Source: Crossiella sp. CA-258035
GTDB lineage: Bacteria; Actinomycetota; Actinomycetes; Mycobacteriales; Pseudonocardiaceae
Direction of reading: 5' to 3'
Length of the DNA: 64,000 bases
Assembly: GCF_030064675.1 (NCBI RefSeq)
Contig: NZ_CP116413.1
Location: forward strand, 7,283,501 to 7,347,500
Of this stretch, positions 1-64,000 are shown piece after piece (position 1 is the stretch's first letter; each line of letters starts with the position of its first letter). The notes beneath the pieces were generated by a model. It saw only the letters and a list, made by a program, of their open reading frames with translations, was not told where the DNA came from and made no database searches. The position numbers and the translations under genes are program-made.

Positions 1-2
1 CG

Positions 3-191
3 ACCCTGGCCGACATCGTCAACATCCGCTCGTACCTGACGGACATGGACGACCTGCCTGCCTATGGCGCGGTACGTCGCCAGCTGTTCCCAGCCGACCC
101 GCCCACAAGCACGACCGTGCAGGTGTCCCGGCTGTTCCGGCCGGAGGCGCTACTGGAGGTGGACGTCATCGCTACCGTGCTGAGTACCTGA
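3..191 (+). CDS. RidA/YjgF-family protein, 3' end
   Basis: Reading from base 3 gives an open frame without a start, cut by the window edge, that ends in TGA at 189-191. The visible 62 residues (TLADIVNIRSYLTDMDDLPA at the left edge, then a VQVSRLFRPEALLEVDVIA stretch) match the C-terminal half of the Rid (YjgF/YER057c/UK114) fold. Members carry a conserved arginine in the xVxxL-x-xxxALxEVDV region. Typical RidA proteins hydrolyse reactive enamine/imine intermediates made by PLP enzymes. The substrate-binding N-terminal half lies outside the window, so the subfamily cannot be set. Confidence 0.8.
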   Translation, partial: TLADIVNIRSYLTDMDDLPAYGAVRRQLFPADPPTSTTVQVSRLFRPEALLEVDVIATVLST

Positions 192-780
192 GCTGGCTTG
201 CCCGTCGAGCACTCCGGTCTGCCGCACGAATCCGGCTCGCGGGGCAGGCGCGAGCCGAAGGGGCGGTTGACCGTTGGCAGGTAGCCGCTGCCACTGCCCC
301 CGCCGTGCACCAGGGCCTGGATGTCCAGCGCCGCCAACGATTCACCTCCTCTACGGCGGCGTTGGACAGGTCGGGCCAGGATGGGACGATGCAGTCCGGC
401 GAGCTGAGCGACACGCGTCGACAGTTCGGTCAGCGTCAGGATCCACGGTGTCGAATGTCCGTCCACTGTGGACTAGATCTCGTGTTTTCCTCCAGGTAAA
501 GGGGTTTCCGCTGTTCGGGTGGCCACAGGTGCACCTGCATGGCGTGGTTGGTGCTCAGCGCACCGGGATATGGGGTCGCGGACAGCGCCCGGAATACGAC
601 GACACGGCGTCGGGAAAGCTGTATATGCTCGGGAAAATGAGGTTTGCACTACCGGCGGAGGAGTCCCGAGTCTCGGTCGGCCTGGACGCATCGTAGCGCA
701 CTTCACGATGATCGGGTTCCACCCCGGCTGGCTGTGGACAACCGCGCAGGGGACGACGCTCCACCTGGCAGACTGGTCTC
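192..780. other. gene-poor intergenic stretch
   Basis: About 590 nt between the RidA-like gene and the DUF2293 gene. Open frames exist on both strands, but they are short, mutually overlapping, and without a good ribosome binding site or family resemblance. The one clear structure is the palindrome GTCCACTGTGGAC at 461-473, treated separately. Promoters for the downstream gene presumably lie near the right end, but no convincing -10/-35 pair was seen. Confidence 0.5.
461..473. repeat. GTCCACWGTGGAC palindrome, copy 1 (intergenic)
   Basis: Perfect 13-nt palindrome GTCCACTGTGGAC. The same word, or its reverse complement with A at the centre, recurs at 2640-2652, 6084-6096, 30960-30972 and 61872-61884. 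This is the only intergenic perfect copy. Confidence 0.85.
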
Positions 781-795
781 GTGGTCCAGGCAGTC

Positions 796-1845
796 ATGTC
801 CAAGCTCGAACGGCGCGTCACCGAGGCGGCCGTGGCGTTGCTGGCGAAGAAGAAGTTCGTCTCCCCGGTGCTCGTGTTCAACCGGCTGGGCTGGCTGACG
901 GACAAGCGGATCGAGGACTGGGAGCAGGGCAGGCTCGGTTCGCTCACCGAAGCGATGTCGGCGCCGGCGGAGAAGGTGGACGCCGCGCTCGGACATCTCG
1001 GTGACTGGGCGCGGCGACAAGGTATGACCGCTGAGGCGGTGGACTACCTGGCCGCGACCCGGGACCGGCGTCCGCTGCGGTTCACCTCATCCGGTTCAGT
1101 TGACGCCGAACGGGTGTTCGCCACGCACTGGCTGGCGCCGGGACTGTCGCAAGCACAACGGGATCGGCTCGCGCAGCGGCAGAACGCGGCACCCGATCTG
1201 GTGGTGTTGCGCGCTGATGGCGGCTGGGTGTGCACGGACTGCGGCGACACTGACACCTACCAGTTCGTCGAGGACAACCGGCCGTACTGCCTGGAGTGCG
1301 CCGACCTGGACCACCTGGTGTTCCTGCCGGCAGGCGACGCCGCGCTGACCCGGCGGGCGAAGAAGGCGAGCGCGCTGTCCGCGGTGGTGCAGCGGTTCAA
1401 CCGGTCGCGCAAGCGGTTCGACCGGCTCGGACTGCTCGTCGAGGAGGCCGCGCTGGAGGCGGCGGAGGAGCAGTGCTTCGCCGACGCCGAACTGCGTGCC
1501 CGGCGTCGGGATCGGGACGCGGTGCGCCGCGCCGAGCAGGACCTGGACTTCCAGGCCCGGCTCGCCGCGGAGATCCTCCGATTGTTCCCCGGCTGCGCGC
1601 CCGCACGGGCTGAGGCGATCGCACGGCACTCCGGGGCGCGCAGCAGCGGGCGGGTCGGGCGGTCGGCCGCCGGTCAGTCCCTCGACGAGGGTGCGACGCG
1701 GCGGGCGGTGATCGCCTCGATCCGGCACGAGGACACCGGCTACGACGCGATGCTGATGGCCGGGGTGCCGCGAACCGTTGCCAGGGAACGAATTCGCGAC
1801 ACCATCGACGCGGTGCTGGACCGCTGGGTCAGCGGGGTGCGCTGA
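796..1845 (+). CDS. DUF2293 domain-containing protein
   Basis: About 349 residues from ATG 796 (an in-frame GTG lies 15 nt upstream at 781). The N-terminal third is helical and basic. The middle has a likely zinc ribbon, CTDCG about 20 residues before CLECA. A long charged helical stretch (RRRDRDAVRRAEQDLDF region) follows. The C-terminal ~90 residues carry the DUF2293 signature: FPGCAPARAEAIARH, then SGRVGRSAAG, then a tract around IRHEDTGYDAMLM and an ARERIRDTIDAVLDRW end. The molecular function of DUF2293 is not established; the ribbon and basic helices suggest nucleic-acid or protein contact (inference). The 3' end overlaps the convergent GNAT gene by 17 nt. Confidence 0.8.
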   Translation: MSKLERRVTEAAVALLAKKKFVSPVLVFNRLGWLTDKRIEDWEQGRLGSLTEAMSAPAEKVDAALGHLGDWARRQGMTAEAVDYLAATRDRRPLRFTSSGSVDAERVFATHWLAPGLSQAQRDRLAQRQNAAPDLVVLRADGGWVCTDCGDTDTYQFVEDNRPYCLECADLDHLVFLPAGDAALTRRAKKASALSAVVQRFNRSRKRFDRLGLLVEEAALEAAEEQCFADAELRARRRDRDAVRRAEQDLDFQARLAAEILRLFPGCAPARAEAIARHSGARSSGRVGRSAAGQSLDEGATRRAVIASIRHEDTGYDAMLMAGVPRTVARERIRDTIDAVLDRWVSGVR

Positions 1846-2767
1846 GTACCAGGCGCATCTCGATGTTGCGGTAGCCGCCTCGGGTGAAAGCCGCGGCCAT
1901 CGGCTGGTTCACCAGGTCGGTGTCCGCGACCACCCTGGGCATGCCCAGCTCGGCGTGGTGCCGGGTGATGTGCGCGAGCAACTCGTGGATGTAGCCGTGG
2001 CCGCGGTGTTCGGGCAGGACACCGAGGTAGCCGACCACGGCATTGGTCGCGTTGCGCGAGGGCAGGGCGAGGCCGACCAGGTCGCTGTCGGCGGTGTACG
2101 CCAGCCGCCACCAGTCGCGGGGGCCGGGCATCTCGTCGCGATAGAACTCGAAGTCGTCGCGAGCGTGTGTGGCCACACCGACCGCGGCGACTCCACGCCG
2201 GGTCTCCGTGTCGAGGCTGCCCTCGGTCAGCCGGCGGAACACCGACAGCACGACCTCGTCGTCCGGTTCCGGGCGGAAGTGCAGGCGTGCAGGTGGTTCG
2301 GGCAGGCCGTCGGCCGGAGTCCACTCGTAGCGAAGGCGCTCGTTGTCCTCGGTCAGTCCGGCACGGGCGGCCGCGGCCCGGCGCCAGTCGACCGCGGCCA
2401 CACAGGCCGGGTCGGCACGCCAGTTCAGCGGCAGCTTGAGGTGGTAGGCCGGCAGTGCGGGCGCGCCGTCGGCGAGGAATGCCGCGTGTGCGGTGTTGAG
2501 CAGGTCGCCGACCAGGACTGCCGGGTTGATGACGGAGTGGTGCACGTGCAGGTAGTCCAGGGAGAGCGGGTGCCTGCCGTTGCCGAAGCCCCACCACATG
2601 GCGCGGGCCAGTATCCGGTCGCCGTCCTCGGCTACCCAGGTCCACTGTGGACGGTATTGGGTGGCGGCGCGGCGCTCGTCGTACTGGGCCGCGGTGACCC
2701 AGTCGAACGGGGCGGGGATGTGCGGGGTGCGGTCGAGGTCGACCGCGGTGGAGGAACGGAACTTCAT
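1829..2767 (-). CDS. GNAT-family N-acetyltransferase (double-GNAT size)
   Basis: 312 residues from ATG at 2767, preceded by a GGAGG ribosome binding site. The C-terminal half has the GNAT acetyl-CoA loop in the stretch VVGYLGVLPEHRGHGYIHEL (R/Q-x-x-G-x-G/A equivalent RGHGY), followed by a helix and the typical TDLVNQPMAAAFTRGGYRN segment. In this family that segment includes the N-x-x-A-x-x-x-x-x-G-F/Y motif. The N-terminal half looks like a degenerate first GNAT repeat, as in many actinobacterial 300-residue acetyltransferases. The substrate is unknown. It overlaps the convergent DUF2293 gene by 17 nt, with no room for a terminator between them. Confidence 0.85.
   Translation of the reverse strand: MKFRSSTAVDLDRTPHIPAPFDWVTAAQYDERRAATQYRPQWTWVAEDGDRILARAMWWGFGNGRHPLSLDYLHVHHSVINPAVLVGDLLNTAHAAFLADGAPALPAYHLKLPLNWRADPACVAAVDWRRAAAARAGLTEDNERLRYEWTPADGLPEPPARLHFRPEPDDEVVLSVFRRLTEGSLDTETRRGVAAVGVATHARDDFEFYRDEMPGPRDWWRLAYTADSDLVGLALPSRNATNAVVGYLGVLPEHRGHGYIHELLAHITRHHAELGMPRVVADTDLVNQPMAAAFTRGGYRNIEMRLVLSAPR
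2640..2652. repeat. GTCCACWGTGGAC palindrome, copy 2 (inside GNAT gene)
   Basis: Perfect GTCCACTGTGGAC lying within the N-terminal coding part of the acetyltransferase, where it encodes part of a PQWTW stretch. Confidence 0.85.
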
Positions 2768-2975
2768 GAGGTGCTGCCTCCGAAGGCGAGGGTCAGGAGG
2801 CGCGCGGGATCGGTCAGGCGATCCACGGAGGCGCCGACAGGAATGTGTGCACTGGGGCCTCCCTTCCGTCCATGGCGGCCGCGCGGTGCGGCGGGCACAG
2901 CCTAAGGCATGACCGCGCCCGACCGCCGGGATTATTTCGGATGCGTCGGGCGCGGGTGTGCGGACGAGAACCGGG

Positions 2976-4193
2976 TCAGCGGTGCGAGCGGACGATGCGC
3001 ACCGCGGCACCGGAGCCGAATATGAGCATCACCACGGTCACCACGGTCCACCGTCGCTGGTCACGGACCAGCGAGGACGACGCCTGAGCCTTCGGGGTGG
3101 GACGAGGGGGCGTGCGGGCGACGACCGGCTTGACCGGAGGTGGCGGCGGCGGGGTGGCGCGGCTCGGCGGCGGTGGCGGCGGCGGGATGACCGGGGCCGG
3201 TCGGGTGGTGGTCGGGGTGGTGGTCCTCGGCGGCGGTGGCGGGGGGATCACGGCCGGGGGCGGGACCGGCGTGGTGGTGACCGGGGGTGGGGTGGTGGTG
3301 GCGGGCGGCGGCGTGGACTTCAGGCAGCCGGCGCCGTCCGTGCTGGTGACCGCGGGACCGGTGTTGACCTCGGTGATCGTGTTGTCACCCAGCTGGATGC
3401 GGTACAGGCGGCTGGTGCGGCGGTAGTCGTTGTTCAGGACCCAGAGGCCGTTGTCAGCCGGGTCGAGCACGACGGCGCCGTAGGTGCTGGAACCGGGCAG
3501 GCCTTTGAGCACCTTGACCTTGGTGACCTTGCCGTTGCCGGGGTCGACCTTGACCAGGGTGCCGTGGCCGTGGCCGGTGTTGGAGATGCCGTAGAGCTTG
3601 CCGTCGGCCGGGTTGTGCGCGAAGTCGTCCAGGTCGTCGGAGAGCCAGTGCCAGTCCAGGCGGACCGCGTGCACCAGGCCGAGGAAGCTGGGGCTGCGCG
3701 GGTCGATGTCGATCGCGTACAGCTTGTCCCACTCGCGCACGTACAACCGGTTGCCGACAACCGTGCCCGCGTAGCTGTCGATCAAGCCGCTCCACGGCAC
3801 CGGCACCGCGCCGGTACGCCGGACCGGACCGAGGTCCGTGATCGCTCCGTTGAGGTCGATGCGCACGACGTGGCCGCCGTCACGGAACTTGCCCGATCGG
3901 TCGCGGCTGGCAATCCCGTAGACCAGGCCCTGCGCCTGGGCGTACCCAATCGAGTTAACGGCGAGCCCCAATGGCTGCGGCGCCCGGTTCGGCAGGCCGG
4001 TGGGCAAGGTGACCCGCAACAGGGTGGACAGGCCACCGTGTCCGGTCGCCCGTACCTGGTATGCAGTGCAGACGCTGGCCGCCTGCGCCGGGCTCGGGAT
4101 GAGACCGCCACTGCTGACGAAGAGCAGGAACGAGGTGCTGCACAGCGCAATCAAATGGCGCGACCACCGTATTGGAGCAACTGAATACGACAA
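2976..4193 (-). CDS. secreted, proline-rich DUF6923-like surface protein
   Basis: 405 residues. A signal peptide is visible (basic start, hydrophobic LIALCSTSFLLFVSSGG core, AQA-A cleavage region near residue 37). Residues ~40-285 form a beta-propeller-like region with repeated YGI, LYVRE, LYAIDID, LYGISNTG and LWVLNND blades, typical of actinobacterial DUF6923 proteins. Residues ~290-355 are a Pro/Thr-rich linker with poly-proline runs. A single hydrophobic segment (VVTVVMLIFGSGAAVRIV) plus a short basic tail ends the protein, suggesting anchoring in the membrane with the propeller outside. There is no LPXTG motif. The function is unknown; a cell-envelope role is inferred from architecture alone. 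Confidence 0.75.
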   Translation of the reverse strand: MSYSVAPIRWSRHLIALCSTSFLLFVSSGGLIPSPAQAASVCTAYQVRATGHGGLSTLLRVTLPTGLPNRAPQPLGLAVNSIGYAQAQGLVYGIASRDRSGKFRDGGHVVRIDLNGAITDLGPVRRTGAVPVPWSGLIDSYAGTVVGNRLYVREWDKLYAIDIDPRSPSFLGLVHAVRLDWHWLSDDLDDFAHNPADGKLYGISNTGHGHGTLVKVDPGNGKVTKVKVLKGLPGSSTYGAVVLDPADNGLWVLNNDYRRTSRLYRIQLGDNTITEVNTGPAVTSTDGAGCLKSTPPPATTTPPPVTTTPVPPPAVIPPPPPPRTTTPTTTRPAPVIPPPPPPPSRATPPPPPPVKPVVARTPPRPTPKAQASSSLVRDQRRWTVVTVVMLIFGSGAAVRIVRSHR

Positions 4194-4324
4194 TCGGGTA
4201 CTCCTCTCGGGATCGCGCTGATTCGCTCTGCATACAGTGCCGTGCCGTCATCGCATCGCGACCTGACCGGACTGTACTCCCCACAGTAGACCGTGATGTA
4301 ATCCCGGACCAGAAAGGAGCTGAA

Positions 4325-5083
4325 TTGAACCTCTACCTGTCGGGCTTGCTCTGGGTCACCGGCATCGCCGTGGTGGTCGCGGCCTTGGCCATCCTGTTCC
4401 GCAGATTCGGCTCCGACGAGGAACGACTGAGCAACAACGAGTCGGCCGGGTTGGTATTCACCATTGTCGGCGGGCTGCACGCGGTGGTCACCGCGTTCGT
4501 GCTGATCTCCCTGCTGGACACGGCCAAGGCGGTCGGGGACGACTCGACCAAGGAGGCCAACAGCATGGTCGCGGTGAACTGGGCCGCGACCTCGTTCCCG
4601 GAACCGGTGCGCGGCCAGGTCCAGGAACTGACCAGGTCCTATATCGGGATCGTGCTCAACGAGGAGTGGCCGAAGCTCCGCATGGAAGAGGACGTCGACG
4701 ACGCGGGCTGGCAGAAGCTGGACGAACTGCGCAAGGTCATCGCGGACACCCCGGCCGAGGGCCACTGGCTGGAGAACCGCAAGACCGAGGCGGCCGCCCA
4801 ACTGTGGGAGGCCTACCAGGCACGGCAGTCCAGACTGGACGCGGCCAGCGGCGGGGTCAGCACCGTGATGTGGTTCGCGCTCATTCTTGGCGCGGTGATG
4901 TCCGCACTGTTCCCGTTCCTGTTCGGCGGCCCGAAGATAATTCCGCATATCGTTATCGTGGTGGTCCTAACTGCCGCGCTGACTCTGCTACTCTTTGCCA
5001 TCTATCAGTTGGAAAACCCGTTCAGTGGCGGCGTCAAGGTTGATCCGGACGCATTCAGCTCGGCCTTGGATCGGTTGCGTTAA
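4325..5083 (+). CDS. DUF4239 (bestrophin-like) membrane protein
   Basis: About 252 residues. I place the start at TTG 4325 because AAAGGAG ends 5 nt upstream; no ATG/GTG in frame has comparable support. There are two N-terminal transmembrane segments (LSGLLWVTGIAVVVAALAIL; a second around VFTIVGGLHAVVTAFVLISL), a soluble helical middle, then two C-terminal segments (~190-240). The end YQLENPFSGG followed by VDPDAFSSAL is the hallmark C-terminus of DUF4239, a family with remote similarity to bestrophin channels. Ion transport is therefore possible but unproven. Convergent with the SDR gene downstream. Confidence 0.82.
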   Translation: MNLYLSGLLWVTGIAVVVAALAILFRRFGSDEERLSNNESAGLVFTIVGGLHAVVTAFVLISLLDTAKAVGDDSTKEANSMVAVNWAATSFPEPVRGQVQELTRSYIGIVLNEEWPKLRMEEDVDDAGWQKLDELRKVIADTPAEGHWLENRKTEAAAQLWEAYQARQSRLDAASGGVSTVMWFALILGAVMSALFPFLFGGPKIIPHIVIVVVLTAALTLLLFAIYQLENPFSGGVKVDPDAFSSALDRLR

Positions 5084-5109
5084 CCCCTTCGGGCGATCCA
5101 TGTCCGGTT

Positions 5110-5886
5110 TCACCGTTTTTTACCGGTCTCTTCGGCGAGGAACTCGGCGAAGGTGACCTTCCCGTGCGCGTATTCCGGCGCGAGGTGCGCACCGTTTCGA
5201 TAGCCGGTGAACACCTCGCCCGGGAGCCGCACCGGCAGCACCCAGCGACGCCTGCCCTGTGCCCGTAGGTACAGCCGGGCCAGGTCGGTCAGCAGGTGGG
5301 TTTCCGGGCCACCCAGGTCAGGAGCCGCGCCGGCGGGTGTGCCGGTGGCGAGCTCGACCAGCCGTTCGGCGACCTCGGTGACCTCCACCGGCTGCACCGG
5401 AACCCCGGCGGGCACCGGCATCAGCGGTGACTTCGCCAGCACGCCGAGCACGCGCAGCACCAGGTCGTGGAACTGGGTGGTGCGCAGCACCGTCCACGGC
5501 AGTCCGGACTCGCGGAAGACGGCTTCAGCCGCGAACTTGCCCTGGTAGTAGGGCAACGGGATCCGGTCCACGCCGACAATGGAGATGTAGACCAGGTGTG
5601 GTGCGCCAGTGCGGGCGACGGCGCTGACGACGGTGTTGGCCAGCGCCAGGTCCCGCTTCCCGCTGACACTGGTGGCGGTGTGCACGACCGAGTCCGCCCC
5701 GGCGAAGGCGGCGTCCAGCCCCTCCCCCGTGGCGTAGTCGACGGTGTGCCATTCGACGCCGGGATCGGCGGTGGCAGGGCGGGGGCGGCGGCTGGTCAAC
5801 CGCACCTGGTGCCCCTCGCGCAGCAAGCCGCGCACCACGGCGCGTCCGAGGGTGCCGCTGCCACCGGTCACCAGAACCACACTCAT
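5110..5886 (-). CDS. atypical NAD(P)-binding SDR / NmrA-like protein
   Basis: 258 residues from ATG 5886. The N-terminus VVLVTGGSGTLGRAVVRGLL is the TGxxGxxG Rossmann motif of extended/atypical SDRs. A YYQGKFAAE segment sits where the active-site YxxxK occurs (Y-Y-Q-G-K), followed by WTVLRTTQFHD, typical of NmrA/NAD(P)H-azoreductase-like proteins. Substrate and reaction are unknown; members act as oxidoreductases or redox sensors. A paired gene sometimes encodes an ECF sigma factor or TetR regulator, but none is adjacent here. Confidence 0.85.
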   Translation of the reverse strand: MSVVLVTGGSGTLGRAVVRGLLREGHQVRLTSRRPRPATADPGVEWHTVDYATGEGLDAAFAGADSVVHTATSVSGKRDLALANTVVSAVARTGAPHLVYISIVGVDRIPLPYYQGKFAAEAVFRESGLPWTVLRTTQFHDLVLRVLGVLAKSPLMPVPAGVPVQPVEVTEVAERLVELATGTPAGAAPDLGGPETHLLTDLARLYLRAQGRRRWVLPVRLPGEVFTGYRNGAHLAPEYAHGKVTFAEFLAEETGKKR

Positions 5887-6035
5887 CGCTGGGCCTCCTG
5901 TTGTCGGGTACACCCAGTGGACGAGCCAGCCGGTTCTGCTGTGACAGTCGCGTGAGTGATCCGGCCGACTGTGCGCGTCGCGCCGGCTTCCCGCAGTGGG
6001 CCAGCGGCGCGCGGTCCACCCCGGGCCGAGGTCGA

Positions 6036-6416
6036 TCACCAGGCATGCCAGCGTGCGCCGTGCCGGTGCGGAGCGACTGTAACGTCCACTGTGGACAGTT
6101 TGTCGGCGTGCAGCCGTCCGCCCGCGTTCACCTCGCGCAGCACCGTGCCGAGGGCGCGGCGCAGGACCCGGCGGGAGCGTCGCTCCGAGATGCGGGCCAG
6201 CCGGGCGATTTCTCGGTTTCCGTTGTAGGCACGGGGAAACGAGTGGATGACGACGGCACGTCGATGCGCGACGGGCCGAGGCCGACGTCCCTGGTTCTGG
6301 GCCTCGGCGAGGATCGCCGCGCTGTAGCGCAGGTCGGTGAGGACGACCGCGCGCCAAGCCGTGCGGTGCTCGGTCTGGGCGCGTGCGGACGTGATGTGCG
6401 CAGCGGTGCGGGACAT
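6036..6416 (-). CDS. small basic protein with possible helix-turn-helix
   Basis: 126 residues from ATG 6416 with GGGAG 6 nt upstream (a GTG 18 nt further up is possible). Not recognised as a named family. It is strongly basic. A segment around GNREIARLARISERRSRRVL reads like a helix-turn-helix, followed by a conserved-looking ALGTVLREVNAGGRLHADKL end. DNA binding is inference. A perfect 8-bp hairpin (6436-6456) lies just upstream, and the palindrome GTCCACTGTGGAC (6084-6096) is embedded near the C-terminal codons as Ser-Thr-Val-Asp. Confidence 0.6.
   Translation of the reverse strand: MSRTAAHITSARAQTEHRTAWRAVVLTDLRYSAAILAEAQNQGRRPRPVAHRRAVVIHSFPRAYNGNREIARLARISERRSRRVLRRALGTVLREVNAGGRLHADKLSTVDVTVAPHRHGARWHAW
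6084..6096. repeat. GTCCACWGTGGAC palindrome, copy 3 (coding)
   Basis: Perfect copy inside the 6036-6416 gene. On the coding strand it reads TCC ACA GTG GAC (Ser-Thr-Val-Asp), using ACA, a rare codon in this GC-rich window. Confidence 0.85.
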
Positions 6417-6435
6417 GGGGGCTCCCAGGTGCACA

Positions 6436-6456
6436 CCGCCAGGTATCTCCTGGCGG
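6436..6456 (-). promoter_or_regulatory. 8-bp inverted repeat upstream of the 6036-6416 gene
   Basis: CCGCCAGG-TATCT-CCTGGCGG is a perfect inverted repeat with a 5-nt spacer, beginning 20 nt upstream of the chosen ATG. It could be an operator for the encoded HTH-like protein, or an RNA hairpin that hides the alternative upstream ribosome binding site. No function is shown. Confidence 0.5.
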
Positions 6457-6876
6457 AGCTACCTGAAGCCGAGGGGGCCGGACTTCCGCATCGCGTTCAT
6501 GGGGTCGACGCTAATCGATGGGCGGGGCTGGTGGGGCGAGTTGTCCACAGGCCCCGGAGTGCGGTGGCGAGGTGGTTGGCCGCGATCCGCGCGCCTCCTG
6601 GCGAACGCGCTTCGACCTCGGCGCGCACAACCTCCGCCGGGGTGTCGACGGACGGGCAGGTTCGTCACCGGCTGCGGTCTCGGCCATCGAATCTGGGCAG
6701 CCAACCGCCGACCCGTGTTCGCCATGAGTGGCGAACTGGCCGGGCGGTGGCGGTGTCCGCACCGGTGACAGCTCACGGTTCCATGCGGGCATACTCGAAC
6801 CCTGCCGCCGAGAACAGCGTCAAGGATCGGACCGTGGTCCGATGTCGGCGAGCCGAACTCCGGTTACGGTCCTGAG
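6457..6876. other. gene-poor divergent intergenic region
   Basis: About 420 nt between the divergent small HTH-like gene and the histidine kinase. Overlapping open frames here have no recognisable product or ribosome binding site. The region should hold the promoter of the two-component operon, but no clear -35/-10 element was identified. Confidence 0.45.
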
Positions 6877-8220
6877 GTGTCGGTGTCCTGGATCCCGCGC
6901 TTCGGGTCGCGAGCTCTGTTGGTCGTCGACGGCCTGGTGGCGATTGCCGTGGTGATCGTGACCGGGCTGCGGACGAGCTCCAGCGCCATGCCGTTCGGTG
7001 GTGCGGTCACAGGCTGGGTGCTGGCCGTGGCCGTGGGCACACCGTTGGCAGTGCGGTGGTGGCGGCCGACGGTGGTGTTCGGGCTGGTGCTCGGCGCTGC
7101 TGGAGTGGCGATCGCGATCGGGGTCGCCGGAGAAGTCGTGGTGCTGGCGGTGGCGTACGCGCTGTATCCGGTGGCGCTGGGTTGCCCGGCTCGGCAGGGA
7201 GTTGGGGCGATGGCTGACGCCGGGTGGCGTCTGGCCGCTGACTCGGCACGGCAACGGACGGTGTTGTCAGGCGTCCCGGCAGGACCGCGGGCGACGGGCT
7301 CGGGGCACGTCGCACTGCGACGGCCGACGGACTCGGAGCCGCTGCCGCGATCACGGCCGCAGCCGGCGACTGTGCCGACCGGCTCGGCGCGGCGAGCGGC
7401 TGTGGTGCTGGCGGTCGCGCTCGGTGTGGTCACCGGTGCTGGGCTCGTCAGCGCGATCGGGCCGGTGGTCAGCGTGCCTGGAGTGGAGTCGTTCAGTCAG
7501 ACGCCGGTGAGCGCGTCGCTCTACTCCTGGGTGGTGCTGGGCTCGAGTTGGGCGCTGGCGCGAGCGGTCCGGGTCCGACGGGATCACGCCGCACAGGTCG
7601 CGGAGCTGGTGGCGCGGCGGGCGGTGGTGGCCGAGCGGTTGCGGATCGCCAGGGACATCCATGACGTGGTGGGGCACAACCTGAGCCTGATCGCGTTGCG
7701 GGCCGCGGTCGCGAACCACCTCGCGGACGACGGTCGGACCGCGCTCACCGAGATTGAGGCGATCAGTCGGCGGGCGCTGGCCGACGTGCGGTCGGTGCTG
7801 GGCGCGGTGCGCGATCCGGATGATCCGGAGCCGGGTGCGGCGACGCTGGACCAGCTGATCGCGGACAGCAGGGCGGCCGGGCTGGAGGTCGAGTTCTCGG
7901 CGGTCAACCTGACCGTGGCGCCCGAGGCGGTTCGGGTTTCGGCTTACCGGATCGTGCAGGAGGCGCTGACCAACGTGGTGCGGCACGCTCGGACCAAGCG
8001 GTGCCGGGTGCGGCTGGCCGTGGAGAAGGAGGTTGTGCTGGTCGAGATCACGGACGACGGTCCGGCTCGGGGGCCGATGGGGCCGCCGGGGCAGGGACTG
8101 GTCGGCATGCGAGAACGGGCCGCGCTGCACCAGGGCAGCGTGGTGGCTGGGCCGCGGCCGGAGGGCGGGTTCGCGGTGCGGGCCCGGTTGCCACTGCGTC
8201 CGGGAGACGGCGATGAGTGA
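6877..8220 (+). CDS. HisKA_3 sensor histidine kinase (NarL-type pair)
   Basis: 447 residues from GTG 6877. The first ~200 residues hold several transmembrane segments (LLVVDGLVAIAVVIVTGL, AVTGWVLAVAVGTPLAV, a Val/Ala-rich third and fourth, and VVLAVALGVVTGAGLVSAIG), with a low-complexity cytoplasmic insertion between. A HisKA_3 dimerisation helix follows, with the phosphoacceptor His at about residue 262 in ARDIHDVVGH. The HATPase domain shows an N box (RIVQEALTNVVRHA) and G-rich loops (TDDGP, GQGLVGMRERAAL). It autophosphorylates and passes phosphate to the regulator encoded by the overlapping next gene. The stimulus is unknown; the adjacent reverse-strand hydrolase could be a target (inference). 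Confidence 0.92.
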   Translation: MSVSWIPRFGSRALLVVDGLVAIAVVIVTGLRTSSSAMPFGGAVTGWVLAVAVGTPLAVRWWRPTVVFGLVLGAAGVAIAIGVAGEVVVLAVAYALYPVALGCPARQGVGAMADAGWRLAADSARQRTVLSGVPAGPRATGSGHVALRRPTDSEPLPRSRPQPATVPTGSARRAAVVLAVALGVVTGAGLVSAIGPVVSVPGVESFSQTPVSASLYSWVVLGSSWALARAVRVRRDHAAQVAELVARRAVVAERLRIARDIHDVVGHNLSLIALRAAVANHLADDGRTALTEIEAISRRALADVRSVLGAVRDPDDPEPGAATLDQLIADSRAAGLEVEFSAVNLTVAPEAVRVSAYRIVQEALTNVVRHARTKRCRVRLAVEKEVVLVEITDDGPARGPMGPPGQGLVGMRERAALHQGSVVAGPRPEGGFAVRARLPLRPGDGDE

Positions 8221-8866
8221 GCCGATCCGGGTGCTGCTGGCCGACGACGAGCCGATGCTGCGCGACACCCTGGGACAGTTGCTCGCCTCCGCACCGGATC
8301 TGGACGTGGTGGGGGCGGCGGAGAACGGACAGGTCGCGATCGACCTGCTCGACGAACGCGGCGCCGACCTGGTGCTGATGGACGTCCGGATGCCGGTGAT
8401 GGACGGCATCGAGGCGACCGCACGGATCGCCGCCCGTCCCGATGCCCCCCGGGTGCTGGTGCTGACCACCTTCAACCTCGACGACTACGTGTTCCGGGCG
8501 TTGCACGCGGGCGCGAGCGGGTTCCTGCTCAAGGACACCGCGCCGCGGGACCTGCTGGCCGGGATCCGGGTGGTCGCGGCCGGGGACGCGCTGCTGGCGC
8601 CGAGCATCACCCGCAAGCTCATCGCCGAGTACACCAGCGGCGCGCCCCGGCGGCGGCCGCTGCGGCGGCTCACCGGGGTGACCGACCGCGAGCGCGAGGT
8701 ACTGGAGCTGATCACCCAGGGCCTGTCCAACACCGAGATCCAGGAGAAGCTGTTCCTCAGCCGGGGCACGGTGAAGACCCACATCGGGCGGCTGCTGACC
8801 AAGCTCGGCGCACGGGACCGGGCCCAGTTGGTCATCGCGGGGTACGAGGCCGGGCTAGCGCCGTGA
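8213..8866 (+). CDS. NarL/FixJ-family response regulator
   Basis: 217 residues. ATG 8213 overlaps the kinase stop by 8 nt, so translation is probably coupled. Receiver domain: acidic pocket DDE at residues 11-13, phospho-acceptor Asp57 in LVLMDVRMPVMDG, and the switch region LTTFNLDDYVFRAL with Lys in FLLKDTAP. The C-terminal LuxR-type HTH is in TDREREVLELITQGLSNTEI and LSRGTVKTHIGRLLTKL. It is a transcription factor activated by the upstream kinase. Its last 35 nt overlap the 3' end of the convergent serine hydrolase gene. Confidence 0.94.
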   Translation: MSEPIRVLLADDEPMLRDTLGQLLASAPDLDVVGAAENGQVAIDLLDERGADLVLMDVRMPVMDGIEATARIAARPDAPRVLVLTTFNLDDYVFRALHAGASGFLLKDTAPRDLLAGIRVVAAGDALLAPSITRKLIAEYTSGAPRRRPLRRLTGVTDREREVLELITQGLSNTEIQEKLFLSRGTVKTHIGRLLTKLGARDRAQLVIAGYEAGLAP

Positions 8867-10745
8867 CCCTGGCCAGCACGACCAGCAGGCAGCCGAGGGT
8901 GGCCGTGGCCAGGAACAGCATGAACGTGGGGTACAGGTAGACGACCTGGAGCCAGGCCACGTCACGGCCGCGGAAGAGCAGGCCGACGATCCGGTGGACG
9001 GTCAGCAGCAGCACCAGCGGAAGCAGGTACGGGAGCAGGCGGAGGGCGATGCGTGCGCCGGTGGCGCGTGCCGAGGCTTGGCGGTGAGCAGGCGGCGGGC
9101 TGGCGTCCGCCGGTGCCTCGCGGTGCGCGGTAAGCGAATCGCGGGCAGCTGACGCTTCGCGGTGACCGATGGGCGGACCGATGTGGGCTGGCGTCCCGCG
9201 GCGAGCGGTGGGTGGACTGACGTCGGCTGATGCCTTGCGGTGACTGGCGGGCGGATTGCGGTCAGTCGATGCCTCGCGGTACCCGGCGGACGGGCCGATG
9301 TGGGCCGGTGTCTCGCGATGAGCGGTAAGTGGATTGCTGTCGGCTGGTGCCTCGGGGTGAGAGAGGGGCGGATTGCTGTCGGCCGGTGTCTCGCGATGAG
9401 CGGTGGGTGGATTGCTGTCGGCCGAGGTCTGGCCGTCGGCGGTGGTGGGTTCGTTGGTGCGTCCGGGGGTCCGGAGACGTCGGCGGGTGGGGCGGGGAGT
9501 TGTTCGGGCTTGGGTCCAGCGGTGGGCTCGGCGGAGGCCTTGGATGGTGAGCAGGGTGGTGGCGAGGGTGAGGGCGAGCAGGATCGCGTCGGTGAGCAGC
9601 AATGGGGTTGCCGGGGCGGGGAGGGGGCGGTTTTCCAGCAGGGTGATGAGGCGGCGGGCCAGGGCTGGGGCGTCGGCGTGGGTCATGCCGGTGTTGGCGA
9701 GGACCGCGATGCCGTGGCCGGTGCTGGGGAGCAGGGCCTGGTAGGCGGTAGCGGTGAACAGGTCGCCGCTGTGCGCGATGAGCGGGGCGCCGGAGTCGGT
9801 GCGGCCCAGCGACCAGCCCAGGGCGTAGTCGCCGGAGGCAGGGGACGGGGTGTGGGTGGCGGTGATGGTGGCGGGGGTGGCGATCTGGGCGCCGGTGGGG
9901 CCGCGGCCGTTGTTGTTCTGGGCGATCAACCAGGCAGCCAGGTCGTGGGCGGTGCTGAGCATGCCGCCGGAGCCGTTGCCGAAGGCCGGGGGTTCGGGCA
10001 GGGCGACGGGCAGGCCGAGGACCAGCAGGTGGCCGGAGGGGCTGGGCAGGTCCTTGGCGGTGTTGAGGGTGCGGGTGGTGGTCATGCCGAGTGGGGTGAG
10101 GATGTGGCTGCGCAGGTAGCTGTTGAAGTCCTGGCCGCTGACCACCTCGACCAACCGGGCGGCGACCTGGAAGTTCGGGTTGTGGTACTCCCAGTGGGTG
10201 CCGGGATCGGCGGCCAGGCGGGCTGAGCGCATCGAGGCCACGGACTCGGCCAGGGTGTTCGGCTGGGGGCGGGTGAAGGACGGGAAGGTGCGGTCGGACA
10301 GGCCGGAGGTCTGGTCGAGCAACTGGCGCACGGTGATCGACTCGACCCTGGGGTCGGCCATGGTGAACTCGGGCAGGTAGGCGCGCACCGGGCGGTCCAG
10401 GCCGACCCGGCCCGTTTCGGCCAGCTGGGCCACCGCGAGGGCGGTGAAGGACTTGCTCACCGAGGCCACCGGCATCGGGGTGTGCTCGGTGACCGGGTCG
10501 CCGGTCGCGGTGTGGCCGTAGCCGGCCGCGTGCAGGACCCGGTCGCGGTGGGTGATCGTCACCGCGGCGCCGGGCAGGCCGGTCGCGGCGAGGTAGTCGC
10601 GGACGACGGTGTCAATCCGGGCGGGATCGGCGGCGGCCGCGGCTGGGATCGGCAGGAGGGCGCTGATCAGCGTGGCTGTGGTGGCCAGGAGGAGGAGTCG
10701 GGCGGTCACGGGTGGAGTGTCCGCGGTGGCGGGGGCTGGGCGCAT
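8832..10745 (-). CDS. class C beta-lactamase-family serine hydrolase with repeat linker and membrane tail
   Basis: 637 residues from ATG 10745. GTG 10709 would start directly at the signal peptide (TARLLLLATTATLISALL). Residues ~40-370 are a beta-lactamase/D-aminopeptidase-like domain: SxxK nucleophile motif at S95-K98 (PVASVSKSF), YHN at the YxN position, and HSGD as the HxG-type third motif. The usual roles are a D,D-peptidase, esterase or lactamase acting outside the membrane. A hydrophobic segment follows, then about ten 13-residue repeats of the HRE-x-PADSNPPxA type (~435-560), then two C-terminal transmembrane helices. The long repeat linker is unusual for the family. It overlaps the response regulator gene by 35 nt. 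Confidence 0.85.
   Translation of the reverse strand: MRPAPATADTPPVTARLLLLATTATLISALLPIPAAAAADPARIDTVVRDYLAATGLPGAAVTITHRDRVLHAAGYGHTATGDPVTEHTPMPVASVSKSFTALAVAQLAETGRVGLDRPVRAYLPEFTMADPRVESITVRQLLDQTSGLSDRTFPSFTRPQPNTLAESVASMRSARLAADPGTHWEYHNPNFQVAARLVEVVSGQDFNSYLRSHILTPLGMTTTRTLNTAKDLPSPSGHLLVLGLPVALPEPPAFGNGSGGMLSTAHDLAAWLIAQNNNGRGPTGAQIATPATITATHTPSPASGDYALGWSLGRTDSGAPLIAHSGDLFTATAYQALLPSTGHGIAVLANTGMTHADAPALARRLITLLENRPLPAPATPLLLTDAILLALTLATTLLTIQGLRRAHRWTQARTTPRPTRRRLRTPGRTNEPTTADGQTSADSNPPTAHRETPADSNPPLSHPEAPADSNPLTAHRETPAHIGPSAGYREASTDRNPPASHRKASADVSPPTARRGTPAHIGPPIGHREASAARDSLTAHREAPADASPPPAHRQASARATGARIALRLLPYLLPLVLLLTVHRIVGLLFRGRDVAWLQVVYLYPTFMLFLATATLGCLLVVLARVTALARPRTPR
9068..9440 (-). 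repeat. 39-nt minisatellite, about 10 units, in coding sequence
   Basis: Imperfect 39-nt direct repeats within the serine hydrolase gene, each encoding 13 residues of the form [H/R/Y]-R-[E/G/K]-x-[P/S]-A-[D/H]-x-x-P-x-x-[A/S/G]. The unit length is a multiple of three, so copy-number changes keep the frame. The copies are diverged, so the array is not very recent. Confidence 0.85.
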
Positions 10746-10999
10746 CGGACCGGGATCCGATGTTGTCGGCGGGTGGGTCAGGGGGTTTGGCAGCGGCGCG
10801 CGGGTGGTCGACAGATCGTCCGGGGCTACTACCCGTGCCCGTCGGTCACAGGTGAATGGCCTCCGACGGCGGGTTCACCGCGGCCGGGTGCCCGAATGGT
10901 GCGGTCGGAAAGCCCGCCCTGGAATCGTGTGCGAGGTCCAGGCGCGGACGTGCGTGCAGAACAATGCGCGTCAGCTTCGAGTTGTCTTGTGAGGTAGTA
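10746..10999. other. intergenic region before the amber-split defence locus
   Basis: About 250 nt between divergently oriented genes (hydrolase leftward, unknown protein rightward). It should contain both promoters. No clear promoter, operator or RNA structure was recognised. Confidence 0.4.
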
Positions 11000-12286
11000 G
11001 TGGCATTGACGAACGCGAACATCCCGCTGGGACCGCTGGCGGGCGCTGAGCTGACGCTGTGGTGCGCCAAGTCCGGCCGACTCTGGCACGGCGACAGCAG
11101 CTGCCCCGATCTGAAGCAGCGAGCGCGCGAGGTCGTGCAAGTTCAGCCACGCAAGGGTTCATCGCAGACCTGGTGTCACCGGGCCGTGTGTTGCGTCCCG
11201 CCAGGACTGTTGGCGGACCATTTCGCCGCAGGGCAAGCGCTGGTCGAGTTCGACGGCCGCACCGACTCCCTCACCCAACAGCTGGCACAGGGCAAGATCG
11301 ACCTGACCGCGTTCGACCTCGTTGCCCTCCGGCAGGAGCACCCGAACGCGGTCAGGGCACCGCTGGCCAAAGTGTGGCGGCAATGCCGTGAGCGCAGAGA
11401 GGCGTTCCTCGCGGAACTCTCCGACGAGCTCACCAGTCGCCTTCCGATGATGGTCGCCGCCGCTTGGCTGCGCACCAACAAACGATCGAAGCAGCACGTC
11501 AAGCGACGCAAGTACGCCAGGTTCAAAGACCTCGCCGTACACAAGTTTGATCAAATAGACCGGCTCTCACCACAGGACGTGCGGGAACTGGCAGGTCGAC
11601 ACGTGCTGCCCAAGTTCCTCGGTCTAGTGAAGGATGGCGAACACCCCAGCTCGGCTGCGGCGAAAGTGTCAGCCGAGCAAGCGGAGTGGGCACGCCGGTC
11701 GGTCGAAGAGGCGCTGTCCGAGAGGCCAGAGCAAGCCGACGAGGGGTGGGCAACTCTCCCGGATAGAGTTCACGAAGCGTGGCAGAAGACGGTCCAGTTG
11801 TGGATCGGCCTCCTCAACGGAATCTGCACGGCGCACCACGGCGAGACCTTTGCCCTGTTCCACGAAGGTCAGCTTCCTTTGCCGACGTACGCGCTCCACC
11901 GCTTGTTTCCCTGTGCTCGCATCAGAACGACCACCTTCACCTGGCTCGCGGGCCCCATACCGGCGATCTTCCGGTTGTTCCTGCAAGAGCGCATTGTCGG
12001 CCTGATCGGGCTGGAAGTGGATCGCGAACATTCGCACGTCTACCGGGACAAGAGGCCCGCGTGGTTCCTCAAGAACCTGTTCACGTGGCATGGGTTTCCG
12101 GAGCTGGCAAAACATGTCGAGACGGTGGCGTCTGATCCACCTCGGAAGCCTCCGCTCGACACCAGCCACATCGACAACTACTTCCGCGGCTTCGGTTACG
12201 GCATACACGACAACGGGCTGATCGCCGCGCAATGCAACTATGCGGCCAGCATGGCGTGGCGGGATCGGCGGCTGCGCAAGGGATAG
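11000..12286 (+). CDS. unknown protein upstream of Shedu domain (possible N-terminal part of it)
   Basis: 428 residues from GTG 11000, which has GAGG 5 nt upstream; the frame opens earlier but without a better site. No family recognised. The N-terminal ~70 residues are Cys/His-rich (WCAKSGRLWHGDSSCP, then TWCHRAVCC), possibly metal-binding. The middle is helical and charged (KRSKQHVKRRKYARFKDLAV). The end is aromatic and well ordered (DTSHIDNYFRGFGYGIHDNG). It ends in a single TAG at 12284-12286, after which the same frame stays open through a Shedu nuclease domain. Base composition dips: 11521-11580 counts 30 G+C in 60, against ~70% in the flanks, suggesting transfer. Best guess is the sensor or partner portion of an anti-phage protein. 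Confidence 0.55.
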   Translation: MALTNANIPLGPLAGAELTLWCAKSGRLWHGDSSCPDLKQRAREVVQVQPRKGSSQTWCHRAVCCVPPGLLADHFAAGQALVEFDGRTDSLTQQLAQGKIDLTAFDLVALRQEHPNAVRAPLAKVWRQCRERREAFLAELSDELTSRLPMMVAAAWLRTNKRSKQHVKRRKYARFKDLAVHKFDQIDRLSPQDVRELAGRHVLPKFLGLVKDGEHPSSAAAKVSAEQAEWARRSVEEALSERPEQADEGWATLPDRVHEAWQKTVQLWIGLLNGICTAHHGETFALFHEGQLPLPTYALHRLFPCARIRTTTFTWLAGPIPAIFRLFLQERIVGLIGLEVDREHSHVYRDKRPAWFLKNLFTWHGFPELAKHVETVASDPPRKPPLDTSHIDNYFRGFGYGIHDNGLIAAQCNYAASMAWRDRRLRKG

Positions 12287-12349
12287 GGGTCCGAGGTCGA
12301 TGATGAGCCGGACGAACCCACCGTCCCCGTCGGAGATCTTCCCTCCGAG

Positions 12350-13033
12350 GTGGTTCGCCTGCTGGAGCAGGGAAATGCGGCCGAACTGCTGTCCGCGATC
12401 CAGCTGCACGTCCGGCGCGACCAGCTGGCCGCCGTACGCGAGGCGGTGCGAAAACCTGGCGGTCTGGAGCGGGACATCCAGGCCGCGCTGAGCAACGCGT
12501 GGTGGATGTTCGGCGGTGAGTTCGTCGGAGAAGCTCTGCGACGCCGTTTGGTCGACACGATCGAGCTCGACATCCCGCTGCTCCAGCCGGATGGCGTGCT
12601 GCACGTCGTAGAGCTGAAGCTGGCCGATGTCCCGGTCGTGCGACGCCATCGCAACGGCCTCATCGTCGCGGCCGTGGTGCACGAGGCGGTCGGCCAGACG
12701 ATGAACTACCTGACCCTGCTGGACGAGCGCCGCGCCGACCTGCTGGCCGAGTTCGGCATCGACACCCGCAGGGCGAGCGCGACCGTCGTCGTCGGCAGCC
12801 CCGACTTCCAGCAGGACCTGACCGCCGCGAAGATCCACGAGACGTTGCGCATCTTCAACAGCCATCTCAGCCGGGTGGAGGTCATCACCTACCAGCAGCT
12901 GCTCGACCGCGCGGAACGAGTGCTCGACCTGGTGGGAAAGCCTGACGGGATGCCCGCTTCATCGGCAGGCACCCCGTCAGGATCGTCGGGTCAGCTGCAC
13001 CCGGAGGTGGAGCCGCAGCCCTCGCACACGTAG
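12350..13033 (+). CDS. Shedu (SduA/DUF4263) anti-phage nuclease domain protein
   Basis: 227 residues from GTG 12350, the only usable start in frame, but with no ribosome binding site in front of it. The frame is continuous with the preceding gene across one TAG, and the 21 codons between also read as plausible protein. Core motifs match Shedu nucleases: WWMFGGEFVGEALRRRL, then LDIPLLQPDGVLHVVELK (PD-(D/E)xK-type Asp and E-x-K), a VHEAVGQTMNYL helix, a GIDTRRASATVVVGSP strand and an FNSHLSRVEVITY end. Known Shedu proteins nick or degrade DNA during phage infection. The last ~14 codons run into the 3' end of nrdJ on the other strand (43-nt overlap), suggesting the native C-terminus was lost or altered. 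It is either a coupled second gene or the C-terminal part of an amber-interrupted fusion. Confidence 0.78.
   Translation: MVRLLEQGNAAELLSAIQLHVRRDQLAAVREAVRKPGGLERDIQAALSNAWWMFGGEFVGEALRRRLVDTIELDIPLLQPDGVLHVVELKLADVPVVRRHRNGLIVAAVVHEAVGQTMNYLTLLDERRADLLAEFGIDTRRASATVVVGSPDFQQDLTAAKIHETLRIFNSHLSRVEVITYQQLLDRAERVLDLVGKPDGMPASSAGTPSGSSGQLHPEVEPQPSHT
12941..12981. terminator. hairpin between convergent Shedu and nrdJ genes
   Basis: CCTGACGGGATGCC (12941-12954) pairs with GGCACCCCGTCAGG (12968-12981), 14 bp with one G-T wobble and a 13-nt loop. It sits at the tail of the Shedu frame and just past the nrdJ stop, so it could serve as a bidirectional terminator. There is no T run. Confidence 0.5.
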
Positions 13034-15996
13034 CAGGAACCCGCGCGGCGCATCTTCGTGCCGCAGGTGAAGCACAGCGGTGCGTCCGCGGCCATGCCCA
13101 GCTGCAGCTCGATCAGCTCGGTCGAGCTGCCCACCGTCACGTCCGCGGGCTTGGCCGCGACCTCGCCCTTGGCGCCCGCGGGCTTCGGAGTGGCCTCGAC
13201 CGTGGTCTGCAGCGCGGTCAGGTCGACCTCGCCGCCGCCGTACTCGGCCTCCACCTGCGCCGAGCGCTCGTCCGCGGTGAAGATGCCCAGCTCGGCGCGC
13301 TTGGCCGGCGGGAGGTGGTCCAGGGCCAGGCGGCGGAACAGGTAGTCCAGCACGCTGGTGGCGATGCGGACGTCCGGGTCGTCGGTCATGCCGGCGGGCT
13401 CGAAGCGCTGGTTCATGAACTTCGAGACGTAGAACTCCAGCGGGATGCCGTACTGCAGGCCCACCGAGATCGACATCGAGAAGGCGTCCATCACGCCGGC
13501 CAGGGTCGAGCCCTGCTTGCCCAGCTTGACGAAGATCTCGCCGAGGCCGTCGTCGGGGAAGGAGCCCGCGGTCAGGTAGCCCTCGGCGCCGCCGACGGTG
13601 AACGACACGGTCTGGCTGGGGCGCTTCTTCGGCAGGCGCTTGCGGACCGGGCGGTACTCGATCACCGTCTCCGGCTGCTTGTCAGCGGCCTTGCTCGCGC
13701 TCTTGCCCGCCGACAGCGGCTGGCCGACCTTGCAGTTGTCCCGGTAGATCGCCAGCGCCTTGAGGCCGAGCTTCCAGCCCTCGTAGTAGATCTTCTCGAC
13801 CTCCTCCACGGTGGCCGTCTCCGGCATGTTCACCGTCTTGGAGATGGCGCCGGAGATGAACGGCTGCACCGCGGCCATCATCCGGACGTGGCCCATCGCG
13901 GCGATGGAGCGCTCGCCCATCGCGCAGTCGAAGACCTCGTAGTGCTCCAGCCGCAGGCCGGGCGCGTCCACCACGTGGCCGTGCTCGCTGATGTACTCCA
14001 CGATCGCCTCGACCTGCTCGGGCTGGTAGCCCAGCGCGGTCAGCGCCCGCGGCACGGTCTGGTTGACGATCTGCATGGAGCCGCCGCCGACCAGCTTCTT
14101 GAACTTGACCAGCGCCAGGTCCGGCTCGATGCCGGTGGTGTCGCAGTCCATCATCAGGCCGATGGTGCCGGTGGGCGCGAGCACGCTGGCCTGCGCGTTG
14201 CGCCAGCCGTTGCGGTTGCCCACCTCGAGGCAGTCCTGCCAGGCGATGGTGGCCAGCTTGTGCACGGCCTTGTCATTGCGGTGCATGGTGCGCACCAGGT
14301 CGTTGGCCGCGGCGTGCTTGCGCATCACCCGCTGGTGCCCGTCGGCGTTGCGGGCGTAGCCCTCGTAGGCCCCGACCACCCCGGCCAGCTCGGCGGAGCG
14401 CTTGTACGCGGTGCCGGTCATCAGCGAGGTGATCGCGGCGGCCAGCGCGCGGCCGCCGTCGGAGTCGTAGGCGTGCCCGGTGGCCATCAGCAGCGCGCCC
14501 AGGTTGGCGTAGCCGATGCCCAGCTGGCGGAACTTGCGGGTGGTCTCACCGATCGGCTCGGTCGGGAAGTCGGCGAAGCAGATGGAGATGTCCATCGCGG
14601 TGATGACGAACTCCACCGCCTTGGCGAAGCGCTCACCGGCGAAGGTGCCGTCGTCGTTGAGGAACTTCATCAGGTTCAGCGAGGCCAGGTTGCAGCTGGA
14701 GTTGTCCAGGTGCATGTACTCCGAGCACGGGTTGGACGCGCTGATCCGGCCCGACTCCGGGCAGGTGTGCCAGTCGTTGATGGTGCCGTCGTACTGGATG
14801 CCGGGGTCGGCGCACTCCCACGCGGCCTGGGCCAGCTTGTGGAAGATCTCCTTGGCGTCCCTGGAGTCGATGGCCTCGCCGGTGGTGCGGGAGCGCAGGT
14901 GGTAGCTGCCACCGCTCTCCACCGCACGCATGAACTCATCCGAGACCCGGATCGAGTTGTTCGCGTTCTGGTACTGGACGCTGGTGATGTCCTTGCCACC
15001 GAGGTCCATGTCGAAGCCGCCGTCCCGGAGGATGCGGATCTTCTCCTCCTCGCGGGCCTTGGTCTCGATGAACTCCTCCACGTCCGGGTGGTCGACGTCG
15101 AGGATGACCATCTTCGCCGCGCGCCGGGTGGCCCCGCCGGACTTGATGGTGCCCGCGGAGGCGTCCGCGCCGCGCATGAACGAGACCGGGCCGGAGGCGC
15201 TGCCGCCGGAGGAGAGCAGCTCACGGGAGGAGCGGATGCGGGAGAGGTTGACCCCGGCGCCGGAGCCGCCCTTGAAGATCAGGCCCTCTTCCTTGTACCA
15301 GTTGAGGATCGACTCCATGGTGTCGTCGACGGCGAGGATGAAGCAGGCGGAGACCTGCTGCGGGGAGGCGGTGCCGACGTTGAACCAGACCGGGGAGTTG
15401 AAGCTGAACACCTGGTGCAGCAGCATCCAGGTCAGCTCGTGCTCGAAGATCTCCGCGTCCTGCTGGGTGGCGAAGTAGCCGTTGTCCACCCCGGCCTTGG
15501 TGTAGGTCAGCACCACGCGGTCGATGAGCTGGCGCAGGCTGTTCTCGCGCTGCTCGGTGCCGACCGCGCCGCGGAAGTACTTGCTGGTCACGATGTTGAC
15601 CGCGTTCACCGACCAGAAGTCGGGGAACTCGGCGCCACGCTGCTCGAAGTTCACCGTGCCGTCGCGCCAGTTGGTCATCACGACGTCGCGGTGCTCCCAG
15701 GTGACCTCGTCGTACGGGTGCACACCGGGGGTGGTGTAGACGCGCTCCATGCGTAGGCCCGTGGCCTGTTCCCCGGCGGCCGGGGTCCCGACGGTCTCCG
15801 TCATGACCTTCTGCTCTCCCTCACTCGCTGCTGCGTGCCCGGCCCCGTCCGGTGTCCCCGTCCGATTCGGTCCGGCAAGACTCTTGGTGTTCTTCCCCGC
15901 CGCGCCCTTCCCCGCCGCGCCGCCCTTGCCCGTCCCACCACGGGTCTTGGCCGCGCCGGCCTTGGGTCGCCTGCGGGGGCTCTCCTGGCTGGTCAT
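12991..15996 (-). CDS. nrdJ: vitamin B12-dependent (class II) ribonucleotide reductase
   Basis: 1001 residues, reducing ribonucleotides with adenosylcobalamin. The conserved barrel motifs are visible: [15 protein letters not shown] near the start, [48 protein letters not shown] (active-site Cys and loop), and [20 protein letters not shown]. The C-terminal zinc ribbon reads [20 protein letters not shown]. The ATG at 15996 overlaps the nrdR stop (ATGA), implying coupling. It adds a Lys/Gly/Ala-rich ~65-residue leader not found in most homologues; an internal ATG at 15804 (METV-type start MTETVG) with GGGAG upstream matches the usual N-terminus, so the leader may be untranslated or accessory. 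Probably repressed by NrdR. Confidence 0.95.
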
Positions 15997-16481
15997 TCGC
16001 TCTTCGCCGCTTCCTGCTCGTCCGCCGCTTCCGGCTGCTTGGCCTCGCGGAGGTCGAGGATCTCCTTCTCGAAGTCCTCCACCGAGGAGAAGGACCGGTA
16101 GACACTGGCGAAGCGCAGGTAGGCAACCTCGTCCAGGTCGCGCAGCGGGCCGAGGATGGCCAGCCCCACCTCGTGGCTGGGCACCTCCGCGACGCCGGTG
16201 GCGCGGATCGCCTCCTCCACCTGCTGCGCCAGCAGCTGCAGCTTGTCCTCATCGACCGGACGGCCCTGGCAGGCGCGGCTGACCCCGCGCGCCACCTTCT
16301 CCCTGCTGAAGGGTTCGGTGACACCGGAGCGCTTCACCACGGCCAGCACGGCCTCCTCGACCGTGGTGAACCGGCGGCTGCACTGCGGGCAGGACCGGCG
16401 ACGGCGGATGACCTGACCCTCGTCGACCTCGCGGGAGTCCACCACCCGGGAGTCGGAGTGCCGACAGAATGGACACCGCAC
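15993..16481 (-). CDS. nrdR: transcriptional repressor NrdR
   Basis: 162 residues from GTG 16481. The N-terminal zinc ribbon [18 protein letters not shown] with a second CPQC pair binds DNA. The ATP-cone domain follows ([20 protein letters not shown]), sensing dATP/ATP. The family represses ribonucleotide reductase genes when dATP is high. Here it is the first gene of an operon with nrdJ, consistent with autoregulation of the pair. The C-terminal ~20 residues are Glu/Ala/Lys-rich and not part of the core. Confidence 0.96.
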
Positions 16482-16547
16482 GGTCCTCGCCCCTTCCCCG
16501 CACCAGCCCGCCGCGACCCAATCAGTGGGACAACCACAGCGGTGTAA

Positions 16548-16560
16548 CTACTAGATGTAG
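16548..16560 (-). promoter_or_regulatory. candidate NrdR box upstream of nrdR-nrdJ
   Basis: CTACTAGATGTAG, 67-79 nt upstream of the nrdR GTG, is an imperfect palindrome resembling actinobacterial NrdR boxes (AT-rich core with CTA/TAG arms, unusual in this GC-rich DNA). Only one box is evident; NrdR commonly uses two spaced about three helical turns apart. Confidence 0.45.
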
Positions 16561-16689
16561 GGGTAGAACCTAGGCCGAGCGGGTGACGGAAGCAAGTTGA
16601 CAGGCGCATGCCACCACGTGTCGCGCGGACGTGCGAGCGGGATCACGCCAACAGGTGACAGCCAACCTAGCCGAGGGTGCCTCGGGGGC

Positions 16690-17196
16690 TCAGGGGCGGG
16701 CCGGGTCCGCGTCCAGGTCGGGCACCCACAGCGGCTGGCCGGCGTGCGGGCCGTTGGACAGCGAGGCGTTGAGCTCGTGGATGCGCGCGATGACCTCGGC
16801 GGGCGCGCGGCCGGGCGCGACCCGGCGGGCCAGGTCGGTCAGGGTCTCCCCGGCGCCGAGCTGGGTGAGCATGGTCTTGGCGGGCAGCGGCTCGGACTCC
16901 CCGCCCATCCGGATCTCGGCGAGCAGGCCGAGGCCGAGCACGGCCAGCGCGGTGACCAGGGCGACCAGCACCAGGTCCACCCAGGTGGCGCGGCGGCGGG
17001 CCGGTCCGCAGGTGGCGATGACCCGGCCGGCGGGGTCCTCGGCGAACTGCTCGCCGTCCGGACGACCCTGTGGACGGGCTCCGTCCCCGGCGCGGCGCAC
17101 CCGCAGACTGCGCCGCTGCCAGGCCACGTGGCTGGGCACGTGGCCCGACCCGGCCTGCTGCTGGTCCGCGGTTTCGGTGTGTGCGAGCGCCGACAT
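16690..17196 (-). CDS. LysM protein divergent from lexA (Rv2719c-like)
   Basis: 168 residues from ATG 17196 (GGAG 6 nt upstream). An N-terminal cytoplasmic region of ~85 residues precedes one transmembrane helix (VDLVLVALVTALAVLGLGLL) and then an extracytoplasmic LysM domain at ~115-165 (AKTMLTQLGAGETLTDLARR, then PLWVPDL). A LysM membrane protein beside lexA and nrdR matches the mycobacterial Rv2719c position; in that lineage the gene is DNA-damage-induced and slows division. A perfect SOS box at 17240-17255 lies 44 nt upstream. An SOS division-inhibitor role is therefore likely but inferred. Confidence 0.85.
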   Translation of the reverse strand: MSALAHTETADQQQAGSGHVPSHVAWQRRSLRVRRAGDGARPQGRPDGEQFAEDPAGRVIATCGPARRRATWVDLVLVALVTALAVLGLGLLAEIRMGGESEPLPAKTMLTQLGAGETLTDLARRVAPGRAPAEVIARIHELNASLSNGPHAGQPLWVPDLDADPARP

Positions 17197-17239
17197 GACG
17201 TCTCCATCCAACGCGAGCGGTCCCTGGCCCGGACCCCGA

Positions 17240-17255
17240 TCGAACGGGTGTTCGA
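17240..17255. promoter_or_regulatory. LexA (SOS) box, perfect
   Basis: TCGAAC-GGGT-GTTCGA matches the actinobacterial SOS box TCGAACN4GTTCGA exactly. It lies 44 nt upstream of the LysM gene start and serves the divergent lexA side as well. Confidence 0.93.
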
Positions 17256-17319
17256 TCGAACGTCCGTGCGAATGTCTACCACCACGGCGGACCGATTTGA
17301 AGCATTTCCGGCGTGTCGT

Positions 17320-17335
17320 TCGAACACGCGTTTGA
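17320..17335. promoter_or_regulatory. LexA (SOS) box, one mismatch
   Basis: TCGAAC-ACGC-GTTTGA, one mismatch in the right arm, 62 nt upstream of the lexA start; probable autoregulatory operator. Confidence 0.8.
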
Positions 17336-17360
17336 TCTCGACACGCTGTGCGACTACCGT

Positions 17361-17376
17361 TCGAACCTGAGTTCAC
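17361..17376. promoter_or_regulatory. degenerate third LexA half-site pair
   Basis: TCGAAC-CTGA-GTTCAC keeps the left arm and four of six bases in the right arm; 21 nt before the lexA GTG. It may be a weaker third operator. Confidence 0.55.
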
Positions 17377-17397
17377 CTGGGACTGGAGGGCAACCCC

Positions 17398-18141
17398 GTG
17401 GCACGCGAGACGACCAAGGAGCCTGTTCTTACCGGCGCCGAGCCCGCCACGGCGGGCGAGGCGGCGCGGCGCGCTGAGGTGCACGTGCTACCGGAACCGG
17501 TGTCCGAAGGCGTCGAGCTAGTCGGCCTGACCCCGAGGCAGAGCAAGGTGCTCGAGGTCATCAAGGACTGGCTGGAGCGCTACGGCTACCCGCCCAGCAT
17601 CCGGGAGATCGGCGAGGCGGTCGGCCTGAACTCCACCTCCTCGGTGGCCCACCAGCTGCGCGCGCTGGAGCGCAAGGGCTACCTGCGGCGCGATGCCAAC
17701 CGCCCGCGCGCCTACGGGGTGCGCACGCCGGAGGGCGAGGAGGAGCCGGAGAGCTTCGACCGCCCGAGCCCGACCTACGTGCCGGTCGTCGGCCGCATCG
17801 CCGCCGGTGGCCCGATCCTGGCGGAGGAGTCGGTGGAGGAGGTCTTCCCACTGCCGAAGGAGCTGGTCGGCGAGGGTTCGCTGTTCCTGCTCAAGGTGGT
17901 CGGCGACTCGATGGTGGACGCGGCCATCACCGACGGCGACTGGGTCGCGGTGCGCCAGCAGCCCGACGCGGACAACGGTGACGTGGTGGCCGCGATGATC
18001 GACGGCGAGGCCACGGTGAAGACCTTCAAGCGCCGCGACGGCCACGTCTGGCTGATACCGCACAACCCGGCCTACGAGCCGATCCTGGGCGACGAGGCGA
18101 AGATCCTGGGCAAGGTGGTCGCGGTCCTGCGCCGCCTCTGA
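17398..18141 (+). CDS. lexA: SOS repressor LexA
   Basis: 247 residues from GTG 17398 with GGAGGG upstream. The N-terminal winged HTH is at ~43-105 ([20 protein letters not shown], then [20 protein letters not shown]). Self-cleavage Ala-Gly is at 136-137 in GRIAAGGP. The catalytic serine is S171 in GDSMVDA and the lysine K208 in ATVKTFKR. It represses DNA-damage genes until RecA filaments trigger autocleavage. Likely targets in this window: its own gene, the divergent LysM gene and dinB (45362-46645), all with SOS boxes. A ~35-residue N-terminal extension precedes the HTH, common in Actinobacteria. Confidence 0.97.
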
Positions 18142-18159
18142 CCGCCCGAACAGCTGAGC

Positions 18160-18196
18160 CTGAACCCCCGTCCCCGCTCCTGGGGCGGGGGTTCAG
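18160..18196. terminator. bidirectional terminator between lexA and ftsI
   Basis: CTGAACCCCCG...CCCC pairs with GGGGCGGGGGTTCAG across a short loop. The right arm contains the ftsI stop codon, so it can end transcription from both convergent genes. Confidence 0.75.
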
Positions 18197-20103
18197 CGCA
18201 CGATCAGGTTCTGGATCGGGCTGGGCTCCGGCGAGACCGGGATGCGGTAGCGCTGCACCAGGTACGAGGCGATCTCGTGGAACAGCGGGGCTGCCGACTT
18301 GCCGTCCGGCCCGCTCTCGGTGGGCGCGTCCAGCATCAGTCCGACCACGAACCGCGGGTTGTCCGCGGGCACCATGCCAGCGAAGGTGATCCAGTGCTTG
18401 GTGTTGCTGTACCGGCCGTTCTCCACCTGCTGCGCGGTGCCGGTCTTGCCGGAGATCTGGTACCCCTCCAGCGCGGCCGCCGGGCCGGTGCCGCGCAGGT
18501 CCGGCTTGCCGGGCACCTGCTGCACCACCGCGCGCATCATGTCGCGCACCGTCTTGGCCGTCTCCGCCGAGACCACCCGCACGCCGTCCGGGCGCTTCTC
18601 CTCCCGGCGCTGCTTGTCCGGGCCGATCTCCGCGCGCACGATCCGCGGCGGGATGCGCACCCCGTCGTTGGCGATGGCCTGGTACATGCCGGCCATCTGC
18701 AGCACGGTCATGTTCAGGCCCTGACCGATCGGCAGGTTGCCGAAGGTGGACTGCGACCACTGCGAGCGCGGCGGCACCGTGCCCGCCGACTCACCGGGCA
18801 GGCCGATGCCGGTCTTCTTGCCGAGGCCGAACTTGGCCAGCATGTCGGCGTAGCGGTCCTCGCCGATCTCCTTGGCGGTGAGCAGGGTGCCCACGTTGGA
18901 GGACTTGGCCAGCACCCCGGTGAAGGTCATCTTCTCCAGGCCGTGGTCCCAGGCGTCGGAGACGACGTAGCCGGGGTAGTTGAGGCTGCCGGGCACGTTG
19001 AGCACGGTGGTCGGGGTGACCAGCCCGTACTCGATGCCGGCCGCGGCGGTGACGATCTTGTTCACTGAACCGGGCTCGAACGGCGAGGTCACCGCGAACG
19101 GGTTCATCTGTTCCTTGGTCGCGCTGGTGAAGTTCTTCAGGTCGTAGGGCTTGTCATCGGCCAGCGCGTAGACCTCGGCGGTCTTGACGTCCATCACCAC
19201 GGCCGTGCCGTTGCGCGCGCCTGCCCGGCGGACGTAGTCGCTGAGCAGCTGCTGCACGCGATATTGCAGGTCCGCGTCCACGGTCAGCTCCAGGTCGGAG
19301 CCGGGGGTCGGCGGGATCTGCTCGCGCTCGCTGCCCGGGATGACCGCGTCCTCGTTGTTGGCCACGGTGTCCACGATCCGCTTGCCGTTCTTGCCGGTCA
19401 GCAGCTGGTTCCGGTAGGACTCCAGGCCTTCCAGCCCGGCCAGGCGCCCCGGCTTGTCCTCCATCCGCCAGTTCGCGTAGCCGATGACGTCGGCGGCCAG
19501 CGTGCCGCCGGGGTACTGCCGCTCCTCGCGGGACTCCGCGCCGATCTCCGGGAAGGCCTTGGTGATCTCCCTGGCCTTGCCCGGCTCGACGCTGGGCACC
19601 AGCACCACGTACTTGACTTCCCTGCGCAGCTTGTCCAGCAGGTCCTTCTCGTCGACCTGGTCGCCGAGCACCTGCTTCATCTTGGCCGCGATGAGGCGCT
19701 TGCGTTCCTCGCCGTTGGGCACCGGGTCCTTGGTGCCCTTGGCCTTGCCCTCCTCGGCGAACTTGTCCCACTCCTGGTTGATCCGCTGCGGCAGCGCGTA
19801 CAGCGCGCGGACCTGGCTGGAGAAGGCGAGCAGCGCGCTGTTGCGGTCGGTGATCGAGCCGCGCGGGCCGGGCAGCTCCTGCGGGGTGCTGCGCTGGCGG
19901 GACGAGGCGGCGGAGAACTCGGCCGCGTTCACGATCTGCACCTCGACCAGCTTGACCCCGGCCGCCACCAGCGCGACGACCAGCATGAGCCGGCCGACCA
20001 CGGTCCTGGTGCGGTGGTTGCCCATGCCGCCGGGCGGGCGGCTGGACCTGGCGCCGCGGACGGACCGCGGCCGGACCGGGCGGCTCGTGCGCGAACGCTG
20101 CAT
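18193..20103 (-). CDS. ftsI: peptidoglycan D,D-transpeptidase FtsI (PBP3)
   Basis: 636 residues from ATG 20103, overlapping the ftsL stop by 1 nt (TGATG). Short basic cytoplasmic N-terminus, one transmembrane helix (VVGRLMLVVALVAAGVKLVEV), a pedestal domain (TPQELPGPRGSITDRNSALL), then the transpeptidase domain: SVNK (SxxK) in FEPGSVNKIVTA, SSN in AKSSNVGT, and KTG in ISGKTGTAQQ. It cross-links septal peptidoglycan during division. No PASTA repeats. It is the last gene of the mraZ-rsmH-ftsL-ftsI run; murE and the rest of a normal dcw cluster do not follow. Confidence 0.95.
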   Translation of the reverse strand: MQRSRTSRPVRPRSVRGARSSRPPGGMGNHRTRTVVGRLMLVVALVAAGVKLVEVQIVNAAEFSAASSRQRSTPQELPGPRGSITDRNSALLAFSSQVRALYALPQRINQEWDKFAEEGKAKGTKDPVPNGEERKRLIAAKMKQVLGDQVDEKDLLDKLRREVKYVVLVPSVEPGKAREITKAFPEIGAESREERQYPGGTLAADVIGYANWRMEDKPGRLAGLEGLESYRNQLLTGKNGKRIVDTVANNEDAVIPGSEREQIPPTPGSDLELTVDADLQYRVQQLLSDYVRRAGARNGTAVVMDVKTAEVYALADDKPYDLKNFTSATKEQMNPFAVTSPFEPGSVNKIVTAAAGIEYGLVTPTTVLNVPGSLNYPGYVVSDAWDHGLEKMTFTGVLAKSSNVGTLLTAKEIGEDRYADMLAKFGLGKKTGIGLPGESAGTVPPRSQWSQSTFGNLPIGQGLNMTVLQMAGMYQAIANDGVRIPPRIVRAEIGPDKQRREEKRPDGVRVVSAETAKTVRDMMRAVVQQVPGKPDLRGTGPAAALEGYQISGKTGTAQQVENGRYSNTKHWITFAGMVPADNPRFVVGLMLDAPTESGPDGKSAAPLFHEIASYLVQRYRIPVSPEPSPIQNLIVR

Positions 20104-20750
20104 CAGCCCGCTCCTCCTGGCTGCTCGCCCTGCTGCTGGCCGCCCTGTTGCTGACCACCCTGCGCGCCATCGGCGGGCTGGCCCTGCCCCTGCGGGTTCT
20201 GCGCGGGCGGCTCCTGCGCCGGCGTGTTCTGCTCCGGCGGCGGGCTCTGCGCCGAGGAGTTCGGCTGCTGCCGGGACTGCGGCTTGACCGCCTTCGGCTC
20301 GCCGACCACGCCCCAGCTGCCATCCGGCTTCTGCACCAGCATCGCCGGGTCGATCGCGGGCACCAGGCCCATCTCGCGCGCCTTGCGGTCCAGCTCGGCC
20401 GGGGACTCCTTGGTCGCCACCTCGCGGCGCAGCAGCTCGACCAGCTCGGCCTGGGCGCGGGCGTCCTTCTTGATCTGCTCCAGCTTCACCGAGTCGGCGG
20501 CCGCGGCCGTGGTCAGCCACAGCGAGGTGACCAGGCCGATGCCCAGCAGGGACATCACCATGAGCACGAACGGCGCGCGGAAGCCGGTGGCGGCGGCGCG
20601 TTCCTGCACCGGGCGCAGCCAGCGGTCCTTGCGCTGCTCGCGGCGGGCGTAGGCGCGCTCGGCCGCGGTGGAGCGACCGCGGTCGCCGGGGTTGACCGGA
20701 GCCTGGTGCTCCGGGAGTTCGGGCGGGGTCTGCCGTGCTGGTGCGGTCAT
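20103..20750 (-). CDS. ftsL: FtsL-like septum-formation protein
   Basis: 215 residues, starting ATG 20750 inside the rsmH stop (ATGA). The cytoplasmic basic N-terminus (~60 residues) is followed by one transmembrane helix ([20 protein letters not shown]) and a coiled-coil-like stretch ([20 protein letters not shown]) with the FtsL/DivIC signature [12 protein letters not shown]. The C-terminal ~70 residues are Gln/Pro/Gly-rich low complexity, longer than usual. Position between rsmH and ftsI supports the call. It would bridge FtsB/FtsQ and the FtsW-FtsI synthase at the septum. Confidence 0.88.
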
Positions 20751-21703
20751 GTCGCCTCCCTGATCCGCTCCGCGGCGCGCAGCCGCACCGAGGCGGCCCT
20801 CGGGTTGACCGCCACCTCCTGCTCACTGGCCTGTTCGGAGCCGCGGGTGAGCAGCCGCAGCTCGGGTCCGTGGCCGGGCAGCTCCACCGGCAGGCCCTGC
20901 GGGGTGGTCGAGGTGGCGCGTTCGACCAGCACCCGCTTGACGATCTTGTCTTCCAGCGACTGGAAGGACATCACCGCGATCCGGCCGCCGAGCACCAGCG
21001 CGTCGACCGCGGCCGGGATGGCCCGGCGCAGCACGTCCAGCTCGGCGTTGACCTCGATGCGCAGCGCCTGGAAGGTCCGCTTGGCCGGGTGGCCGCCGGT
21101 GCGCCGGGTGGCCGCCGGGACCGCCGCGTACAGCAGGTCCACCAGGCGTCCACTCGTGGTGAACGGCTCCTTCTCCCGTTCGCGCACGATGGCTGAGGCG
21201 ATCTTGCCCGCGAACCGCTCCTCGCCGTAGTCGCGCAGGATCCTGGCCAGGTCACCGTGGCCGTAGGTGTTGAGGATGTCCGCCGCGGTGATCGGGCCGC
21301 TCGGGTCCATCCGCATGTCCAGCGGCGAGTCCCTGGAGTAGGCGAAGCCGCGCTCCACCGCGTCCAGCTGCAGCGAGGACACGCCGCAGTCGAAGAGCAC
21401 TCCGTGCACGCGCGGTATACCGAGATCGAGCAGGACCTCGGGCAGCTCGTCGTATACGGCGTGCACAAGATGGGTACGCGCGTTGTATGCAGCGAGTCTC
21501 TCACCGGCGAGCTTGAGCGCCTGGGTGTCCCGGTCCAGGCCGATCAGCGTCAGCCGGGGGTGCGCGGCGAGCAGTGCCTCCGAGTGCCCGCCGAGGCCGA
21601 GGGTGGCGTCGACGACCACCGCTCCCGGTTCGCTCAGCGCGGGCGCGAGCAGCTCAAGCGTGCGGTCCAACAGCACCGACACGTGTTGCGGCTGCCCGGT
21701 CAT
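20747..21703 (-). CDS. rsmH: 16S rRNA (cytosine(1402)-N(4))-methyltransferase RsmH
   Basis: 318 residues from ATG 21703 (GAGAGG about 11 nt upstream; GTG 21712 is too close to it). SAM-binding motif [17 protein letters not shown], then [54 protein letters not shown] and the terminal [12 protein letters not shown] are all hallmark RsmH (MraW) segments. It methylates N4 of C1402 in the 16S rRNA decoding centre. Overlaps ftsL by 4 nt. Confidence 0.96.
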
Positions 21704-21877
21704 GGCGGTCACTACCTCTCTTACCCGCCCATGCGCGACAAGCAGGTGCCTGGAACGTCTCCCGGATGCCGCCAGGTCCCCGCCCGCCCGTCGCACCTGG
21801 TGCCGGGGAAGGTGCACCAGGGTCGAAAGCCGAGCGGACCGAGGCCAAGCCGCATCCGAATGCCTCACGCACGTCTT

Positions 21878-22309
21878 CTAGAAGACTCCGGGGAGCACCT
21901 CCTCGCGTGCCTGCGCGTAGCTGTCCTCGTGTTCTTCGAGGTAGCGCTCCCAGGCGGTGGCGTCCCAGATCTCCAGCCGGTTGATCGCCCCGATGACCAC
22001 GCACTCCTTGGTCAGCGAGGCATAGCGCCGCAGTTCCGGCGTGATCGAGATCCGGCCCTGCGAGTCAGGACGCTGCTCGTCCGTGCCGGCGAACAGGTAG
22101 CGCTGGTACGCGCGGACCGCCTCGTTGGTGAACGGCGCCTCGGCCACCTTCCGCGCCATCTGCTCGAACTCCGCTCGCGGGAAGACGAACAGGCAGTGGT
22201 CCTGGCCCTTGGTGAGCATCAGACCCCCCGCGAGTGCGTCCCGGAACTTCGCCGGCAGGGTGAGCCGCCCCTTGTCGTCGAGCTTTGGGCTGTGGGTACC
22301 GAGGAACAT
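21878..22309 (-). CDS. mraZ: transcriptional regulator MraZ
   Basis: 143 residues from ATG 22309 (GGGAGG about 8 nt upstream). Two SpoVT/AbrB-like repeats: [20 protein letters not shown] with KFRD, and [22 protein letters not shown]-binding regulator that heads and controls the dcw operon. Its own operator array lies at 22363-22399. About 170 nt separate it from rsmH. Confidence 0.96.
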
Positions 22310-22362
22310 CGGCAACGCACCTCCCAACCGACCCGACGGGACCGGCAGCGGGGCCCCCGTTT

Positions 22363-22399
22363 GCCCCACCGGCCGCCACAGTACCCCACTTTCCTCCAC
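22363..22399 (-). promoter_or_regulatory. MraZ operator: four GTGGNG repeats at 10-nt spacing
   Basis: On the reverse strand the sequence reads GTGGAG, GTGGGG, GTGGCG, GTGGGG, each starting exactly 10 nt after the last. This is the known MraZ box pattern (tandem GTGG[A/G]G repeats with 10-nt period), located 54-90 nt upstream of the mraZ start, consistent with autoregulation. Confidence 0.88.
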
Positions 22400-22728
22400 A
22401 GTCAACGCGAAACGGGCCCGTTGTCCCCCGGGTGTGTCGACGTTTTCGCAGGAAGAGGGCGGTGGGTGTGCGTGGGGCCCGGTGGGGGGACCTGCCCGGA
22501 GAGGCAGCCGGAGCGGGTGGAAACAACAGCCATCCGATCACCCTCCGCCCACGAATCCGGGCCGGAAGAGCAACCAGTTGGCCTATCGGCCGTCCACGGT
22601 GGTGAGAAGTGGGGGACGATGTGGGGCACCAGGTGTGCGGTATGACTGACCCCGACCGGTAGGTCCCTTAGCCCGGTTTTGACAGACTGCGTGGCAGGCT
22701 GCCGCATAAGGTCTCAGCAGGAGGACGT
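22400..22728. other. divergent promoter region, mraZ / MoxR operon
   Basis: About 330 nt without a gene between the MraZ operator and the MoxR gene. On the forward strand TTGACA (22679-22684) followed about 19-20 nt later by CATAAG could be the promoter for the MoxR operon, although the spacing is longer than ideal. No other element recognised. Confidence 0.4.
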
Positions 22729-23811
22729 GTGACGCCCAGTACCCAGCCCGCCGCACTATCCGGCCATCAGTACGGCGAGGACGGGACCGCGGTCAGTCCG
22801 CGTGAGGTCGGCGGGTTGCCGGAGCTCCACGCCACCGCCTCGCGGATCGCGGCCAACGTCGAACGGGTGCTGGTCGGCAAGCCGGAAGTGGTGCGGATCG
22901 CGCTGGTCACCCTGCTCGCCGAGGGCCACCTGCTGGTCGAGGACGTGCCGGGGGTCGGCAAGACCTCGCTGGCCAAGGCGCTGGCCCGGTCCATCGACTG
23001 CTCGGTCAGCCGGATCCAGTTCACCCCGGACCTGCTGCCCAGCGACATCACCGGCGTGTCCATCTTCAACCGCCAGAACAGCGAGTTCGAGTTCCGGCCC
23101 GGCCCGGTCTTCGCCAACATCGTGGTCGGCGACGAGATCAACCGCGCCTCCCCGAAGACCCAGTCCGCCCTGCTGGAGTGCATGGAGGAACACCAGGTCA
23201 CGGTGGACGGCCGCAGCTACACCCTGGACTCGCCGTTCATGGTCATCGCCACCCAGAACCCGGTGGAGATGGAGGGCACCTACGCCCTGCCCGAGGCCCA
23301 GCGCGACCGGTTCACCGCCAGGGTCTCCATTGGCTACCCCGACCCGCAGGCCGAGCTGGCCATGGTCGACGAGCACGCCGGGCACGACCCGATGGCCGAC
23401 CTCAAGCCGGTCTCCGACGCCGAACGGGTGCGCCAGCTCGTCGCCACCGTTCGCGAGGTTCATCTCTCGCCGGAGATCCGGCGTTACACCGTGGAGCTGG
23501 TCTCGGCCACCCGCCGCCTGCCCGAGCTGCGCCTGGGCGCCTCGCCGCGCTCGACCCTGCACCTGGTGCGAGCCGCGCGGGCGCAGGCCGCGCTGTCCGG
23601 GCGCGAGTTCGTGGTGCCCGACGACGTGCACGCGGTGGCCGTGCCGGTGCTGGCGCACCGCCTGGTGCTCACCGCCGAGGCGCAGGCCGCCCGCCGCTCC
23701 CCCGCCGACCTGGTCCGCGGGCTGGTGCAGCGGGTGCCGGTGCCGCAGGGTCCGGGCAACAGCCAGGGCCAGAGCCAGCAGTGGCACGCGGGCCTGCGCG
23801 GAGCCAGGTGA
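22729..23811 (+). CDS. MoxR-family AAA+ ATPase
   Basis: 360 residues from GTG 22729 with AGGAGG upstream. Walker A GVGKTSLAKALAR, then the MoxR signature FTPDLLPSDITGVSIFN, Walker B and sensor elements (VVGDEINRASPKTQSALLEC, VIATQNPVEMEGTYALPEAQ), and the lid domain GASPRSTLHLVRAARAQAAL. MoxR ATPases act as chaperones, often with a VWA or DUF58 partner. Here the DUF58 and transglutaminase genes follow at once, the common three-gene arrangement. The cellular role of this trio is not established. Confidence 0.94.
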   Translation: MTPSTQPAALSGHQYGEDGTAVSPREVGGLPELHATASRIAANVERVLVGKPEVVRIALVTLLAEGHLLVEDVPGVGKTSLAKALARSIDCSVSRIQFTPDLLPSDITGVSIFNRQNSEFEFRPGPVFANIVVGDEINRASPKTQSALLECMEEHQVTVDGRSYTLDSPFMVIATQNPVEMEGTYALPEAQRDRFTARVSIGYPDPQAELAMVDEHAGHDPMADLKPVSDAERVRQLVATVREVHLSPEIRRYTVELVSATRRLPELRLGASPRSTLHLVRAARAQAALSGREFVVPDDVHAVAVPVLAHRLVLTAEAQAARRSPADLVRGLVQRVPVPQGPGNSQGQSQQWHAGLRGAR

Positions 23812-23814
23812 TCC

Positions 23815-25086
23815 ATGGGCGTGTTGGCGGGACTGACCACCAGGGGCCGATGCCTGCTCGCCGCCGGACTCGCCGCCGCGCTGTGCGCGCTGCTGCTCGA
23901 CGAACGTGACCTGCTGCGGATCGCGGTGTTCGTGGTCGCGCTGCCGATCATCGCCGCGGTGATGGCGGCCAACGCCCGGATCGGCCTGGCCGCGCTGCGC
24001 CACCTGGTGCCGGAGCGGGTGCCGGTGGGCACCAGCTCCGAGGTCCGCCTCGAGGTGCGCAGCTCGGGACGGCTGCCGGCGGGCGGGCTGATGCTGGAGG
24101 ACGGCGTGCCCTACGCCCTTGGCAACAAGCCGAGGTTCGTGGTGGAGCGGCTGCCCCGGCGCAGCGCCGCGGTGCTGCGCTACCCGCTGCAGCCGGTGAT
24201 GCGCGGCGTGCACCAGCTGGGCCCGCTGCGGGCCAGGGTCACCGACCCGTTCGGGCTGGCCGAGTTCGAGCGCGAGCTCGGCGGGCGCAGCAGGCTGGTG
24301 GTGGTGCCCAAGGTGGTCGCGCTGACCGGGCTGCCGCACGGCTCCGGCATGGGGGCCGGCGATGACGGCGCGGTGCGGCTGCGGGCCGGGCAGGGCGAGG
24401 ACGACGCGATCATCCGGCAGTACCGGCACGGCGACGACCTGCGCAAGGTGCACTGGAAGTCGACCGCGCGGCGGGACGAGCTGATGGTGCGGGTGGAGGA
24501 GAGCCCGTGGCACGGCGGCGTCTCGGTGCTGCTGGACACCAGGGCCGCCGCGCACCGCGGCAACGGCCCGACCTCCAGCCTGGAATGGGCGATCTCGCTG
24601 GCCGCGAGCATCTGCCTGCACCTGCACAAGCACGGCCAGCACGTGCGGCTGGGCACCGAGGAGGGCGTGCTGCTGGCCGGCGGCTCCGCCTCGGCGGGCC
24701 TCAGCGACGTGCCGGTGCTGGACGCGCTGGCCGCGCTGCACCCGGCGCACCGCGCGCAGCTGGCGGTCACCGGCGACCCCGGCGCAGGCCGGGAGATGAT
24801 CGCGGTGCTGGGCGATGTGACCCCGGCCGCGGTGGCCGAGCTGGTGCGCTTCCGGCCGCGCGGGGTGCGCAGCCTGGCGGTGCTGCTGGACGTCAACGGG
24901 TGGGCCAGCGCGCGCGAGGAGCGGGGCGCCGACCCGCAGGACGCGCTGCGGCTGCTCACCTCGGCCGGCTGGGGCGCGGTGGTGGCCCGGCCGGAGCAGG
25001 GCATGGCCGCGGTGTGGTCGCTGTTGTGCAACACCGTGCCGGACCGGATGTCCAGCGGCCACGTGGCCGGCGCTGGGCCGTGGTGA
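23815..25086 (+). CDS. DUF58 domain protein (MoxR partner)
   Basis: 423 residues from ATG 23815, 3 nt after the MoxR gene. Two N-terminal transmembrane helices (CLLAAGLAAALCALLL and LLRIAVFVVALPIIAAVMAA), an extracytoplasmic-like beta domain, and the DUF58 signature DDAIIRQYRHGDDLRKVHWK with STARRDELMVR. A VWA-like fold occupies the C-terminus. Likely to form a functional unit with the MoxR ATPase and the following transglutaminase. Confidence 0.92.
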   Translation: MGVLAGLTTRGRCLLAAGLAAALCALLLDERDLLRIAVFVVALPIIAAVMAANARIGLAALRHLVPERVPVGTSSEVRLEVRSSGRLPAGGLMLEDGVPYALGNKPRFVVERLPRRSAAVLRYPLQPVMRGVHQLGPLRARVTDPFGLAEFERELGGRSRLVVVPKVVALTGLPHGSGMGAGDDGAVRLRAGQGEDDAIIRQYRHGDDLRKVHWKSTARRDELMVRVEESPWHGGVSVLLDTRAAAHRGNGPTSSLEWAISLAASICLHLHKHGQHVRLGTEEGVLLAGGSASAGLSDVPVLDALAALHPAHRAQLAVTGDPGAGREMIAVLGDVTPAAVAELVRFRPRGVRSLAVLLDVNGWASAREERGADPQDALRLLTSAGWGAVVARPEQGMAAVWSLLCNTVPDRMSSGHVAGAGPW

Positions 25087-25096
25087 GCGAGGGTTG

Positions 25097-27571
25097 ATGG
25101 TGAACAGGCGGAGGGCGGTGGCCGCTCCGGTCGGCTGGACCGGGCCGGTGGTGCCCAGTGCCGCGGGACTGGCCGTGCTGACCGCGGCCACCTCGCTGTC
25201 CGGGGTCATCGACGGGGTGCGCTGGCTGGTGTTCGTCGCGGTCACCGTGGCGGTGATCGCGGGCACCGGGATCGCGCTGCGCTCGGTCCGCACGCCGACG
25301 CCGCTGGTCGCGCTCGGCCAGTTCGTCGGCCTGTTGTGCTTCCTGACCGCGGTGTTCACCCGCAGCGGCCTGCTGGTGGTGCTGCCCGGCCCGGCCGCGC
25401 TCAGCGACCTGGTCGGGGTGCTGCGGCAGGCGATGGCCCAGGTGCAGACCGGGGTGCCGCCGGTGACCGCGACCGCGGCGATGCTGTGCCTGGTGTGCGT
25501 GGCGATCGGCCTGGTCGCGATCGTGGTGGACACCCTCGCGGTGGCCGCCGCCGCGCCCGCGGCCTCCGGGCTGGTGCTGCTGTGCGTGTACGCGGTGCCC
25601 GCCTCGCTGGCCGACGAGCTGCTGCCCTGGTGGTCCTTTGCCGCTGGCGCGGCCGGGTTCGCGCTGCTGCTGGTCATCGACGAACGCCAGCGGCACCGGC
25701 TGTGGCGGGGCAGGCTCGGCCTGCCCGCGCTGCGCTCGGGGGACGGTTCGGCGCACGCCGCGGTCGGGGTGGCCTCGGCCGCGGTGGTGATCGCGCTGTT
25801 CGCCGGCGCGGTGCTGACCATGGTCGGCACCGCGGGCAGGCTGCCCGGCGGGGGCGCGGCCGACGCGACCGCCTCGATCGGGCTCAACGCGTTCACCTCG
25901 CTGCGCGGGCACCTGGAGCGGGACCGCAACATCGAGATGTTCCGGGTGCGCGGGCTGCCGGACCGCCCGCCGTACCTGCGGGTGATGACGCTGAGCAAGT
26001 ACGACGCGAAGCGCGGCTTCGAGGTCGACCCGCAGCTGGACGGGCAGCCGACCAGGGGCGAGCTGGCGCTGCCGCCGGGCACGGACCGGCGGCGGCTGCT
26101 GGCCGAGGGCAAGCAGATCGAGGTCGACATCGAGACCGTCGGCTTCCTCGACCCGTGGCTGCCGGTCTACGGCGTGCCGCTGATGTTCTCCAACATCGCG
26201 GACAACTGGAGCTACGACCCGACCGCGGGCATCGTGCACGCGCCCAACCGGCAGAGCCCCGGCCGGTACCTGCAGGCCTCGATCCTGCCCGACCCGACGG
26301 CGGAGGCCATGCGCGCCGCACCGGGCGGACGGTCCCGCAACGCGGCGCTGATCGGCGAGCGCTACTACGACCACAGCGTCGACCCGCAGGTGGAGTCGCT
26401 GGCCAGGCAGGTCACCAGGAACGCGGGCACCGACTACGACAAGGCGCTGGCGCTGCGCAACTTCCTGGCCAAGGACGGCGGGTTCAAGTACCAGCTGCGC
26501 ACCGAGGGCACCGGCCAGGGCGACCCGCTGGTGGACTTCCTGTTCAACGGCAAGACCGGCTACTGCGAGCAGTTCGCCTCCTCGATGGTGGCCATGCTGC
26601 GCTCGGTGCAGGTGCCGGCCAGGGTCGCGGTCGGGTTCACCCCCGGCTTCGCCAGCGGCAACTACCGGACGATCACCACCAACGACGCGCACGCCTGGGT
26701 CGAGGTGTTCTTCAACGGCCTCGGCTGGATCCCGTTCGACCCGACCCCGCTGCCGGACAGCCGCGGCAACACCGCCCCCTACGAGCAGCCCAACCCCGGT
26801 GACGAGGGCAACTCGGCGCTGCCCACCACGGCCGCCCGGCCCACCACGGCCGCGCCGACCACCACCGTGAACCCGGGCCAGAACCCCGGCAACGACACCC
26901 AGCAGAACAACGACCGGGACGACACCATCCTGCCGCTGTGGGTGTGGTTCACCTCCGGCCCGCTGCTGCTGCTCGCACTGGCCGCCGCCGCCCGCGGCGC
27001 CACGGTCACCCAGGCCCGCAGGCGGGAACGCCAGGCCGGGGTGCTCTCCAACGGCAAGGAGCCGCCGGAGCTGTGGTGGGGCCTGGCCGCGCTGGCCGGT
27101 GGCGCCGCGCTGCTGATACCGCTGTGGCACCTGGTGCACCCGGCGCTGTGGTGGACGCTGTTCACGCTGGGCCTGGCCGGTGTCGCGCTGGCGGTGCCGT
27201 CCTGGCTGCGCCGCTACCTGCGGGACCGCCGCCTGCACGCGGTCGCCCTCGGTGGGCCGGACGCGGCGGGCGCGGCCTGGCAGGAGCTGATGGCGGCCTC
27301 GGTGGACCGGGGCGCGGCGGTGGCCGGGACGGAGACGGTGCGCGCGGCGGCCAGGAAGCTGGTGCGCGAGCACAAGCTGGACGAGCGGGGCCAGAACGGC
27401 CTGCGCACGATCATCGGCGCGGTGGAGCGGTCCTGGTACGGCGGCGCGGAGCGGCCGGAGCCGGAGCTGTTCGCCGCGGTGCGCCAGGTCCTGGACAGCC
27501 TCACCGCGAGCTCCCCGCTGGGCTGGCGCTCCCGCCTGTTCCCACCTTCAGTCCTCCGCCCCGCCCGCTAA
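25097..27571 (+). CDS. TgpA-like transglutaminase membrane protein
   Basis: About 824 residues from ATG 25097 (TTG 3 nt earlier also in frame). Six or so N-terminal transmembrane helices (residues ~15-265), then an extracytoplasmic transglutaminase-like domain with catalytic Cys in GYCEQFASSMVAMLRSVQVP, His in NDAHAWVEVFF and Asp in WIPFDPTPLPD. A Pro/Thr/Asn-rich linker, more transmembrane segments (LPLWVWFTSGPLLLLALAAA and others) and a C-terminal DUF4129-type helical domain follow. Third gene of the MoxR-DUF58 operon. The reaction is unknown; transglutaminase-like or protease activity on envelope proteins is inferred. Confidence 0.9.
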   Translation: MVNRRRAVAAPVGWTGPVVPSAAGLAVLTAATSLSGVIDGVRWLVFVAVTVAVIAGTGIALRSVRTPTPLVALGQFVGLLCFLTAVFTRSGLLVVLPGPAALSDLVGVLRQAMAQVQTGVPPVTATAAMLCLVCVAIGLVAIVVDTLAVAAAAPAASGLVLLCVYAVPASLADELLPWWSFAAGAAGFALLLVIDERQRHRLWRGRLGLPALRSGDGSAHAAVGVASAAVVIALFAGAVLTMVGTAGRLPGGGAADATASIGLNAFTSLRGHLERDRNIEMFRVRGLPDRPPYLRVMTLSKYDAKRGFEVDPQLDGQPTRGELALPPGTDRRRLLAEGKQIEVDIETVGFLDPWLPVYGVPLMFSNIADNWSYDPTAGIVHAPNRQSPGRYLQASILPDPTAEAMRAAPGGRSRNAALIGERYYDHSVDPQVESLARQVTRNAGTDYDKALALRNFLAKDGGFKYQLRTEGTGQGDPLVDFLFNGKTGYCEQFASSMVAMLRSVQVPARVAVGFTPGFASGNYRTITTNDAHAWVEVFFNGLGWIPFDPTPLPDSRGNTAPYEQPNPGDEGNSALPTTAARPTTAAPTTTVNPGQNPGNDTQQNNDRDDTILPLWVWFTSGPLLLLALAAAARGATVTQARRRERQAGVLSNGKEPPELWWGLAALAGGAALLIPLWHLVHPALWWTLFTLGLAGVALAVPSWLRRYLRDRRLHAVALGGPDAAGAAWQELMAASVDRGAAVAGTETVRAAARKLVREHKLDERGQNGLRTIIGAVERSWYGGAERPEPELFAAVRQVLDSLTASSPLGWRSRLFPPSVLRPAR

Positions 27572-27581
27572 CCCCATCCCG

Positions 27582-27637
27582 CGTGTTGGCCGTTGTCGTA
27601 CACGGTGTTGGCCGCTGCGACGCGCGTGTTGGCCGTC
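27582..27637. repeat. GTGTTGGCC short intergenic repeat, 3 copies
   Basis: CGTGTTGGCCGTT, GGTGTTGGCCGCT and CGTGTTGGCCGTC occur about 21-24 nt apart in the 70-nt gap between two converging genes. Not a hairpin terminator. The nature of the element is unknown. Confidence 0.7.
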
Positions 27638-27641
27638 GCGG

Positions 27642-28298
27642 TCAGGCTCCGGCCACACCCTGCAGGTAGGCGAGCACGGCCAGCACCCTGCGGTTGTCAT
27701 CGTCGGAGGGCGCCAGGCCGAGCTTGCCGAAGATGCTCGCGGTGTGCTTGCCCACCGCGCCCTCGCTGACGAACAGCCGGGCCGCGATGGCGGCGTTGGA
27801 GCGGCCCTGCGCCATCAGCTCCAGCACCTCGCGCTCGCGCGGGGTCAGGCGGTCCACGCCGGAGCGGCGCGGGGAGCTGTCCAGCAGCTTGGCGATGACC
27901 TCCGGGTCCATCACGGTGCCCCCGGCGGCGACCCGGCGGACCGCGTCGACGAACTGCTCGGCGTTGAACACCCGGTCCTTGAGCAGGTAGCCGATCGCGC
28001 CGGTGCCGTCGGCCAGCAGCTCCCTGGCGTAGAGCTGCTGCACGTGCTGGGAGAGCACCAGGATCGGCAGTCCGGGCGTCTCGGCGCGGGCGGCCAGGGC
28101 GACCTGCAGGCCCTCGTCGGTCTGGGTCGGGGGCAGCCGGACGTCGACCACGGCCACGTCCGGGCGGTGCTCGGTGAGCGCGGCGCGCAGCTCGGGACCG
28201 GTCTCCACCGCGGCGACCACCTCGAAGCCGTGCGCGGCGAGCAGGTGGGTCAGGCCGTCTCGGAGGAGGTAGAGGTCCTCGGCGAGGACAACGCGCAC
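27642..28298 (-). CDS. LuxR-type response regulator
   Basis: 218 residues from GTG 28298 with GGAG 6 nt upstream. Receiver: AED at residues 7-9, phospho-acceptor Asp52 in VAVVDVRLPP, SQHVQQLYARELL and the lysine loop GYLLKDRVFN. HTH: TPREREVLELMAQGRSNAAI and SEGAVGKHTASIFGKL. The start lies inside the 3' end of the kinase gene (49-nt overlap in another frame), a long coupled overlap. Probably regulates the divergent ABC exporter or the pair itself (inference). Confidence 0.93.
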   Translation of the reverse strand: MRVVLAEDLYLLRDGLTHLLAAHGFEVVAAVETGPELRAALTEHRPDVAVVDVRLPPTQTDEGLQVALAARAETPGLPILVLSQHVQQLYARELLADGTGAIGYLLKDRVFNAEQFVDAVRRVAAGGTVMDPEVIAKLLDSSPRRSGVDRLTPREREVLELMAQGRSNAAIAARLFVSEGAVGKHTASIFGKLGLAPSDDDNRRVLAVLAYLQGVAGA

Positions 28299-30121
28299 GG
28301 GATCTCCAGGCGGACCGTCGTGGGACCGCCCGGCGGGCTGTCCAGGGTGAGCTGACCGTCGAATGGTGCCAGCCTGCGCCGGATGCCCCGCAACCCGCTG
28401 CCCTTGGCCGGGTCCGCGCCGCCACACCCGTTGTCCACCACGGTGATGCACAGGGCATCCGCGTTGTACACAAGCTGTACGACCACCTCGGTCGCGTCCG
28501 CGTGCCGGACCGCGTTGGTCATCGCCTCGCACACCGCGAAGTAGGCCGCGGACTCCACCGGCGGCTCGAACCGGCCGGGCAGCGTGCCCTCCACCCGCAC
28601 CGGCAGCGCGGCGTCCAGCGCGACCGAGCGGACCGCCTCGGCCAAGCCGCGTTCGGCCAGCACCGGCGGGTGGATGCCGGCCACCAGCTCGCGCAGCTCG
28701 GTCAGCGCGGCCGAGGAGGAGGCCAGCGCCTGGTCCAGGATCTCCTTGGCGCGCACCGGATCGGTGTCCACCAGCGCCCTGGCCGCGCCGAGGTTCAGGC
28801 CCAGCGCGACCAGCCGGGCCTGCGCGCCGTCGTGCAGGTCGCGTTCGATCCGGCGCAGCTCGGCGGCCTGGCTGTCCACCGCCTCGCTGCGGCTCTCGGT
28901 CAGCCCGCGCACCCGCTGGGCGAGCAGCGCGGCCTTGGTCGGCGCGAGCAGCCAGGCGCACCAGCGGCCGTAGATCCGCAGCAATGTGGGCGAGGTATAC
29001 ACAGCGAGTACCGCCACTGGCAGGCCGATCAGCGGGCCGAGGGTGCGGAACAGCGTGGTGGGCACCGGGTCCCACGGCAGCCACTGGTACATCGTGGGCA
29101 GCATGTCCCGGCCGAAGAACAGCGACAGCACCGGCGAGACCACCACCGGCAGCCACACCCCGAGCAGGAACCCGCCGGTGGCCGCCAGCGGCGGCAGCAG
29201 CACCAGCACCGGGGCCACGATGGTGTTGGCCAGCAGCCACAGCAGGTCCCGCCAGGCGGCCCGGTCGGTCATCACCCAGCTGTAGCGGCGCATCCGCCGC
29301 ACCGGCGCGTCGGTGCTGAACAGCTGGTTGCCGAAGCGGTACTTGCCGCCGGGTTCCGGCCGGGGCGGCAGCGGCGCGGGCAGGTACGGGTCCGGGATCT
29401 CGATGCCCTCCCACTCGCGCAGCAGGCGGCGGTGCAGGTCGGTGAACTGCCGGGTGTACTCCACCAGCGGCGGCCACCAGAACTGCCAGGTGCCGAACAC
29501 GTGGTGGAGGACGAACCCGGCCAGGTTGACCACCAGGATCGGCAGTCCGGCCAGGGCGAGCAGGCCGAGCAGGAACCCGCGCCAGGACGCCTCCCAGCAC
29601 TGGAAGAGCCGGTGCAGGAACCGGTTCGCGGCCGAGGGCTCGCGCGGACCGAGCATATGTGCGGTCCACCGGTTGTATACCTGAAGTGCACGCGGCCCGG
29701 CGAGCACCGTGCCAACCACGGTCAGCGGCGCGAGCACCGGGTTGACCAGCAGCCAGCGCAGGTCCCGCCAGCTCGCCGGATCCTCGGAGACCCAGTCCAG
29801 GTGGTGGTTGACCCGCAGCCAGCGCCGCGACCGGTACAGCTGGTCCCGCCACCGGGAGAGCCCGTCCGGTCCCGGTTCGGGCAGCGGCGGCCGGGGCCGG
29901 TAGGGCGGGACGACGGCGGTCCCGGACCACCGGCTCACCGTGGTGCGCACCCGGTTGAGGAAGGGGCGGCCGTGGCGCAGCCCCCACCCGTAGCAGAACA
30001 CCAGCCCGAACATCGAGGGCAGGAAGCTCAGCAGCGCCACCACCAGCACACCCAGCGCGGGCACCGCGAGCGCGAGCACCCAGAGCGCGCGGCCAAGGGC
30101 CGTGCCGTACCGGCGGACCAT
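28250..30121 (-). CDS. sensor histidine kinase with duplicated membrane sensor module
   Basis: 623 residues from ATG 30121 (GGAGG 7 nt upstream). Five or more transmembrane stretches in two similar blocks: SEDPASWRDLRWLLVNPVLA near 130 and MTDRAAWRDLLWLLANTIVA near 290, each followed by hydrophobic helices. This looks like a tandem duplication of the actinobacterial two-component sensor domain. HisKA_3 phosphoacceptor His is in ELRRIERDLHDGAQARLVAL; HATPase boxes are EAMTNAVRHADA and DNGCGGADPAKGSGLRGIRR. Partner of the overlapping response regulator. Divergent from an ABC-2 exporter operon. Confidence 0.92.
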   Translation of the reverse strand: MVRRYGTALGRALWVLALAVPALGVLVVALLSFLPSMFGLVFCYGWGLRHGRPFLNRVRTTVSRWSGTAVVPPYRPRPPLPEPGPDGLSRWRDQLYRSRRWLRVNHHLDWVSEDPASWRDLRWLLVNPVLAPLTVVGTVLAGPRALQVYNRWTAHMLGPREPSAANRFLHRLFQCWEASWRGFLLGLLALAGLPILVVNLAGFVLHHVFGTWQFWWPPLVEYTRQFTDLHRRLLREWEGIEIPDPYLPAPLPPRPEPGGKYRFGNQLFSTDAPVRRMRRYSWVMTDRAAWRDLLWLLANTIVAPVLVLLPPLAATGGFLLGVWLPVVVSPVLSLFFGRDMLPTMYQWLPWDPVPTTLFRTLGPLIGLPVAVLAVYTSPTLLRIYGRWCAWLLAPTKAALLAQRVRGLTESRSEAVDSQAAELRRIERDLHDGAQARLVALGLNLGAARALVDTDPVRAKEILDQALASSSAALTELRELVAGIHPPVLAERGLAEAVRSVALDAALPVRVEGTLPGRFEPPVESAAYFAVCEAMTNAVRHADATEVVVQLVYNADALCITVVDNGCGGADPAKGSGLRGIRRRLAPFDGQLTLDSPPGGPTTVRLEIPCALSSPRTSTSSETA

Positions 30122-30177
30122 CCGCGCACCTCCGTTCCCAGCCGGCCCAGTCTGACCGACCGGCCCCGGCGCGGGCG

Positions 30178-30240
30178 ATGCGTCCAGGCACCGTGTCGGG
30201 GGTGGGGCTAGCACAACCCCCACTCGGGTCCCAGACGCAT
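30178..30240. promoter_or_regulatory. nested inverted repeat between kinase and ABC exporter
   Basis: ATGCGTC (30178-30184) and GACGCAT (30234-30240) are exact inverted arms 49 nt apart. Between them a G-rich then C-rich tract (GGGGGTGGGG, CCCCCAC) can pair. In a divergent intergenic region this may be a shared operator or a large RNA hairpin in one leader. Confidence 0.4.
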
Positions 30241-30309
30241 TACGCGCAGGTCAGCGAGTTCCTAGCGTTTCGCGGTGTCAGCAGTGGAACGAGAAGGGAG
30301 CTGGCGGAG

Positions 30310-31239
30310 ATGCCGGTCATCGAGGTCGCGAACCTGCACAAGAGGTACGGCGACCGGGTCGCGGTCGCGGACGTGTCCTTCCAGGTCGAGCGCGGGGAGA
30401 TCTTCGGGATCCTGGGCCGCAACGGCGCGGGCAAGACCACCACGGTGGAGTGCCTGACCGGGCTGCGTGTCCCGGACGGCGGCAGGCTGTCCGTGCTGGG
30501 CCTGGACCCGGCAACCGACGGCGACCGGCTGCGCCGCCGGGTCGGCGTGCAGCTCCAGGAGGCGGCGCTGCCGGACAAGCTGCGGGTCGGCGAGGCGGTC
30601 GAGCTGTACGCCTCCTTCTACCCGGACCCGGCCGATCCGGCCGCGCTGCTGGACACCCTCGGCCTGGCCGAACACCGGCGCACCCCGTTCAAGAAGCTCT
30701 CCGGCGGCCAGAAACAACGGCTGTCCATCGCGCTGGCGCTGATCGGCAACCCGGAGATCGCGGTGCTGGACGAGCTGACCACCGGCCTGGACCCGCAGGC
30801 CCGCCGGGACACCTGGCGGCTGATCGAGCAGGTCCGCGAGCGCGGGGTGACCATCCTGCTGGTCACCCACTTCATGGCCGAGGCAGAGCGCCTGTGCGAC
30901 CGGCTCGCGGTGATCGAGGCGGGCCGGGCGGTCGCGGTGGACACCCCGGCCGGACTTGTGTCCACAGTGGACAGTGAGCAGCGGCTGACCTTCCGCCTGG
31001 ACGGCGACCTGCCCGAGCACCTGCTGCGTGAGCTGCCCGAGGTCACCGGCCTGACCCGCCAGCACCGCGCGATCACCGTCTCCGGCAAGGGGAACCTGCT
31101 CAACGCCGTGGTCACCACCCTGGCCGCGCACCAGCTCACCGCGCTGGACCTGCGCGTCGAACAGTCCACTTTGGACGACGCCTTCCTGGCCCTGACCGGG
31201 GCCCCGCTCACCGACGACGAGAACGGAACCGACCGATGA
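30310..31239 (+). CDS. ABC transporter ATP-binding protein (DrrA/CcmA type)
   Basis: 309 residues from ATG 30310. Walker A GILGRNGAGKTTTVECLTGL, Q loop VGVQLQEAALP, signature KKLSGGQKQRLSIALALIG, Walker B IAVLDELTTGLDPQ and H loop LLVTHFMAEAERLCD. The C-terminal ~90 residues resemble the accessory domain of drug/daunorubicin-type exporters. It powers the ABC-2 permease encoded next (ATGA overlap). Substrate unknown. The palindrome GTCCACAGTGGAC lies in it at 30960-30972. Confidence 0.94.
   Translation: MPVIEVANLHKRYGDRVAVADVSFQVERGEIFGILGRNGAGKTTTVECLTGLRVPDGGRLSVLGLDPATDGDRLRRRVGVQLQEAALPDKLRVGEAVELYASFYPDPADPAALLDTLGLAEHRRTPFKKLSGGQKQRLSIALALIGNPEIAVLDELTTGLDPQARRDTWRLIEQVRERGVTILLVTHFMAEAERLCDRLAVIEAGRAVAVDTPAGLVSTVDSEQRLTFRLDGDLPEHLLRELPEVTGLTRQHRAITVSGKGNLLNAVVTTLAAHQLTALDLRVEQSTLDDAFLALTGAPLTDDENGTDR
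30960..30972. repeat. GTCCACWGTGGAC palindrome, copy 4 (coding)
   Basis: Perfect GTCCACAGTGGAC within the ABC ATPase gene, reading TCC ACA GTG GAC (Ser-Thr-Val-Asp) as in copies 3 and 5. A near copy, GTCCACTTTGGAC, lies about 200 nt downstream near 31163. Confidence 0.85.
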
Positions 31240-31976
31240 CCGCCCTGACCCGCCTGACCGTCACCGAAGCGCGCCTGTTCCTGCGCGATCCGGCCGCCGT
31301 GCTGCTCAGCCTCGGGCTCGGACCGGTGCTGCTGGTGGTCTTCGGCTCGATCCCGTTCTTCCGCGAGCCGCAGGCGGCCTACGGCGGGGCCCGGATCGTG
31401 GACTTCTACCTGCCCACGCTGATCGCGATGACGGTGGCCATGCTCGGCCTGAGCCTGCTCTCCGGCAGCCTGGCCGGCTACCGCGAACTGGGTGTGCTGC
31501 GCCGCCTGGCCACCACCCCGGTGCCGCCGATCCGGCTGCTGACCGCACAGCTGCTGGTGCACCTGCTGATGGTCACCGCCGCCACCGTCGTGCTGATGGC
31601 GCTCGGCCGGCTCGTCGCCGGTGTCCCGTTGCCCGGCAACCCCTTCGCGGCGCTGCTGTCCTTCCTGCTCACCACGCTCGCGATCTTCGGCCTCGGCCTG
31701 CTGATCGCCGCGGTCGCGCCCACCACCAAGGCCGCCCAGGGCATCGGCACCATCACCTTCTTCCCGCTGATGTTCCTGGCCGGGCTGTGGACACCGGGCC
31801 CGCTGATGCCGGAGCTGGTCCGCCGGATCGGCGAGTTCACCCCGCTCGGCGCGGGCACCCAGGCGATGCAGGCGGCCTGGTCCGGCGACTGGCCCAACCC
31901 GTTGCACCTGGCGGTGACGGCCGTCTTCGCCGCCGCGGCCATCTTCGGTGCAACGAAGTTGTTCCGCTGGCAGTGA
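31236..31976 (+). CDS. ABC-2 type permease
   Basis: 246 residues, ATG overlapping the ATPase stop. Six hydrophobic segments typical of ABC-2 exporters (AAVLLSLGLGPVLLVVFGSI; TLIAMTVAMLGLSLLSGSL; LLVHLLMVTAATVVLMALG; LLSFLLTTLAIFGLGLLIA; GTITFFPLMFLAGLWTPGP; a last C-terminal one). The motif YRELGVLRRLATTPVPP is the conserved cytoplasmic loop of the family. Membrane half of an exporter with the preceding ATPase. Confidence 0.93.
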   Translation: MTALTRLTVTEARLFLRDPAAVLLSLGLGPVLLVVFGSIPFFREPQAAYGGARIVDFYLPTLIAMTVAMLGLSLLSGSLAGYRELGVLRRLATTPVPPIRLLTAQLLVHLLMVTAATVVLMALGRLVAGVPLPGNPFAALLSFLLTTLAIFGLGLLIAAVAPTTKAAQGIGTITFFPLMFLAGLWTPGPLMPELVRRIGEFTPLGAGTQAMQAAWSGDWPNPLHLAVTAVFAAAAIFGATKLFRWQ

Positions 31977-32005
31977 CCGACCGCTCACTCTGGATACCGT
32001 GAGGC

Positions 32006-34975
32006 GTGCGGAGAATCCTGAGCTACCGCGACGCGGTCCGGCTGCTCGACGGCGGTCAGAGCCCCGTCGTCACCTGGCTGGACCGCCTCGCCAGCGGCGC
32101 GATGCTGGCCGCCGCCCCCGGCGCGGAGGAGGTGCTGAGCTGGTTCGACGCCAAGTCCGACCTGGTCAGGCACGGCCATGATCTGGTCACCGGCCTGTCC
32201 GGGCGGCTGCGCGGCCTGCACCGCTTCGACCGCACCCAGCGCCTGGAAGCCGCGCACGCGATCATCGTCACCACCGCTTTCCTCACCGCCTGCGCCGACC
32301 TGCCGCTGCCCGCCGCCGAGGGTCAGTCCCGCGGCTTCGACCAGTCCGTCCGCGACCTGCTCAGCACTCCACTCCCGCTGCCCAGCCCGGAACACCCGTA
32401 CGAGCACAACCTGGCCGCCCTGCGCGCCCACTACCGCACCCGCGCCGCCGCGCTGGCCGCGGAACTGCCCGCGCTGGCGATCTGGGACAGCTGGCACGAG
32501 ACCCAGCGCGACCGGGTCCGGACCAGCCTGTCGAAGTCGGTGCCGGACAACGCGATCCGCCACTACGAGGACCAGTTCCGCCAACTGGCCGCCGAGTGCC
32601 CCGAACTGGCCTGCTGGGCCAACCTGACCGACCACCAGGCCACCCGCGCCACCGTCAGCACCGGCCTGTCCGCCCTCGCCGCCCGTCTGGACGAGATCGC
32701 CACCGGCCGCCTGCCGGATGCCCGCCGCGCCGAGTTGGCCCGCCGCTACCAGGCCCAGCTGACCCGCCCGGTCCTCGGCGGCGACCTGCCCGCGCACCTG
32801 CGCATACCGGCGCTGGAAAAGGCTTACGTGGACCCGGTTTTCCGGGTACTGGCCACCGACGGACGCACACCCGCGCACGAGTACGAATGGCACGCCCTGC
32901 CTGACCGCACCGACATCCACGACTTCCTGACCGGCTACCTGACCAACCCGATCGCGGTGCAGCTGCCCCTGTTGGTGCTGGGCCAACCGGGTTCGGGCAA
33001 GTCCATGCTCACCTCGGTGCTGGCCGCCCGCCTGCCGGCCACCGACTTCCTGCCGGTGCGGGTCCCGCTGCGCGATGTGGCCGCGGAGAACGACATCCAG
33101 TCCCAGATCGAACAGGCCATCCGCGCCGACACCGGCGAATCCCTGTCCTGGCCCGCTCTCTCGCGCTCGGCAGGCGACGCGCTCCCGGTAGTCCTGCTCG
33201 ACGGCTTCGACGAGCTGTTGCAGGCCACCGGCGTCAGCCAGAGCAACTACCTGGAGAAGGTGCGCGAGTTCCAGGAACGCGAGTCCGACACCGGCCGCCC
33301 GGTCGCGGTCCTGGTCACCACCCGCACCTCGGTCGCCGACCGCGCCCGCATCCCCGACGGCAGCATCGCCCTGCGCCTGCAACCCTTCGACGAGCCCAGG
33401 GTCACCACCTGGCTCGACCGCTGGAACACCGCCAACACCGGCCCCGGCTTCACTCCCCTGCCCGCCGAGGTCGCCCTCCGCCACCCCGACCTGTCCACCC
33501 AGCCCCTCCTGCTGCTCATGCTCGCCCTGTACCACTCCGAGGGCGGTGCGCTGACCGCCGAGGAAGGCCTGAGCGAGAGCGAGCTCTACGAACGCCTGCT
33601 GTTCCGCTTCGCCCGCCGCGAGGTGGTGAAGACCCAGGACGCCTTGCCGGACAAGGAGATCCGCCGCTCCGTCGAGGAGGAGCTGCGCCGCCTGTCCGTG
33701 GTCGCCTTCGGCATGTTCAACCGCGGCACCCAATGGATCGCCGAAGCCGACCTGGACACCGACCTGGCCGCCCTCCCCGGCCCACCCCGCCAACCCGTTG
33801 CCGCACAAAGCCTGCAAGCCCGACTGACCGAAGCCGAACAGACCCTGGGCCGCTTCTTCTTCATCCACCGCGCCGAAGCCAGCCGTGACAACCGCCGCCT
33901 GCGCACCTACGAGTTCCTGCACGCCACCTTCGGCGAGTACCTGGTCGCCCGCTTCACCTGGAAGGTCCTGCAAGGCCTGGTGGCACAGGAAAAAGCCATC
34001 GCCGACGACCCCTACGCCACCACCGAGGTCAACGACGACCTGCTGCACGCGCTGATCTCCTTCGAGCCGTTCAGCTCCCGCCGCCCGGTGCTCGCCTTCC
34101 TGGCCGAACTGGCCGGTCGCCTCGACGAGCCAACCCGGCAGGCGAGCGCCGCCCTGCTCAGCCGCCTGTTCCGCACGGCGCACCAGGAACGCGCCCAGCG
34201 CCGCCACGCCGCCTACCGGCCGAGCCCGCGCGAGGTCCCCGCCCGGCACGCGGCCTACAGCGTGAACCTGTTGCTGCTCAACGTGATCGTCGACGGCGAG
34301 GTGCCGGTCAGCGCGTACGGCCGCTGGTACCGGGAGGCCCGTTTCTGGCACTCCCAGCTCAGCGATTCGAGCTGGCTCAGCATCCTGGACGTCCTCACCG
34401 TCACCTACCGCTCCTCCGACAAGGGACGCCAGGCCTGGGTGCGGTTGCGCGAGGCGAGCGACCCGCCGCCGACGGTCGAGTTGCACGGCCTGTTCGACGA
34501 CAGTCCCGTCAGCGCGGACACCTACGGCTTCAGTGGTCAGGGCCCGGAGCAGATCCAGCGCCGGAGCCACCTGCTCGGCACGGAGATCTGCCTGCTGCAC
34601 GCAGTGGAGCCGCTACTGCGACACCTCGGTTCGGTGATCAACAGATTGCCCTGTGTCGATGGCGTCATCGAGCCCTCATTCGCCCGCCGGATCATGGATC
34701 TGTGGCTGCTCTCCGCCCGTCCGGTCAGCCCGCAGGACCGGTTCGCGCTCTACCACCGGGCATTCGACTACCTGGCGGCCAACCAAGGCCACCTCCCCCT
34801 CGATGAGTACGACCTGTACCTGACGCTCATCCTGGAGCGGCTGGCCGCGGACACCGTGCTGGGCGTCGACGAGCTTCTGGCCCTGCTGGAACGCGCGCAG
34901 AAACGCCTCCGCACCAGCCTGCCGAGCTTCGACCGCTGCCACCTCGTCATCGACAGCCTCCGATCGGGAGCGTGA
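32006..34975 (+). CDS. NACHT-domain NTPase with NNH7-like N-terminus (paralogue 1)
   Basis: 989 residues from GTG 32006. N-terminal ~230 residues are helical and match the NACHT N-terminal helical domain 7 pattern (LSYRDAVRLLDG, then WLDRLASGAML, FDAKSDLVRHGHDLV). NTPase: Walker A GQPGSGKSML near residue 326, Walker B VVLLDGFDELLQATGVSQSN near 397, and sensor TTRTSVADRARIP. A winged/helical region contains FFFIHRAEA and RTYEFLHATFGEYLVAR, the conserved STAND-type FLHxTFxEYLVA element. No leucine-rich or repeat sensor is evident; the C-terminal ~250 residues are helical and unrecognised. Bacterial NACHT proteins include anti-phage effectors. It overlaps its paralogue by 4 nt (GTGA). Confidence 0.85.
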   Translation: MRRILSYRDAVRLLDGGQSPVVTWLDRLASGAMLAAAPGAEEVLSWFDAKSDLVRHGHDLVTGLSGRLRGLHRFDRTQRLEAAHAIIVTTAFLTACADLPLPAAEGQSRGFDQSVRDLLSTPLPLPSPEHPYEHNLAALRAHYRTRAAALAAELPALAIWDSWHETQRDRVRTSLSKSVPDNAIRHYEDQFRQLAAECPELACWANLTDHQATRATVSTGLSALAARLDEIATGRLPDARRAELARRYQAQLTRPVLGGDLPAHLRIPALEKAYVDPVFRVLATDGRTPAHEYEWHALPDRTDIHDFLTGYLTNPIAVQLPLLVLGQPGSGKSMLTSVLAARLPATDFLPVRVPLRDVAAENDIQSQIEQAIRADTGESLSWPALSRSAGDALPVVLLDGFDELLQATGVSQSNYLEKVREFQERESDTGRPVAVLVTTRTSVADRARIPDGSIALRLQPFDEPRVTTWLDRWNTANTGPGFTPLPAEVALRHPDLSTQPLLLLMLALYHSEGGALTAEEGLSESELYERLLFRFARREVVKTQDALPDKEIRRSVEEELRRLSVVAFGMFNRGTQWIAEADLDTDLAALPGPPRQPVAAQSLQARLTEAEQTLGRFFFIHRAEASRDNRRLRTYEFLHATFGEYLVARFTWKVLQGLVAQEKAIADDPYATTEVNDDLLHALISFEPFSSRRPVLAFLAELAGRLDEPTRQASAALLSRLFRTAHQERAQRRHAAYRPSPREVPARHAAYSVNLLLLNVIVDGEVPVSAYGRWYREARFWHSQLSDSSWLSILDVLTVTYRSSDKGRQAWVRLREASDPPPTVELHGLFDDSPVSADTYGFSGQGPEQIQRRSHLLGTEICLLHAVEPLLRHLGSVINRLPCVDGVIEPSFARRIMDLWLLSARPVSPQDRFALYHRAFDYLAANQGHLPLDEYDLYLTLILERLAADTVLGVDELLALLERAQKRLRTSLPSFDRCHLVIDSLRSGA

Positions 34976-37900
34976 CCGTGCTGCGGACCCTGAGCTACGC
35001 CGACGCGGTACGCCTGCTGGGCGGCAAGGAAAGCAAGGCCGTCACCTGGCTGGACCGGATCACCGGCGCCGCCATGCTGGGCGCCGCGCCGGGGGTGGCG
35101 GAGGTGCTCGGCTGGTTCGACGCCAAGGCGGAACTGGTCAAGCACGGCCATGATCTGGTCAACGGCCTCTCCGGCCGGATCCGCGGCCTGCACCGGTTCG
35201 ACCGCTCCCAGCGCCTGGAAGCGGCGCACGCGATCATCGTGACCCTGGCCTTCGTCGAGGCGTTCCAGGCGCTGCCGCACCGGCCGGATCCCAAGGAGCT
35301 GCTGGACAGCCGGGTCAGCACGACGGAACTGGTCCGCGAACTGCTGCTCAGCGCCGCGCCGCTGCCGACCCCGCAGAGCCCGTACCGCGAGCACCTGCGC
35401 GCACTCACCCTGTACTACCACGCGCAGGCCAACGCGCTGATCCTGTTCGTGATGGGGCTGGCGGTGTGGGACCGGTGGAACCAGACCCAACGCGACCGGT
35501 TCACCGCGCAGACCGAGGACCGGCTGGTCACCCAAGCACTCGCGCGCTACCAGGACCTGTTCCGCCAGCTTGCCGTCGAGTGCCCGGAACTGGCGTTCTG
35601 GGCCAACCTCACCGAACACCAGGGCACCCAAGAGCTCGTCCGCACCGGCCTGGTCCAGCTCCAGACACAACTGGCCGCGATCGCCACCGGCCGGGACCCG
35701 GACGCCCGGCGCGCCGAACTGGCCCGCGGCTACCAGGCCCAGCTGAACCGGCCGGTGGTCGAGCCCGACGAGCTGCCCGCCGACTTCCGCATCCCCGTCC
35801 TCGGCCAGGCCTACGTCGATCCGTTATGCCGGGTAAGGGAGATCTCCGCGGGCGACACCCCGAGCCAGGAGCCGTGGTGGGAGGAAGTGCCGCTGCGGCA
35901 CGACATCCAGGACTTCCTGGCCGGTCACCTCACCTCCCCGCAGGCGGCCGAGCTGCCGCTGCTGGTGCTCGGGCAGCCGGGGTCCGGCAAGTCGGTGCTG
36001 ACCAAGGTGCTCGCGGCCCGGCTGCCCGCTACGGACTTCCTGCCGGTGCGGGTGCCGCTGCGCGAGGTGGCCACCGAGGTCGACGTGCAGACCCAGATCG
36101 AGCAGGCGATCCGGCTCGGCACCGGGTACCGGCTGGACTGGCCGGAACTGGCCGGCTCGGCGGGGGACGCGCTGCCGGTGGTGTTGCTGGACGGGTTCGA
36201 CGAGCTGCTGCAGACCACCGGCGTCAGCCAGAGCGACTACCTGGAGCGGGTCCGCGCGTTCCAGCAGCGCGAGGCGGCGCAGGGCCGACCGGTCGCGGTG
36301 GTGGTGACCACCCGCACCACGGTCGCCGACCGCGCTCGTATACCGCACGGATGCGTGGCGCTGCGGCTGGAACCCTTCGACGAGCCGAGGGTGTCCCGCT
36401 GGCTGGCGCACTGGCAGGCGAGCAACTCCGGCTCCCGGTTCCGCCTGACGACCCAGACCGCGATGCGCTATCCCGCGCTGGCCACCCAGCCGCTATTGCT
36501 GCTGATGCTCGCCATCTACGACGCCGACGGCGGCGACCTGCACGAGACCCAGCTGCGCGAGAGCGACCTGTACGACCGGCTGCTGCACCGGTTCGCGGTG
36601 CGCGAGGTGCGCAAGACCCGCGCCGGGCTGCCCGAGCCGGAGCTGCGGGCCGCGGTGGAGGAGGAGCTGCGGCGGCTGTCCGTGGTGGCCTTCGGCATGT
36701 TCAACCGCGGCCAGCAGTGGATCACCGAACCCGACCTGGACGCGGACCTGGCCGCCCTGCTCGGCGCCAAGAGCGGCCCGCTGACCGGCGCGCGCACCCC
36801 GCTCGGTCCCGCGGAGTCCACGCTGGGCCGGTTCTTCTTCATCCACCGGGCCGAGGCCCAGCGCGACGACCGGCGGCTGCGCACCTACGAGTTCCTGCAC
36901 GCCACCTTCGGCGAGTACCTGGTCGCCCGCCTCACCTGGCAGGCCCTGCACGGCCTCAACGCGATGGCCCAGGCCGCGGCCGCCAACCCACTGGCGGTGG
37001 TCCCGCTCAACGACGGCTTCGCGCACGCCCTGCTCGCGCACACCCCGCTGAGCAGCCGCCGCCCCGTGCTGACCTTCCTCACCGAGCTCGCCAAGTCCAC
37101 CGCACCCGACCTCCGCGCCCAGCTGGCCACCCTGCTGATCCGGCTGTACCGCGACGCCCCCGGCGCGCACCCGACCCGCAGCCACAGCGACTACCAGCCC
37201 CGCCCGATGACCGTCCCAGCTCAGCACGCGGCCTACCGCGCGAACCTGTTGCTGCTCAACGTGATCACCAAGGGGCGGCTGCGCGCCAGCGAGCTCTACG
37301 GCGAGGCGGAGGAGCCAGGAGTGGTGCTGAACTGGCGCAGCGACACCCTGCTGTGGCGCTCCCAGCTCAGCAGTGAGGACTGGACCGGCCTGGTGGACGC
37401 CCTCGCCCTCGCCCGCTCCTGGCGCGGCGACCGCCGCGACCTGGAACTGCGCCTGGACGACGGCGGCTTCACCCCACCCGCGCTCGACCTCGCCTGGTCG
37501 ACCCGCCATCCGCAGGGGATCAACCCCCTTTCCACCGGCGTCCAGTTCGTCAACCAGACCCCGCGGGCGCAGCGCCGTCTGCTGCACTTCCTGTGCGGCA
37601 ACGAGGACATCCACCTGCACGTGCTGGAACCGCTGTTCGACCACCTGGAGCCGTTCTACGCCCTGCACCCCATCGTGGACGGCGAGCTCCTGCCCACCCG
37701 CCCCCGCGCCGTGCTGGACCTGCTGACCCTGCCCTACCGGCACACCGCCGAGAACCGCGCCGAAAAGTACGAGCGCTGCCTCCGCTCGATCACCAGCCTG
37801 CCCGGCCAACCGAACAACCCAGACCGCCTGGCCACCCTCGACCTCACCCTGACCCTGATGGCCGCCGACCCCGGCTCCCCGCTCCCCCTGGCCGCCCAGC

Positions 37901-38265
37901 TACTCGCCGAACTGACCGCCCACCTGTTCCGACTCCCGCACCGCGCCACCACCCTGGAACGCCGAGCCCTGCGCCACGCCCTCACCCTGCTCACCCGCCC
38001 CGAACCGCCCACCCCGGAGCTGACCGCCGCCCTGACCAGGCTGGCCACCGACGCCCTGGCGAACGACCCCACTCCCCTGGCGCTGGAAGCCCTGGTCACG
38101 TTGCTTGAACGCGAACCCGCCACCGACCCGTACCCGCTGGCCGACCTGGACCCCGAGTCCTGGGCCGAGCTGACCACGGTCCGCCCGGATCTCGGCCACC
38201 GCGCGCACAACGTCTGGCTCCGCCTCCTCGGCGGTGACGTCCCCTGGCCGCACGCCACCCCATGA
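34972..38265 (+). CDS. NACHT-domain NTPase with NNH7-like N-terminus (paralogue 2)
   Basis: 1097 residues from GTG 34972. Clearly a tandem duplicate of the previous protein: near-identical N-terminal tract (LSYADAVRLLGG, FDAKAELVKHGHDLV, LHRFDRSQRLEAAHAIIVT), Walker A GQPGSGKSVLTKVLAARLPA near residue 333, Walker B VVLLDGFDELLQTTGVSQSD, and YEFLHATFGEYLVAR. The C-terminal region diverges and is about 100 residues longer, Leu/Pro/Thr-rich with helical repeats (LTPELTAALTRLATDAL-like), possibly an alpha-solenoid sensor. Paired paralogues in one operon suggest hetero-oligomers or different triggers with a shared output (inference). The 3' end stops 2 nt short of the convergent fusion gene. Confidence 0.85.
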   Translation: MTVLRTLSYADAVRLLGGKESKAVTWLDRITGAAMLGAAPGVAEVLGWFDAKAELVKHGHDLVNGLSGRIRGLHRFDRSQRLEAAHAIIVTLAFVEAFQALPHRPDPKELLDSRVSTTELVRELLLSAAPLPTPQSPYREHLRALTLYYHAQANALILFVMGLAVWDRWNQTQRDRFTAQTEDRLVTQALARYQDLFRQLAVECPELAFWANLTEHQGTQELVRTGLVQLQTQLAAIATGRDPDARRAELARGYQAQLNRPVVEPDELPADFRIPVLGQAYVDPLCRVREISAGDTPSQEPWWEEVPLRHDIQDFLAGHLTSPQAAELPLLVLGQPGSGKSVLTKVLAARLPATDFLPVRVPLREVATEVDVQTQIEQAIRLGTGYRLDWPELAGSAGDALPVVLLDGFDELLQTTGVSQSDYLERVRAFQQREAAQGRPVAVVVTTRTTVADRARIPHGCVALRLEPFDEPRVSRWLAHWQASNSGSRFRLTTQTAMRYPALATQPLLLLMLAIYDADGGDLHETQLRESDLYDRLLHRFAVREVRKTRAGLPEPELRAAVEEELRRLSVVAFGMFNRGQQWITEPDLDADLAALLGAKSGPLTGARTPLGPAESTLGRFFFIHRAEAQRDDRRLRTYEFLHATFGEYLVARLTWQALHGLNAMAQAAAANPLAVVPLNDGFAHALLAHTPLSSRRPVLTFLTELAKSTAPDLRAQLATLLIRLYRDAPGAHPTRSHSDYQPRPMTVPAQHAAYRANLLLLNVITKGRLRASELYGEAEEPGVVLNWRSDTLLWRSQLSSEDWTGLVDALALARSWRGDRRDLELRLDDGGFTPPALDLAWSTRHPQGINPLSTGVQFVNQTPRAQRRLLHFLCGNEDIHLHVLEPLFDHLEPFYALHPIVDGELLPTRPRAVLDLLTLPYRHTAENRAEKYERCLRSITSLPGQPNNPDRLATLDLTLTLMAADPGSPLPLAAQLLAELTAHLFRLPHRATTLERRALRHALTLLTRPEPPTPELTAALTRLATDALANDPTPLALEALVTLLEREPATDPYPLADLDPESWAELTTVRPDLGHRAHNVWLRLLGGDVPWPHATP

Positions 38266-38266
38266 A

Positions 38267-41029
38267 CTACTGCCGCACGGCCTCGGGCGTCTGAAGTTCG
38301 CGGCCGTGGCTGACCACGAGGTCGAGGACGGCTTCGACGTCCGCGCGAGTGCTGGCCGGGTTGATCGTGCACAGGCGCAGCACCACCGCGCCGCGCACGC
38401 GGGTGGTCAGCACCAGGCCGTCGCCGCCCGCGCAGACGGCGCGGCTGATCCGTTCCTGGGCGCGGTCGCCGTCCCAGTCGGCGGGGACCCGGCGCGGGCG
38501 GTAGGCGAAGGTGAGCACGCAGAGGCTGGGCGGGGTGACCAGGTGCAGCTCGGGATGGGCCTGGATCAGCGTGCCCGCGTGTTCGGCGAGGTCGATGCCG
38601 CGTTCGATGGTGTCCCGGAAGGCTGCTGCGCCGAAGGTCTTCAGCGACAGCCACAGTTTCAACGCTCGCAGCCCCCGGCTCTGCTGGGGGCCGTGGTCGG
38701 AGAGGTTGGTCTCGGTGCCGGGCGCGTGGGCGGGGTCGAGGTAGGCGTTGTCGAGGGCGTGGCGCGCCAGGCTGAAGGTGGCGGGCAGCAGTTCGGGCCT
38801 GCGCAGCAGGACGCAGCCGATCTCGTACGGCTGGAACAGCCACTTGTGCGGGTCGACGGTGAGCGAGTCGGCCCGGCCCAGTGCGGCGCGCAGGTGCTGG
38901 CCGCGGCTGGTGGCGGTCACGGCGGCGCCGAACGCGCCGTCGACGTGCAGCCACAGATCCTCGCGTTCGCACAGGTCCGCGAGCTCGGCGAGCGGGTCGA
39001 TGGCGCCCGTGCCGGTGGTGCCGAGGGTGGCGGTGACGGCGAAGGGCCGGTATCCACGGTCCCGGTCGTGGGTGATCTGCTCGGCCAGCGCGGCGGGGTC
39101 GAGCCGCAGCTGTTCGTCAGCGGGCAGGACACGCAGCTGCTCGCGGGTCAGGCCGATCAGGTGCGCCGCGCGGGCCACCGAGGGGTGCGTCTGGGACGAG
39201 CAGTACAGGCGGGCCTGCTCCCGGTGGCCGTCGAGGTGCTGGTCCCTGGCCACGGCCAGGGCGGTGAGGGTGGCCACGGACCCGCCGCTGACAAAGAGTC
39301 CGCCGTGGCCCTCGGGGAGGCCGAGCAGGGCCTTGAGCCAGTTCAGCGTGGTCAGTTCGAGCTGGGTGGGGCCCGCGCCGACGAACCAGGCGCCGGGCAC
39401 GGAGAGGTAGGCGGCGGCAAGCGCGGCGGCCAGCACCGCGGGAAAGTTCCCGGTGGCCGGCACGAAGGCGAAGCTGCGCGGGTGGTCCAGCCGGGTGGCC
39501 TCGGCCAGCGCCTGCTCGGTGACCTGGTCGAGCAGGGCTGGCAGGTCGTCGACACCGTGTTCGGGCAGCGGCTCGTCCAAGACCGCGCGCAGAGCTTCAG
39601 GAGCCGGAACCTGCCAGGTCGGGCGGTCACCGGTGGTGGAGATCCGCTTGATGATCAGTTCGATCGCGTGCCTGCCCGCCCGCCGCATGTCCGCCTCGCA
39701 CATGCGCAGCGGCGGGAGCGAACTGGTGGCCGCACGACACCGGAGCTGGAAGGACCTGACCCAGCGCAATGCCTCGGCGCTGGGGTGCGGCCGGGGTTCC
39801 CTGGCCGCGACCGGTCGGCTGAACTGGAGCAGACCGATCTCCTCCCCCGCCCGGATCGGCCCCGGTCCCGCGATGGCCCACCACACAGCCTCCGCCGCCG
39901 TGACGTCAGTGAGCCGGGCCGGACCGGGAAGAGGCTCGTGGCCGTCGGCGCGGTAGTGCCCCGAGGGCGGAACCTCGGACAGGGTGAGGTCGGCGGCGGC
40001 GTGCACGACGAGCTGGCTGTACCGCGGTCCGGCCGGGTAGGTCCGGCCCGAGGTGGGCGGCAGTTCCGGGGCGAGGAAGGCGAGCATGTGCAGGCCCAGC
40101 GCCGGAAGCAGCCCACAGTCGCTCTCCACGGCCTGGACGAGCGAGACCACGGTCTGGAACCGCGGGTTGACCTCGATGGCCAGCAGCCGCCCGGCGTCGG
40201 CCACCAGGTCCAGCCCGAACATGCCGCGGAAACCCCTGGCGCGCAACAGTTCGCCAACCCGCCAGGCCGCGAGCCTGGCCTGCCGGTAGAGGTCACCGGG
40301 CAGTTCGTCGGGCGCGAGCAGCTGGTTGCCGCAGTGCGAACCCCAGGCCGCGGCCAGTTCCGGCAGGCCGACCAGCTGGTGCGAGACCGCCGAGACCACG
40401 GTGCGGTCACCGCCGGCGCAGGCGGTGACGGTCAGCGAGATCCCCGGGTGGAACCGGCTCAGCTTGACCGGCTGGTCCGGCCACTCGGCCAGGCAGTCCC
40501 GCAGGTCCGCGACCGAGTCGAGGACGCGGGTGCCGTGGCCGATGAGGTTGTTCTCCCGGCGCTGGGCAACCGTCCTCGGCCACTCCGCCTTCCAGTAGGC
40601 CGAGGCGGCCATCCGGTCGCGCGCCGGGACGACGGCCGACGACGGGCTGGCCACCCCCGCCCTGGCAAACAGCCCGACAGAGGCGATCTTGTCCGCGGCC
40701 CAGGCGGTCAGCTCGGGCGCGGGCGCGAGCAGGCGGTAGCCGTGCGTGCCCGCCCAGGTGCGGGCGTTGTCGCCGTGTTCGGGCGCGAAGGACACGCAAA
40801 CCCGGCGCTGGTCGGCCGCCGCCGGGGGCAGGTGGCCGGGCGGCGGCGTGGGCAGCGGCTGGAACGCGGAGACCTGCTCGTGCCGGAGCCAGGCTGGCGA
40901 CGGATGGCACGAGGCGTACACGAACGGACAGTGGTCCAGCCACACGGCCTCGTCGACCAGCTCGCCCAGCAGGCGCAACCCGGCCCCGGCCTCGACCCCC
41001 TCGATGTCGCCGAGGGGCGCGCCGGTCAC
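38267..41029 (-). CDS. ATP-grasp / PLP-dependent decarboxylase fusion protein
   Basis: 920 residues from GTG 41029. Residues ~75-350 form an ATP-grasp ligase-like domain: a lysine-bearing strand VKLSRFHPGISL, then FGLDLVADAGRLLAIEVNPR (Glu286, Asn288, metal/ATP ligands) and a following QTVVSLVQAVE helix. Residues ~450-920 are a group II (DOPA/glutamate-type) decarboxylase: FVPATGNFPAVLAAAL, GGLFVSGGSVATLTALAVAR, HPSVARAAHLIGL, WLHVDGAFGAAV and the PLP lysine K729 in LTVDPHKWLFQP. One chain would thus ligate or activate a carboxylate and make an amine, as in small-molecule amide biosynthesis (inference). Preceded in operon by a small secreted protein (GTGA overlap). I know of no well-described family with this layout. 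Confidence 0.85.
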   Translation of the reverse strand: MTGAPLGDIEGVEAGAGLRLLGELVDEAVWLDHCPFVYASCHPSPAWLRHEQVSAFQPLPTPPPGHLPPAAADQRRVCVSFAPEHGDNARTWAGTHGYRLLAPAPELTAWAADKIASVGLFARAGVASPSSAVVPARDRMAASAYWKAEWPRTVAQRRENNLIGHGTRVLDSVADLRDCLAEWPDQPVKLSRFHPGISLTVTACAGGDRTVVSAVSHQLVGLPELAAAWGSHCGNQLLAPDELPGDLYRQARLAAWRVGELLRARGFRGMFGLDLVADAGRLLAIEVNPRFQTVVSLVQAVESDCGLLPALGLHMLAFLAPELPPTSGRTYPAGPRYSQLVVHAAADLTLSEVPPSGHYRADGHEPLPGPARLTDVTAAEAVWWAIAGPGPIRAGEEIGLLQFSRPVAAREPRPHPSAEALRWVRSFQLRCRAATSSLPPLRMCEADMRRAGRHAIELIIKRISTTGDRPTWQVPAPEALRAVLDEPLPEHGVDDLPALLDQVTEQALAEATRLDHPRSFAFVPATGNFPAVLAAALAAAYLSVPGAWFVGAGPTQLELTTLNWLKALLGLPEGHGGLFVSGGSVATLTALAVARDQHLDGHREQARLYCSSQTHPSVARAAHLIGLTREQLRVLPADEQLRLDPAALAEQITHDRDRGYRPFAVTATLGTTGTGAIDPLAELADLCEREDLWLHVDGAFGAAVTATSRGQHLRAALGRADSLTVDPHKWLFQPYEIGCVLLRRPELLPATFSLARHALDNAYLDPAHAPGTETNLSDHGPQQSRGLRALKLWLSLKTFGAAAFRDTIERGIDLAEHAGTLIQAHPELHLVTPPSLCVLTFAYRPRRVPADWDGDRAQERISRAVCAGGDGLVLTTRVRGAVVLRLCTINPASTRADVEAVLDLVVSHGRELQTPEAVRQ

Positions 41030-41559
41030 CGGAGGAGGGTCAGCGTGTCCAGCCCGCTCACCCTGGACACTCCCTCGCCCAGCGCCGCGGTGAGGTCCAG
41101 CTCGGGCAGCACGACCACGCTCTGCGCCAACGCACCCCGGAACAGGCCGTCTGTGACGGTGCCAAAAGCCGTGACCACGATGCTGCCGTTCACCTTGGCC
41201 ACCACGTTGCTCGCCCAGTGCACGGTGCTGCCGCGCCCGGTGTTCCAGTGGTAGGTGGCCTCCGCGGTCGGGATGGTCACCGCGACCGCGCTGGTCGTCT
41301 CGGTCGACTCACCGGAGCCGCGCGCCGAGGAGACGCCGCCGAGCAGGCAGGTGCCGAAGTCCTCAACGAACCTGATCGTGGTCGGCCGCGGCGTCAGCGT
41401 CAGCGGCGGGTCGAAGGTGATTGTCTGCGTCCCCAGGCACTGCGAGACGCCAAGCCGCGGCAGGGCCTCGGCAGGAGCCGCCGCCAGGACGCCGAGCACA
41501 CCCGCCAGCGCCACCGCCGTGACACCCATCAGCCCACGCGCCCAAGACCACCGAACCAC
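41026..41559 (-). CDS. small secreted protein upstream of the ATP-grasp/decarboxylase fusion
   Basis: 177 residues from GTG 41559. Signal peptide: WSWARG, then hydrophobic LMGVTAVALAGVLGVLAAAP with AEALP as the cleavage area. The mature ~140 residues are Thr/Val/Gly-rich beta sequence with two cysteines (SQCLGTQTITFDPP; FGTCLLGGVSS), probably one disulfide. No known family. Its stop overlaps the start of the fusion gene, so the two are almost certainly co-transcribed; whether the secreted protein takes part in the pathway is unknown. Confidence 0.7.
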   Translation of the reverse strand: MVRWSWARGLMGVTAVALAGVLGVLAAAPAEALPRLGVSQCLGTQTITFDPPLTLTPRPTTIRFVEDFGTCLLGGVSSARGSGESTETTSAVAVTIPTAEATYHWNTGRGSTVHWASNVVAKVNGSIVVTAFGTVTDGLFRGALAQSVVVLPELDLTAALGEGVSRVSGLDTLTLLR

Positions 41560-41945
41560 GGCCGCACCTCCACGAGTCCCCCTGTGAGGCGCCCACTGTG
41601 ACCGACTACCCCATCAAGGTCAACCGACACACCCGAACGGCCCAAGTACGCGAATCAGACGCGTCCCACGGGCAGCCCGGAACCCGCGGTCCGGGCACGC
41701 CCTGCCGCTGCTGTTCGCCGCGGATCTTGGTCAGCTGGCCGGATCGCCGGCGTGCTGGATTCGCGGCGGCCCCCTCACCGCCGGGCTCGGCGGAGCACAT
41801 GGGTTCGGCCGGCAACTCATGGCACCGGTGGCGGGGCTGGCCGGGCTGGACATGACTCAGCGGGGCGTCCGCTCCCTGGCTGCTGGGAGGCGACACCCCG
41901 CTGGGTAGTCTGGCTAGCTGGTGGTGGTGATGGTGGTGGCTGCGA
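41560..41945. other. gene-poor region
   Basis: About 385 nt between the secreted-protein start and the DUF3040 stop, both on the reverse strand. Several frames are open, but none has a ribosome binding site with sensible protein content. A TGG/GGT-rich microrepeat sits near 41921-41940. The promoter of the secreted-protein/fusion operon should lie at its left side. Confidence 0.45.
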
Positions 41946-42353
41946 TCAGTGTTGATCACCGTCGTCGAAACGGCGGCGGAAACGCTCTTCCATTCGCTGA
42001 GAGAACGAACTCCGCCGCGGCGTGGCCGACCGCTGTTGCGGCGATCCACCTTCCTCGGCGGCTGGGTCTGTCTTGTTCGTGGCGGACAGACCCCACACGG
42101 CGCCGACGAACATCAGCAGGAAGCCGACGACGCTCAGCACCGGGATTTCGGCCGGTCGCAACACGGGCAAGATCACACCGACAACGAGCAGCAACAGGCC
42201 CACCACGAACACCGCAAGCCCCTGTAGGCGTCGCCGTCGAGATGGCCTTCGCAACCGAGCGCCGCGCACGGTGGAGGCGAACTTGGGGTCCTCGGCGTAG
42301 AGCGCGCGCTCGATCTGGTCGAGCAGTCGCTGCTCGTGCTCGGAGAGTGGCAT
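41946..42353 (-). CDS. DUF3040 membrane protein
   Basis: 135 residues from ATG 42353 with GGAGGAG a few nt upstream. The N-terminus MPLSEHEQRLLDQIERALYA plus EDPKFASTVR is the diagnostic DUF3040 start. Two transmembrane helices follow (LQGLAVFVVGLLLLVVGVIL; IPVLSVVGFLLMFVGAVWGL), then a basic, disordered tail. Actinobacteria-specific, function unknown; in many genomes it sits between dinB and mraZ, but here both are kilobases away. Confidence 0.93.
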   Translation of the reverse strand: MPLSEHEQRLLDQIERALYAEDPKFASTVRGARLRRPSRRRRLQGLAVFVVGLLLLVVGVILPVLRPAEIPVLSVVGFLLMFVGAVWGLSATNKTDPAAEEGGSPQQRSATPRRSSFSQRMEERFRRRFDDGDQH

Positions 42354-42694
42354 GGCTCCTCCTCCGGCACAGCTTGTAGCGGGCGCCGGGCTTCAGCGGT
42401 TCCGCCGGACCCGGCGGGCGCCCCGCGTGGGGCGTCACCTTGAGAATACGATCCGTGCGACGCCTAGACTACCCGGTCCCCGGAGTCGAGACGGTGGTGT
42501 CTCAGACGTCATCCGCTCGGGGTAGTAGCCAAGGGTGACTGAACGCCGTTCAGGACGATGTTCCAGTGCGTTAACCCCACTCCGACGGACGAGCAGTTTG
42601 ATCACGCCGCCCTGGTCGGGCCACGGATCGCCACCACCGCCACAACGGCCCGCGGAACGCCCTGGTCATCACTGCCAGCCAGGTGATCCGTACG
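42354..42694. other. intergenic region with 15-nt palindrome
   Basis: About 340 nt without a gene. CTGAACGCCGTTCAG at 42539-42553 is a perfect odd-length palindrome of the TetR-operator type. It lies between the tetR stop and the DUF3040 start and may control the latter, or be the second site of the regulator (compare 44380-44393). Nothing else recognised. Confidence 0.45.
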
Positions 42695-43312
42695 TCACAC
42701 GGTCGGAGCAGTCCGCTCCGGTGCGACGCTCGGCCGCTGCCCCGGCAGACATTCGGCCGCCACCGCCGCCCGGACCGCCGCGTGCGCCTGCTCGGTGCTG
42801 AGCAGCTTGGCCAGCCAGCGTGAGCTGAGCCCCTCCACGAGCGCGGTGAACCGGACCGCCGCGGCCGCCGGATCGACCGTGGTCGAGATGCTGCCGTCCT
42901 CCTGTCCCTGCTCGATCAGCTCGGCGATGTACCTGCCCCACCGGAGCCCGGCGTTGCCCACGATCTCCCGCAACGCCTTGTCGAACACGGCCGCCGCCCG
43001 GAGCTCACCCCAGACCGCGGAGTTCTCCCGGACCCGGCGCTTGTCCTGGAACTCGCGCTGGAGGTTGTCGAGCAGCCGTTCGTACCCGTCGCCCCGGCTG
43101 GACTGGGTGTACTCCGCGGCGCGCTCGTCGACGAACCGCATGGTCGCCGCCAGCAGGCCGCTCCGGCTCTTGAAGTAGTAGTAGATCAACGCGGTGGAGG
43201 CCCCGGCCTGCTGCGCCACCTCCTCCACGCGGAGGCCGCGGACGCCGGTGCGGGCGATCATCCGGCAGGTCGCTTCCAGCAGGGCCTGCCGTCGGTCGGG
43301 CGCTTCGCTCAC
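42695..43312 (-). CDS. TetR/AcrR-family transcriptional regulator
   Basis: 205 residues from GTG 43312. HTH: RQALLEATCRMIARTGVRGL, VEEVAQQAGASTALIYYYFK and SRSGLLAATMRF. The C-terminal ligand domain is divergent. It starts 4 nt after the agmatine deiminase stop, so the two form one transcript; the regulator probably represses this operon through the inverted repeat at 44380-44393. The inducer might be agmatine or putrescine-related (inference). Confidence 0.9.
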   Translation of the reverse strand: MSEAPDRRQALLEATCRMIARTGVRGLRVEEVAQQAGASTALIYYYFKSRSGLLAATMRFVDERAAEYTQSSRGDGYERLLDNLQREFQDKRRVRENSAVWGELRAAAVFDKALREIVGNAGLRWGRYIAELIEQGQEDGSISTTVDPAAAAVRFTALVEGLSSRWLAKLLSTEQAHAAVRAAVAAECLPGQRPSVAPERTAPTV

Positions 43313-43316
43313 GGGA

Positions 43317-44360
43317 TCACATTGTCATGGCCGGCTCCTGCTGGGTCGCGCAGTGGATGCCACCGCCGTATTGGGCGATGGGGTCGATGTCGAGCTGGAC
43401 GACCGCACGACCAGGGTGCAGCTCGGCCAGCAGGCCGCGGGCGTGGTCGTCGGCCCGCCGGTCACCAAAACTGGGGACGAACACCGCGCCGTTGGCCACG
43501 TAGTAGTTGAGGTAGCTGGCCAGGAAGTCGCCGGAGCCACGGATCCGGGACCGGTCCGGCGCCGGAAGCTCGACCACCTCCAGCGGGCGGCCCCGCGCGT
43601 CGGTGGCGCGCTGGAGCGCTGTCAGCGCCTCGTCGCTGACGGCCGTCCACTCATCCGGTGCGGAGCCCGCGGCCGGCCGGTCGAGCAGCACGACACCGGG
43701 AGCCGCGAACCGCGCCAGCGCGTCGACGTGGCAGTCGGTGATGTCCGCACCCCGGACACCGGCCAGCCAGATGACCTTGTCGACACCCAGGACCTCGCCG
43801 AGCACGGCCTCGACGTGTGCCTTGCCGCGACCCGGGTTGCGGTTGTAGTTGAGCAGCGAGCTCTCGGTGGCCAGCAGGGTCCCCTCGCCGTCGACCTCGA
43901 GGGAGCCACCCTCGGCCACGAGCCCGGCCACGAGCCGGGGCAGGCCGAGGTGGTCGAGTAATCGCCGGGCCACGCGGTGGTCGTCCTCGTGCGGGTGCTG
44001 CTTGCCGCCCCAGCCGTTGAACCCGAAGTCGACCCCGGCCACCGCGCCGGACCTGCTGACGAAGGTCGGCCCGTGGTCGCGCGTCCACAGGTCGTCCACC
44101 GGGATGGGCAGCACCTCGACCGCGCCACCGACCGCCCGCTGCGCCGCGTCCCGGTGCTCAGGGCGGGCGAGCAGGGCCACCGGCTCATGGTCGGCGACGG
44201 CCCTGGCCAGCTTGGCCACCGTGTCGCGGACGGCGGGCAGGTCGGCTCGGTACAGCGAGGTGTGTGCGGGCCAGGAGAGGTACGTGCGGGCATGCGGAAC
44301 CCACTCGGCCGGTATGCGCCATCGCATGTTCGGTGGGCTGTTCTCGCTGTTCGGCGGCAT
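43317..44360 (-). CDS. aguA: agmatine deiminase (peptidyl-arginine-deiminase family)
   Basis: 347 residues from ATG 44360 with AAGGTGG 5 nt upstream. Family landmarks: MRWRIPAEWVPHARTYLSWP, DDLWTRDHGPTFV, DFGFNGWGGKQHPHEDD, VAEGGSLEVDGEGTLLATES, TDCHVDALARF, and catalytic Cys in GGGIHCATQQEP. It hydrolyses agmatine to N-carbamoylputrescine and ammonia in polyamine metabolism. No carbamoylputrescine amidase gene (aguB) is next to it; a TetR regulator is. Confidence 0.94.
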   Translation of the reverse strand: MPPNSENSPPNMRWRIPAEWVPHARTYLSWPAHTSLYRADLPAVRDTVAKLARAVADHEPVALLARPEHRDAAQRAVGGAVEVLPIPVDDLWTRDHGPTFVSRSGAVAGVDFGFNGWGGKQHPHEDDHRVARRLLDHLGLPRLVAGLVAEGGSLEVDGEGTLLATESSLLNYNRNPGRGKAHVEAVLGEVLGVDKVIWLAGVRGADITDCHVDALARFAAPGVVLLDRPAAGSAPDEWTAVSDEALTALQRATDARGRPLEVVELPAPDRSRIRGSGDFLASYLNYYVANGAVFVPSFGDRRADDHARGLLAELHPGRAVVQLDIDPIAQYGGGIHCATQQEPAMTM

Positions 44361-44379
44361 GGGATCCACCTTGCCATCT

Positions 44380-44393
44380 ACTGAAAATTCAGT
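44380..44393. promoter_or_regulatory. probable TetR operator upstream of aguA-tetR
   Basis: ACTGAA-AA-TTCAGT is an inverted repeat with 6-nt arms, 20 nt upstream of the agmatine deiminase ATG, in the divergent gap with the universal stress gene. On the reverse strand it is immediately preceded by TTGACT, a possible -35. Binding there would block transcription of the aguA-tetR operon. Confidence 0.65.
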
Positions 44394-44462
44394 CAAACTG
44401 GCTGGGCAACCGGTGTGGTCAGGCGTGCCGTTTGCCGGTGTTCGAAGGGGGTAGCCAGGAAT

Positions 44463-45365
44463 ATGACGGCTGACCTGGAACTTGGCGCACGGGTGGTCGC
44501 TGGGGTCGACGGCTCGCCTTCGGCGGCGGCCGCGGCCGAGTGGGCGGCCACCGAAGCCCGACTGCGGAACCTGCCGCTCCGGCTGGTGTGGGCACACGAG
44601 GTCACCGCCCCCGGCTACGGCGTGGGCGCGCTGCCGGAGGGCGCGGTGGAGCAGGACTCGGTGCGGGAGTGGGCCGAGCAGTCCCTCGCCGAACTGGTGC
44701 GGCAGTGCCGCGCCGCCCACCCCGGGCTGGACGTGCACGGCGACTTCGTCCCCGGCGACCCGCTCGACCTGCTCGTCGAGCACAGCAACGGCGCCGACCT
44801 GCTGGTGCTCGGCGCCGCGGGCCGCTCGGCCGCCACCGGCATCCGGCTGGGATCGATCGCCTCCAGCGTGGTCCGCGGCGTGGCCTGCCCGGTGATCGTG
44901 CTGCGCGCCCCCGCCGATCCCGAGCAGGGCCCGGTGGTGGTCGGCGTGGACGGCTCGGAGACCAGCGCGGCCGCCCTGGACTTCGCCTTCGACTTCGCCG
45001 CCCGGCACCACCGCCGGATCGTCGCCGTGCACACCTGGAGCGACCTGCCGCTGGACGCCTTCGGCCCGGTCCGCGCCTGGGACTTCGACCCGAAGATCAT
45101 GCACCAGGAGGGCCAGGAACTGCTGGCGCAGTGGCTCCTGCCGCTGCGGCGGGAGCGGCCGGACATCCCGGTCGAGGAGGTCGTGACCACCGAGAAGCCC
45201 GCGGACGCGCTACTGGAACGCGGCAAGGACGCGGCGCTGATCGTGGTCGGCAGCCACGGCAGGGGCGCGTTCCGGCGGCTGCTGCTCGGCTCGGTCAGCC
45301 ACGCGGTCGTGCACTACGCGCACGGACCGGTTGCCGTGGTCCGCGCCCCGAAGTCCACGACCTAG
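44463..45365 (+). CDS. tandem-domain universal stress protein
   Basis: 300 residues from ATG 44463. Two UspA folds. The first (1-150) starts VVAGVDGSPSAAAAAEWA and ends with the ATP-loop LVLGAAGRSAATGIRLGSIA plus CPVIVLRAP. The second (155-300) starts VVVGVDGSETSAAALDFAFD and ends IVVGSHGRGAFRRLLLGSVS plus PVAVVRAP. GxxGxxxx(G)S/T motifs in both suggest nucleotide binding. Typical actinobacterial stress and dormancy regulator. Its 3' end overlaps the convergent dinB gene by 4 nt. Confidence 0.94.
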   Translation: MTADLELGARVVAGVDGSPSAAAAAEWAATEARLRNLPLRLVWAHEVTAPGYGVGALPEGAVEQDSVREWAEQSLAELVRQCRAAHPGLDVHGDFVPGDPLDLLVEHSNGADLLVLGAAGRSAATGIRLGSIASSVVRGVACPVIVLRAPADPEQGPVVVGVDGSETSAAALDFAFDFAARHHRRIVAVHTWSDLPLDAFGPVRAWDFDPKIMHQEGQELLAQWLLPLRRERPDIPVEEVVTTEKPADALLERGKDAALIVVGSHGRGAFRRLLLGSVSHAVVHYAHGPVAVVRAPKSTT

Positions 45366-46645
45366 TCCCTGGCCATCCGGGGCCTGGTCACATCGGCGCG
45401 CTGCGGCGCGGCGCCGAGCAGCGAAGCCGGTTTGATCGCCGCCCCGCCGAACTTGGCGCGGGCGGCGTCGGCGGCTTGGTCAGCCTCGCGCCAGCCGCGT
45501 TCGGGTTCGTCGAAGGTCAGCTGGTCGCCCGCGCCGCCGTGGTCGTCCAGCTGCTCCACCCGCACCCCGATCAGCCGGACCGGCCCTGGCGGGGTCTGCT
45601 CCTCCAGCAGCTGGCAGGCCAGGCGGTAGATCTCCTGGGTGACGTCGGTCGGCAGCGGCAGCGTGCGGGCGCGGGTGATCGTGCTGAAGTCGGCGAACCG
45701 CACCTTGATCGACACGGTCCGCCCGCGCAGTCCCCGGCTCCGCAGCGAGGCCGCGGTCCGCTCGGAGAGCCGGAGCAGTTCCCGGCGCAACACCGCGCGG
45801 TCGTGGTGGTCGACCTCGAAGGTCTCCTCGGCGCCGATCGACTTCTCCGGCGACTCGGGCACCACGGCCCGCGTGTCATGCCCGTTGGCCAGGCTGTGCA
45901 GGTGCTCGGCCTGGGCGTTGCCGACGATGCGGCGCAGCCGGGCCAGCGGGGTCTCCGCGAGGTCGGCCACGGTGTGCAGACCACGGTCGACCAGGCGTTC
46001 CTCGGTGCGCTTGCCAACGCCCCACAGCGCCGAGACCGGCAACGGCCGCAGGAACGCCAGCACGTCCGTCTTGGGCACCACCAGCATGCCGTCGGGCTTG
46101 CACAGCCCGGAGGCGAGCTTCGCGACGAACTTGGTCGAGCCCACCCCGACCGAGCAGGTGATGCCGTGCTCGGCCTCCACCCTGGCCCGGATCTCCTCGC
46201 CGATCCGGCCGGGAGTCATCCGCAGCCTGCGCAGCGCGCCACGCACGTCGAGGAACGCCTCGTCCAGGCTCAGCGGCTCCACCAGCGGGGTGAAGTCGCG
46301 GAAGATCGCCATCACCCCGGCCGAGACCGCCGAGTACAGGGTGAAGTTCGGCGGGATGAACACCGCCTTCGGACACAGCGCCCTGGCCCGGCTGGTCGGC
46401 ATCGCCGAGCGGACACCGAAGGTGCGGGCCAGGTAGTTGGCCGAGGACACCACGCCCCGGTTGCCGGTGCCGCCGACCACGACCGGCACGTCCTTGAGCT
46501 CGGGCCGCTCCCTGATCTCGGCCGAGGCGTAGAAGGCGTCCATGTCCACGTGCAGGATCGGACAGCCGGTGTCCTCCGGCCAGGCGCCGTCCCGCGCCTT
46601 GTACTTGTCGACCAAACCGCGCGGCAGATCCCCGCTCCGGCCCAT
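45362..46645 (-). CDS. dinB: DNA polymerase IV (Y family)
   Basis: 427 residues from ATG 46645 (GGGAGG upstream). Palm motifs CPILHVDMDAFYASAEIRER and SLDEAFLDV (catalytic Asp/Glu), NYLARTFGVRSAMP, thumb GVGKRTEERL, little finger RTVSIKVRFADFSTITRART. The C-terminus carries DDHGGAGDQLTFD, with QLTFD resembling a beta-clamp-binding peptide. Translesion polymerase. A perfect SOS box sits 33 nt upstream, so it is under LexA control. Confidence 0.95.
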   Translation of the reverse strand: MGRSGDLPRGLVDKYKARDGAWPEDTGCPILHVDMDAFYASAEIRERPELKDVPVVVGGTGNRGVVSSANYLARTFGVRSAMPTSRARALCPKAVFIPPNFTLYSAVSAGVMAIFRDFTPLVEPLSLDEAFLDVRGALRRLRMTPGRIGEEIRARVEAEHGITCSVGVGSTKFVAKLASGLCKPDGMLVVPKTDVLAFLRPLPVSALWGVGKRTEERLVDRGLHTVADLAETPLARLRRIVGNAQAEHLHSLANGHDTRAVVPESPEKSIGAEETFEVDHHDRAVLRRELLRLSERTAASLRSRGLRGRTVSIKVRFADFSTITRARTLPLPTDVTQEIYRLACQLLEEQTPPGPVRLIGVRVEQLDDHGGAGDQLTFDEPERGWREADQAADAARAKFGGAAIKPASLLGAAPQRADVTRPRMARD

Positions 46646-46677
46646 CCGGCACCTCCCCACCTGCACCGATCCGGGTC

Positions 46678-46693
46678 TCGAACGGGCGTTCGA
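46678..46693. promoter_or_regulatory. LexA (SOS) box upstream of dinB
   Basis: TCGAAC-GGGC-GTTCGA, a perfect match to the actinobacterial SOS box, 33 nt upstream of the dinB ATG. Confidence 0.93.
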
Positions 46694-46783
46694 GGCGTGG
46701 CTCGAAGTCTAGACAGCCGGTCCGACACTGGTGTTGCGGCTGACTCGGCCCCTACCGGCACCTGGCCTGCCTACCTCCGTCGA

Positions 46784-47035
46784 TCAGCCCGACCTTGACC
46801 CGCTCCGAGTAGTCATCTGTCCGTCCAGGCACGCGGGCGGCAGCCTCGGCTGCGGAAACTGGATCTCCTCCGGCCGTTCACCTTCAACGGGAAGCGAGAG
46901 CCCAGAGAACTCGCGAAGAGAGTTGATCGCGGCCGGGAACAGCGAACACTCATTCTCGCGGAAGGCGCGAAGATCATGCTCGATCGACACCTGCCGTCCA
47001 GGTGTCCATCGCTCCCACCCACGTATATCCGCCCC
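46784..47035 (-). pseudogene. coding-like remnant, no start codon found
   Basis: A reverse frame ending in TGA at 46784 reads as ordinary protein (VSIEHDLRAFRENECSLFPA, then LREFSGLSLPVEGERPEEIQ) with balanced composition and somewhat lower third-position GC than neighbouring genes. It has no plausible start with a ribosome binding site, and its upstream extension runs antiphase into the methyltransferase gene. It may be the tail of a decayed gene or a small unrecognised one starting at an internal GTG. Family unknown. Confidence 0.3.
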
Positions 47036-47130
47036 CTCCGAGGTGCGGTAGCGGGCCGCGCTGGTGACGCCAGTGCCGGGCGGAGTGGGGGCGATTACCC
47101 ACGGGAGCACTGGGTAGCCGCAGCGGAGCG

Positions 47131-48267
47131 TCAGATCGGGTTCGACTCGCGGTCCAGCCACATCGTCTGCCCCTCGGGGGTGACGGTGACGCCGAAGCGG
47201 CGTGGTCCCGGCCGGCCCCGTTCCACCCACCAGCGGTGCGCCGCCTCGACCTCGGCCCACAACGACCGGGGGCCGGCCTCGCGCACCTCGACCGTGCTGT
47301 CCCGGACCTCGGCGATGGCCGCGGAGTCGCTGGCGGCGTGGTGGAGCAGGATCTCGTAGTCGTGTTCGCCGGTGTAGCTGATCTCGCAGCCGACCTCCGG
47401 CAGGCGCAGGCCGATGCCGAAGACGCCCTCGCCGAAGGCCACCTCGCCGGGGGGCACCGCGCTGGTGCGCGGGGCGCCGGTGTCGGCGAGCTCGGCGTGG
47501 TCGGCCGCGTCGCCGGTGGACAGGCGCTGGCCGCGCAGCTGCATGAAGGCCACGCCGCCGATCACCGGGCCCGCGGCGGTGCCGTCGGGGCGCACGGTCA
47601 GTTCCAGCAGCACGCCGTTGTCGAAGGCGTTGCCCCACGGGGTGAGGATCATGCCGCCGGGGCGGGTCTGCTCGACCCAGGGGTACGGCAGGCCGTCGCC
47701 GACCGCGGCGACTGTGGCGACCACCCGGTCGAACGGGGCTCGCTCCGGGCATCCCAGGGTGCCGTCGGCGCAGGTCACGTGCACCGGGTGGCCGGTGCGA
47801 GTCAGGTTGGCGGCGGCGATCTCGGCGAGCGTGGGGTCCAGTTCGACCGTGGTCACCTGGTGCGGGCCGACCAGCTCGGCGAGCAGGGCCGCGTTGTAGC
47901 CGGTGCCCGCGCCGATCTCCAGCACCCGCTGGCCGGGGATCAGCCGCAGCCGGTCCAGCATGTCCACCACCAGGCGGGGCTGGGAGGCGCTGCTGGTGGC
48001 CACCCGGCCGACCTGCGGCCAGCGGGTCGCGCCGTCGTCGAACTGGGTCACCACCACGGTGTCGCCGTACACGCACTCCCGCCACAGCTCCGGGTCGGTC
48101 AGCAGGTCCACCGGCCGCGGCTGCCTGCCGCGCGGCGAGCACCACATCCGGCGCGGGATGAACCAGCCCCGGTCCACCCGCGCGAAGGCGCCCAGCACGG
48201 CCTCCCCGGCCCGGCAGACCGCGCGGATCTCGGCGGTGTGCTCGGCGTGACTGGTCGGTCCCGGCAC
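47131..48267 (-). CDS. PCMT-type protein-L-isoaspartate O-methyltransferase family protein
   Basis: 378 residues from GTG 48267. SAM domain at ~80-200: MLDRLRLIPGQRVLEIGAGT with GYNAALLAELVG, VTTVELDPTLAEIAAANL, and HVTCADGTLG. The N-terminal GWFIPRRMW region and YGDTVVVTQFDDG (Thr/Ser catalytic region) fit the PCMT family. The C-terminal ~150 residues, ending GVTVTPEGQTMWLDRESNPI, are an actinobacterial extension also seen in peptide-modifying methyltransferases. It is either a repair enzyme for isoaspartate or a natural-product/RiPP methyltransferase; no precursor peptide gene was seen beside it. Confidence 0.85.
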   Translation of the reverse strand: MPGPTSHAEHTAEIRAVCRAGEAVLGAFARVDRGWFIPRRMWCSPRGRQPRPVDLLTDPELWRECVYGDTVVVTQFDDGATRWPQVGRVATSSASQPRLVVDMLDRLRLIPGQRVLEIGAGTGYNAALLAELVGPHQVTTVELDPTLAEIAAANLTRTGHPVHVTCADGTLGCPERAPFDRVVATVAAVGDGLPYPWVEQTRPGGMILTPWGNAFDNGVLLELTVRPDGTAAGPVIGGVAFMQLRGQRLSTGDAADHAELADTGAPRTSAVPPGEVAFGEGVFGIGLRLPEVGCEISYTGEHDYEILLHHAASDSAAIAEVRDSTVEVREAGPRSLWAEVEAAHRWWVERGRPGPRRFGVTVTPEGQTMWLDRESNPI

Positions 48268-48301
48268 GGCGGACTCCCTGGGCGTCGGCGGGGCGCCGGT
48301 G

Positions 48302-49801
48302 TCAGCGACGGGCGCCCTTGAGCTCCAGCATGGCGCGGTCGGCCTCGGCCAGCGCGGTGGGCAGCTCCGCGGGATGCGCCAGGTCCGCCCAGCCGATGGT
48401 CACCGAGATCGGGGTGCCCGCGACCAGCGCCTCCCAGTCCTCCTCGTCGACCGCGGCGGCCAGCCTGCCGCCGATCTCCACCGCCTCGGCCACGCTGGTC
48501 TCCGGCAGCAGCGCGACGAACTCGTCCCCACCGTAGCGGGCCACGAAGTCGCCGCGGCGCACCGTGCGGGACAGGATCGCCGCGACCCGTTCCAGCACCA
48601 GGTCGCCGGAGAGGTGGCCGTGCACGGTGTTGACCGTCTTGAAGCCGTCCAGGTCGATCACGCCGATGGCCGCGGTGCCGCGCTGCTCGGCGATCATCGC
48701 CAGCCGCTGCTCCAGGTGCCGCCGGTTGGGCAGGCCGGTGAGCGGATCGGTGAGCGCCTCGGCGGCGTAGCGGCCGACCGCGCGGCGCAGGTCCTCGTGG
48801 TCCAACCGGGCGCCGACGCCCTCGATGAACCGGTCGACCAGCCGGGACGGGTGCTCGCCTGCCAGCTTGAACGCCTGCCGGTCGGCGGTGTGCGCGGCCC
48901 GGTGGTCCCCGGCGGCGGCGTAGGCCAGCGCGCGCAGCCGGAACAGCTCGGCCGGGCCGAGGGTGTTGGCGACCAGGGTCATCGAGTCCAGCCTGGCCAG
49001 CGCGTCCAGCGGGCGGCCTGCCGCGATCGCGTCGCACACCTGGGCCAGCGCGCCGAGGTCGGCGGCCTCGTGGCCCTCCAGTGACACCTCGGCCATGGTC
49101 AGCTGGACCGGTTCGCCGAGCGCGGTCAGCCGGGCGCTGGCGTAGCGGTAGAAGGGGTAGTCGGCCGGGCGCAGCTCGCTGCCCGGCTGGCACTGCCTGG
49201 CCAGCGACACCGCGGTGCGCAGCATGTCCCGCGCGCCCTGCTCGTCGCCGCGGTGGTCCAGCGACACCGCGCAGCGCAGCGGGATCTCCGGGGTCAGGTA
49301 CTCCTCCGGCGGCAGCCCGGCCGCGGCGGCGGTGTTGCGGGCGCGCACCGAGGCCAGCATCGCCTGGTTGTGGAAACCGGCGATGGAGTAGGTGATCGCC
49401 AGGTCCGCCCACGCGTCGGCGGCGATGGTGTCCGCCCTGGTCACCAGCTCCATCGTGCGCGAGCCGCGGACCAGGTGCCGGACGCAGCGGTCCACCGAGC
49501 CCTCGGTCAGCGCGACGTAGGCGGCCAGCGCGTACAGCTCGCCCATCAGCGCCGGGTCGCCGCTGGCCAGCACCACGTCGAAGGCCTGGTCGGCCACGGA
49601 GACGGCCTCCAGCCGGTGGCCGTCCATCATCAGGCAGCCCAGCTTCATCAGCAGTGAGCGGCCGACGATCGCGGGCTCCTCGGCGCGGGCGATCACCGCG
49701 TCGGCCAGCGCGATGGCCTCGCTCAGCGCGCCTTCCCTGATCAGCTCCCGCATCCGGTCCGGCGCGGCCGCGTCGGACGAGGTGACCGCGTCTGCTGACA
49801 T
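48302..49801 (-). CDS. diguanylate cyclase with TPR-like sensor region
   Basis: 499 residues from ATG 49801 (GAGGAGG upstream). Residues 1-~330 are soluble alpha-helical repeats resembling TPR (REGALSEAIALADAVIARAE, SGDPALMGELYALAAYVAL). The C-terminal GGDEF domain reads DPLTGLPNRRHLEQRL, VIDLDGFKTVNTVHGHLSGD and ARYGGDEFVALLPE. An RRGD sequence five residues before GGDEF fits the inhibitory RxxD I-site. It makes cyclic di-GMP in the cytoplasm; the helical region probably senses a protein or peptide partner. It lies 34 nt upstream of the methyltransferase gene on the same strand. Confidence 0.92.
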   Translation of the reverse strand: MSADAVTSSDAAAPDRMRELIREGALSEAIALADAVIARAEEPAIVGRSLLMKLGCLMMDGHRLEAVSVADQAFDVVLASGDPALMGELYALAAYVALTEGSVDRCVRHLVRGSRTMELVTRADTIAADAWADLAITYSIAGFHNQAMLASVRARNTAAAAGLPPEEYLTPEIPLRCAVSLDHRGDEQGARDMLRTAVSLARQCQPGSELRPADYPFYRYASARLTALGEPVQLTMAEVSLEGHEAADLGALAQVCDAIAAGRPLDALARLDSMTLVANTLGPAELFRLRALAYAAAGDHRAAHTADRQAFKLAGEHPSRLVDRFIEGVGARLDHEDLRRAVGRYAAEALTDPLTGLPNRRHLEQRLAMIAEQRGTAAIGVIDLDGFKTVNTVHGHLSGDLVLERVAAILSRTVRRGDFVARYGGDEFVALLPETSVAEAVEIGGRLAAAVDEEDWEALVAGTPISVTIGWADLAHPAELPTALAEADRAMLELKGARR

Positions 49802-50331
49802 GTCGCGCCTCCTCACCCGCACCGGTTCCAGCTGTGCCGATCCTGCCACGTGCGGTCCACTGTGGTGAGTGACCGGGAAACATCGTTGCCCGCCGGAAGC
49901 CGACGGCGGGCAGGCGGTCCGCTCCCCCTCCTGTACGGGCCACGGGGCCACGGGGCCGCGGCGGCTCGGCCGGATCGAGCAGAGGACACCGGCGGCGCCA
50001 GCGGGGCGGGAGCGGATTTCGCACGACAGCGGCTGGAATGACATGTTCCCGCCAGCGCGCCGCCAATGAGCCGTAGCGCCGATGAATGGCCGGAATTTGC
50101 CGATTAACGGTCATTTTCACCGCTCATCGGTTCCATCCACAGATAGTTGAAAATGAATCGACCTTCGCTGGAGTTGACCTTACTCCACCTGGACCCACCT
50201 GCGACAACTCCCGTTATACCCATCCGGCTCGCCCGATCGGGTGGGGAGCTGGAAAGCGAGCAGACGCTTACGTCATGCTGACCGCGGAGTCATTCTTCTC
50301 CGGCGGCCACGCGAACGCACCGAGGGAACTC
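49802..50331. other. gene-poor region before flavoprotein remnant
   Basis: About 530 nt, with reduced GC between 50081 and 50170. A partial copy of the palindrome (GTCCACTGTGG) lies near 49856. It should carry the diguanylate cyclase promoter. No RNA gene or operator recognised. Confidence 0.45.
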
Positions 50332-50903
50332 ATGCCCGCAGACTTCGCGCCCGCGCGTTCGGTCGCCGTGCTCGGCGCCGGCGCCAGCGGGCTGGCCGCC
50401 GCACGCGAGCTGACCAGGGCCGGGCACCGGGTGACGGTGCTGGAGGCCAGGCACTCGGTGGCCGGGCAGTGCGCCGCAGCGGAGATCGACGGCCGGGCGC
50501 ACGACCCGGCGGTCACGGCTGCTCCCCCGGCCATCACCGGCTGGCCGCTCTGGTCGACGACCTGGGCCTGAGCAGCACCGACACCGGCCCGCCGCTGGTG
50601 TTCGACCCCGCGACCGGCCGGAGTCACCCCCACAGGCCTGGTCCGCTGTGCCGCGAGATCCTGGCCCGCTATCGGCGGATCCGGGCCGAGCAGTTCCCGC
50701 GGATCGCCGCACTCGGGCTCGCGCACTCCGCCCGCGCGCTGGCCGCGCCCGCCCGGCGCTGGCTGGCCGAGTACCGGCTCACCGCACTCGCCGAGGTCTT
50801 CGGCCCCGGCTGCACCGCGGCGAGCTACGGCCACCTCGACCTGCCCGCGCTCCGGCGGCATTTCGCCAACGGCGGTCACGAACTCCTGGCCACCAGCTAC
50901 TGA
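50332..50903 (+). pseudogene. frameshifted, truncated FAD-dependent oxidoreductase
   Basis: From ATG 50332 (GAGGG upstream) the frame reads SVAVLGAGASGLAAARELTR (FAD-binding GxGxxG), GHRVTVLEARHSVAGQC and DGRAHD, then falls out of phase. In the next frame the expected continuation appears at once (GGHGCSP, HHRLAALVDDLGLSS) and runs to a stop at 50903. A 1-nt loss near 50500-50506 explains it. The restored product would be only ~190 residues, about half of a flavin amine oxidase-like enzyme, so the 3' half is also missing. Confidence 0.75.
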
Positions 50904-50933
50904 TCGTTTGATCAGGTCGATACAGTACCGAAG

Positions 50934-51740
50934 ATGCTACGTGTGCTGGCGGTCGACGACGAGGCTCCGCTGCTGGAGGAGCTGCTGCACATGCTGCGCG
51001 CCGACGCCCGCATCGAGCAGGCCGACGGCGCCGAGGGCGCGATGGAGGCGTTGCGCCGGATCGACCAGGTGGCCAAGGAGGGCGAGACCCTCGACGCGGT
51101 GTTCCTGGACATCCACATGCCCGGCCTGGACGGCCTGGAGCTGGCCAGGCTGCTGACCCGGTTCAGCACCCCGCCGCTGGTCGTGTTCGTCACCGCCTAC
51201 GAGGACTTCGCGGTCGAGGCCTTCGAGCTCAAGGCCGTGGACTACGTGCTCAAGCCGATCCGCGCCGCCCGGCTGGCCGAGGCGGTGCGCCGGGTCGCCG
51301 AGCGGGTCCGGGCCGAACGCGCCGAGCCGGTCGCGGTCGAGCCGTCGGCCGCGACCGGCGCCGCGCATCCGGTCGCGCAGGAGCCGCCGGATGAGGTCAT
51401 CCCGGTCGAGCTGGGCGGGCTGACCCGGTTCGTCCGGCTGGCCGACGTGCACTACGCCCAGGCCTGCGGGGACTACGCGCGGCTGCACACCGGGCAGGAG
51501 ACGCACCTGATCCGCGCCTCGCTCGGCCAGCTGGAGGAGCGCTGGCGGGCCGCCGGGTTCGTCCGGGTGCACCGCAGCCACCTGGTGTCGCTGCGGTTCG
51601 TCGACGAGCTGCGGCTGGACACCGGACAGCTCAGCGTGCGGGTCGGCGCCCAGGTGCTGCCAGTGAGCCGGCGGCACGCCCGCGAACTGCGCGACCTGCT
51701 GGTGCGGCAGGCCCGGCCCGATCGGCAGCCGCCGAGATGA
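50934..51740 (+). CDS. LytTR-family response regulator
   Basis: 268 residues from ATG 50934. Receiver: VDDE at 7-10, phospho-acceptor Asp59 in AVFLDIHMPGLDG, FVTAYEDFAVEAFELKAVDY with VLKPI. The C-terminal LytTR DNA-binding domain (~170-260) contains VHYAQACGDYARLHTGQETH, GFVRVHRSHLVSLRFVDEL and VLPVSRRHARELRDLL. The LytS-like kinase at 54000-55208 is the likely partner, with the symporter genes between them, so the system probably controls uptake of a carboxylate (inference). Confidence 0.93.
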   Translation: MLRVLAVDDEAPLLEELLHMLRADARIEQADGAEGAMEALRRIDQVAKEGETLDAVFLDIHMPGLDGLELARLLTRFSTPPLVVFVTAYEDFAVEAFELKAVDYVLKPIRAARLAEAVRRVAERVRAERAEPVAVEPSAATGAAHPVAQEPPDEVIPVELGGLTRFVRLADVHYAQACGDYARLHTGQETHLIRASLGQLEERWRAAGFVRVHRSHLVSLRFVDELRLDTGQLSVRVGAQVLPVSRRHARELRDLLVRQARPDRQPPR

Positions 51741-51806
51741 ACGGCCGCCGATCGGAGGGCTCCCTCGATCCGTTTGGCCTTGATATCGGCGAACCCTAGA
51801 CTCGGC

Positions 51807-51822
51807 CGTGACCTGGGTCACG
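51807..51822. promoter_or_regulatory. CRP/GlxR-like palindrome upstream of the symporter operon
   Basis: CGTGACC-TG-GGTCACG is a perfect inverted repeat containing GTGANNNNNNTCAC, the consensus of CRP/FNR-type regulators such as actinobacterial GlxR/Crp. It sits 89 nt before the start of the small membrane protein gene. Confidence 0.65.
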
Positions 51823-51910
51823 TTCACTGGGCTTCCGGCCCGGCATCATCCACCCGGGTCAGCGCCGTGACTGCCTGACCACGCTCCGCGACCACGGGGA
51901 GAACCTCGAC

Positions 51911-52294
51911 GTGACCGAGCCGCGCCAGCCACCCCGGCGGGTGGTGGTCACCGGCCCGCGCACCAGGCCGGTCCGGCCGCGCCGGGCCGCCCGGATCGGG
52001 CGGGAGGACAAGGCCACCCTGGACGAGGTGTCGCTGCGCGCGCTCATCCGCAGCCAGCTGCGTGCCGGGATCGCGGTCTGCCTGGCCGTCGGCCTGCCGC
52101 TCGGCCTGCTGCCGGTGCTGTTCGAGCTGGTCCCGGCCAGCCGCGCGGCCGAGCTGTTCGGCGTGCGGGTGCCGTGGCTGATCCTGGGCGGCGGGGTCTA
52201 CCCGGTGCTGCTGCTCATCGGCTGGCTGTACGTGCGCGGCGCGGAGCGCATCGAGCGCGACTACCAGGAATTCGTGGAGGACCCCTCGACGTGA
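51911..52294 (+). CDS. small two-helix membrane protein (DUF485-like) of the symporter operon
   Basis: 127 residues from GTG 51911. A basic N-terminal ~45 residues precede two transmembrane helices (LRAGIAVCLAVGLPLGLLPV; WLILGGGVYPVLLLIGWLYV) and a C-terminal ERIERDYQEFVED tail, the pattern of small DUF485-type partners found beside acetate/solute symporters. Its stop overlaps the symporter start (GTGA), so coupled synthesis is likely. Confidence 0.8.
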   Translation: MTEPRQPPRRVVVTGPRTRPVRPRRAARIGREDKATLDEVSLRALIRSQLRAGIAVCLAVGLPLGLLPVLFELVPASRAAELFGVRVPWLILGGGVYPVLLLIGWLYVRGAERIERDYQEFVEDPST

Positions 52295-54003
52295 ACGCGC
52301 TCTCCGGCCTGATCGCGGTCGGCGTGGTGACCGTGGCGACCATCCTCATCGGCGCCTACGGACTGCGCGTCTCGCGCACCACCTCCGACTACTACGTCGC
52401 CTCGCGCACCGTCGGCCCGTGGTGGAACGCCTCGGCGATCAGCGGCGAGTACCTGTCCGCGGCCAGCTTCCTCGGCGTGGCCGGGCTGATCCTCAGCTTC
52501 GGCGTGGACATGCTGTGGTTCCCGGTCGGCTACACCGCGGGCTACCTGATCATGCTCGCGCTGGTGGCCGCGCCGCTGCGCCGCTCCGGCGCGTACACGC
52601 TGCCCGACTTCGCGGAGAACCGGCTGGAGTCGGTGGCGGTGCGCCGGGTGGCCAGCCTGCTGGTGGTGGGCATCGGCTGGCTGTACCTGCTGCCGCAGCT
52701 GCAAGGGGCGGGGCTGACTCTGAACACGCTGACCAATGCGCCGGTGTGGGTGGGCGGCGTGGTGGTGGCGGTGGTGGTCACGCTGAACCTGGCCTCCGGC
52801 GGGATGCGCAGCATCACCTTCGTGCAAGCCTTCCACTACTGGCTCAAGCTCACCGCGATCGCGGTGCCGGCGATCCTGCTGATCATGGTGTGGCAGCGCG
52901 ACGGCGCGCCGCTGGTGGACGCGGACCGGCCGGCCACCTTCAGTCAGCAGACCACGGTCACCATCCGCACCCCGGTGCGGGTGCAGAGCAGCGAGGCGGT
53001 GCGGGTCACCGTGCACGGGCGGCTGGACGGCATCAGCCATCAGGGCGCCGAGGTGGAGCTGACCGTGGGCGCGCACGAGCTCGGCCAGGACACCAGGGTG
53101 ATGTTCCCGGCCGGCGCCGCGGTGCCGCACCTGGACTCCGCGCGGGTGCTCACCGGCGACCAGTGGGCCAGCCCGCTCTCCGGCGGGCGCGACGAGTACC
53201 CGCTCTACGTCACCTACTCGCTGATCGTGGCCACCTTCCTGGGCACCATGGGCCTGCCGCACGTGCTGGTCCGGTTCTACACCAACCCCACCGGCCGGGC
53301 GGCCAGGCGAACAACACTGGTGGTGCTCGGACTGCTCGGCGTGTTCTACCTGTTCCCGCTGGTCTTCGGCACGCTCGGCCGGCTGTACGCGCCGGAGCTG
53401 CTGATGACCGGCGCCACCGACGCGCTGGTGCTGGTGCTGCCGAGACGGCTCATCCCCGGGTTCGCCGGGGAGCTGCTGGGCGCGCTGGTGGCCGGGGGCG
53501 CGTTCGCGGCGTTCCTGTCCACCTCCTCCGGGCTGGCCATGTCGGTGGCCGGGGTGCTCTCCCAGGACGTCTTCCGCGGGCGCGGGCTGCGCGGGTTCCG
53601 GTTGTCCGCGGTGCTGGCCACCGTGGTGCCGGTGGGACTCGCGCTGATCGGCACCGACCTGCCGATCGCCAGCTCGGTGGGACTCGCGTTCGCGGTGGCC
53701 GCCTCCTCGTTCTGCCCGCTGCTGGTGCTGGGCATCTGGTGGCGCGGGCTCACCTCGGCGGGCGCGGTCGCGGGGCTGGTCACCGGCGGCGGGCTGACCT
53801 TGCTGGCGGTGCTGGTCACCATCTCCGGGGAGCTGCGCGCCGGCTGGTTCACCACGCTGCTGAGCTGGCCGGCCGCCTGGTCGGTGCCGCTGGCCTTCGC
53901 GGTGATGATCGTGGTCTCGCTGCTGACCAAGGACCGGGTGCCGCGTTCGGTGCACGCGACCATGGCCCGGCTGCACGCCCCGGAAGGAACCACCGGCCGA
54001 TGA
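52291..54003 (+). CDS. sodium/solute symporter (cation acetate symporter-like, SSS family)
   Basis: 570 residues from GTG 52291. About 13 transmembrane helices. SSS landmarks: TTSDYYVASRTVGPWWNASA, ISGEYLSAASFLGVAGLI, GAYTLPDFAENRLESVAVR, GLPHVLVRFYTNPTGRAARR, LLGALVAGGAFAAFLSTSSG. An extra extracytoplasmic domain of ~90 residues (TFSQQTTVTIRTPVRVQSSE to PLSGGRDEYPLY) interrupts the helices. Related proteins import acetate, pyruvate or other monocarboxylates with Na+. Flanked by the LytTR regulator and LytS-like kinase; a CRP/GlxR-like site is upstream. Confidence 0.92.
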   Translation: MNALSGLIAVGVVTVATILIGAYGLRVSRTTSDYYVASRTVGPWWNASAISGEYLSAASFLGVAGLILSFGVDMLWFPVGYTAGYLIMLALVAAPLRRSGAYTLPDFAENRLESVAVRRVASLLVVGIGWLYLLPQLQGAGLTLNTLTNAPVWVGGVVVAVVVTLNLASGGMRSITFVQAFHYWLKLTAIAVPAILLIMVWQRDGAPLVDADRPATFSQQTTVTIRTPVRVQSSEAVRVTVHGRLDGISHQGAEVELTVGAHELGQDTRVMFPAGAAVPHLDSARVLTGDQWASPLSGGRDEYPLYVTYSLIVATFLGTMGLPHVLVRFYTNPTGRAARRTTLVVLGLLGVFYLFPLVFGTLGRLYAPELLMTGATDALVLVLPRRLIPGFAGELLGALVAGGAFAAFLSTSSGLAMSVAGVLSQDVFRGRGLRGFRLSAVLATVVPVGLALIGTDLPIASSVGLAFAVAASSFCPLLVLGIWWRGLTSAGAVAGLVTGGGLTLLAVLVTISGELRAGWFTTLLSWPAAWSVPLAFAVMIVVSLLTKDRVPRSVHATMARLHAPEGTTGR

Positions 54004-55208
54004 CCCGCACCTCCGCGCTGTTCGTGCTCCTGCTGCTGCTCACCGTGCTCACCGTGGCGTTGCTGGTGATCGTGCGGCGCTCGCGCGCCAACCGGGACTT
54101 CGGCACGCCCACCGACCGGGCCACCTTCGAGACCCTGCACGCCGCCTCGCTGGCCGCGCCGCCGCTGCGCGCCGGGCTGACCGCCGAGGCCGCGCGCAAG
54201 GCGATCCGGCGGCTGCGCGACCTGCTCGGCACACCCGCGCTCTGCCTGACCGACCAGGAGTCGGTGCTGGCCTGGTCAGGGGAGTGCGAGACGCACGTGG
54301 CCAGCGCGCTCACCCAGGCCGCGGAGACGCTGCGCTCCGGTCGGGTGCAGGTCAGCTCGGCCCGCTGCGCCGACTCGCGCTGCCCGCTGCGGCACGCGGT
54401 CATCGCGCCGCTGGTGGTGGACGAGCACGTGCTGGGCACGCTGATCGCCTACAGCGACGCCAGCCCGCCGATCCTGGTGCGGGCCACCAAGGAGGTGGCG
54501 AACTGGGTGTCCGCGCAGCTGGAGCTGGCCGAGCTGGACCGCTCGCGGACCAGGCTGGTGGAGGCGGAGATGCAGGCGCTGCGCGCGCAGATCTCGCCGC
54601 ACTTCATCTACAACTCGCTGGCCACCATCGCCGCGTTCGTGCGCACCGACCCGGAACGCGCCCGCGAGCTGCTGCTGGACTTCGCCGACTTCACCAGGCA
54701 CTCCTTCCGCAAGCACGGCGAGTTCACCACCCTGGCCGACGAGCTGCGCGCCATCCACCAGTACCTGACGCTGGCGATCGCGCGCAGCGGCGACAAGCTC
54801 GCGGTGACCTTCCAGGTCGCGCCCGAGGTGCTGCCCGTGGCGGTGCCGTTCCTGTGCCTGCAACCGCTGGTGGAGAACGCGGTGCAGCACGGGCTCTCCG
54901 GCCGGGACATGAGTGGCCGGGTCACCATCCTGGCCAGGGACGCCGGGGCCGAGGCGGAGATCCTGATCGAGGACGACGGCGCCGGCATGGACCCGGAGAC
55001 CCTGCGCGGCATCCTGGCCGGCGAGGGCGCGCCGTCGGAGGGCATCGGCATGGCCAACGTGGACGAGCGGCTCCGGCAGGTCTACGGCGATGACTACGGG
55101 CTGGTGGTGGAGACCGCGGTCGGCGCGGGCACCAAGGTCAGGGTGCGGGTGCCGAAGTACCAGGCGGGCGTACACGTGACCCCGCCCGCGGTGCACACGC
55201 CCTACTGA
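54000..55208 (+). CDS. LytS-like sensor histidine kinase
   Basis: 402 residues, ATG 54000 overlapping the symporter stop. One N-terminal transmembrane helix (LFVLLLLLTVLTVALLVIV), a GAF-like domain (~50-170) with a Cys cluster (ARCADSRCPLRH), then the His_kinase domain with phospho-acceptor in ALRAQISPHFIYNSLATIAA, and an HATPase domain (CLQPLVENAVQHGLSG; IEDDGAGMD; GIGMANVDERLRQVYG). Likely senses the transported solute or redox state, and signals to the LytTR regulator encoded at the start of the cluster. Confidence 0.92.
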   Translation: MTRTSALFVLLLLLTVLTVALLVIVRRSRANRDFGTPTDRATFETLHAASLAAPPLRAGLTAEAARKAIRRLRDLLGTPALCLTDQESVLAWSGECETHVASALTQAAETLRSGRVQVSSARCADSRCPLRHAVIAPLVVDEHVLGTLIAYSDASPPILVRATKEVANWVSAQLELAELDRSRTRLVEAEMQALRAQISPHFIYNSLATIAAFVRTDPERARELLLDFADFTRHSFRKHGEFTTLADELRAIHQYLTLAIARSGDKLAVTFQVAPEVLPVAVPFLCLQPLVENAVQHGLSGRDMSGRVTILARDAGAEAEILIEDDGAGMDPETLRGILAGEGAPSEGIGMANVDERLRQVYGDDYGLVVETAVGAGTKVRVRVPKYQAGVHVTPPAVHTPY

Positions 55209-55234
55209 ACCGGGCGCGATCCGCGAAGAAGATC

Positions 55235-55522
55235 ATGAACCGGTTCACGATGCTTGCTCCCGCGCCCAGCGCCGCCGGCATCCGCGATCACGACGCCAAC
55301 GATCGCAGCGTCAACGATCGGAACGTCGGCGATCGGAACGTGGACGATCGCAGCACCCACGAACGCGGCCCCGGTGATCGCGACCTCAACGATCGTGGCC
55401 CTCACGATCGCCATCCCGACGATCACCGCACCGACGATCACGGTTCCAACGATCGCAACAGCCGCGATCAGAACGGCCGCGATCGCGCAGTGCCGTCAGC
55501 TCCGCGAAACGCGGTTCTCTAG
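55235..55522 (+). CDS. repeat-containing small ORF ([N/D/G/H]DRxx pentapeptides)
   Basis: 95 codons from ATG 55235, with GAAGAAG about 4 nt upstream and 26 nt after the kinase stop, so it may be the last gene of the operon. After a 16-residue start it is 13 consecutive pentapeptides of the form x-D-R-x-x (NDRSV, NDRNV, GDRNV, DDRST, ...), with a few E or H/Q changes, then a short tail. The product would be highly hydrophilic, charge-balanced and probably disordered. Not recognised. Because the 15-nt unit is open in several frames on both strands, coding is not certain. Confidence 0.45.
   Translation: MNRFTMLAPAPSAAGIRDHDANDRSVNDRNVGDRNVDDRSTHERGPGDRDLNDRGPHDRHPDDHRTDDHGSNDRNSRDQNGRDRAVPSAPRNAVL
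55283..55477. repeat. 15-nt tandem array, 13 units, centred on CGATC(G)
   Basis: Units of the form AACGATCGGAACGTC, with the GAT/CGATCG core kept in nearly every unit and the flanking eight bases varying. Each unit is 15 nt, so the core GATC recurs on alternating faces of the helix. Strand symmetry of the core makes both strands similar. GATC density here far exceeds the surroundings. Confidence 0.9.
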
Positions 55523-55570
55523 GCAACCGTGTTTTCCGCGCGCACCGCGCTCAGCGCCACCCGACCGAGC

Positions 55571-56290
55571 TCAGCGCCGCCCGACCGCGTGCAGCCGGGT
55601 CGCCAGGTCCCGCAGCGGCGGGCGTCCCGCGGCCGCCAGCTCCAGCTCGGCCAGCGCCTCCGCCGCACCCGGCGTCGCGTCCAGCACCGCCCCCGGCACC
55701 AGGTCGGCGAGCACCCCGTCGCCCTGGAGCACCTCGACCGCGAGCCCGGCCCCGGCCAGCAGCTCGCCGAGGCTGTCCGCGTCGAAGCGGCGCTGCAGCT
55801 GGTCCGCGGGCCCGACCCGGCCGTCCGGGTCGTCCAGCAGCCGCCGCGCCTCGGTCAGCCGCCCGGCCAGCGCCCGCCCGACCAGCGCCGCGTACCGGTT
55901 GGCCACCAGCACCGAGACCACCCCGCCCGGCACCGCCGCCGCGGCCAGCGCGGCCACCGCCGCGGTCACGTCGTCCACGTGCTCCAGCAGCCCGTGCCCG
56001 AGCACCAGGTCCGCCCCGCCGGGCTCGACCACATCGCCCAGGAAGTCCACATCGCCCTGCACCGAGGCGACCCGGTCGGCCACCCCGGCCTCCTGCGCGC
56101 GGCGCTGCAGGGTGGCCAGCGCGTTGGGGCTGGGCTCGACCACCGTGACCCGGCATCCGGCCGCGGCCAGCGGCACCGCCCACACCCCGCTGCCACCGCC
56201 GACATCCAGCACACGGGGCGCGCTGACCCCTCGGTCCCGGACCGCGGCCAGCTCGGCCTCCAGCACACGGTGCACGGCGTCGGATCGCAT
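55571..56290 (-). CDS. class I SAM-dependent methyltransferase
   Basis: 239 residues from ATG 56290. Motif I RVLDVGGGSGVWAVPLA, acidic loop VTVVEPSPNALATL, motif II VQGDVDFLGDVV and LVLGHGLLEHVDDVTAAVAA as in small-molecule or tRNA-modifying (CmoM/UbiE-like) enzymes. Ala/Val/Leu-rich C-terminal half. Substrate unknown. Divergent from the ParA-like gene (81-nt gap). A 20-nt direct duplication (GCTCAGCGCC-type) lies at its 3' end near 55548-55587. Confidence 0.88.
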   Translation of the reverse strand: MRSDAVHRVLEAELAAVRDRGVSAPRVLDVGGGSGVWAVPLAAAGCRVTVVEPSPNALATLQRRAQEAGVADRVASVQGDVDFLGDVVEPGGADLVLGHGLLEHVDDVTAAVAALAAAAVPGGVVSVLVANRYAALVGRALAGRLTEARRLLDDPDGRVGPADQLQRRFDADSLGELLAGAGLAVEVLQGDGVLADLVPGAVLDATPGAAEALAELELAAAGRPPLRDLATRLHAVGRR

Positions 56291-56371
56291 AGCCGCACCC
56301 TAATCGGCCTGGCGCAGGAGTCCCGAAACGGGCTACAAGACCTTGATTCGACAAACCCGTAGGCTGCACCC

Positions 56372-57256
56372 GTGCATACGGTCGCGGTGTTGAGCCTCAA
56401 GGGTGGGGTCGGCAAGACGACGGTGGTGCTGGGGCTCGCCTCAGCAGCGATGCGGCGCGGGGTGCGCACCCTGGTGATCGATCTTGATCCCCAGTGCAAC
56501 GCCACCTCGGCGCTGGAGCCGGAGGAGACCGAGTCCTCCCTCGTCGACGTCCTGAAGAATCCCACCAAGTCGGCCGTGCGGTCCGCGATCGCCCCCAGCG
56601 CCTGGGGCGAGGAGGTCGACGTCCTGGTCGGCGCCGAGGAAGCGGAGCTGATCAACCAGCCCAACCCGAGCCTGGCCCAGCTGAACCGGCTGGGCGCGGT
56701 GCTGGACCGGGTGCAGGAGCTGATGGCCGAGGACGAGCTGCCCTACCAGCTGGTGCTGCTGGACTGCCCGCCCTCGCTTGGTCAGCTGACCCGTTCCGCG
56801 CTGGTGGCCGCCGACCGCGCGATGCTGGTCACCGAGCCGACCATCTTCGCCGTCTCCGGGGTGCAGCGCGCCTTCGAGGCGGTGCAGAACGAGCGCGAGG
56901 AGAACAACCCCGAGCTGCAGCCGCTGGGCGTGGTGGTCAACCGGGTGCGGCCCCGCTCGCACGAGCACCAGTTCCGCATCGAGGAGCTGCGCGAGATCTT
57001 CGGCCCGCTGGTCATGCCGGTGTCCCTGCCGGACCGGCTGGCCGTGCAGCAGGCGCAGGGCGCGTGCATGCCGATCCACCAGTGGGGCACCCCCGGCGCC
57101 CGCGAGGTCGCGCTCGCCTTCAACCTGCTGCTGGCCAGGGTGCTGCGCTCGGCGCGCAGTGCGAACGCCCGCGCCCGCCGCGAGCTGGACGCCGAGATCG
57201 CCGAGGGCGAAGAGCTGGCCGCCGGTCGTGAGCTGGTCGAGCAGGACGTCGAATGA
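56372..57256 (+). CDS. ParA/MinD-family ATPase
   Basis: 294 residues from GTG 56372. Deviant Walker A KGGVGKTTVVLGLASAAMRR, switch I IDLDPQCNATSAL, Walker B QLVLLDCPPSLGQLTRSALV and switch-like TEPTIFAVSGVQRAFEA. No parB gene or parS-like site is next to it, so it is an orphan ParA, possibly positioning a protein complex rather than DNA. The C-terminal ~40 residues are a charged helix (ARARRELDAEIAEGEEL). ATGA overlap with the LysE gene. Confidence 0.93.
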   Translation: MHTVAVLSLKGGVGKTTVVLGLASAAMRRGVRTLVIDLDPQCNATSALEPEETESSLVDVLKNPTKSAVRSAIAPSAWGEEVDVLVGAEEAELINQPNPSLAQLNRLGAVLDRVQELMAEDELPYQLVLLDCPPSLGQLTRSALVAADRAMLVTEPTIFAVSGVQRAFEAVQNEREENNPELQPLGVVVNRVRPRSHEHQFRIEELREIFGPLVMPVSLPDRLAVQQAQGACMPIHQWGTPGAREVALAFNLLLARVLRSARSANARARRELDAEIAEGEELAAGRELVEQDVE

Positions 57257-57894
57257 GCGGCGAGATCCTGCTGGCCTACTGCGTGGCCGCGCTGGTCCTG
57301 GTGGTCACTCCCGGCCTGGACACCATGCTGATCCTGCGCTCGGTGCTGGTCGGCGGCCGCCGCACCGGCCTGGCCACCGGCCTGGGCATCACCCTCGGCT
57401 GCCTGGTCTGGGGCGCGGCGAGCATCGCGGGTATCACCGCGCTGCTGCGCGCCTCGGAGCTCGGCTACAACCTGCTGCGGCTGGCCGGCGCGGTCTACCT
57501 GGTGTGGCTCGGCGGGTCCGCACTGTGGCGCTCCTGGCGGGATCGCCACCTGGAGCAGGACACCGAGGTCGAACCACCTCCAGCGCCCGCGGCGGGTGGC
57601 TGGCGGGCGCTGCGCTCCGGTCTGCTGACCAACCTGCTCAACCCCAAGGTCGGCGTGTTCTACCTGAGCCTGCTGCCCCAGTTCCTGCCCGCGACCGGGC
57701 CGAACACCGGCTGGGCCGCGCTGCTCGTGCTCATCCACGTCGGCCTGGGTTTCCTCTGGCAGTTCGTGCTGGTCGGCGTCGCGGGCAGCGCCCGCCGCTG
57801 GCTGACCAAACGCCGGGTGCGCACCTGGCTGGACCGGCTGACCGCGACCATCCTGCTCGGGCTCGGCCTGCGGCTGGCGTTGCAGGGACCGTAG
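57253..57894 (+). CDS. LysE-family amino-acid/metabolite exporter
   Basis: 213 residues, ATG overlapping the ParA stop. Six hydrophobic helices. RhtB/LysE landmarks: VVTPGLDTMLILRSVLVGGR, GLATGLGITLGCLVWG, AGAVYLVWLGGSALW and GLLTNLLNPKVGVFYLSLLP. Exports amino acids or related metabolites; substrate not predictable. Confidence 0.92.
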   Translation: MSGEILLAYCVAALVLVVTPGLDTMLILRSVLVGGRRTGLATGLGITLGCLVWGAASIAGITALLRASELGYNLLRLAGAVYLVWLGGSALWRSWRDRHLEQDTEVEPPPAPAAGGWRALRSGLLTNLLNPKVGVFYLSLLPQFLPATGPNTGWAALLVLIHVGLGFLWQFVLVGVAGSARRWLTKRRVRTWLDRLTATILLGLGLRLALQGP

Positions 57895-58725
57895 GTGCCC
57901 GAGGGCGACACGGTCTTCCTGGCCGCCCAGCGCCTCGACGAGGCCCTGCGCGGTCAGCTGCTCACCCGCGGCGAGCTGCGGCACCCAGACTTCGCCGCGG
58001 CCGACCTGGGCGGCCGCACGGTGCTCTCGGTGCGTTCGGTCGGCAAGCACCTGCTGTTCCGCTTCGATGACAAGACCACGCTGCACACCCACTTCCGGAT
58101 GGACGGCAGCTGGCACCTCTACCGCCCCGGCGAGCGCTGGCGCGGCCCCGCGCACCAGGTCCGCGCGTTGCTGACAACCGAGGACCGGGTCGCCGTCGGC
58201 TTCCGCCTGCACGACCTGGCCCTGGTGCCCACCACCGGGGAGCACACCCTCATCGGCCACCTGGGCCCGGACCTGCTGTCCCCGGACTGGGACCAGGCGA
58301 TGGAGGACGAGGCGGTGCGCCGCCTGACCGCCGACCCGGCCCGCGAGCTGGGCACGGCGCTGCTGGACCAGCGGGTGCTGGCCGGGGTCGGCAACCTCTA
58401 CAAGGCCGAGGTCTGCTTCCTGCTCGGCGTCTCCCCCTGGTCACCGGTGGGCGCGGTGGACGCGCGGGCCGCGGTCCGGCTGTGCCGCCGCCTGCTCTTC
58501 CGCAACCGGCTGCGCCCCGAGCAGTCCACCACCGGCAGGCTCGGCGCGGCCAGCCACTGGGTGTTCGAGCGGGGACGGGCCGGCTGCCTGCGCTGCGGCG
58601 GGCCGGTGCGGGTCGGTGAGCAGGAGAGTTACGGGATGCCCAGGCTCACGTACCACTGTCCCCGCTGCCAGCCTGATGCCACACTGGAGGCAGTCGACCC
58701 CGAGCTGGAGGGAGGGAGCCCGTGA
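57895..58725 (+). CDS. nei2: Fpg/Nei-family DNA glycosylase/AP lyase (Nei2-like)
   Basis: 276 residues from GTG 57895, directly after the LysE stop. The N-terminal PEGDTVFLAAQRLDEAL gives the catalytic Pro2-Glu3 after Met removal. Also VGKHLLFRFDDKTTLHTHFR, the helix-two-turn-helix ALLDQRVLAGVGNLYKAEV with LDQ-N-Y elements, and a C-terminal zinc finger with CLRCGG and CPRCQ pairs. Removes oxidised bases, mainly pyrimidines in the Nei branch. Overlaps the following Uma2 gene by GTGA. Confidence 0.93.
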   Translation: MPEGDTVFLAAQRLDEALRGQLLTRGELRHPDFAAADLGGRTVLSVRSVGKHLLFRFDDKTTLHTHFRMDGSWHLYRPGERWRGPAHQVRALLTTEDRVAVGFRLHDLALVPTTGEHTLIGHLGPDLLSPDWDQAMEDEAVRRLTADPARELGTALLDQRVLAGVGNLYKAEVCFLLGVSPWSPVGAVDARAAVRLCRRLLFRNRLRPEQSTTGRLGAASHWVFERGRAGCLRCGGPVRVGEQESYGMPRLTYHCPRCQPDATLEAVDPELEGGSP

Positions 58726-59303
58726 GTGTCGCGTTCGTCCGGCATGTCGGTCCGTGGACCATCGAGGACATCGAGGCCCTGCCCGACAGCGGCAACCACA
58801 CTCGCTACGAGCTGCTCACCCCTGGAGTCCTCACGGTGAGCCCAGCCCCGGGCACCCGCCACCAGCGCGCCTCCCGCGCCTTGGCGAACCTGTTGGAGCG
58901 GGCCGCCAAGCAGGCGGGCGCGGACGTGGAGATCCTCGAAGCGGTCAACGTGGTCATCCCCGGCGGGCGGCTGGCCGTGCCGGACATCGTGGTGGTCAAC
59001 GGCGACTACGCCGACACCGACCCGGCCCGCTACCCCGCGACCGAGGTCCGCGCGGTGGTCGAGATCGTCAGCCCGTCCACGCACCCGCAGGACCGGATCA
59101 TCAAACCGCAGCTCTACGCCGAGGCAGGCATCCCGGTCTACTGGCGGCTGGAGCTGGAGCGCACGCCGCACCTGATCACCTCCGAACTGCGCCGCGGCCA
59201 GTACACGCACACCCTGACCGCCTTGGCGGGCACCGAGACCACGATCTCGCGGCCGTTCCCGCTCACCCTGGACCCGGCCGAACTGGTCCTGCGCGGCCGC
59301 TGA
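58722..59303 (+). CDS. Uma2-family (PD-(D/E)xK-like) putative endonuclease
   Basis: 193 residues from GTG 58722 (GTGA overlap with nei2). Core: DIEALPDSGNHTRYELL and TPGVLTVSPAPGTRHQRASR, VVIPGGRLAVPDIVVV (Asp), ATEVRAVVEIVSPSTHPQDR (Glu...Ser) and KPQLYAEAGIPVYWRLE. The Uma2/DUF820 fold is a restriction-endonuclease-like superfamily, widely amplified in Actinobacteria with largely unknown roles. Coupling to a repair glycosylase is a hint, not proof, of a DNA role. Confidence 0.9.
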   Translation: MSVAFVRHVGPWTIEDIEALPDSGNHTRYELLTPGVLTVSPAPGTRHQRASRALANLLERAAKQAGADVEILEAVNVVIPGGRLAVPDIVVVNGDYADTDPARYPATEVRAVVEIVSPSTHPQDRIIKPQLYAEAGIPVYWRLELERTPHLITSELRRGQYTHTLTALAGTETTISRPFPLTLDPAELVLRGR

Positions 59304-59317
59304 CCGCGGCCCTGACC

Positions 59318-59388
59318 AATGCCCTATCCAACCGGCGCGACCGTGCCCAACCGGCGCTCGTGCGGCGCGGCCCGTGCCTAACCTGCGC
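59318..59388. repeat. CCAACCGGCGC short intergenic repeat, 3 copies
   Basis: GTGCCCAACCGGCGC-like words occur at about 59319-59338, 59343-59357 and 59374-59388 (last copy GTGCCTAACCTGCGC), filling the gap between converging genes and reaching the permease stop codon. Analogous to the array at 27582-27637 but with a different word. Confidence 0.6.
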
Positions 59389-60742
59389 TAGTGCCCTCGG
59401 CCGTGTCCTGGCCGCCCTTGTCCTTGGCGCCGGGCTGCCTGGTCTCCCTGCTCCCCGGCCGCTTCGTCGCCGGCTGCTCGCTGCGGTGGGTGAGGCTGCG
59501 CAGCCAGCGGAGCAGCGGGTGCAGCACCACGATCACGATGGTGCCCCAGGCGATCCCGCCCAGTTCCACGTCGCCGAGCTTGAGCTGCAGCTCGCCGATC
59601 CCGGCGACCAGCGCGGCGCCGCCGACCATCAGGTTCACCGGGTCGGTCAGGTCGATCTTGGCGTCCAGCCAGATCCGGACGCCGACCAGGCCGATCAGGC
59701 CGTAGAGCACCAGGCTGGCGCCGCCGACCACGCCCGCGGGCACGGTGTTGATCATCGCGCCCAGCTTCGGCGAGAACGACAGCAGGATGGCCACCAGCGC
59801 GGCCACCACGTGCGCCGCCGTGGAGTACATCCGGGTCGCGGTCATCACGCCGATGTTCTCGGCGTAGGTCGTGGTCGCCGAGCCGCCGCCGAGCCCGGCC
59901 AGCGTGGTGGCCAGGCCGTTGCCGATGAGCACGTCGCCCGCGGAGCCGTCCAGGTCCCGGCCGGTCACCGCGGCCACCGCCTTGAGGTGGCCGACGTTCT
60001 CCGCGACCAGCACCACCACCGCGGGCAGCACCGCGATGACCACCTCGGGCCGGAACTCCGGGGTGTGGAAGTCGGGCAGTCCGAACCAGGGCTCCATCGC
60101 CACCCGCTCCAGCCGGACCGGGTGCAGCTCGCCGTTGTAGGCGGCCAGCACCCAGCCGACCAGCAGGCCCACCAGCACCGCGGCGCGGGAGGGCATGCCG
60201 CGCAGCACCACGCCGACGAACAGGATGGTCAGGAAGGTGACCACGGCCAGGCTCGGCTGGCTCTGGAACGGCGTGGTCGCGTGCCGGGACAGGTTCAGCC
60301 CGATCACGATCACCACCGCGCCGGTGACCACCGGCGGCATCAGCGACTCCAGCAGCCGCGCGCCCAGCGCCTTCACCGCGATGCCGATGACCACCATCAG
60401 GATGCCGGCGACCAGCACGCCGCCCACCCGCGCGGCCATCGGCACGTTCTGCATCAGCGCCGCCGTCAACGGCGCCACGAACGCGAACGAGGAACCCAGG
60501 TAACTGGGCACTCGATTACGGGTGATCAGCAGGAACAGCAGTGTGCCGAACCCGGAGAAGAACAGCGTCGTCGTTGGCGGAAAACCGGTGAACAGCGGCA
60601 CCAACATGGTCGCGCCGAACATCACCATGACGTGTTGCACGCCAAAGCCGATGGTCAGGAACCAGTTGAGCCGCTCCTCCGGCGCCACCATGGCACCGTC
60701 CTGTACCCGACGGCCATCGCCGTGCAGGGTCCACAGCGCCAC
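59378..60742 (-). CDS. uracil/xanthine permease (NCS2 family)
   Basis: 454 residues from GTG 60742 (GGGAGGGG 5 nt upstream); the frame extends further up without a good start. Twelve to fourteen hydrophobic helices. NCS2 markers: GFGVQHVMVMFGATMLVPLF, YLGSSFAFVAPLTAAL, PPVVTGAVVIVIGLNL, VLVAENVGHLKAVAAVTGRD, and LIGNGLATTLAGLGGGSATT with TYAENIGVMTATRMYS. Imports uracil or xanthine with H+. The hydrophilic C-terminal ~45 residues are basic and probably disordered. Confidence 0.93.
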   Translation of the reverse strand: MALWTLHGDGRRVQDGAMVAPEERLNWFLTIGFGVQHVMVMFGATMLVPLFTGFPPTTTLFFSGFGTLLFLLITRNRVPSYLGSSFAFVAPLTAALMQNVPMAARVGGVLVAGILMVVIGIAVKALGARLLESLMPPVVTGAVVIVIGLNLSRHATTPFQSQPSLAVVTFLTILFVGVVLRGMPSRAAVLVGLLVGWVLAAYNGELHPVRLERVAMEPWFGLPDFHTPEFRPEVVIAVLPAVVVLVAENVGHLKAVAAVTGRDLDGSAGDVLIGNGLATTLAGLGGGSATTTYAENIGVMTATRMYSTAAHVVAALVAILLSFSPKLGAMINTVPAGVVGGASLVLYGLIGLVGVRIWLDAKIDLTDPVNLMVGGAALVAGIGELQLKLGDVELGGIAWGTIVIVVLHPLLRWLRSLTHRSEQPATKRPGSRETRQPGAKDKGGQDTAEGTSAG

Positions 60743-60878
60743 GATCCCCTCCCAGCGCTCCCGTTCGTGCGAGGGATACTGCCACGCGACGTAGAAGGAA
60801 TGGTCGAACAGACGCGCCGATATCACACGTTTGCACGAAACATTTCCCAGCTGTGCCGCTTTTCAGCGGAACAAAACT

Positions 60879-60903
60879 ACTCCCCGTGAGGTCCACGGGG
60901 AGT
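60879..60903 (-). terminator. rho-independent terminator after pspM
   Basis: ACTCCCCGTG and CACGGGGAGT form a perfect 10-bp stem with a 5-nt loop, 13 nt past the pspM stop. On the reverse strand the stem is followed by AGTTTTGTT. Confidence 0.85.
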
Positions 60904-60915
60904 CATGCCGCCGGT

Positions 60916-61713
60916 TCAGGACCGGCCGCCCGCCAGTTCGCGTAACGCGGCGGCCAATCCGGCGAGGTGGTCGGTGGCATCTTCCAGCGCCTGTCGCGGC
61001 GCGGCCGTGCTGCTCGCGGCAACCGCCCGTCCCGCGGTGGCCACCAGGCCGCAGTAGCCGTCGACACCCTCGTCCAGCTCGTTGCGCAGGCGGCGGACCT
61101 CATCGGCGAGATGACCGCGCTCCAACGCGGGCGCGGAGTCCCGCGCCAGCTCGACCGCCCGGAGTTGCTGGGCCACCGCGCGCACCGCCGAGGCGGCCTC
61201 CGCGGCGGTGGCCCTGGAGTACTCGACCGTCTCCAGCGACAGCGGCGCGAGGCCGTTGTGCGGAGCGGACAACTGGCGCAGCAGCTCGCCGAGGTTGGAC
61301 TCGGCCGTGGCCAGCCGCTGCATGGGTTCGCGCGCCATCGAGCCCGAGGGCGGCAACGGCGGCGGTGGCGGCGCGGCCGCCGCGGGCAGTGGCGTGCGGT
61401 GCAGCCGGATCGACTTCACCCCAGCGCTCACCGCGCCCGCGGCGGAGAGCACCGCCACCGAACCGAAGCCGATCTCCGACCACTCCAGCACGGCGGGGTT
61501 GCCGCCGATGAAGAAGGCCACCCCGCCGGTGAGCGCCGCCAGCGTGGAGCGGAAGGCCAGCGAGCGCGAGGCCCGCCGGCGCCGCCGCAGCAACTTCGCG
61601 CGCGGATCCTGCCACGCGGCCACCTTGCGCCGGACCTTGTCCATCGGCCCGCTCAGCTGCTGGTTGACCAGTGCGCCGACGTGGCGGCGCAGCTCGTCCC
61701 GTGGCGACGTCAC
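60916..61713 (-). CDS. pspM: phage-shock / envelope-stress protein PspM (Rv2743c-like)
   Basis: 265 residues from GTG 61713, 8 nt after pspA. Basic N-terminus with DKVRRKVAAWQDPRAKLLRR, two transmembrane helices (STLAALTGGVAFFIGGNPAV; IGFGSVAVLSAAGAVSAGV), a Pro-rich linker and a C-terminal helical region (SMAREPMQRLATAESNLGEL; LADEVRRLRNELDEGVDGY). This matches the integral membrane partner of PspA in the actinobacterial ClgR-PspA-Rv2743c system that maintains the envelope under stress. Confidence 0.88.
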   Translation of the reverse strand: MTSPRDELRRHVGALVNQQLSGPMDKVRRKVAAWQDPRAKLLRRRRRASRSLAFRSTLAALTGGVAFFIGGNPAVLEWSEIGFGSVAVLSAAGAVSAGVKSIRLHRTPLPAAAAPPPPPLPPSGSMAREPMQRLATAESNLGELLRQLSAPHNGLAPLSLETVEYSRATAAEAASAVRAVAQQLRAVELARDSAPALERGHLADEVRRLRNELDEGVDGYCGLVATAGRAVAASSTAAPRQALEDATDHLAGLAAALRELAGGRS

Positions 61714-61721
61714 CGGCTACC

Positions 61722-62543
61722 TCAGGCCTGACCCTGCGGGTTCTGGTACGGGGCGGTCTGCTGCGGAGCAGGCGCCGGCGCCGCCGCCTGCTGCCCCGAG
61801 GTGACCTCACCCGCGACCGGACCGCCCCGCATGGAGGCCCGCAGCTGCTCCAGCCGGGAGGCGCCAGCCATGTCCACAGTGGACTGCTGCACCTCCAGCA
61901 TCCGGCCCTGGATGGAGTTCTGCGCCAGCTCGGCCGAACCCAGCGCGGTCGCGTAGCGGCGCTCGATCTTCTCGCGCACCTCTTCCAGCGACGGCGTGTT
62001 GCTCGGCGCGGCCAGCTCGGTCATCTGCCGCAGCGAGCTGGACACCTGCTCCTGCATCTTCGCCTGCTCCAGCTGGCTGAGCAGCTTGGTCCGCTCGGCG
62101 ATCTTCTGCTGGAGCACCATGGCGTTGCGCTCCACGGCCTGCTTGGCCTGGCCCGCGGCGCCGATCGCCTGGTCGTGCATGCCCTTGAGGTCCTCCACCG
62201 ACTGCTCGGCGGTGACCAGCTGGGTGGCGAACGCCTGTGCGGTGTCCTCGTACTCCTGTGCCTTCTTCAGGTCACCGGCGGCGCGGGCCTGGTCGGCGAG
62301 GACCAGTGCCTGCCGCGCGGAAGCTTGCAACTTCTCGACCTCGCCCAGCTGGCGGTTCAGCTTCATCTCCAGCTGACGCTGGTTGCCGATCACCGCCGCA
62401 GCCTGCTGGGACAGGGCCTGGTGCTGACGCTGCGCTTCCTCGATGGCCTGCTGAATCTGTACCTTCGGGTCGGCGTGTTCGTCGATCTTCGACGAGAACG
62501 CCGCCATGAGGTACTTCCAGAACTTCACGAACGCGTTGGCCAT
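61722..62543 (-). CDS. pspA: PspA/IM30-family envelope-stress protein
   Basis: 273 residues from ATG 62543. [20 protein letters not shown] starts the amphipathic membrane-binding helix; the rest is long coiled coil ([40 protein letters not shown]) with a Gln/Pro/Ala-rich tail. It forms ESCRT-III-like oligomers on stressed membranes. Co-transcribed with pspM. A terminator-like stem after clgR (62781-62812) suggests it can also be made from its own promoter. The palindrome GTCCACAGTGGAC at 61872-61884 encodes its Ser-Thr-Val-Asp. Confidence 0.93.
61872..61884. repeat. GTCCACWGTGGAC palindrome, copy 5 (coding, pspA)
   Basis: Perfect GTCCACAGTGGAC; in the pspA frame it encodes Ser-Thr-Val-Asp with the rare codon ACA. 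Confidence 0.85.
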
Positions 62544-62831
62544 CTCCTCCGCCTGCCTTCTCCGTGCGACCCGTCCCCCACACACAGGAGGTGACCGGCG
62601 CTCATCCCAGTGCTGGGTTCCATCGTGTCAGGTACCGCCACGCCGTTCCACTGACCCCCGTGGAAGTCAGGGTCCTCCCTGATCAAGTCAAGGGTCCACC
62701 TGAGCAGGCCCGGTATCAGGGGCGTACGCCTTTTATACCCTCGTTCGAATGCGCACCGGCCCGACTCAACGCAAATGACACCGCCAGGCTGAGACGGATC
62801 TCAGCCTGGCGGATGACTCGGCGTACGCGGT
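62544..62831 (-). other. pspA leader region
   Basis: About 290 nt between clgR and pspA. It contains the clgR terminator (62781-62812). A TATAAA on the reverse strand (62732-62737), unusual in this GC-rich DNA, may be the -10 of a pspA promoter; no firm -35 was assigned. AGGAGG near 62586-62591 is too far from the pspA ATG to be its ribosome binding site. Confidence 0.4.
62781..62812 (-). terminator. perfect 14-bp stem after clgR
   Basis: CCGCCAGGCTGAGA and TCTCAGCCTGGCGG form a perfect stem with a 4-nt loop, 20 nt beyond the clgR stop. It is followed on the reverse strand by a mildly T-rich stretch (TGTCATTTG), so it is probably an intrinsic terminator or attenuator before pspA. Confidence 0.8.
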
Positions 62832-63287
62832 TCAGGCCGCGACCACGACCCCGGCGGAGGCGTGCGGCCCGCTGATCGGGGCGTTGAGCTGGTGCCGCAG
62901 CAGCGGCTGGAGCCGCAGCTCGGTCAGCTCCTCGCCCAGCGCGGAGGTCACCAGGCGACCACCGCTGAAGCCGGATTCCCCGGCGCCGGCCCGGCTCGGC
63001 GCGCGCTCCGCGGCGGCCACGGCATCGGGCACCGTGTCCGGCACGGTGAACTCGCCGAGGCGGACATCCGCGGCGACCTCGCCCAGCAGGTCGGACAGGG
63101 GTAAGTCGAGTGCGTCACAGATCGACGCCAGCAGCTCGCTGGACGCTTCCTTGCGCCCACGTTCCACTTCGGAGAGGTAGCCGAGGCTCACACGCGCGAG
63201 CCGGGACACCTCGCGAAGCGTCCGACGTTGGGCGGTGCGGGTACGGCGCAACCGCTCGCCGATCGCCTCACGCAGCAGCACGGTCAT
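62832..63287 (-). CDS. clgR: XRE-family regulator ClgR
   Basis: 151 residues from ATG 63287 (AAGGAGG upstream). [43 protein letters not shown] and [19 protein letters not shown], the conserved ClgR DNA-binding region. It activates clp protease genes and pspA in Actinobacteria. The C-terminus SAGVVVAA ends in hydrophobic residues plus Ala-Ala, like the ClpP-degradation tails known for ClgR, so turnover control is likely. A ClgR-box-like palindrome is 78 nt upstream. Confidence 0.93.
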
Positions 63288-63364
63288 CGCGTGCCTCCTT
63301 TCGGCCAGGCCCGTGGAGACCACGGTACCGAGCGCGACGCCCCTCAGTGGCGATCACAGGGATA

Positions 63365-63381
63365 CTTCGCCAAGAGCGAAC
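63365..63381. promoter_or_regulatory. ClgR box upstream of clgR
   Basis: CTTCGCCAAGAGCGAAC reads on the other strand as GTTCGCT-CTTG-GCGAAG, matching the ClgR consensus GTTCGC(C/T)N4(A/G)GCG. It is placed for positive autoregulation of clgR. Confidence 0.8.
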
Positions 63382-63398
63382 GCCGGTTTCCCCATCGA

Positions 63399-63890
63399 TC
63401 ATTCCCCGACCGGACCGCCGAGCGCATCCTGGAGCAACTCCAGGGCGGCCGCCACCGCGCCCGCTCGCACCTCGGCACGCTCGCCGGGCAGGGTGATCGT
63501 GCGCAGTGTCACACCCGCCGGACCGGCCAGGCCGAGGTGCACGGTGCCCGGCCCGACTCCGTCCTGCGGGTCCGGCCCGGCCACCCCGGTCAGCCCGAGC
63601 CCCCAGGTCGCCGCACACCGGTCCCTGGCGCCGACGGCCAGCTGACCGGCCACCTCGGGGTGCACCGCGCCGTGCGCGGCCAGCAGTCCGGCCTCGACCC
63701 CGGCCAGGGTGTGCTTGAGGTCAGTGGCGTAGACCACCAGCCCGCCGCGCAACACCGCGCTGGCCCCCGGCACGGTGGCGATGGTCGCGCTGACCAGGCC
63801 CGCGGTCAGCGACTCGGCGGTGGCCACGGTCTGCCCGCGCGCCCGCAGCGCGCCGACGAGCGTGCGCGCCAGCGCCTCGGCCGCGGTCAC
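63399..63890 (-). CDS. pncC: CinA C-terminal-domain nicotinamide-nucleotide amidase
   Basis: 163 residues from GTG 63890, overlapping the pgsA stop (GTGA). Only the CinA C-terminal (PncC) domain is present: QTVATAESLTAGLVSATIAT, GGLVVYATDLKHTLAGV, DRCAATWGLGLTGVAGPDPQ and GTVHLGLAGP. It deamidates nicotinamide mononucleotide in NAD recycling. The pgsA-cinA-clgR order matches other Actinobacteria. Confidence 0.93.
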   Translation of the reverse strand: MTAAEALARTLVGALRARGQTVATAESLTAGLVSATIATVPGASAVLRGGLVVYATDLKHTLAGVEAGLLAAHGAVHPEVAGQLAVGARDRCAATWGLGLTGVAGPDPQDGVGPGTVHLGLAGPAGVTLRTITLPGERAEVRAGAVAAALELLQDALGGPVGE

Positions 63891-64000
63891 CGACCGGCCC
63901 GCAGCCGCACCGCCTGGACCACGTAGTCGACCGCGGTGCCCACGGTCAGCACCAGCGCCAGGCCCATCATGATCCACAGCAGCGGCCCGAACACCGGCGG
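63887..64000 (-). CDS. pgsA: CDP-diacylglycerol-glycerol-3-phosphate 3-phosphatidyltransferase, 3' end
   Basis: The last 37 codons of a reverse-strand gene running off the window edge: a hydrophobic helix (LLWIMMGLALVLTVGTAVDY) followed by VVQAVRLRAGR and stop. This is the terminal transmembrane segment of PgsA-type CDP-alcohol phosphatidyltransferases, and its place before cinA and clgR supports the call. The catalytic DGxxAR motif lies outside the window. Confidence 0.75.
   Translation of the reverse strand, partial: PPVFGPLLWIMMGLALVLTVGTAVDYVVQAVRLRAGR

Follow-up and report, generated by a model that had tools for sequence, protein, structure and literature searches.

The Shedu locus described here is probably a fused sensor-nuclease gene that was recently interrupted by a nonsense change, and probably no working full-length Shedu protein is made from it. 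It lies in a stretch of 64,000 nucleotides from Crossiella sp. CA-258035 (the window, numbered from its first letter), which is part of a 9.17-Mb genome assembled as one contig. A frame opening at GTG 11000 runs stop-free for 428 codons to the TAG at 12284-12286, resumes at 12287 and meets its next stop at TAG 13031-13033, and the first TAG is the sole internal stop or frame break in about 680 codons. An earlier reading made from the letters of this DNA (the sequence-only reading) had placed an unknown protein and a Shedu domain in one frame with only this TAG between them, which the ORF reading bore out. A relative from another genus of the same family, Pseudonocardiaceae (genome G243), carries both halves in one frame. 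In the window as in G243, the gene faces nrdJ, which codes for a class II ribonucleotide reductase, in convergent orientation. The features of the locus are as follows.

10778-12985, no strand: segment missing from a genome of the same species (G004), with matching DNA flanks on both sides
11000-12283, plus strand: N part, an open frame of 428 codons with GAGG 5 nt 5' of GTG 11000; 61% identity to G243
12284-12286, plus strand: in-frame amber TAG interrupting the fusion; aligns gap-free with a sense codon in G243
12287-12349, plus strand: acidic linker of 21 codons, kept in G243, its second half also kept in Actinokineospora diospyrosa
12350-12990, plus strand: Shedu nuclease part (SduA C-terminal, PD-(D/E)XK), from matches to PF14082 and PDLC00401 and the conserved columns of alignment A5
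12941-12981, no strand: inverted repeat resembling a terminator where the Shedu and nrdJ genes converge, from sequence and RNA folding
12991-13033, plus strand: frame end antisense to the nrdJ 3' end, probably non-native Shedu sequence

The uninterrupted relative and the frame across the TAG

An open frame says little by itself in this DNA, because the window has a G+C content of 71.5% and an antisense ORF of 398 aa (11669-12865) also crosses the TAG. The observation stands above chance because both halves have homology, a relative is uninterrupted and dN/dS against that relative is low. In G243, the frame spans 663 codons from stop to stop and codes for a fused protein of 652 residues from the GTG used, with no internal stop; the one TAG listed for G243 in the family scan is the terminal stop of the gene, which the alignment ran past. 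Identity between the window and G243 proteins is 61% over the N part and 79% over the Shedu part, and their alignment has no gap across the TAG and the linker. The codons between the TAG and GTG 12350 had been described as an acidic linker; identity to G243 over these 21 codons is 52%. The dN/dS ratio (NG86) was 0.27 in the N part and 0.16 in the Shedu part, with 0.42 over the 21 codons of the linker, and DNA identity was 71% in the N part, 82% in the Shedu part, and 87% in nrdJ. The sequence-only reading had offered a single large Shedu protein with a nonsense change as one explanation and had proposed a search for full-length homologues without the stop. One such homologue was found, and this uninterrupted G243 gene, adjoining the same nrdJ, supports that explanation. 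A second full-length fusion was not found on re-searching around G243 in 61 genomes. In a scan of 297 genomes of the family, at least 35 genomes including the window's own had a match to the Shedu part (best 9 candidates per genome), and at least 6 including its own had a match to the N part (best 5 candidates per genome).

The nrdJ ORF ends at 12991, and the Shedu frame overlaps that end in antisense for 43 nt, with some 13 codons up to its stop at 13031, whereas in G243 and A. diospyrosa the Shedu copy ends short of nrdJ. The segment 12991-13033 is probably not native Shedu sequence. The inverted repeat is stronger in G243, where RNA folding gave a z value of -6.6, against -2.5 for the window. 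In G243, an 18-bp hairpin (L049, 8940-8980) was observed between the convergent genes, with the Shedu stop codon at its tip.

The nuclease half and the N half

The downstream half matched Pfam PF14082 (E 6.3e-13, 49.6 bits, cut-off 27) and the PADLOC SduA model PDLC00401 (E 3.1e-79, 265 bits). The latter match covers positions 200-398 of a 404-position model, and therefore corresponds to the nuclease end of Shedu only. The D, E-x-K, Q, and N-Y positions that are invariant in the fused alignment A5 are retained in the window Shedu part. Among them, D522, E536, K538, and Q564 (G243 protein numbering), which we take to be catalytic, are all kept in the window row. A search of PDB sequences with the A5 profile found 8ps4, a Shedu effector protein (E 2.7e-5). 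In the structural model of the G243 protein, the Shedu part was confident (blocks mostly at pLDDT 82-98), and Foldseek ranks 1-9 were all Shedu entries (8ps4, 8ps5, 8ti9, 8ti8), with E-values of 2.5e-7 for 8ps4 and 1.6e-6 for 8ti9_C. A Shedu nuclease fold is accordingly predicted, as judged on the G243 model and not on the window's own part. A single uninterrupted protein with an N-terminal domain is present in G243, and in the window it is broken by the TAG.

The window copy also departs from R527, R/K539, and H598, residues shared by 15 or more of the 18 other Shedu proteins compared (R and K were counted together at position 539, which adjoins the motif residue K538). Judging from these residues, the protein could be functionally compromised even without the TAG. 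The three changes are no clear sign of decay, because at conserved columns G243 has 9 residues unseen in other Shedu proteins and the window 7; A. diospyrosa (G250) had 6. The Shedu alignment used for these conserved-column counts and for the three-way lineage count given below left out L001, L005, and L028-L032, with the Shedu frame of G250 added back, and A5 additionally left out L010, L017, L026, and L027.

The 428-residue N part had no family above the cut-off in Pfam, PADLOC, PHROG or NCBIfam. It carries a PLGP/H-C-C module at about residues 6-70, and the rest is mainly helical in a low-confidence model (mean pLDDT 40); a second model was mostly below pLDDT 50 in the N half, and neither model was used. 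The N part is likely the sensor or regulatory half of the fused Shedu protein, and its H and C positions may, to judge from their pattern, bind zinc. The sequence-only reading had proposed that this part may be a new sensor, which is a reasonable idea. The possibility that the 428 residues conceal a Shedu N domain of the usual kind was rejected, as comparison of the N-part alignment with the N domains of six usual Shedu proteins of the family (hhalign, A1 against A8) gave a probability of 0.1% (E 0.55). Several weaker candidates were also dropped. These were TLP-IPT (PDB sequence match, E 8e-5), whose match consisted of four weak repeats in a repetitive protein, and weak hits to TIGR01837 in NCBIfam (17 bits against a cut-off of 95), DUF2267 in Pfam (E 0.27), and PbeC in PADLOC (E 0.043, 11 bits). 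A phage or plasmid origin of the N part was likewise rejected, since tblastn against 50,697 phage records and 72,556 plasmid records gave no match and two scans of viral contigs found no relatives of it.

The N part did match an alignment of nine actinobacterial proteins (A7; hhalign 93.6%, E 2.1e-7) over positions 6-180. The A7 proteins come from ORFs 405-850 codons long that begin with the invariant pattern PLGP...LH....C...R...C-x-x-C (L060-L069, family f33). P, L, G, P, H, and C are invariant in both A1 and A7, and A1 does not preserve the final C-x-x-C in that form. Excluded from A7 were L070 and L071 (weak, with the look of unrelated genes), L065 (a near copy of L062), L072, and L059 (G914). 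No Pfam match was obtained for the four of the nine proteins scanned, and no PHROG or NCBIfam match for the two scanned. By this profile comparison, the first approximately 180 residues of the N part belong to an uncharacterised actinobacterial family that occurs as separate genes.

Wider searches with the A1 profile found at least 2 of 394 genomes in the class sample, including its own, the additional one being G914, and at least 1 of 397 genomes in the order sample, its own only among the matches listed (best 4 candidates per genome in both). In G914, an N-type gene immediately precedes a gene of 740 codons. Towards its end the latter has what reads by eye as a PD-(D/E)XK-like stretch, but searches of Pfam, PADLOC, NCBIfam and PDB sequences gave it no support. 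Profile A6 (five N-terminal rows, including G914) matched 14 places in 13 of 249 genomes of the G914 family, G914 included. In G015, the N-type protein is a separate gene that ends near the TAG position, on a short contig (3-5 kb), and in G094 (L048) a distant N-type gene lies in two frames and adjoins a divergent GmrSD-type restriction gene, also on a contig of 3-5 kb. An N-like match in G241 (33% over residues 13-88, A6 profile 4.9e-15, with a TAG inside) was set aside as a fragment.

States of the locus in related genomes and alternative readings of the TAG

The locus occurs in several other states. In A. diospyrosa (G250/L001, Pseudonocardiaceae), a gene remnant adjoining nrdJ retains the first approximately 25 N-part residues, some of the linker, and the Shedu part, but it has an internal deletion and its frame is broken; this frame matches from residue 10 of the linker-plus-Shedu query. 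The fusion is therefore not unique to G243, since this remnant keeps the N-part start together with parts of the linker and the Shedu domain. The same-species genome G004 lacks the segment listed above, its nrdJ product is 99% identical, and it had no match to either half among the matches listed (best 9 Shedu-part and 5 N-part candidates). Three further genomes (G001, G002, and G003) carry other genes at the same position according to rough gene calling, indicating that the site is a variable spot. In G001 (L053, about 6346-11401), an island with tyrosine-recombinase-like and ParA-like genes, recognised by eye, was seen beside nrdJ at the Shedu spot. The Shedu gene may have descended vertically and been lost in some lineages, or may have been transferred long ago. 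Decay of Shedu genes appears common in the family, because 6 of 29 other loci had lesions, namely frame changes in G250, L014, and L030, an internal loss in L028, a stop in L031, and a fragment in L032. L029, with the nuclease part only (229 codons), was scored as unbroken in this count, and draft-assembly errors may lie behind some of the six.

Lineage-specific changes bear on the age of the stop. With G015 as the outgroup, 18 N-part changes were found only in the window and 18 only in G243. With 18 other Shedu proteins as the outgroup, the Shedu part had 16 changes in the window and 16 in G243, with 3 ties, and a three-way count with G250 gave 12 against 12. The change counts of either half thus gave no sign of long relaxed evolution of the window copy. 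The stop looks recent relative to the split from G243, because neither half changed faster in the window than in G243.

Equal change rates in both halves would also fit two products that still work, and they are one of the points in favour of a split pair, in which the TAG gives an N half and a short Shedu protein started at GTG 12350, nearby or by reinitiation, which would together form a two-component system operating in trans. The whole nuclease core lies within the segment from 12350, GAGG precedes an in-frame CTG (12359) by 8 nt, and N-type genes exist separately in G015 and directly upstream of the large gene in G914. Further points weigh against the broken-gene reading itself: only one uninterrupted fused relative was found, and the distant N-part relatives in G015 and G094 end near the TAG position as separate genes, so that the family is no stranger to a split state. 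Against the split pair, GTG 12350 is the first in-frame ATG/GTG/TTG past the TAG, 63 nt downstream, and it has no Shine-Dalgarno match of at least 3 letters at 3-12 nt spacing. The sequence-only reading had likewise noted that this GTG lacks a ribosome binding site; the absence is weak evidence because such a match is also missing at 65.6% of the 1847 ATG/GTG sites on the plus strand of the window. No second genome with such a split was present among the matches listed for the 297 family genomes, and none of the searches of Pfam, PADLOC, NCBIfam and PDB sequences gave a match that would make the second gene of G914 a nuclease. There is weak support for a separate Shedu start, and we regard the split pair as unlikely. 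In a related scenario, the N half would belong to an unrecognised actinobacterial infection-sensor family that occurs as separate genes and was fused at least once to Shedu, and the stop would have recreated a pair working in trans; we consider this quite improbable.

Regulated readthrough, the other explanation offered by the sequence-only reading, found no support. Programmed amber readthrough would yield a short regulator and a long nuclease, and the frame is indeed open and conserved past the TAG. Nevertheless, G243, the sole relative spanning the site, has a sense codon there, and no CUA anticodon was found in 48 tRNA genes (tRNA family search and ARAGORN). TAG is moreover an ordinary stop here. 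It closes the same ORF, and among the other window ORFs from rough calling it closes 7 of 45 (9 of 47 in total, two of which are the Shedu locus's own TAGs). General readthrough of UAG is unlikely because the fused ORF would then not end at 13031, and we hold programmed readthrough to be very improbable. A sequencing or assembly error, with the gene in fact intact, would fit the TAG being the only break in the long frame and the conserved look of both halves. Errors in long reads are mostly indels, and the TAG is a substitution in a one-contig assembly; we regard an error as unlikely. Taken together, a fused gene recently cut by a nonsense change is the reading that we prefer. A side observation from the tRNA search is a 75-nt gene (G000:C1:965103-965176, L122) that ARAGORN called tRNA-SeC (tca), with an anticodon loop readable as nine bases.

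Proposed function and comparison with known Shedu systems

The intact gene would code for an N-terminal regulatory or sensor half of approximately 430 residues that bears a small Cys/His module, joined by an acidic linker to the Shedu nuclease at the C terminus. In the window genome, a single nonsense codon would end translation after the N half. According to a 2026 review, E. coli SduA binds DNA ends via an N-terminal clamp, end binding relieves autoinhibition of the nuclease, the N-terminal domains of Shedu proteins are diverse and are hypothesised to dictate specificity, and heterologous expression leads to toxicity (PMC12904381). By analogy with E. coli SduA, the approximately 430-residue N half of a G243-type protein might replace the usual clamp. 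The intact protein may work like other Shedu proteins, its N half sensing a cue of infection and setting the nuclease free. The main product of the window copy would then be the N half by itself, with nuclease made in small amounts at best, and the copy would be a recently disabled defence gene.

The newer part of the finding appears to be the N domain, which by sequence is unlike the usual Shedu N domains compared. No literature on a Shedu protein with such an N half was found among titles and the starts of abstracts, a search in which subscription literature was thinly covered. The locus and G243 together may represent Shedu with a different type of N half, tied to an uncharacterised actinobacterial family, and make it directly askable whether the PLGP/H-C-C-C family senses phage. 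They also present a defence gene caught decaying, with intact, interrupted, collapsed, and absent states across related genomes.

Compared with known Shedu (SduA; DUF4263/PF14082; E. coli SduA 8ps4 and 8ps5, Bacillus cereus Shedu 8ti8 and 8ti9), the G243 model has the same C-terminal nuclease fold, the motif positions are the same, and the intact relative has the single-gene layout, whereas the window copy is cut by the TAG. The nuclease part is 41-52% identical to that of Shedu proteins of the same family (L006-L027). In G119, another same-family Shedu genome, the Shedu match and nrdJ are on different contigs. The approximately 430-residue N half differs from usual Shedu in being unrelated to the N domains of six family Shedu proteins. 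It shares with the actinobacterial PLGP/H-C-C-C proteins (A7) an N-terminal PLGP...H...C...C module and the region that follows (positions 6-180). Unlike the N part, those proteins are encoded by separate genes in which no Shedu domain was seen.
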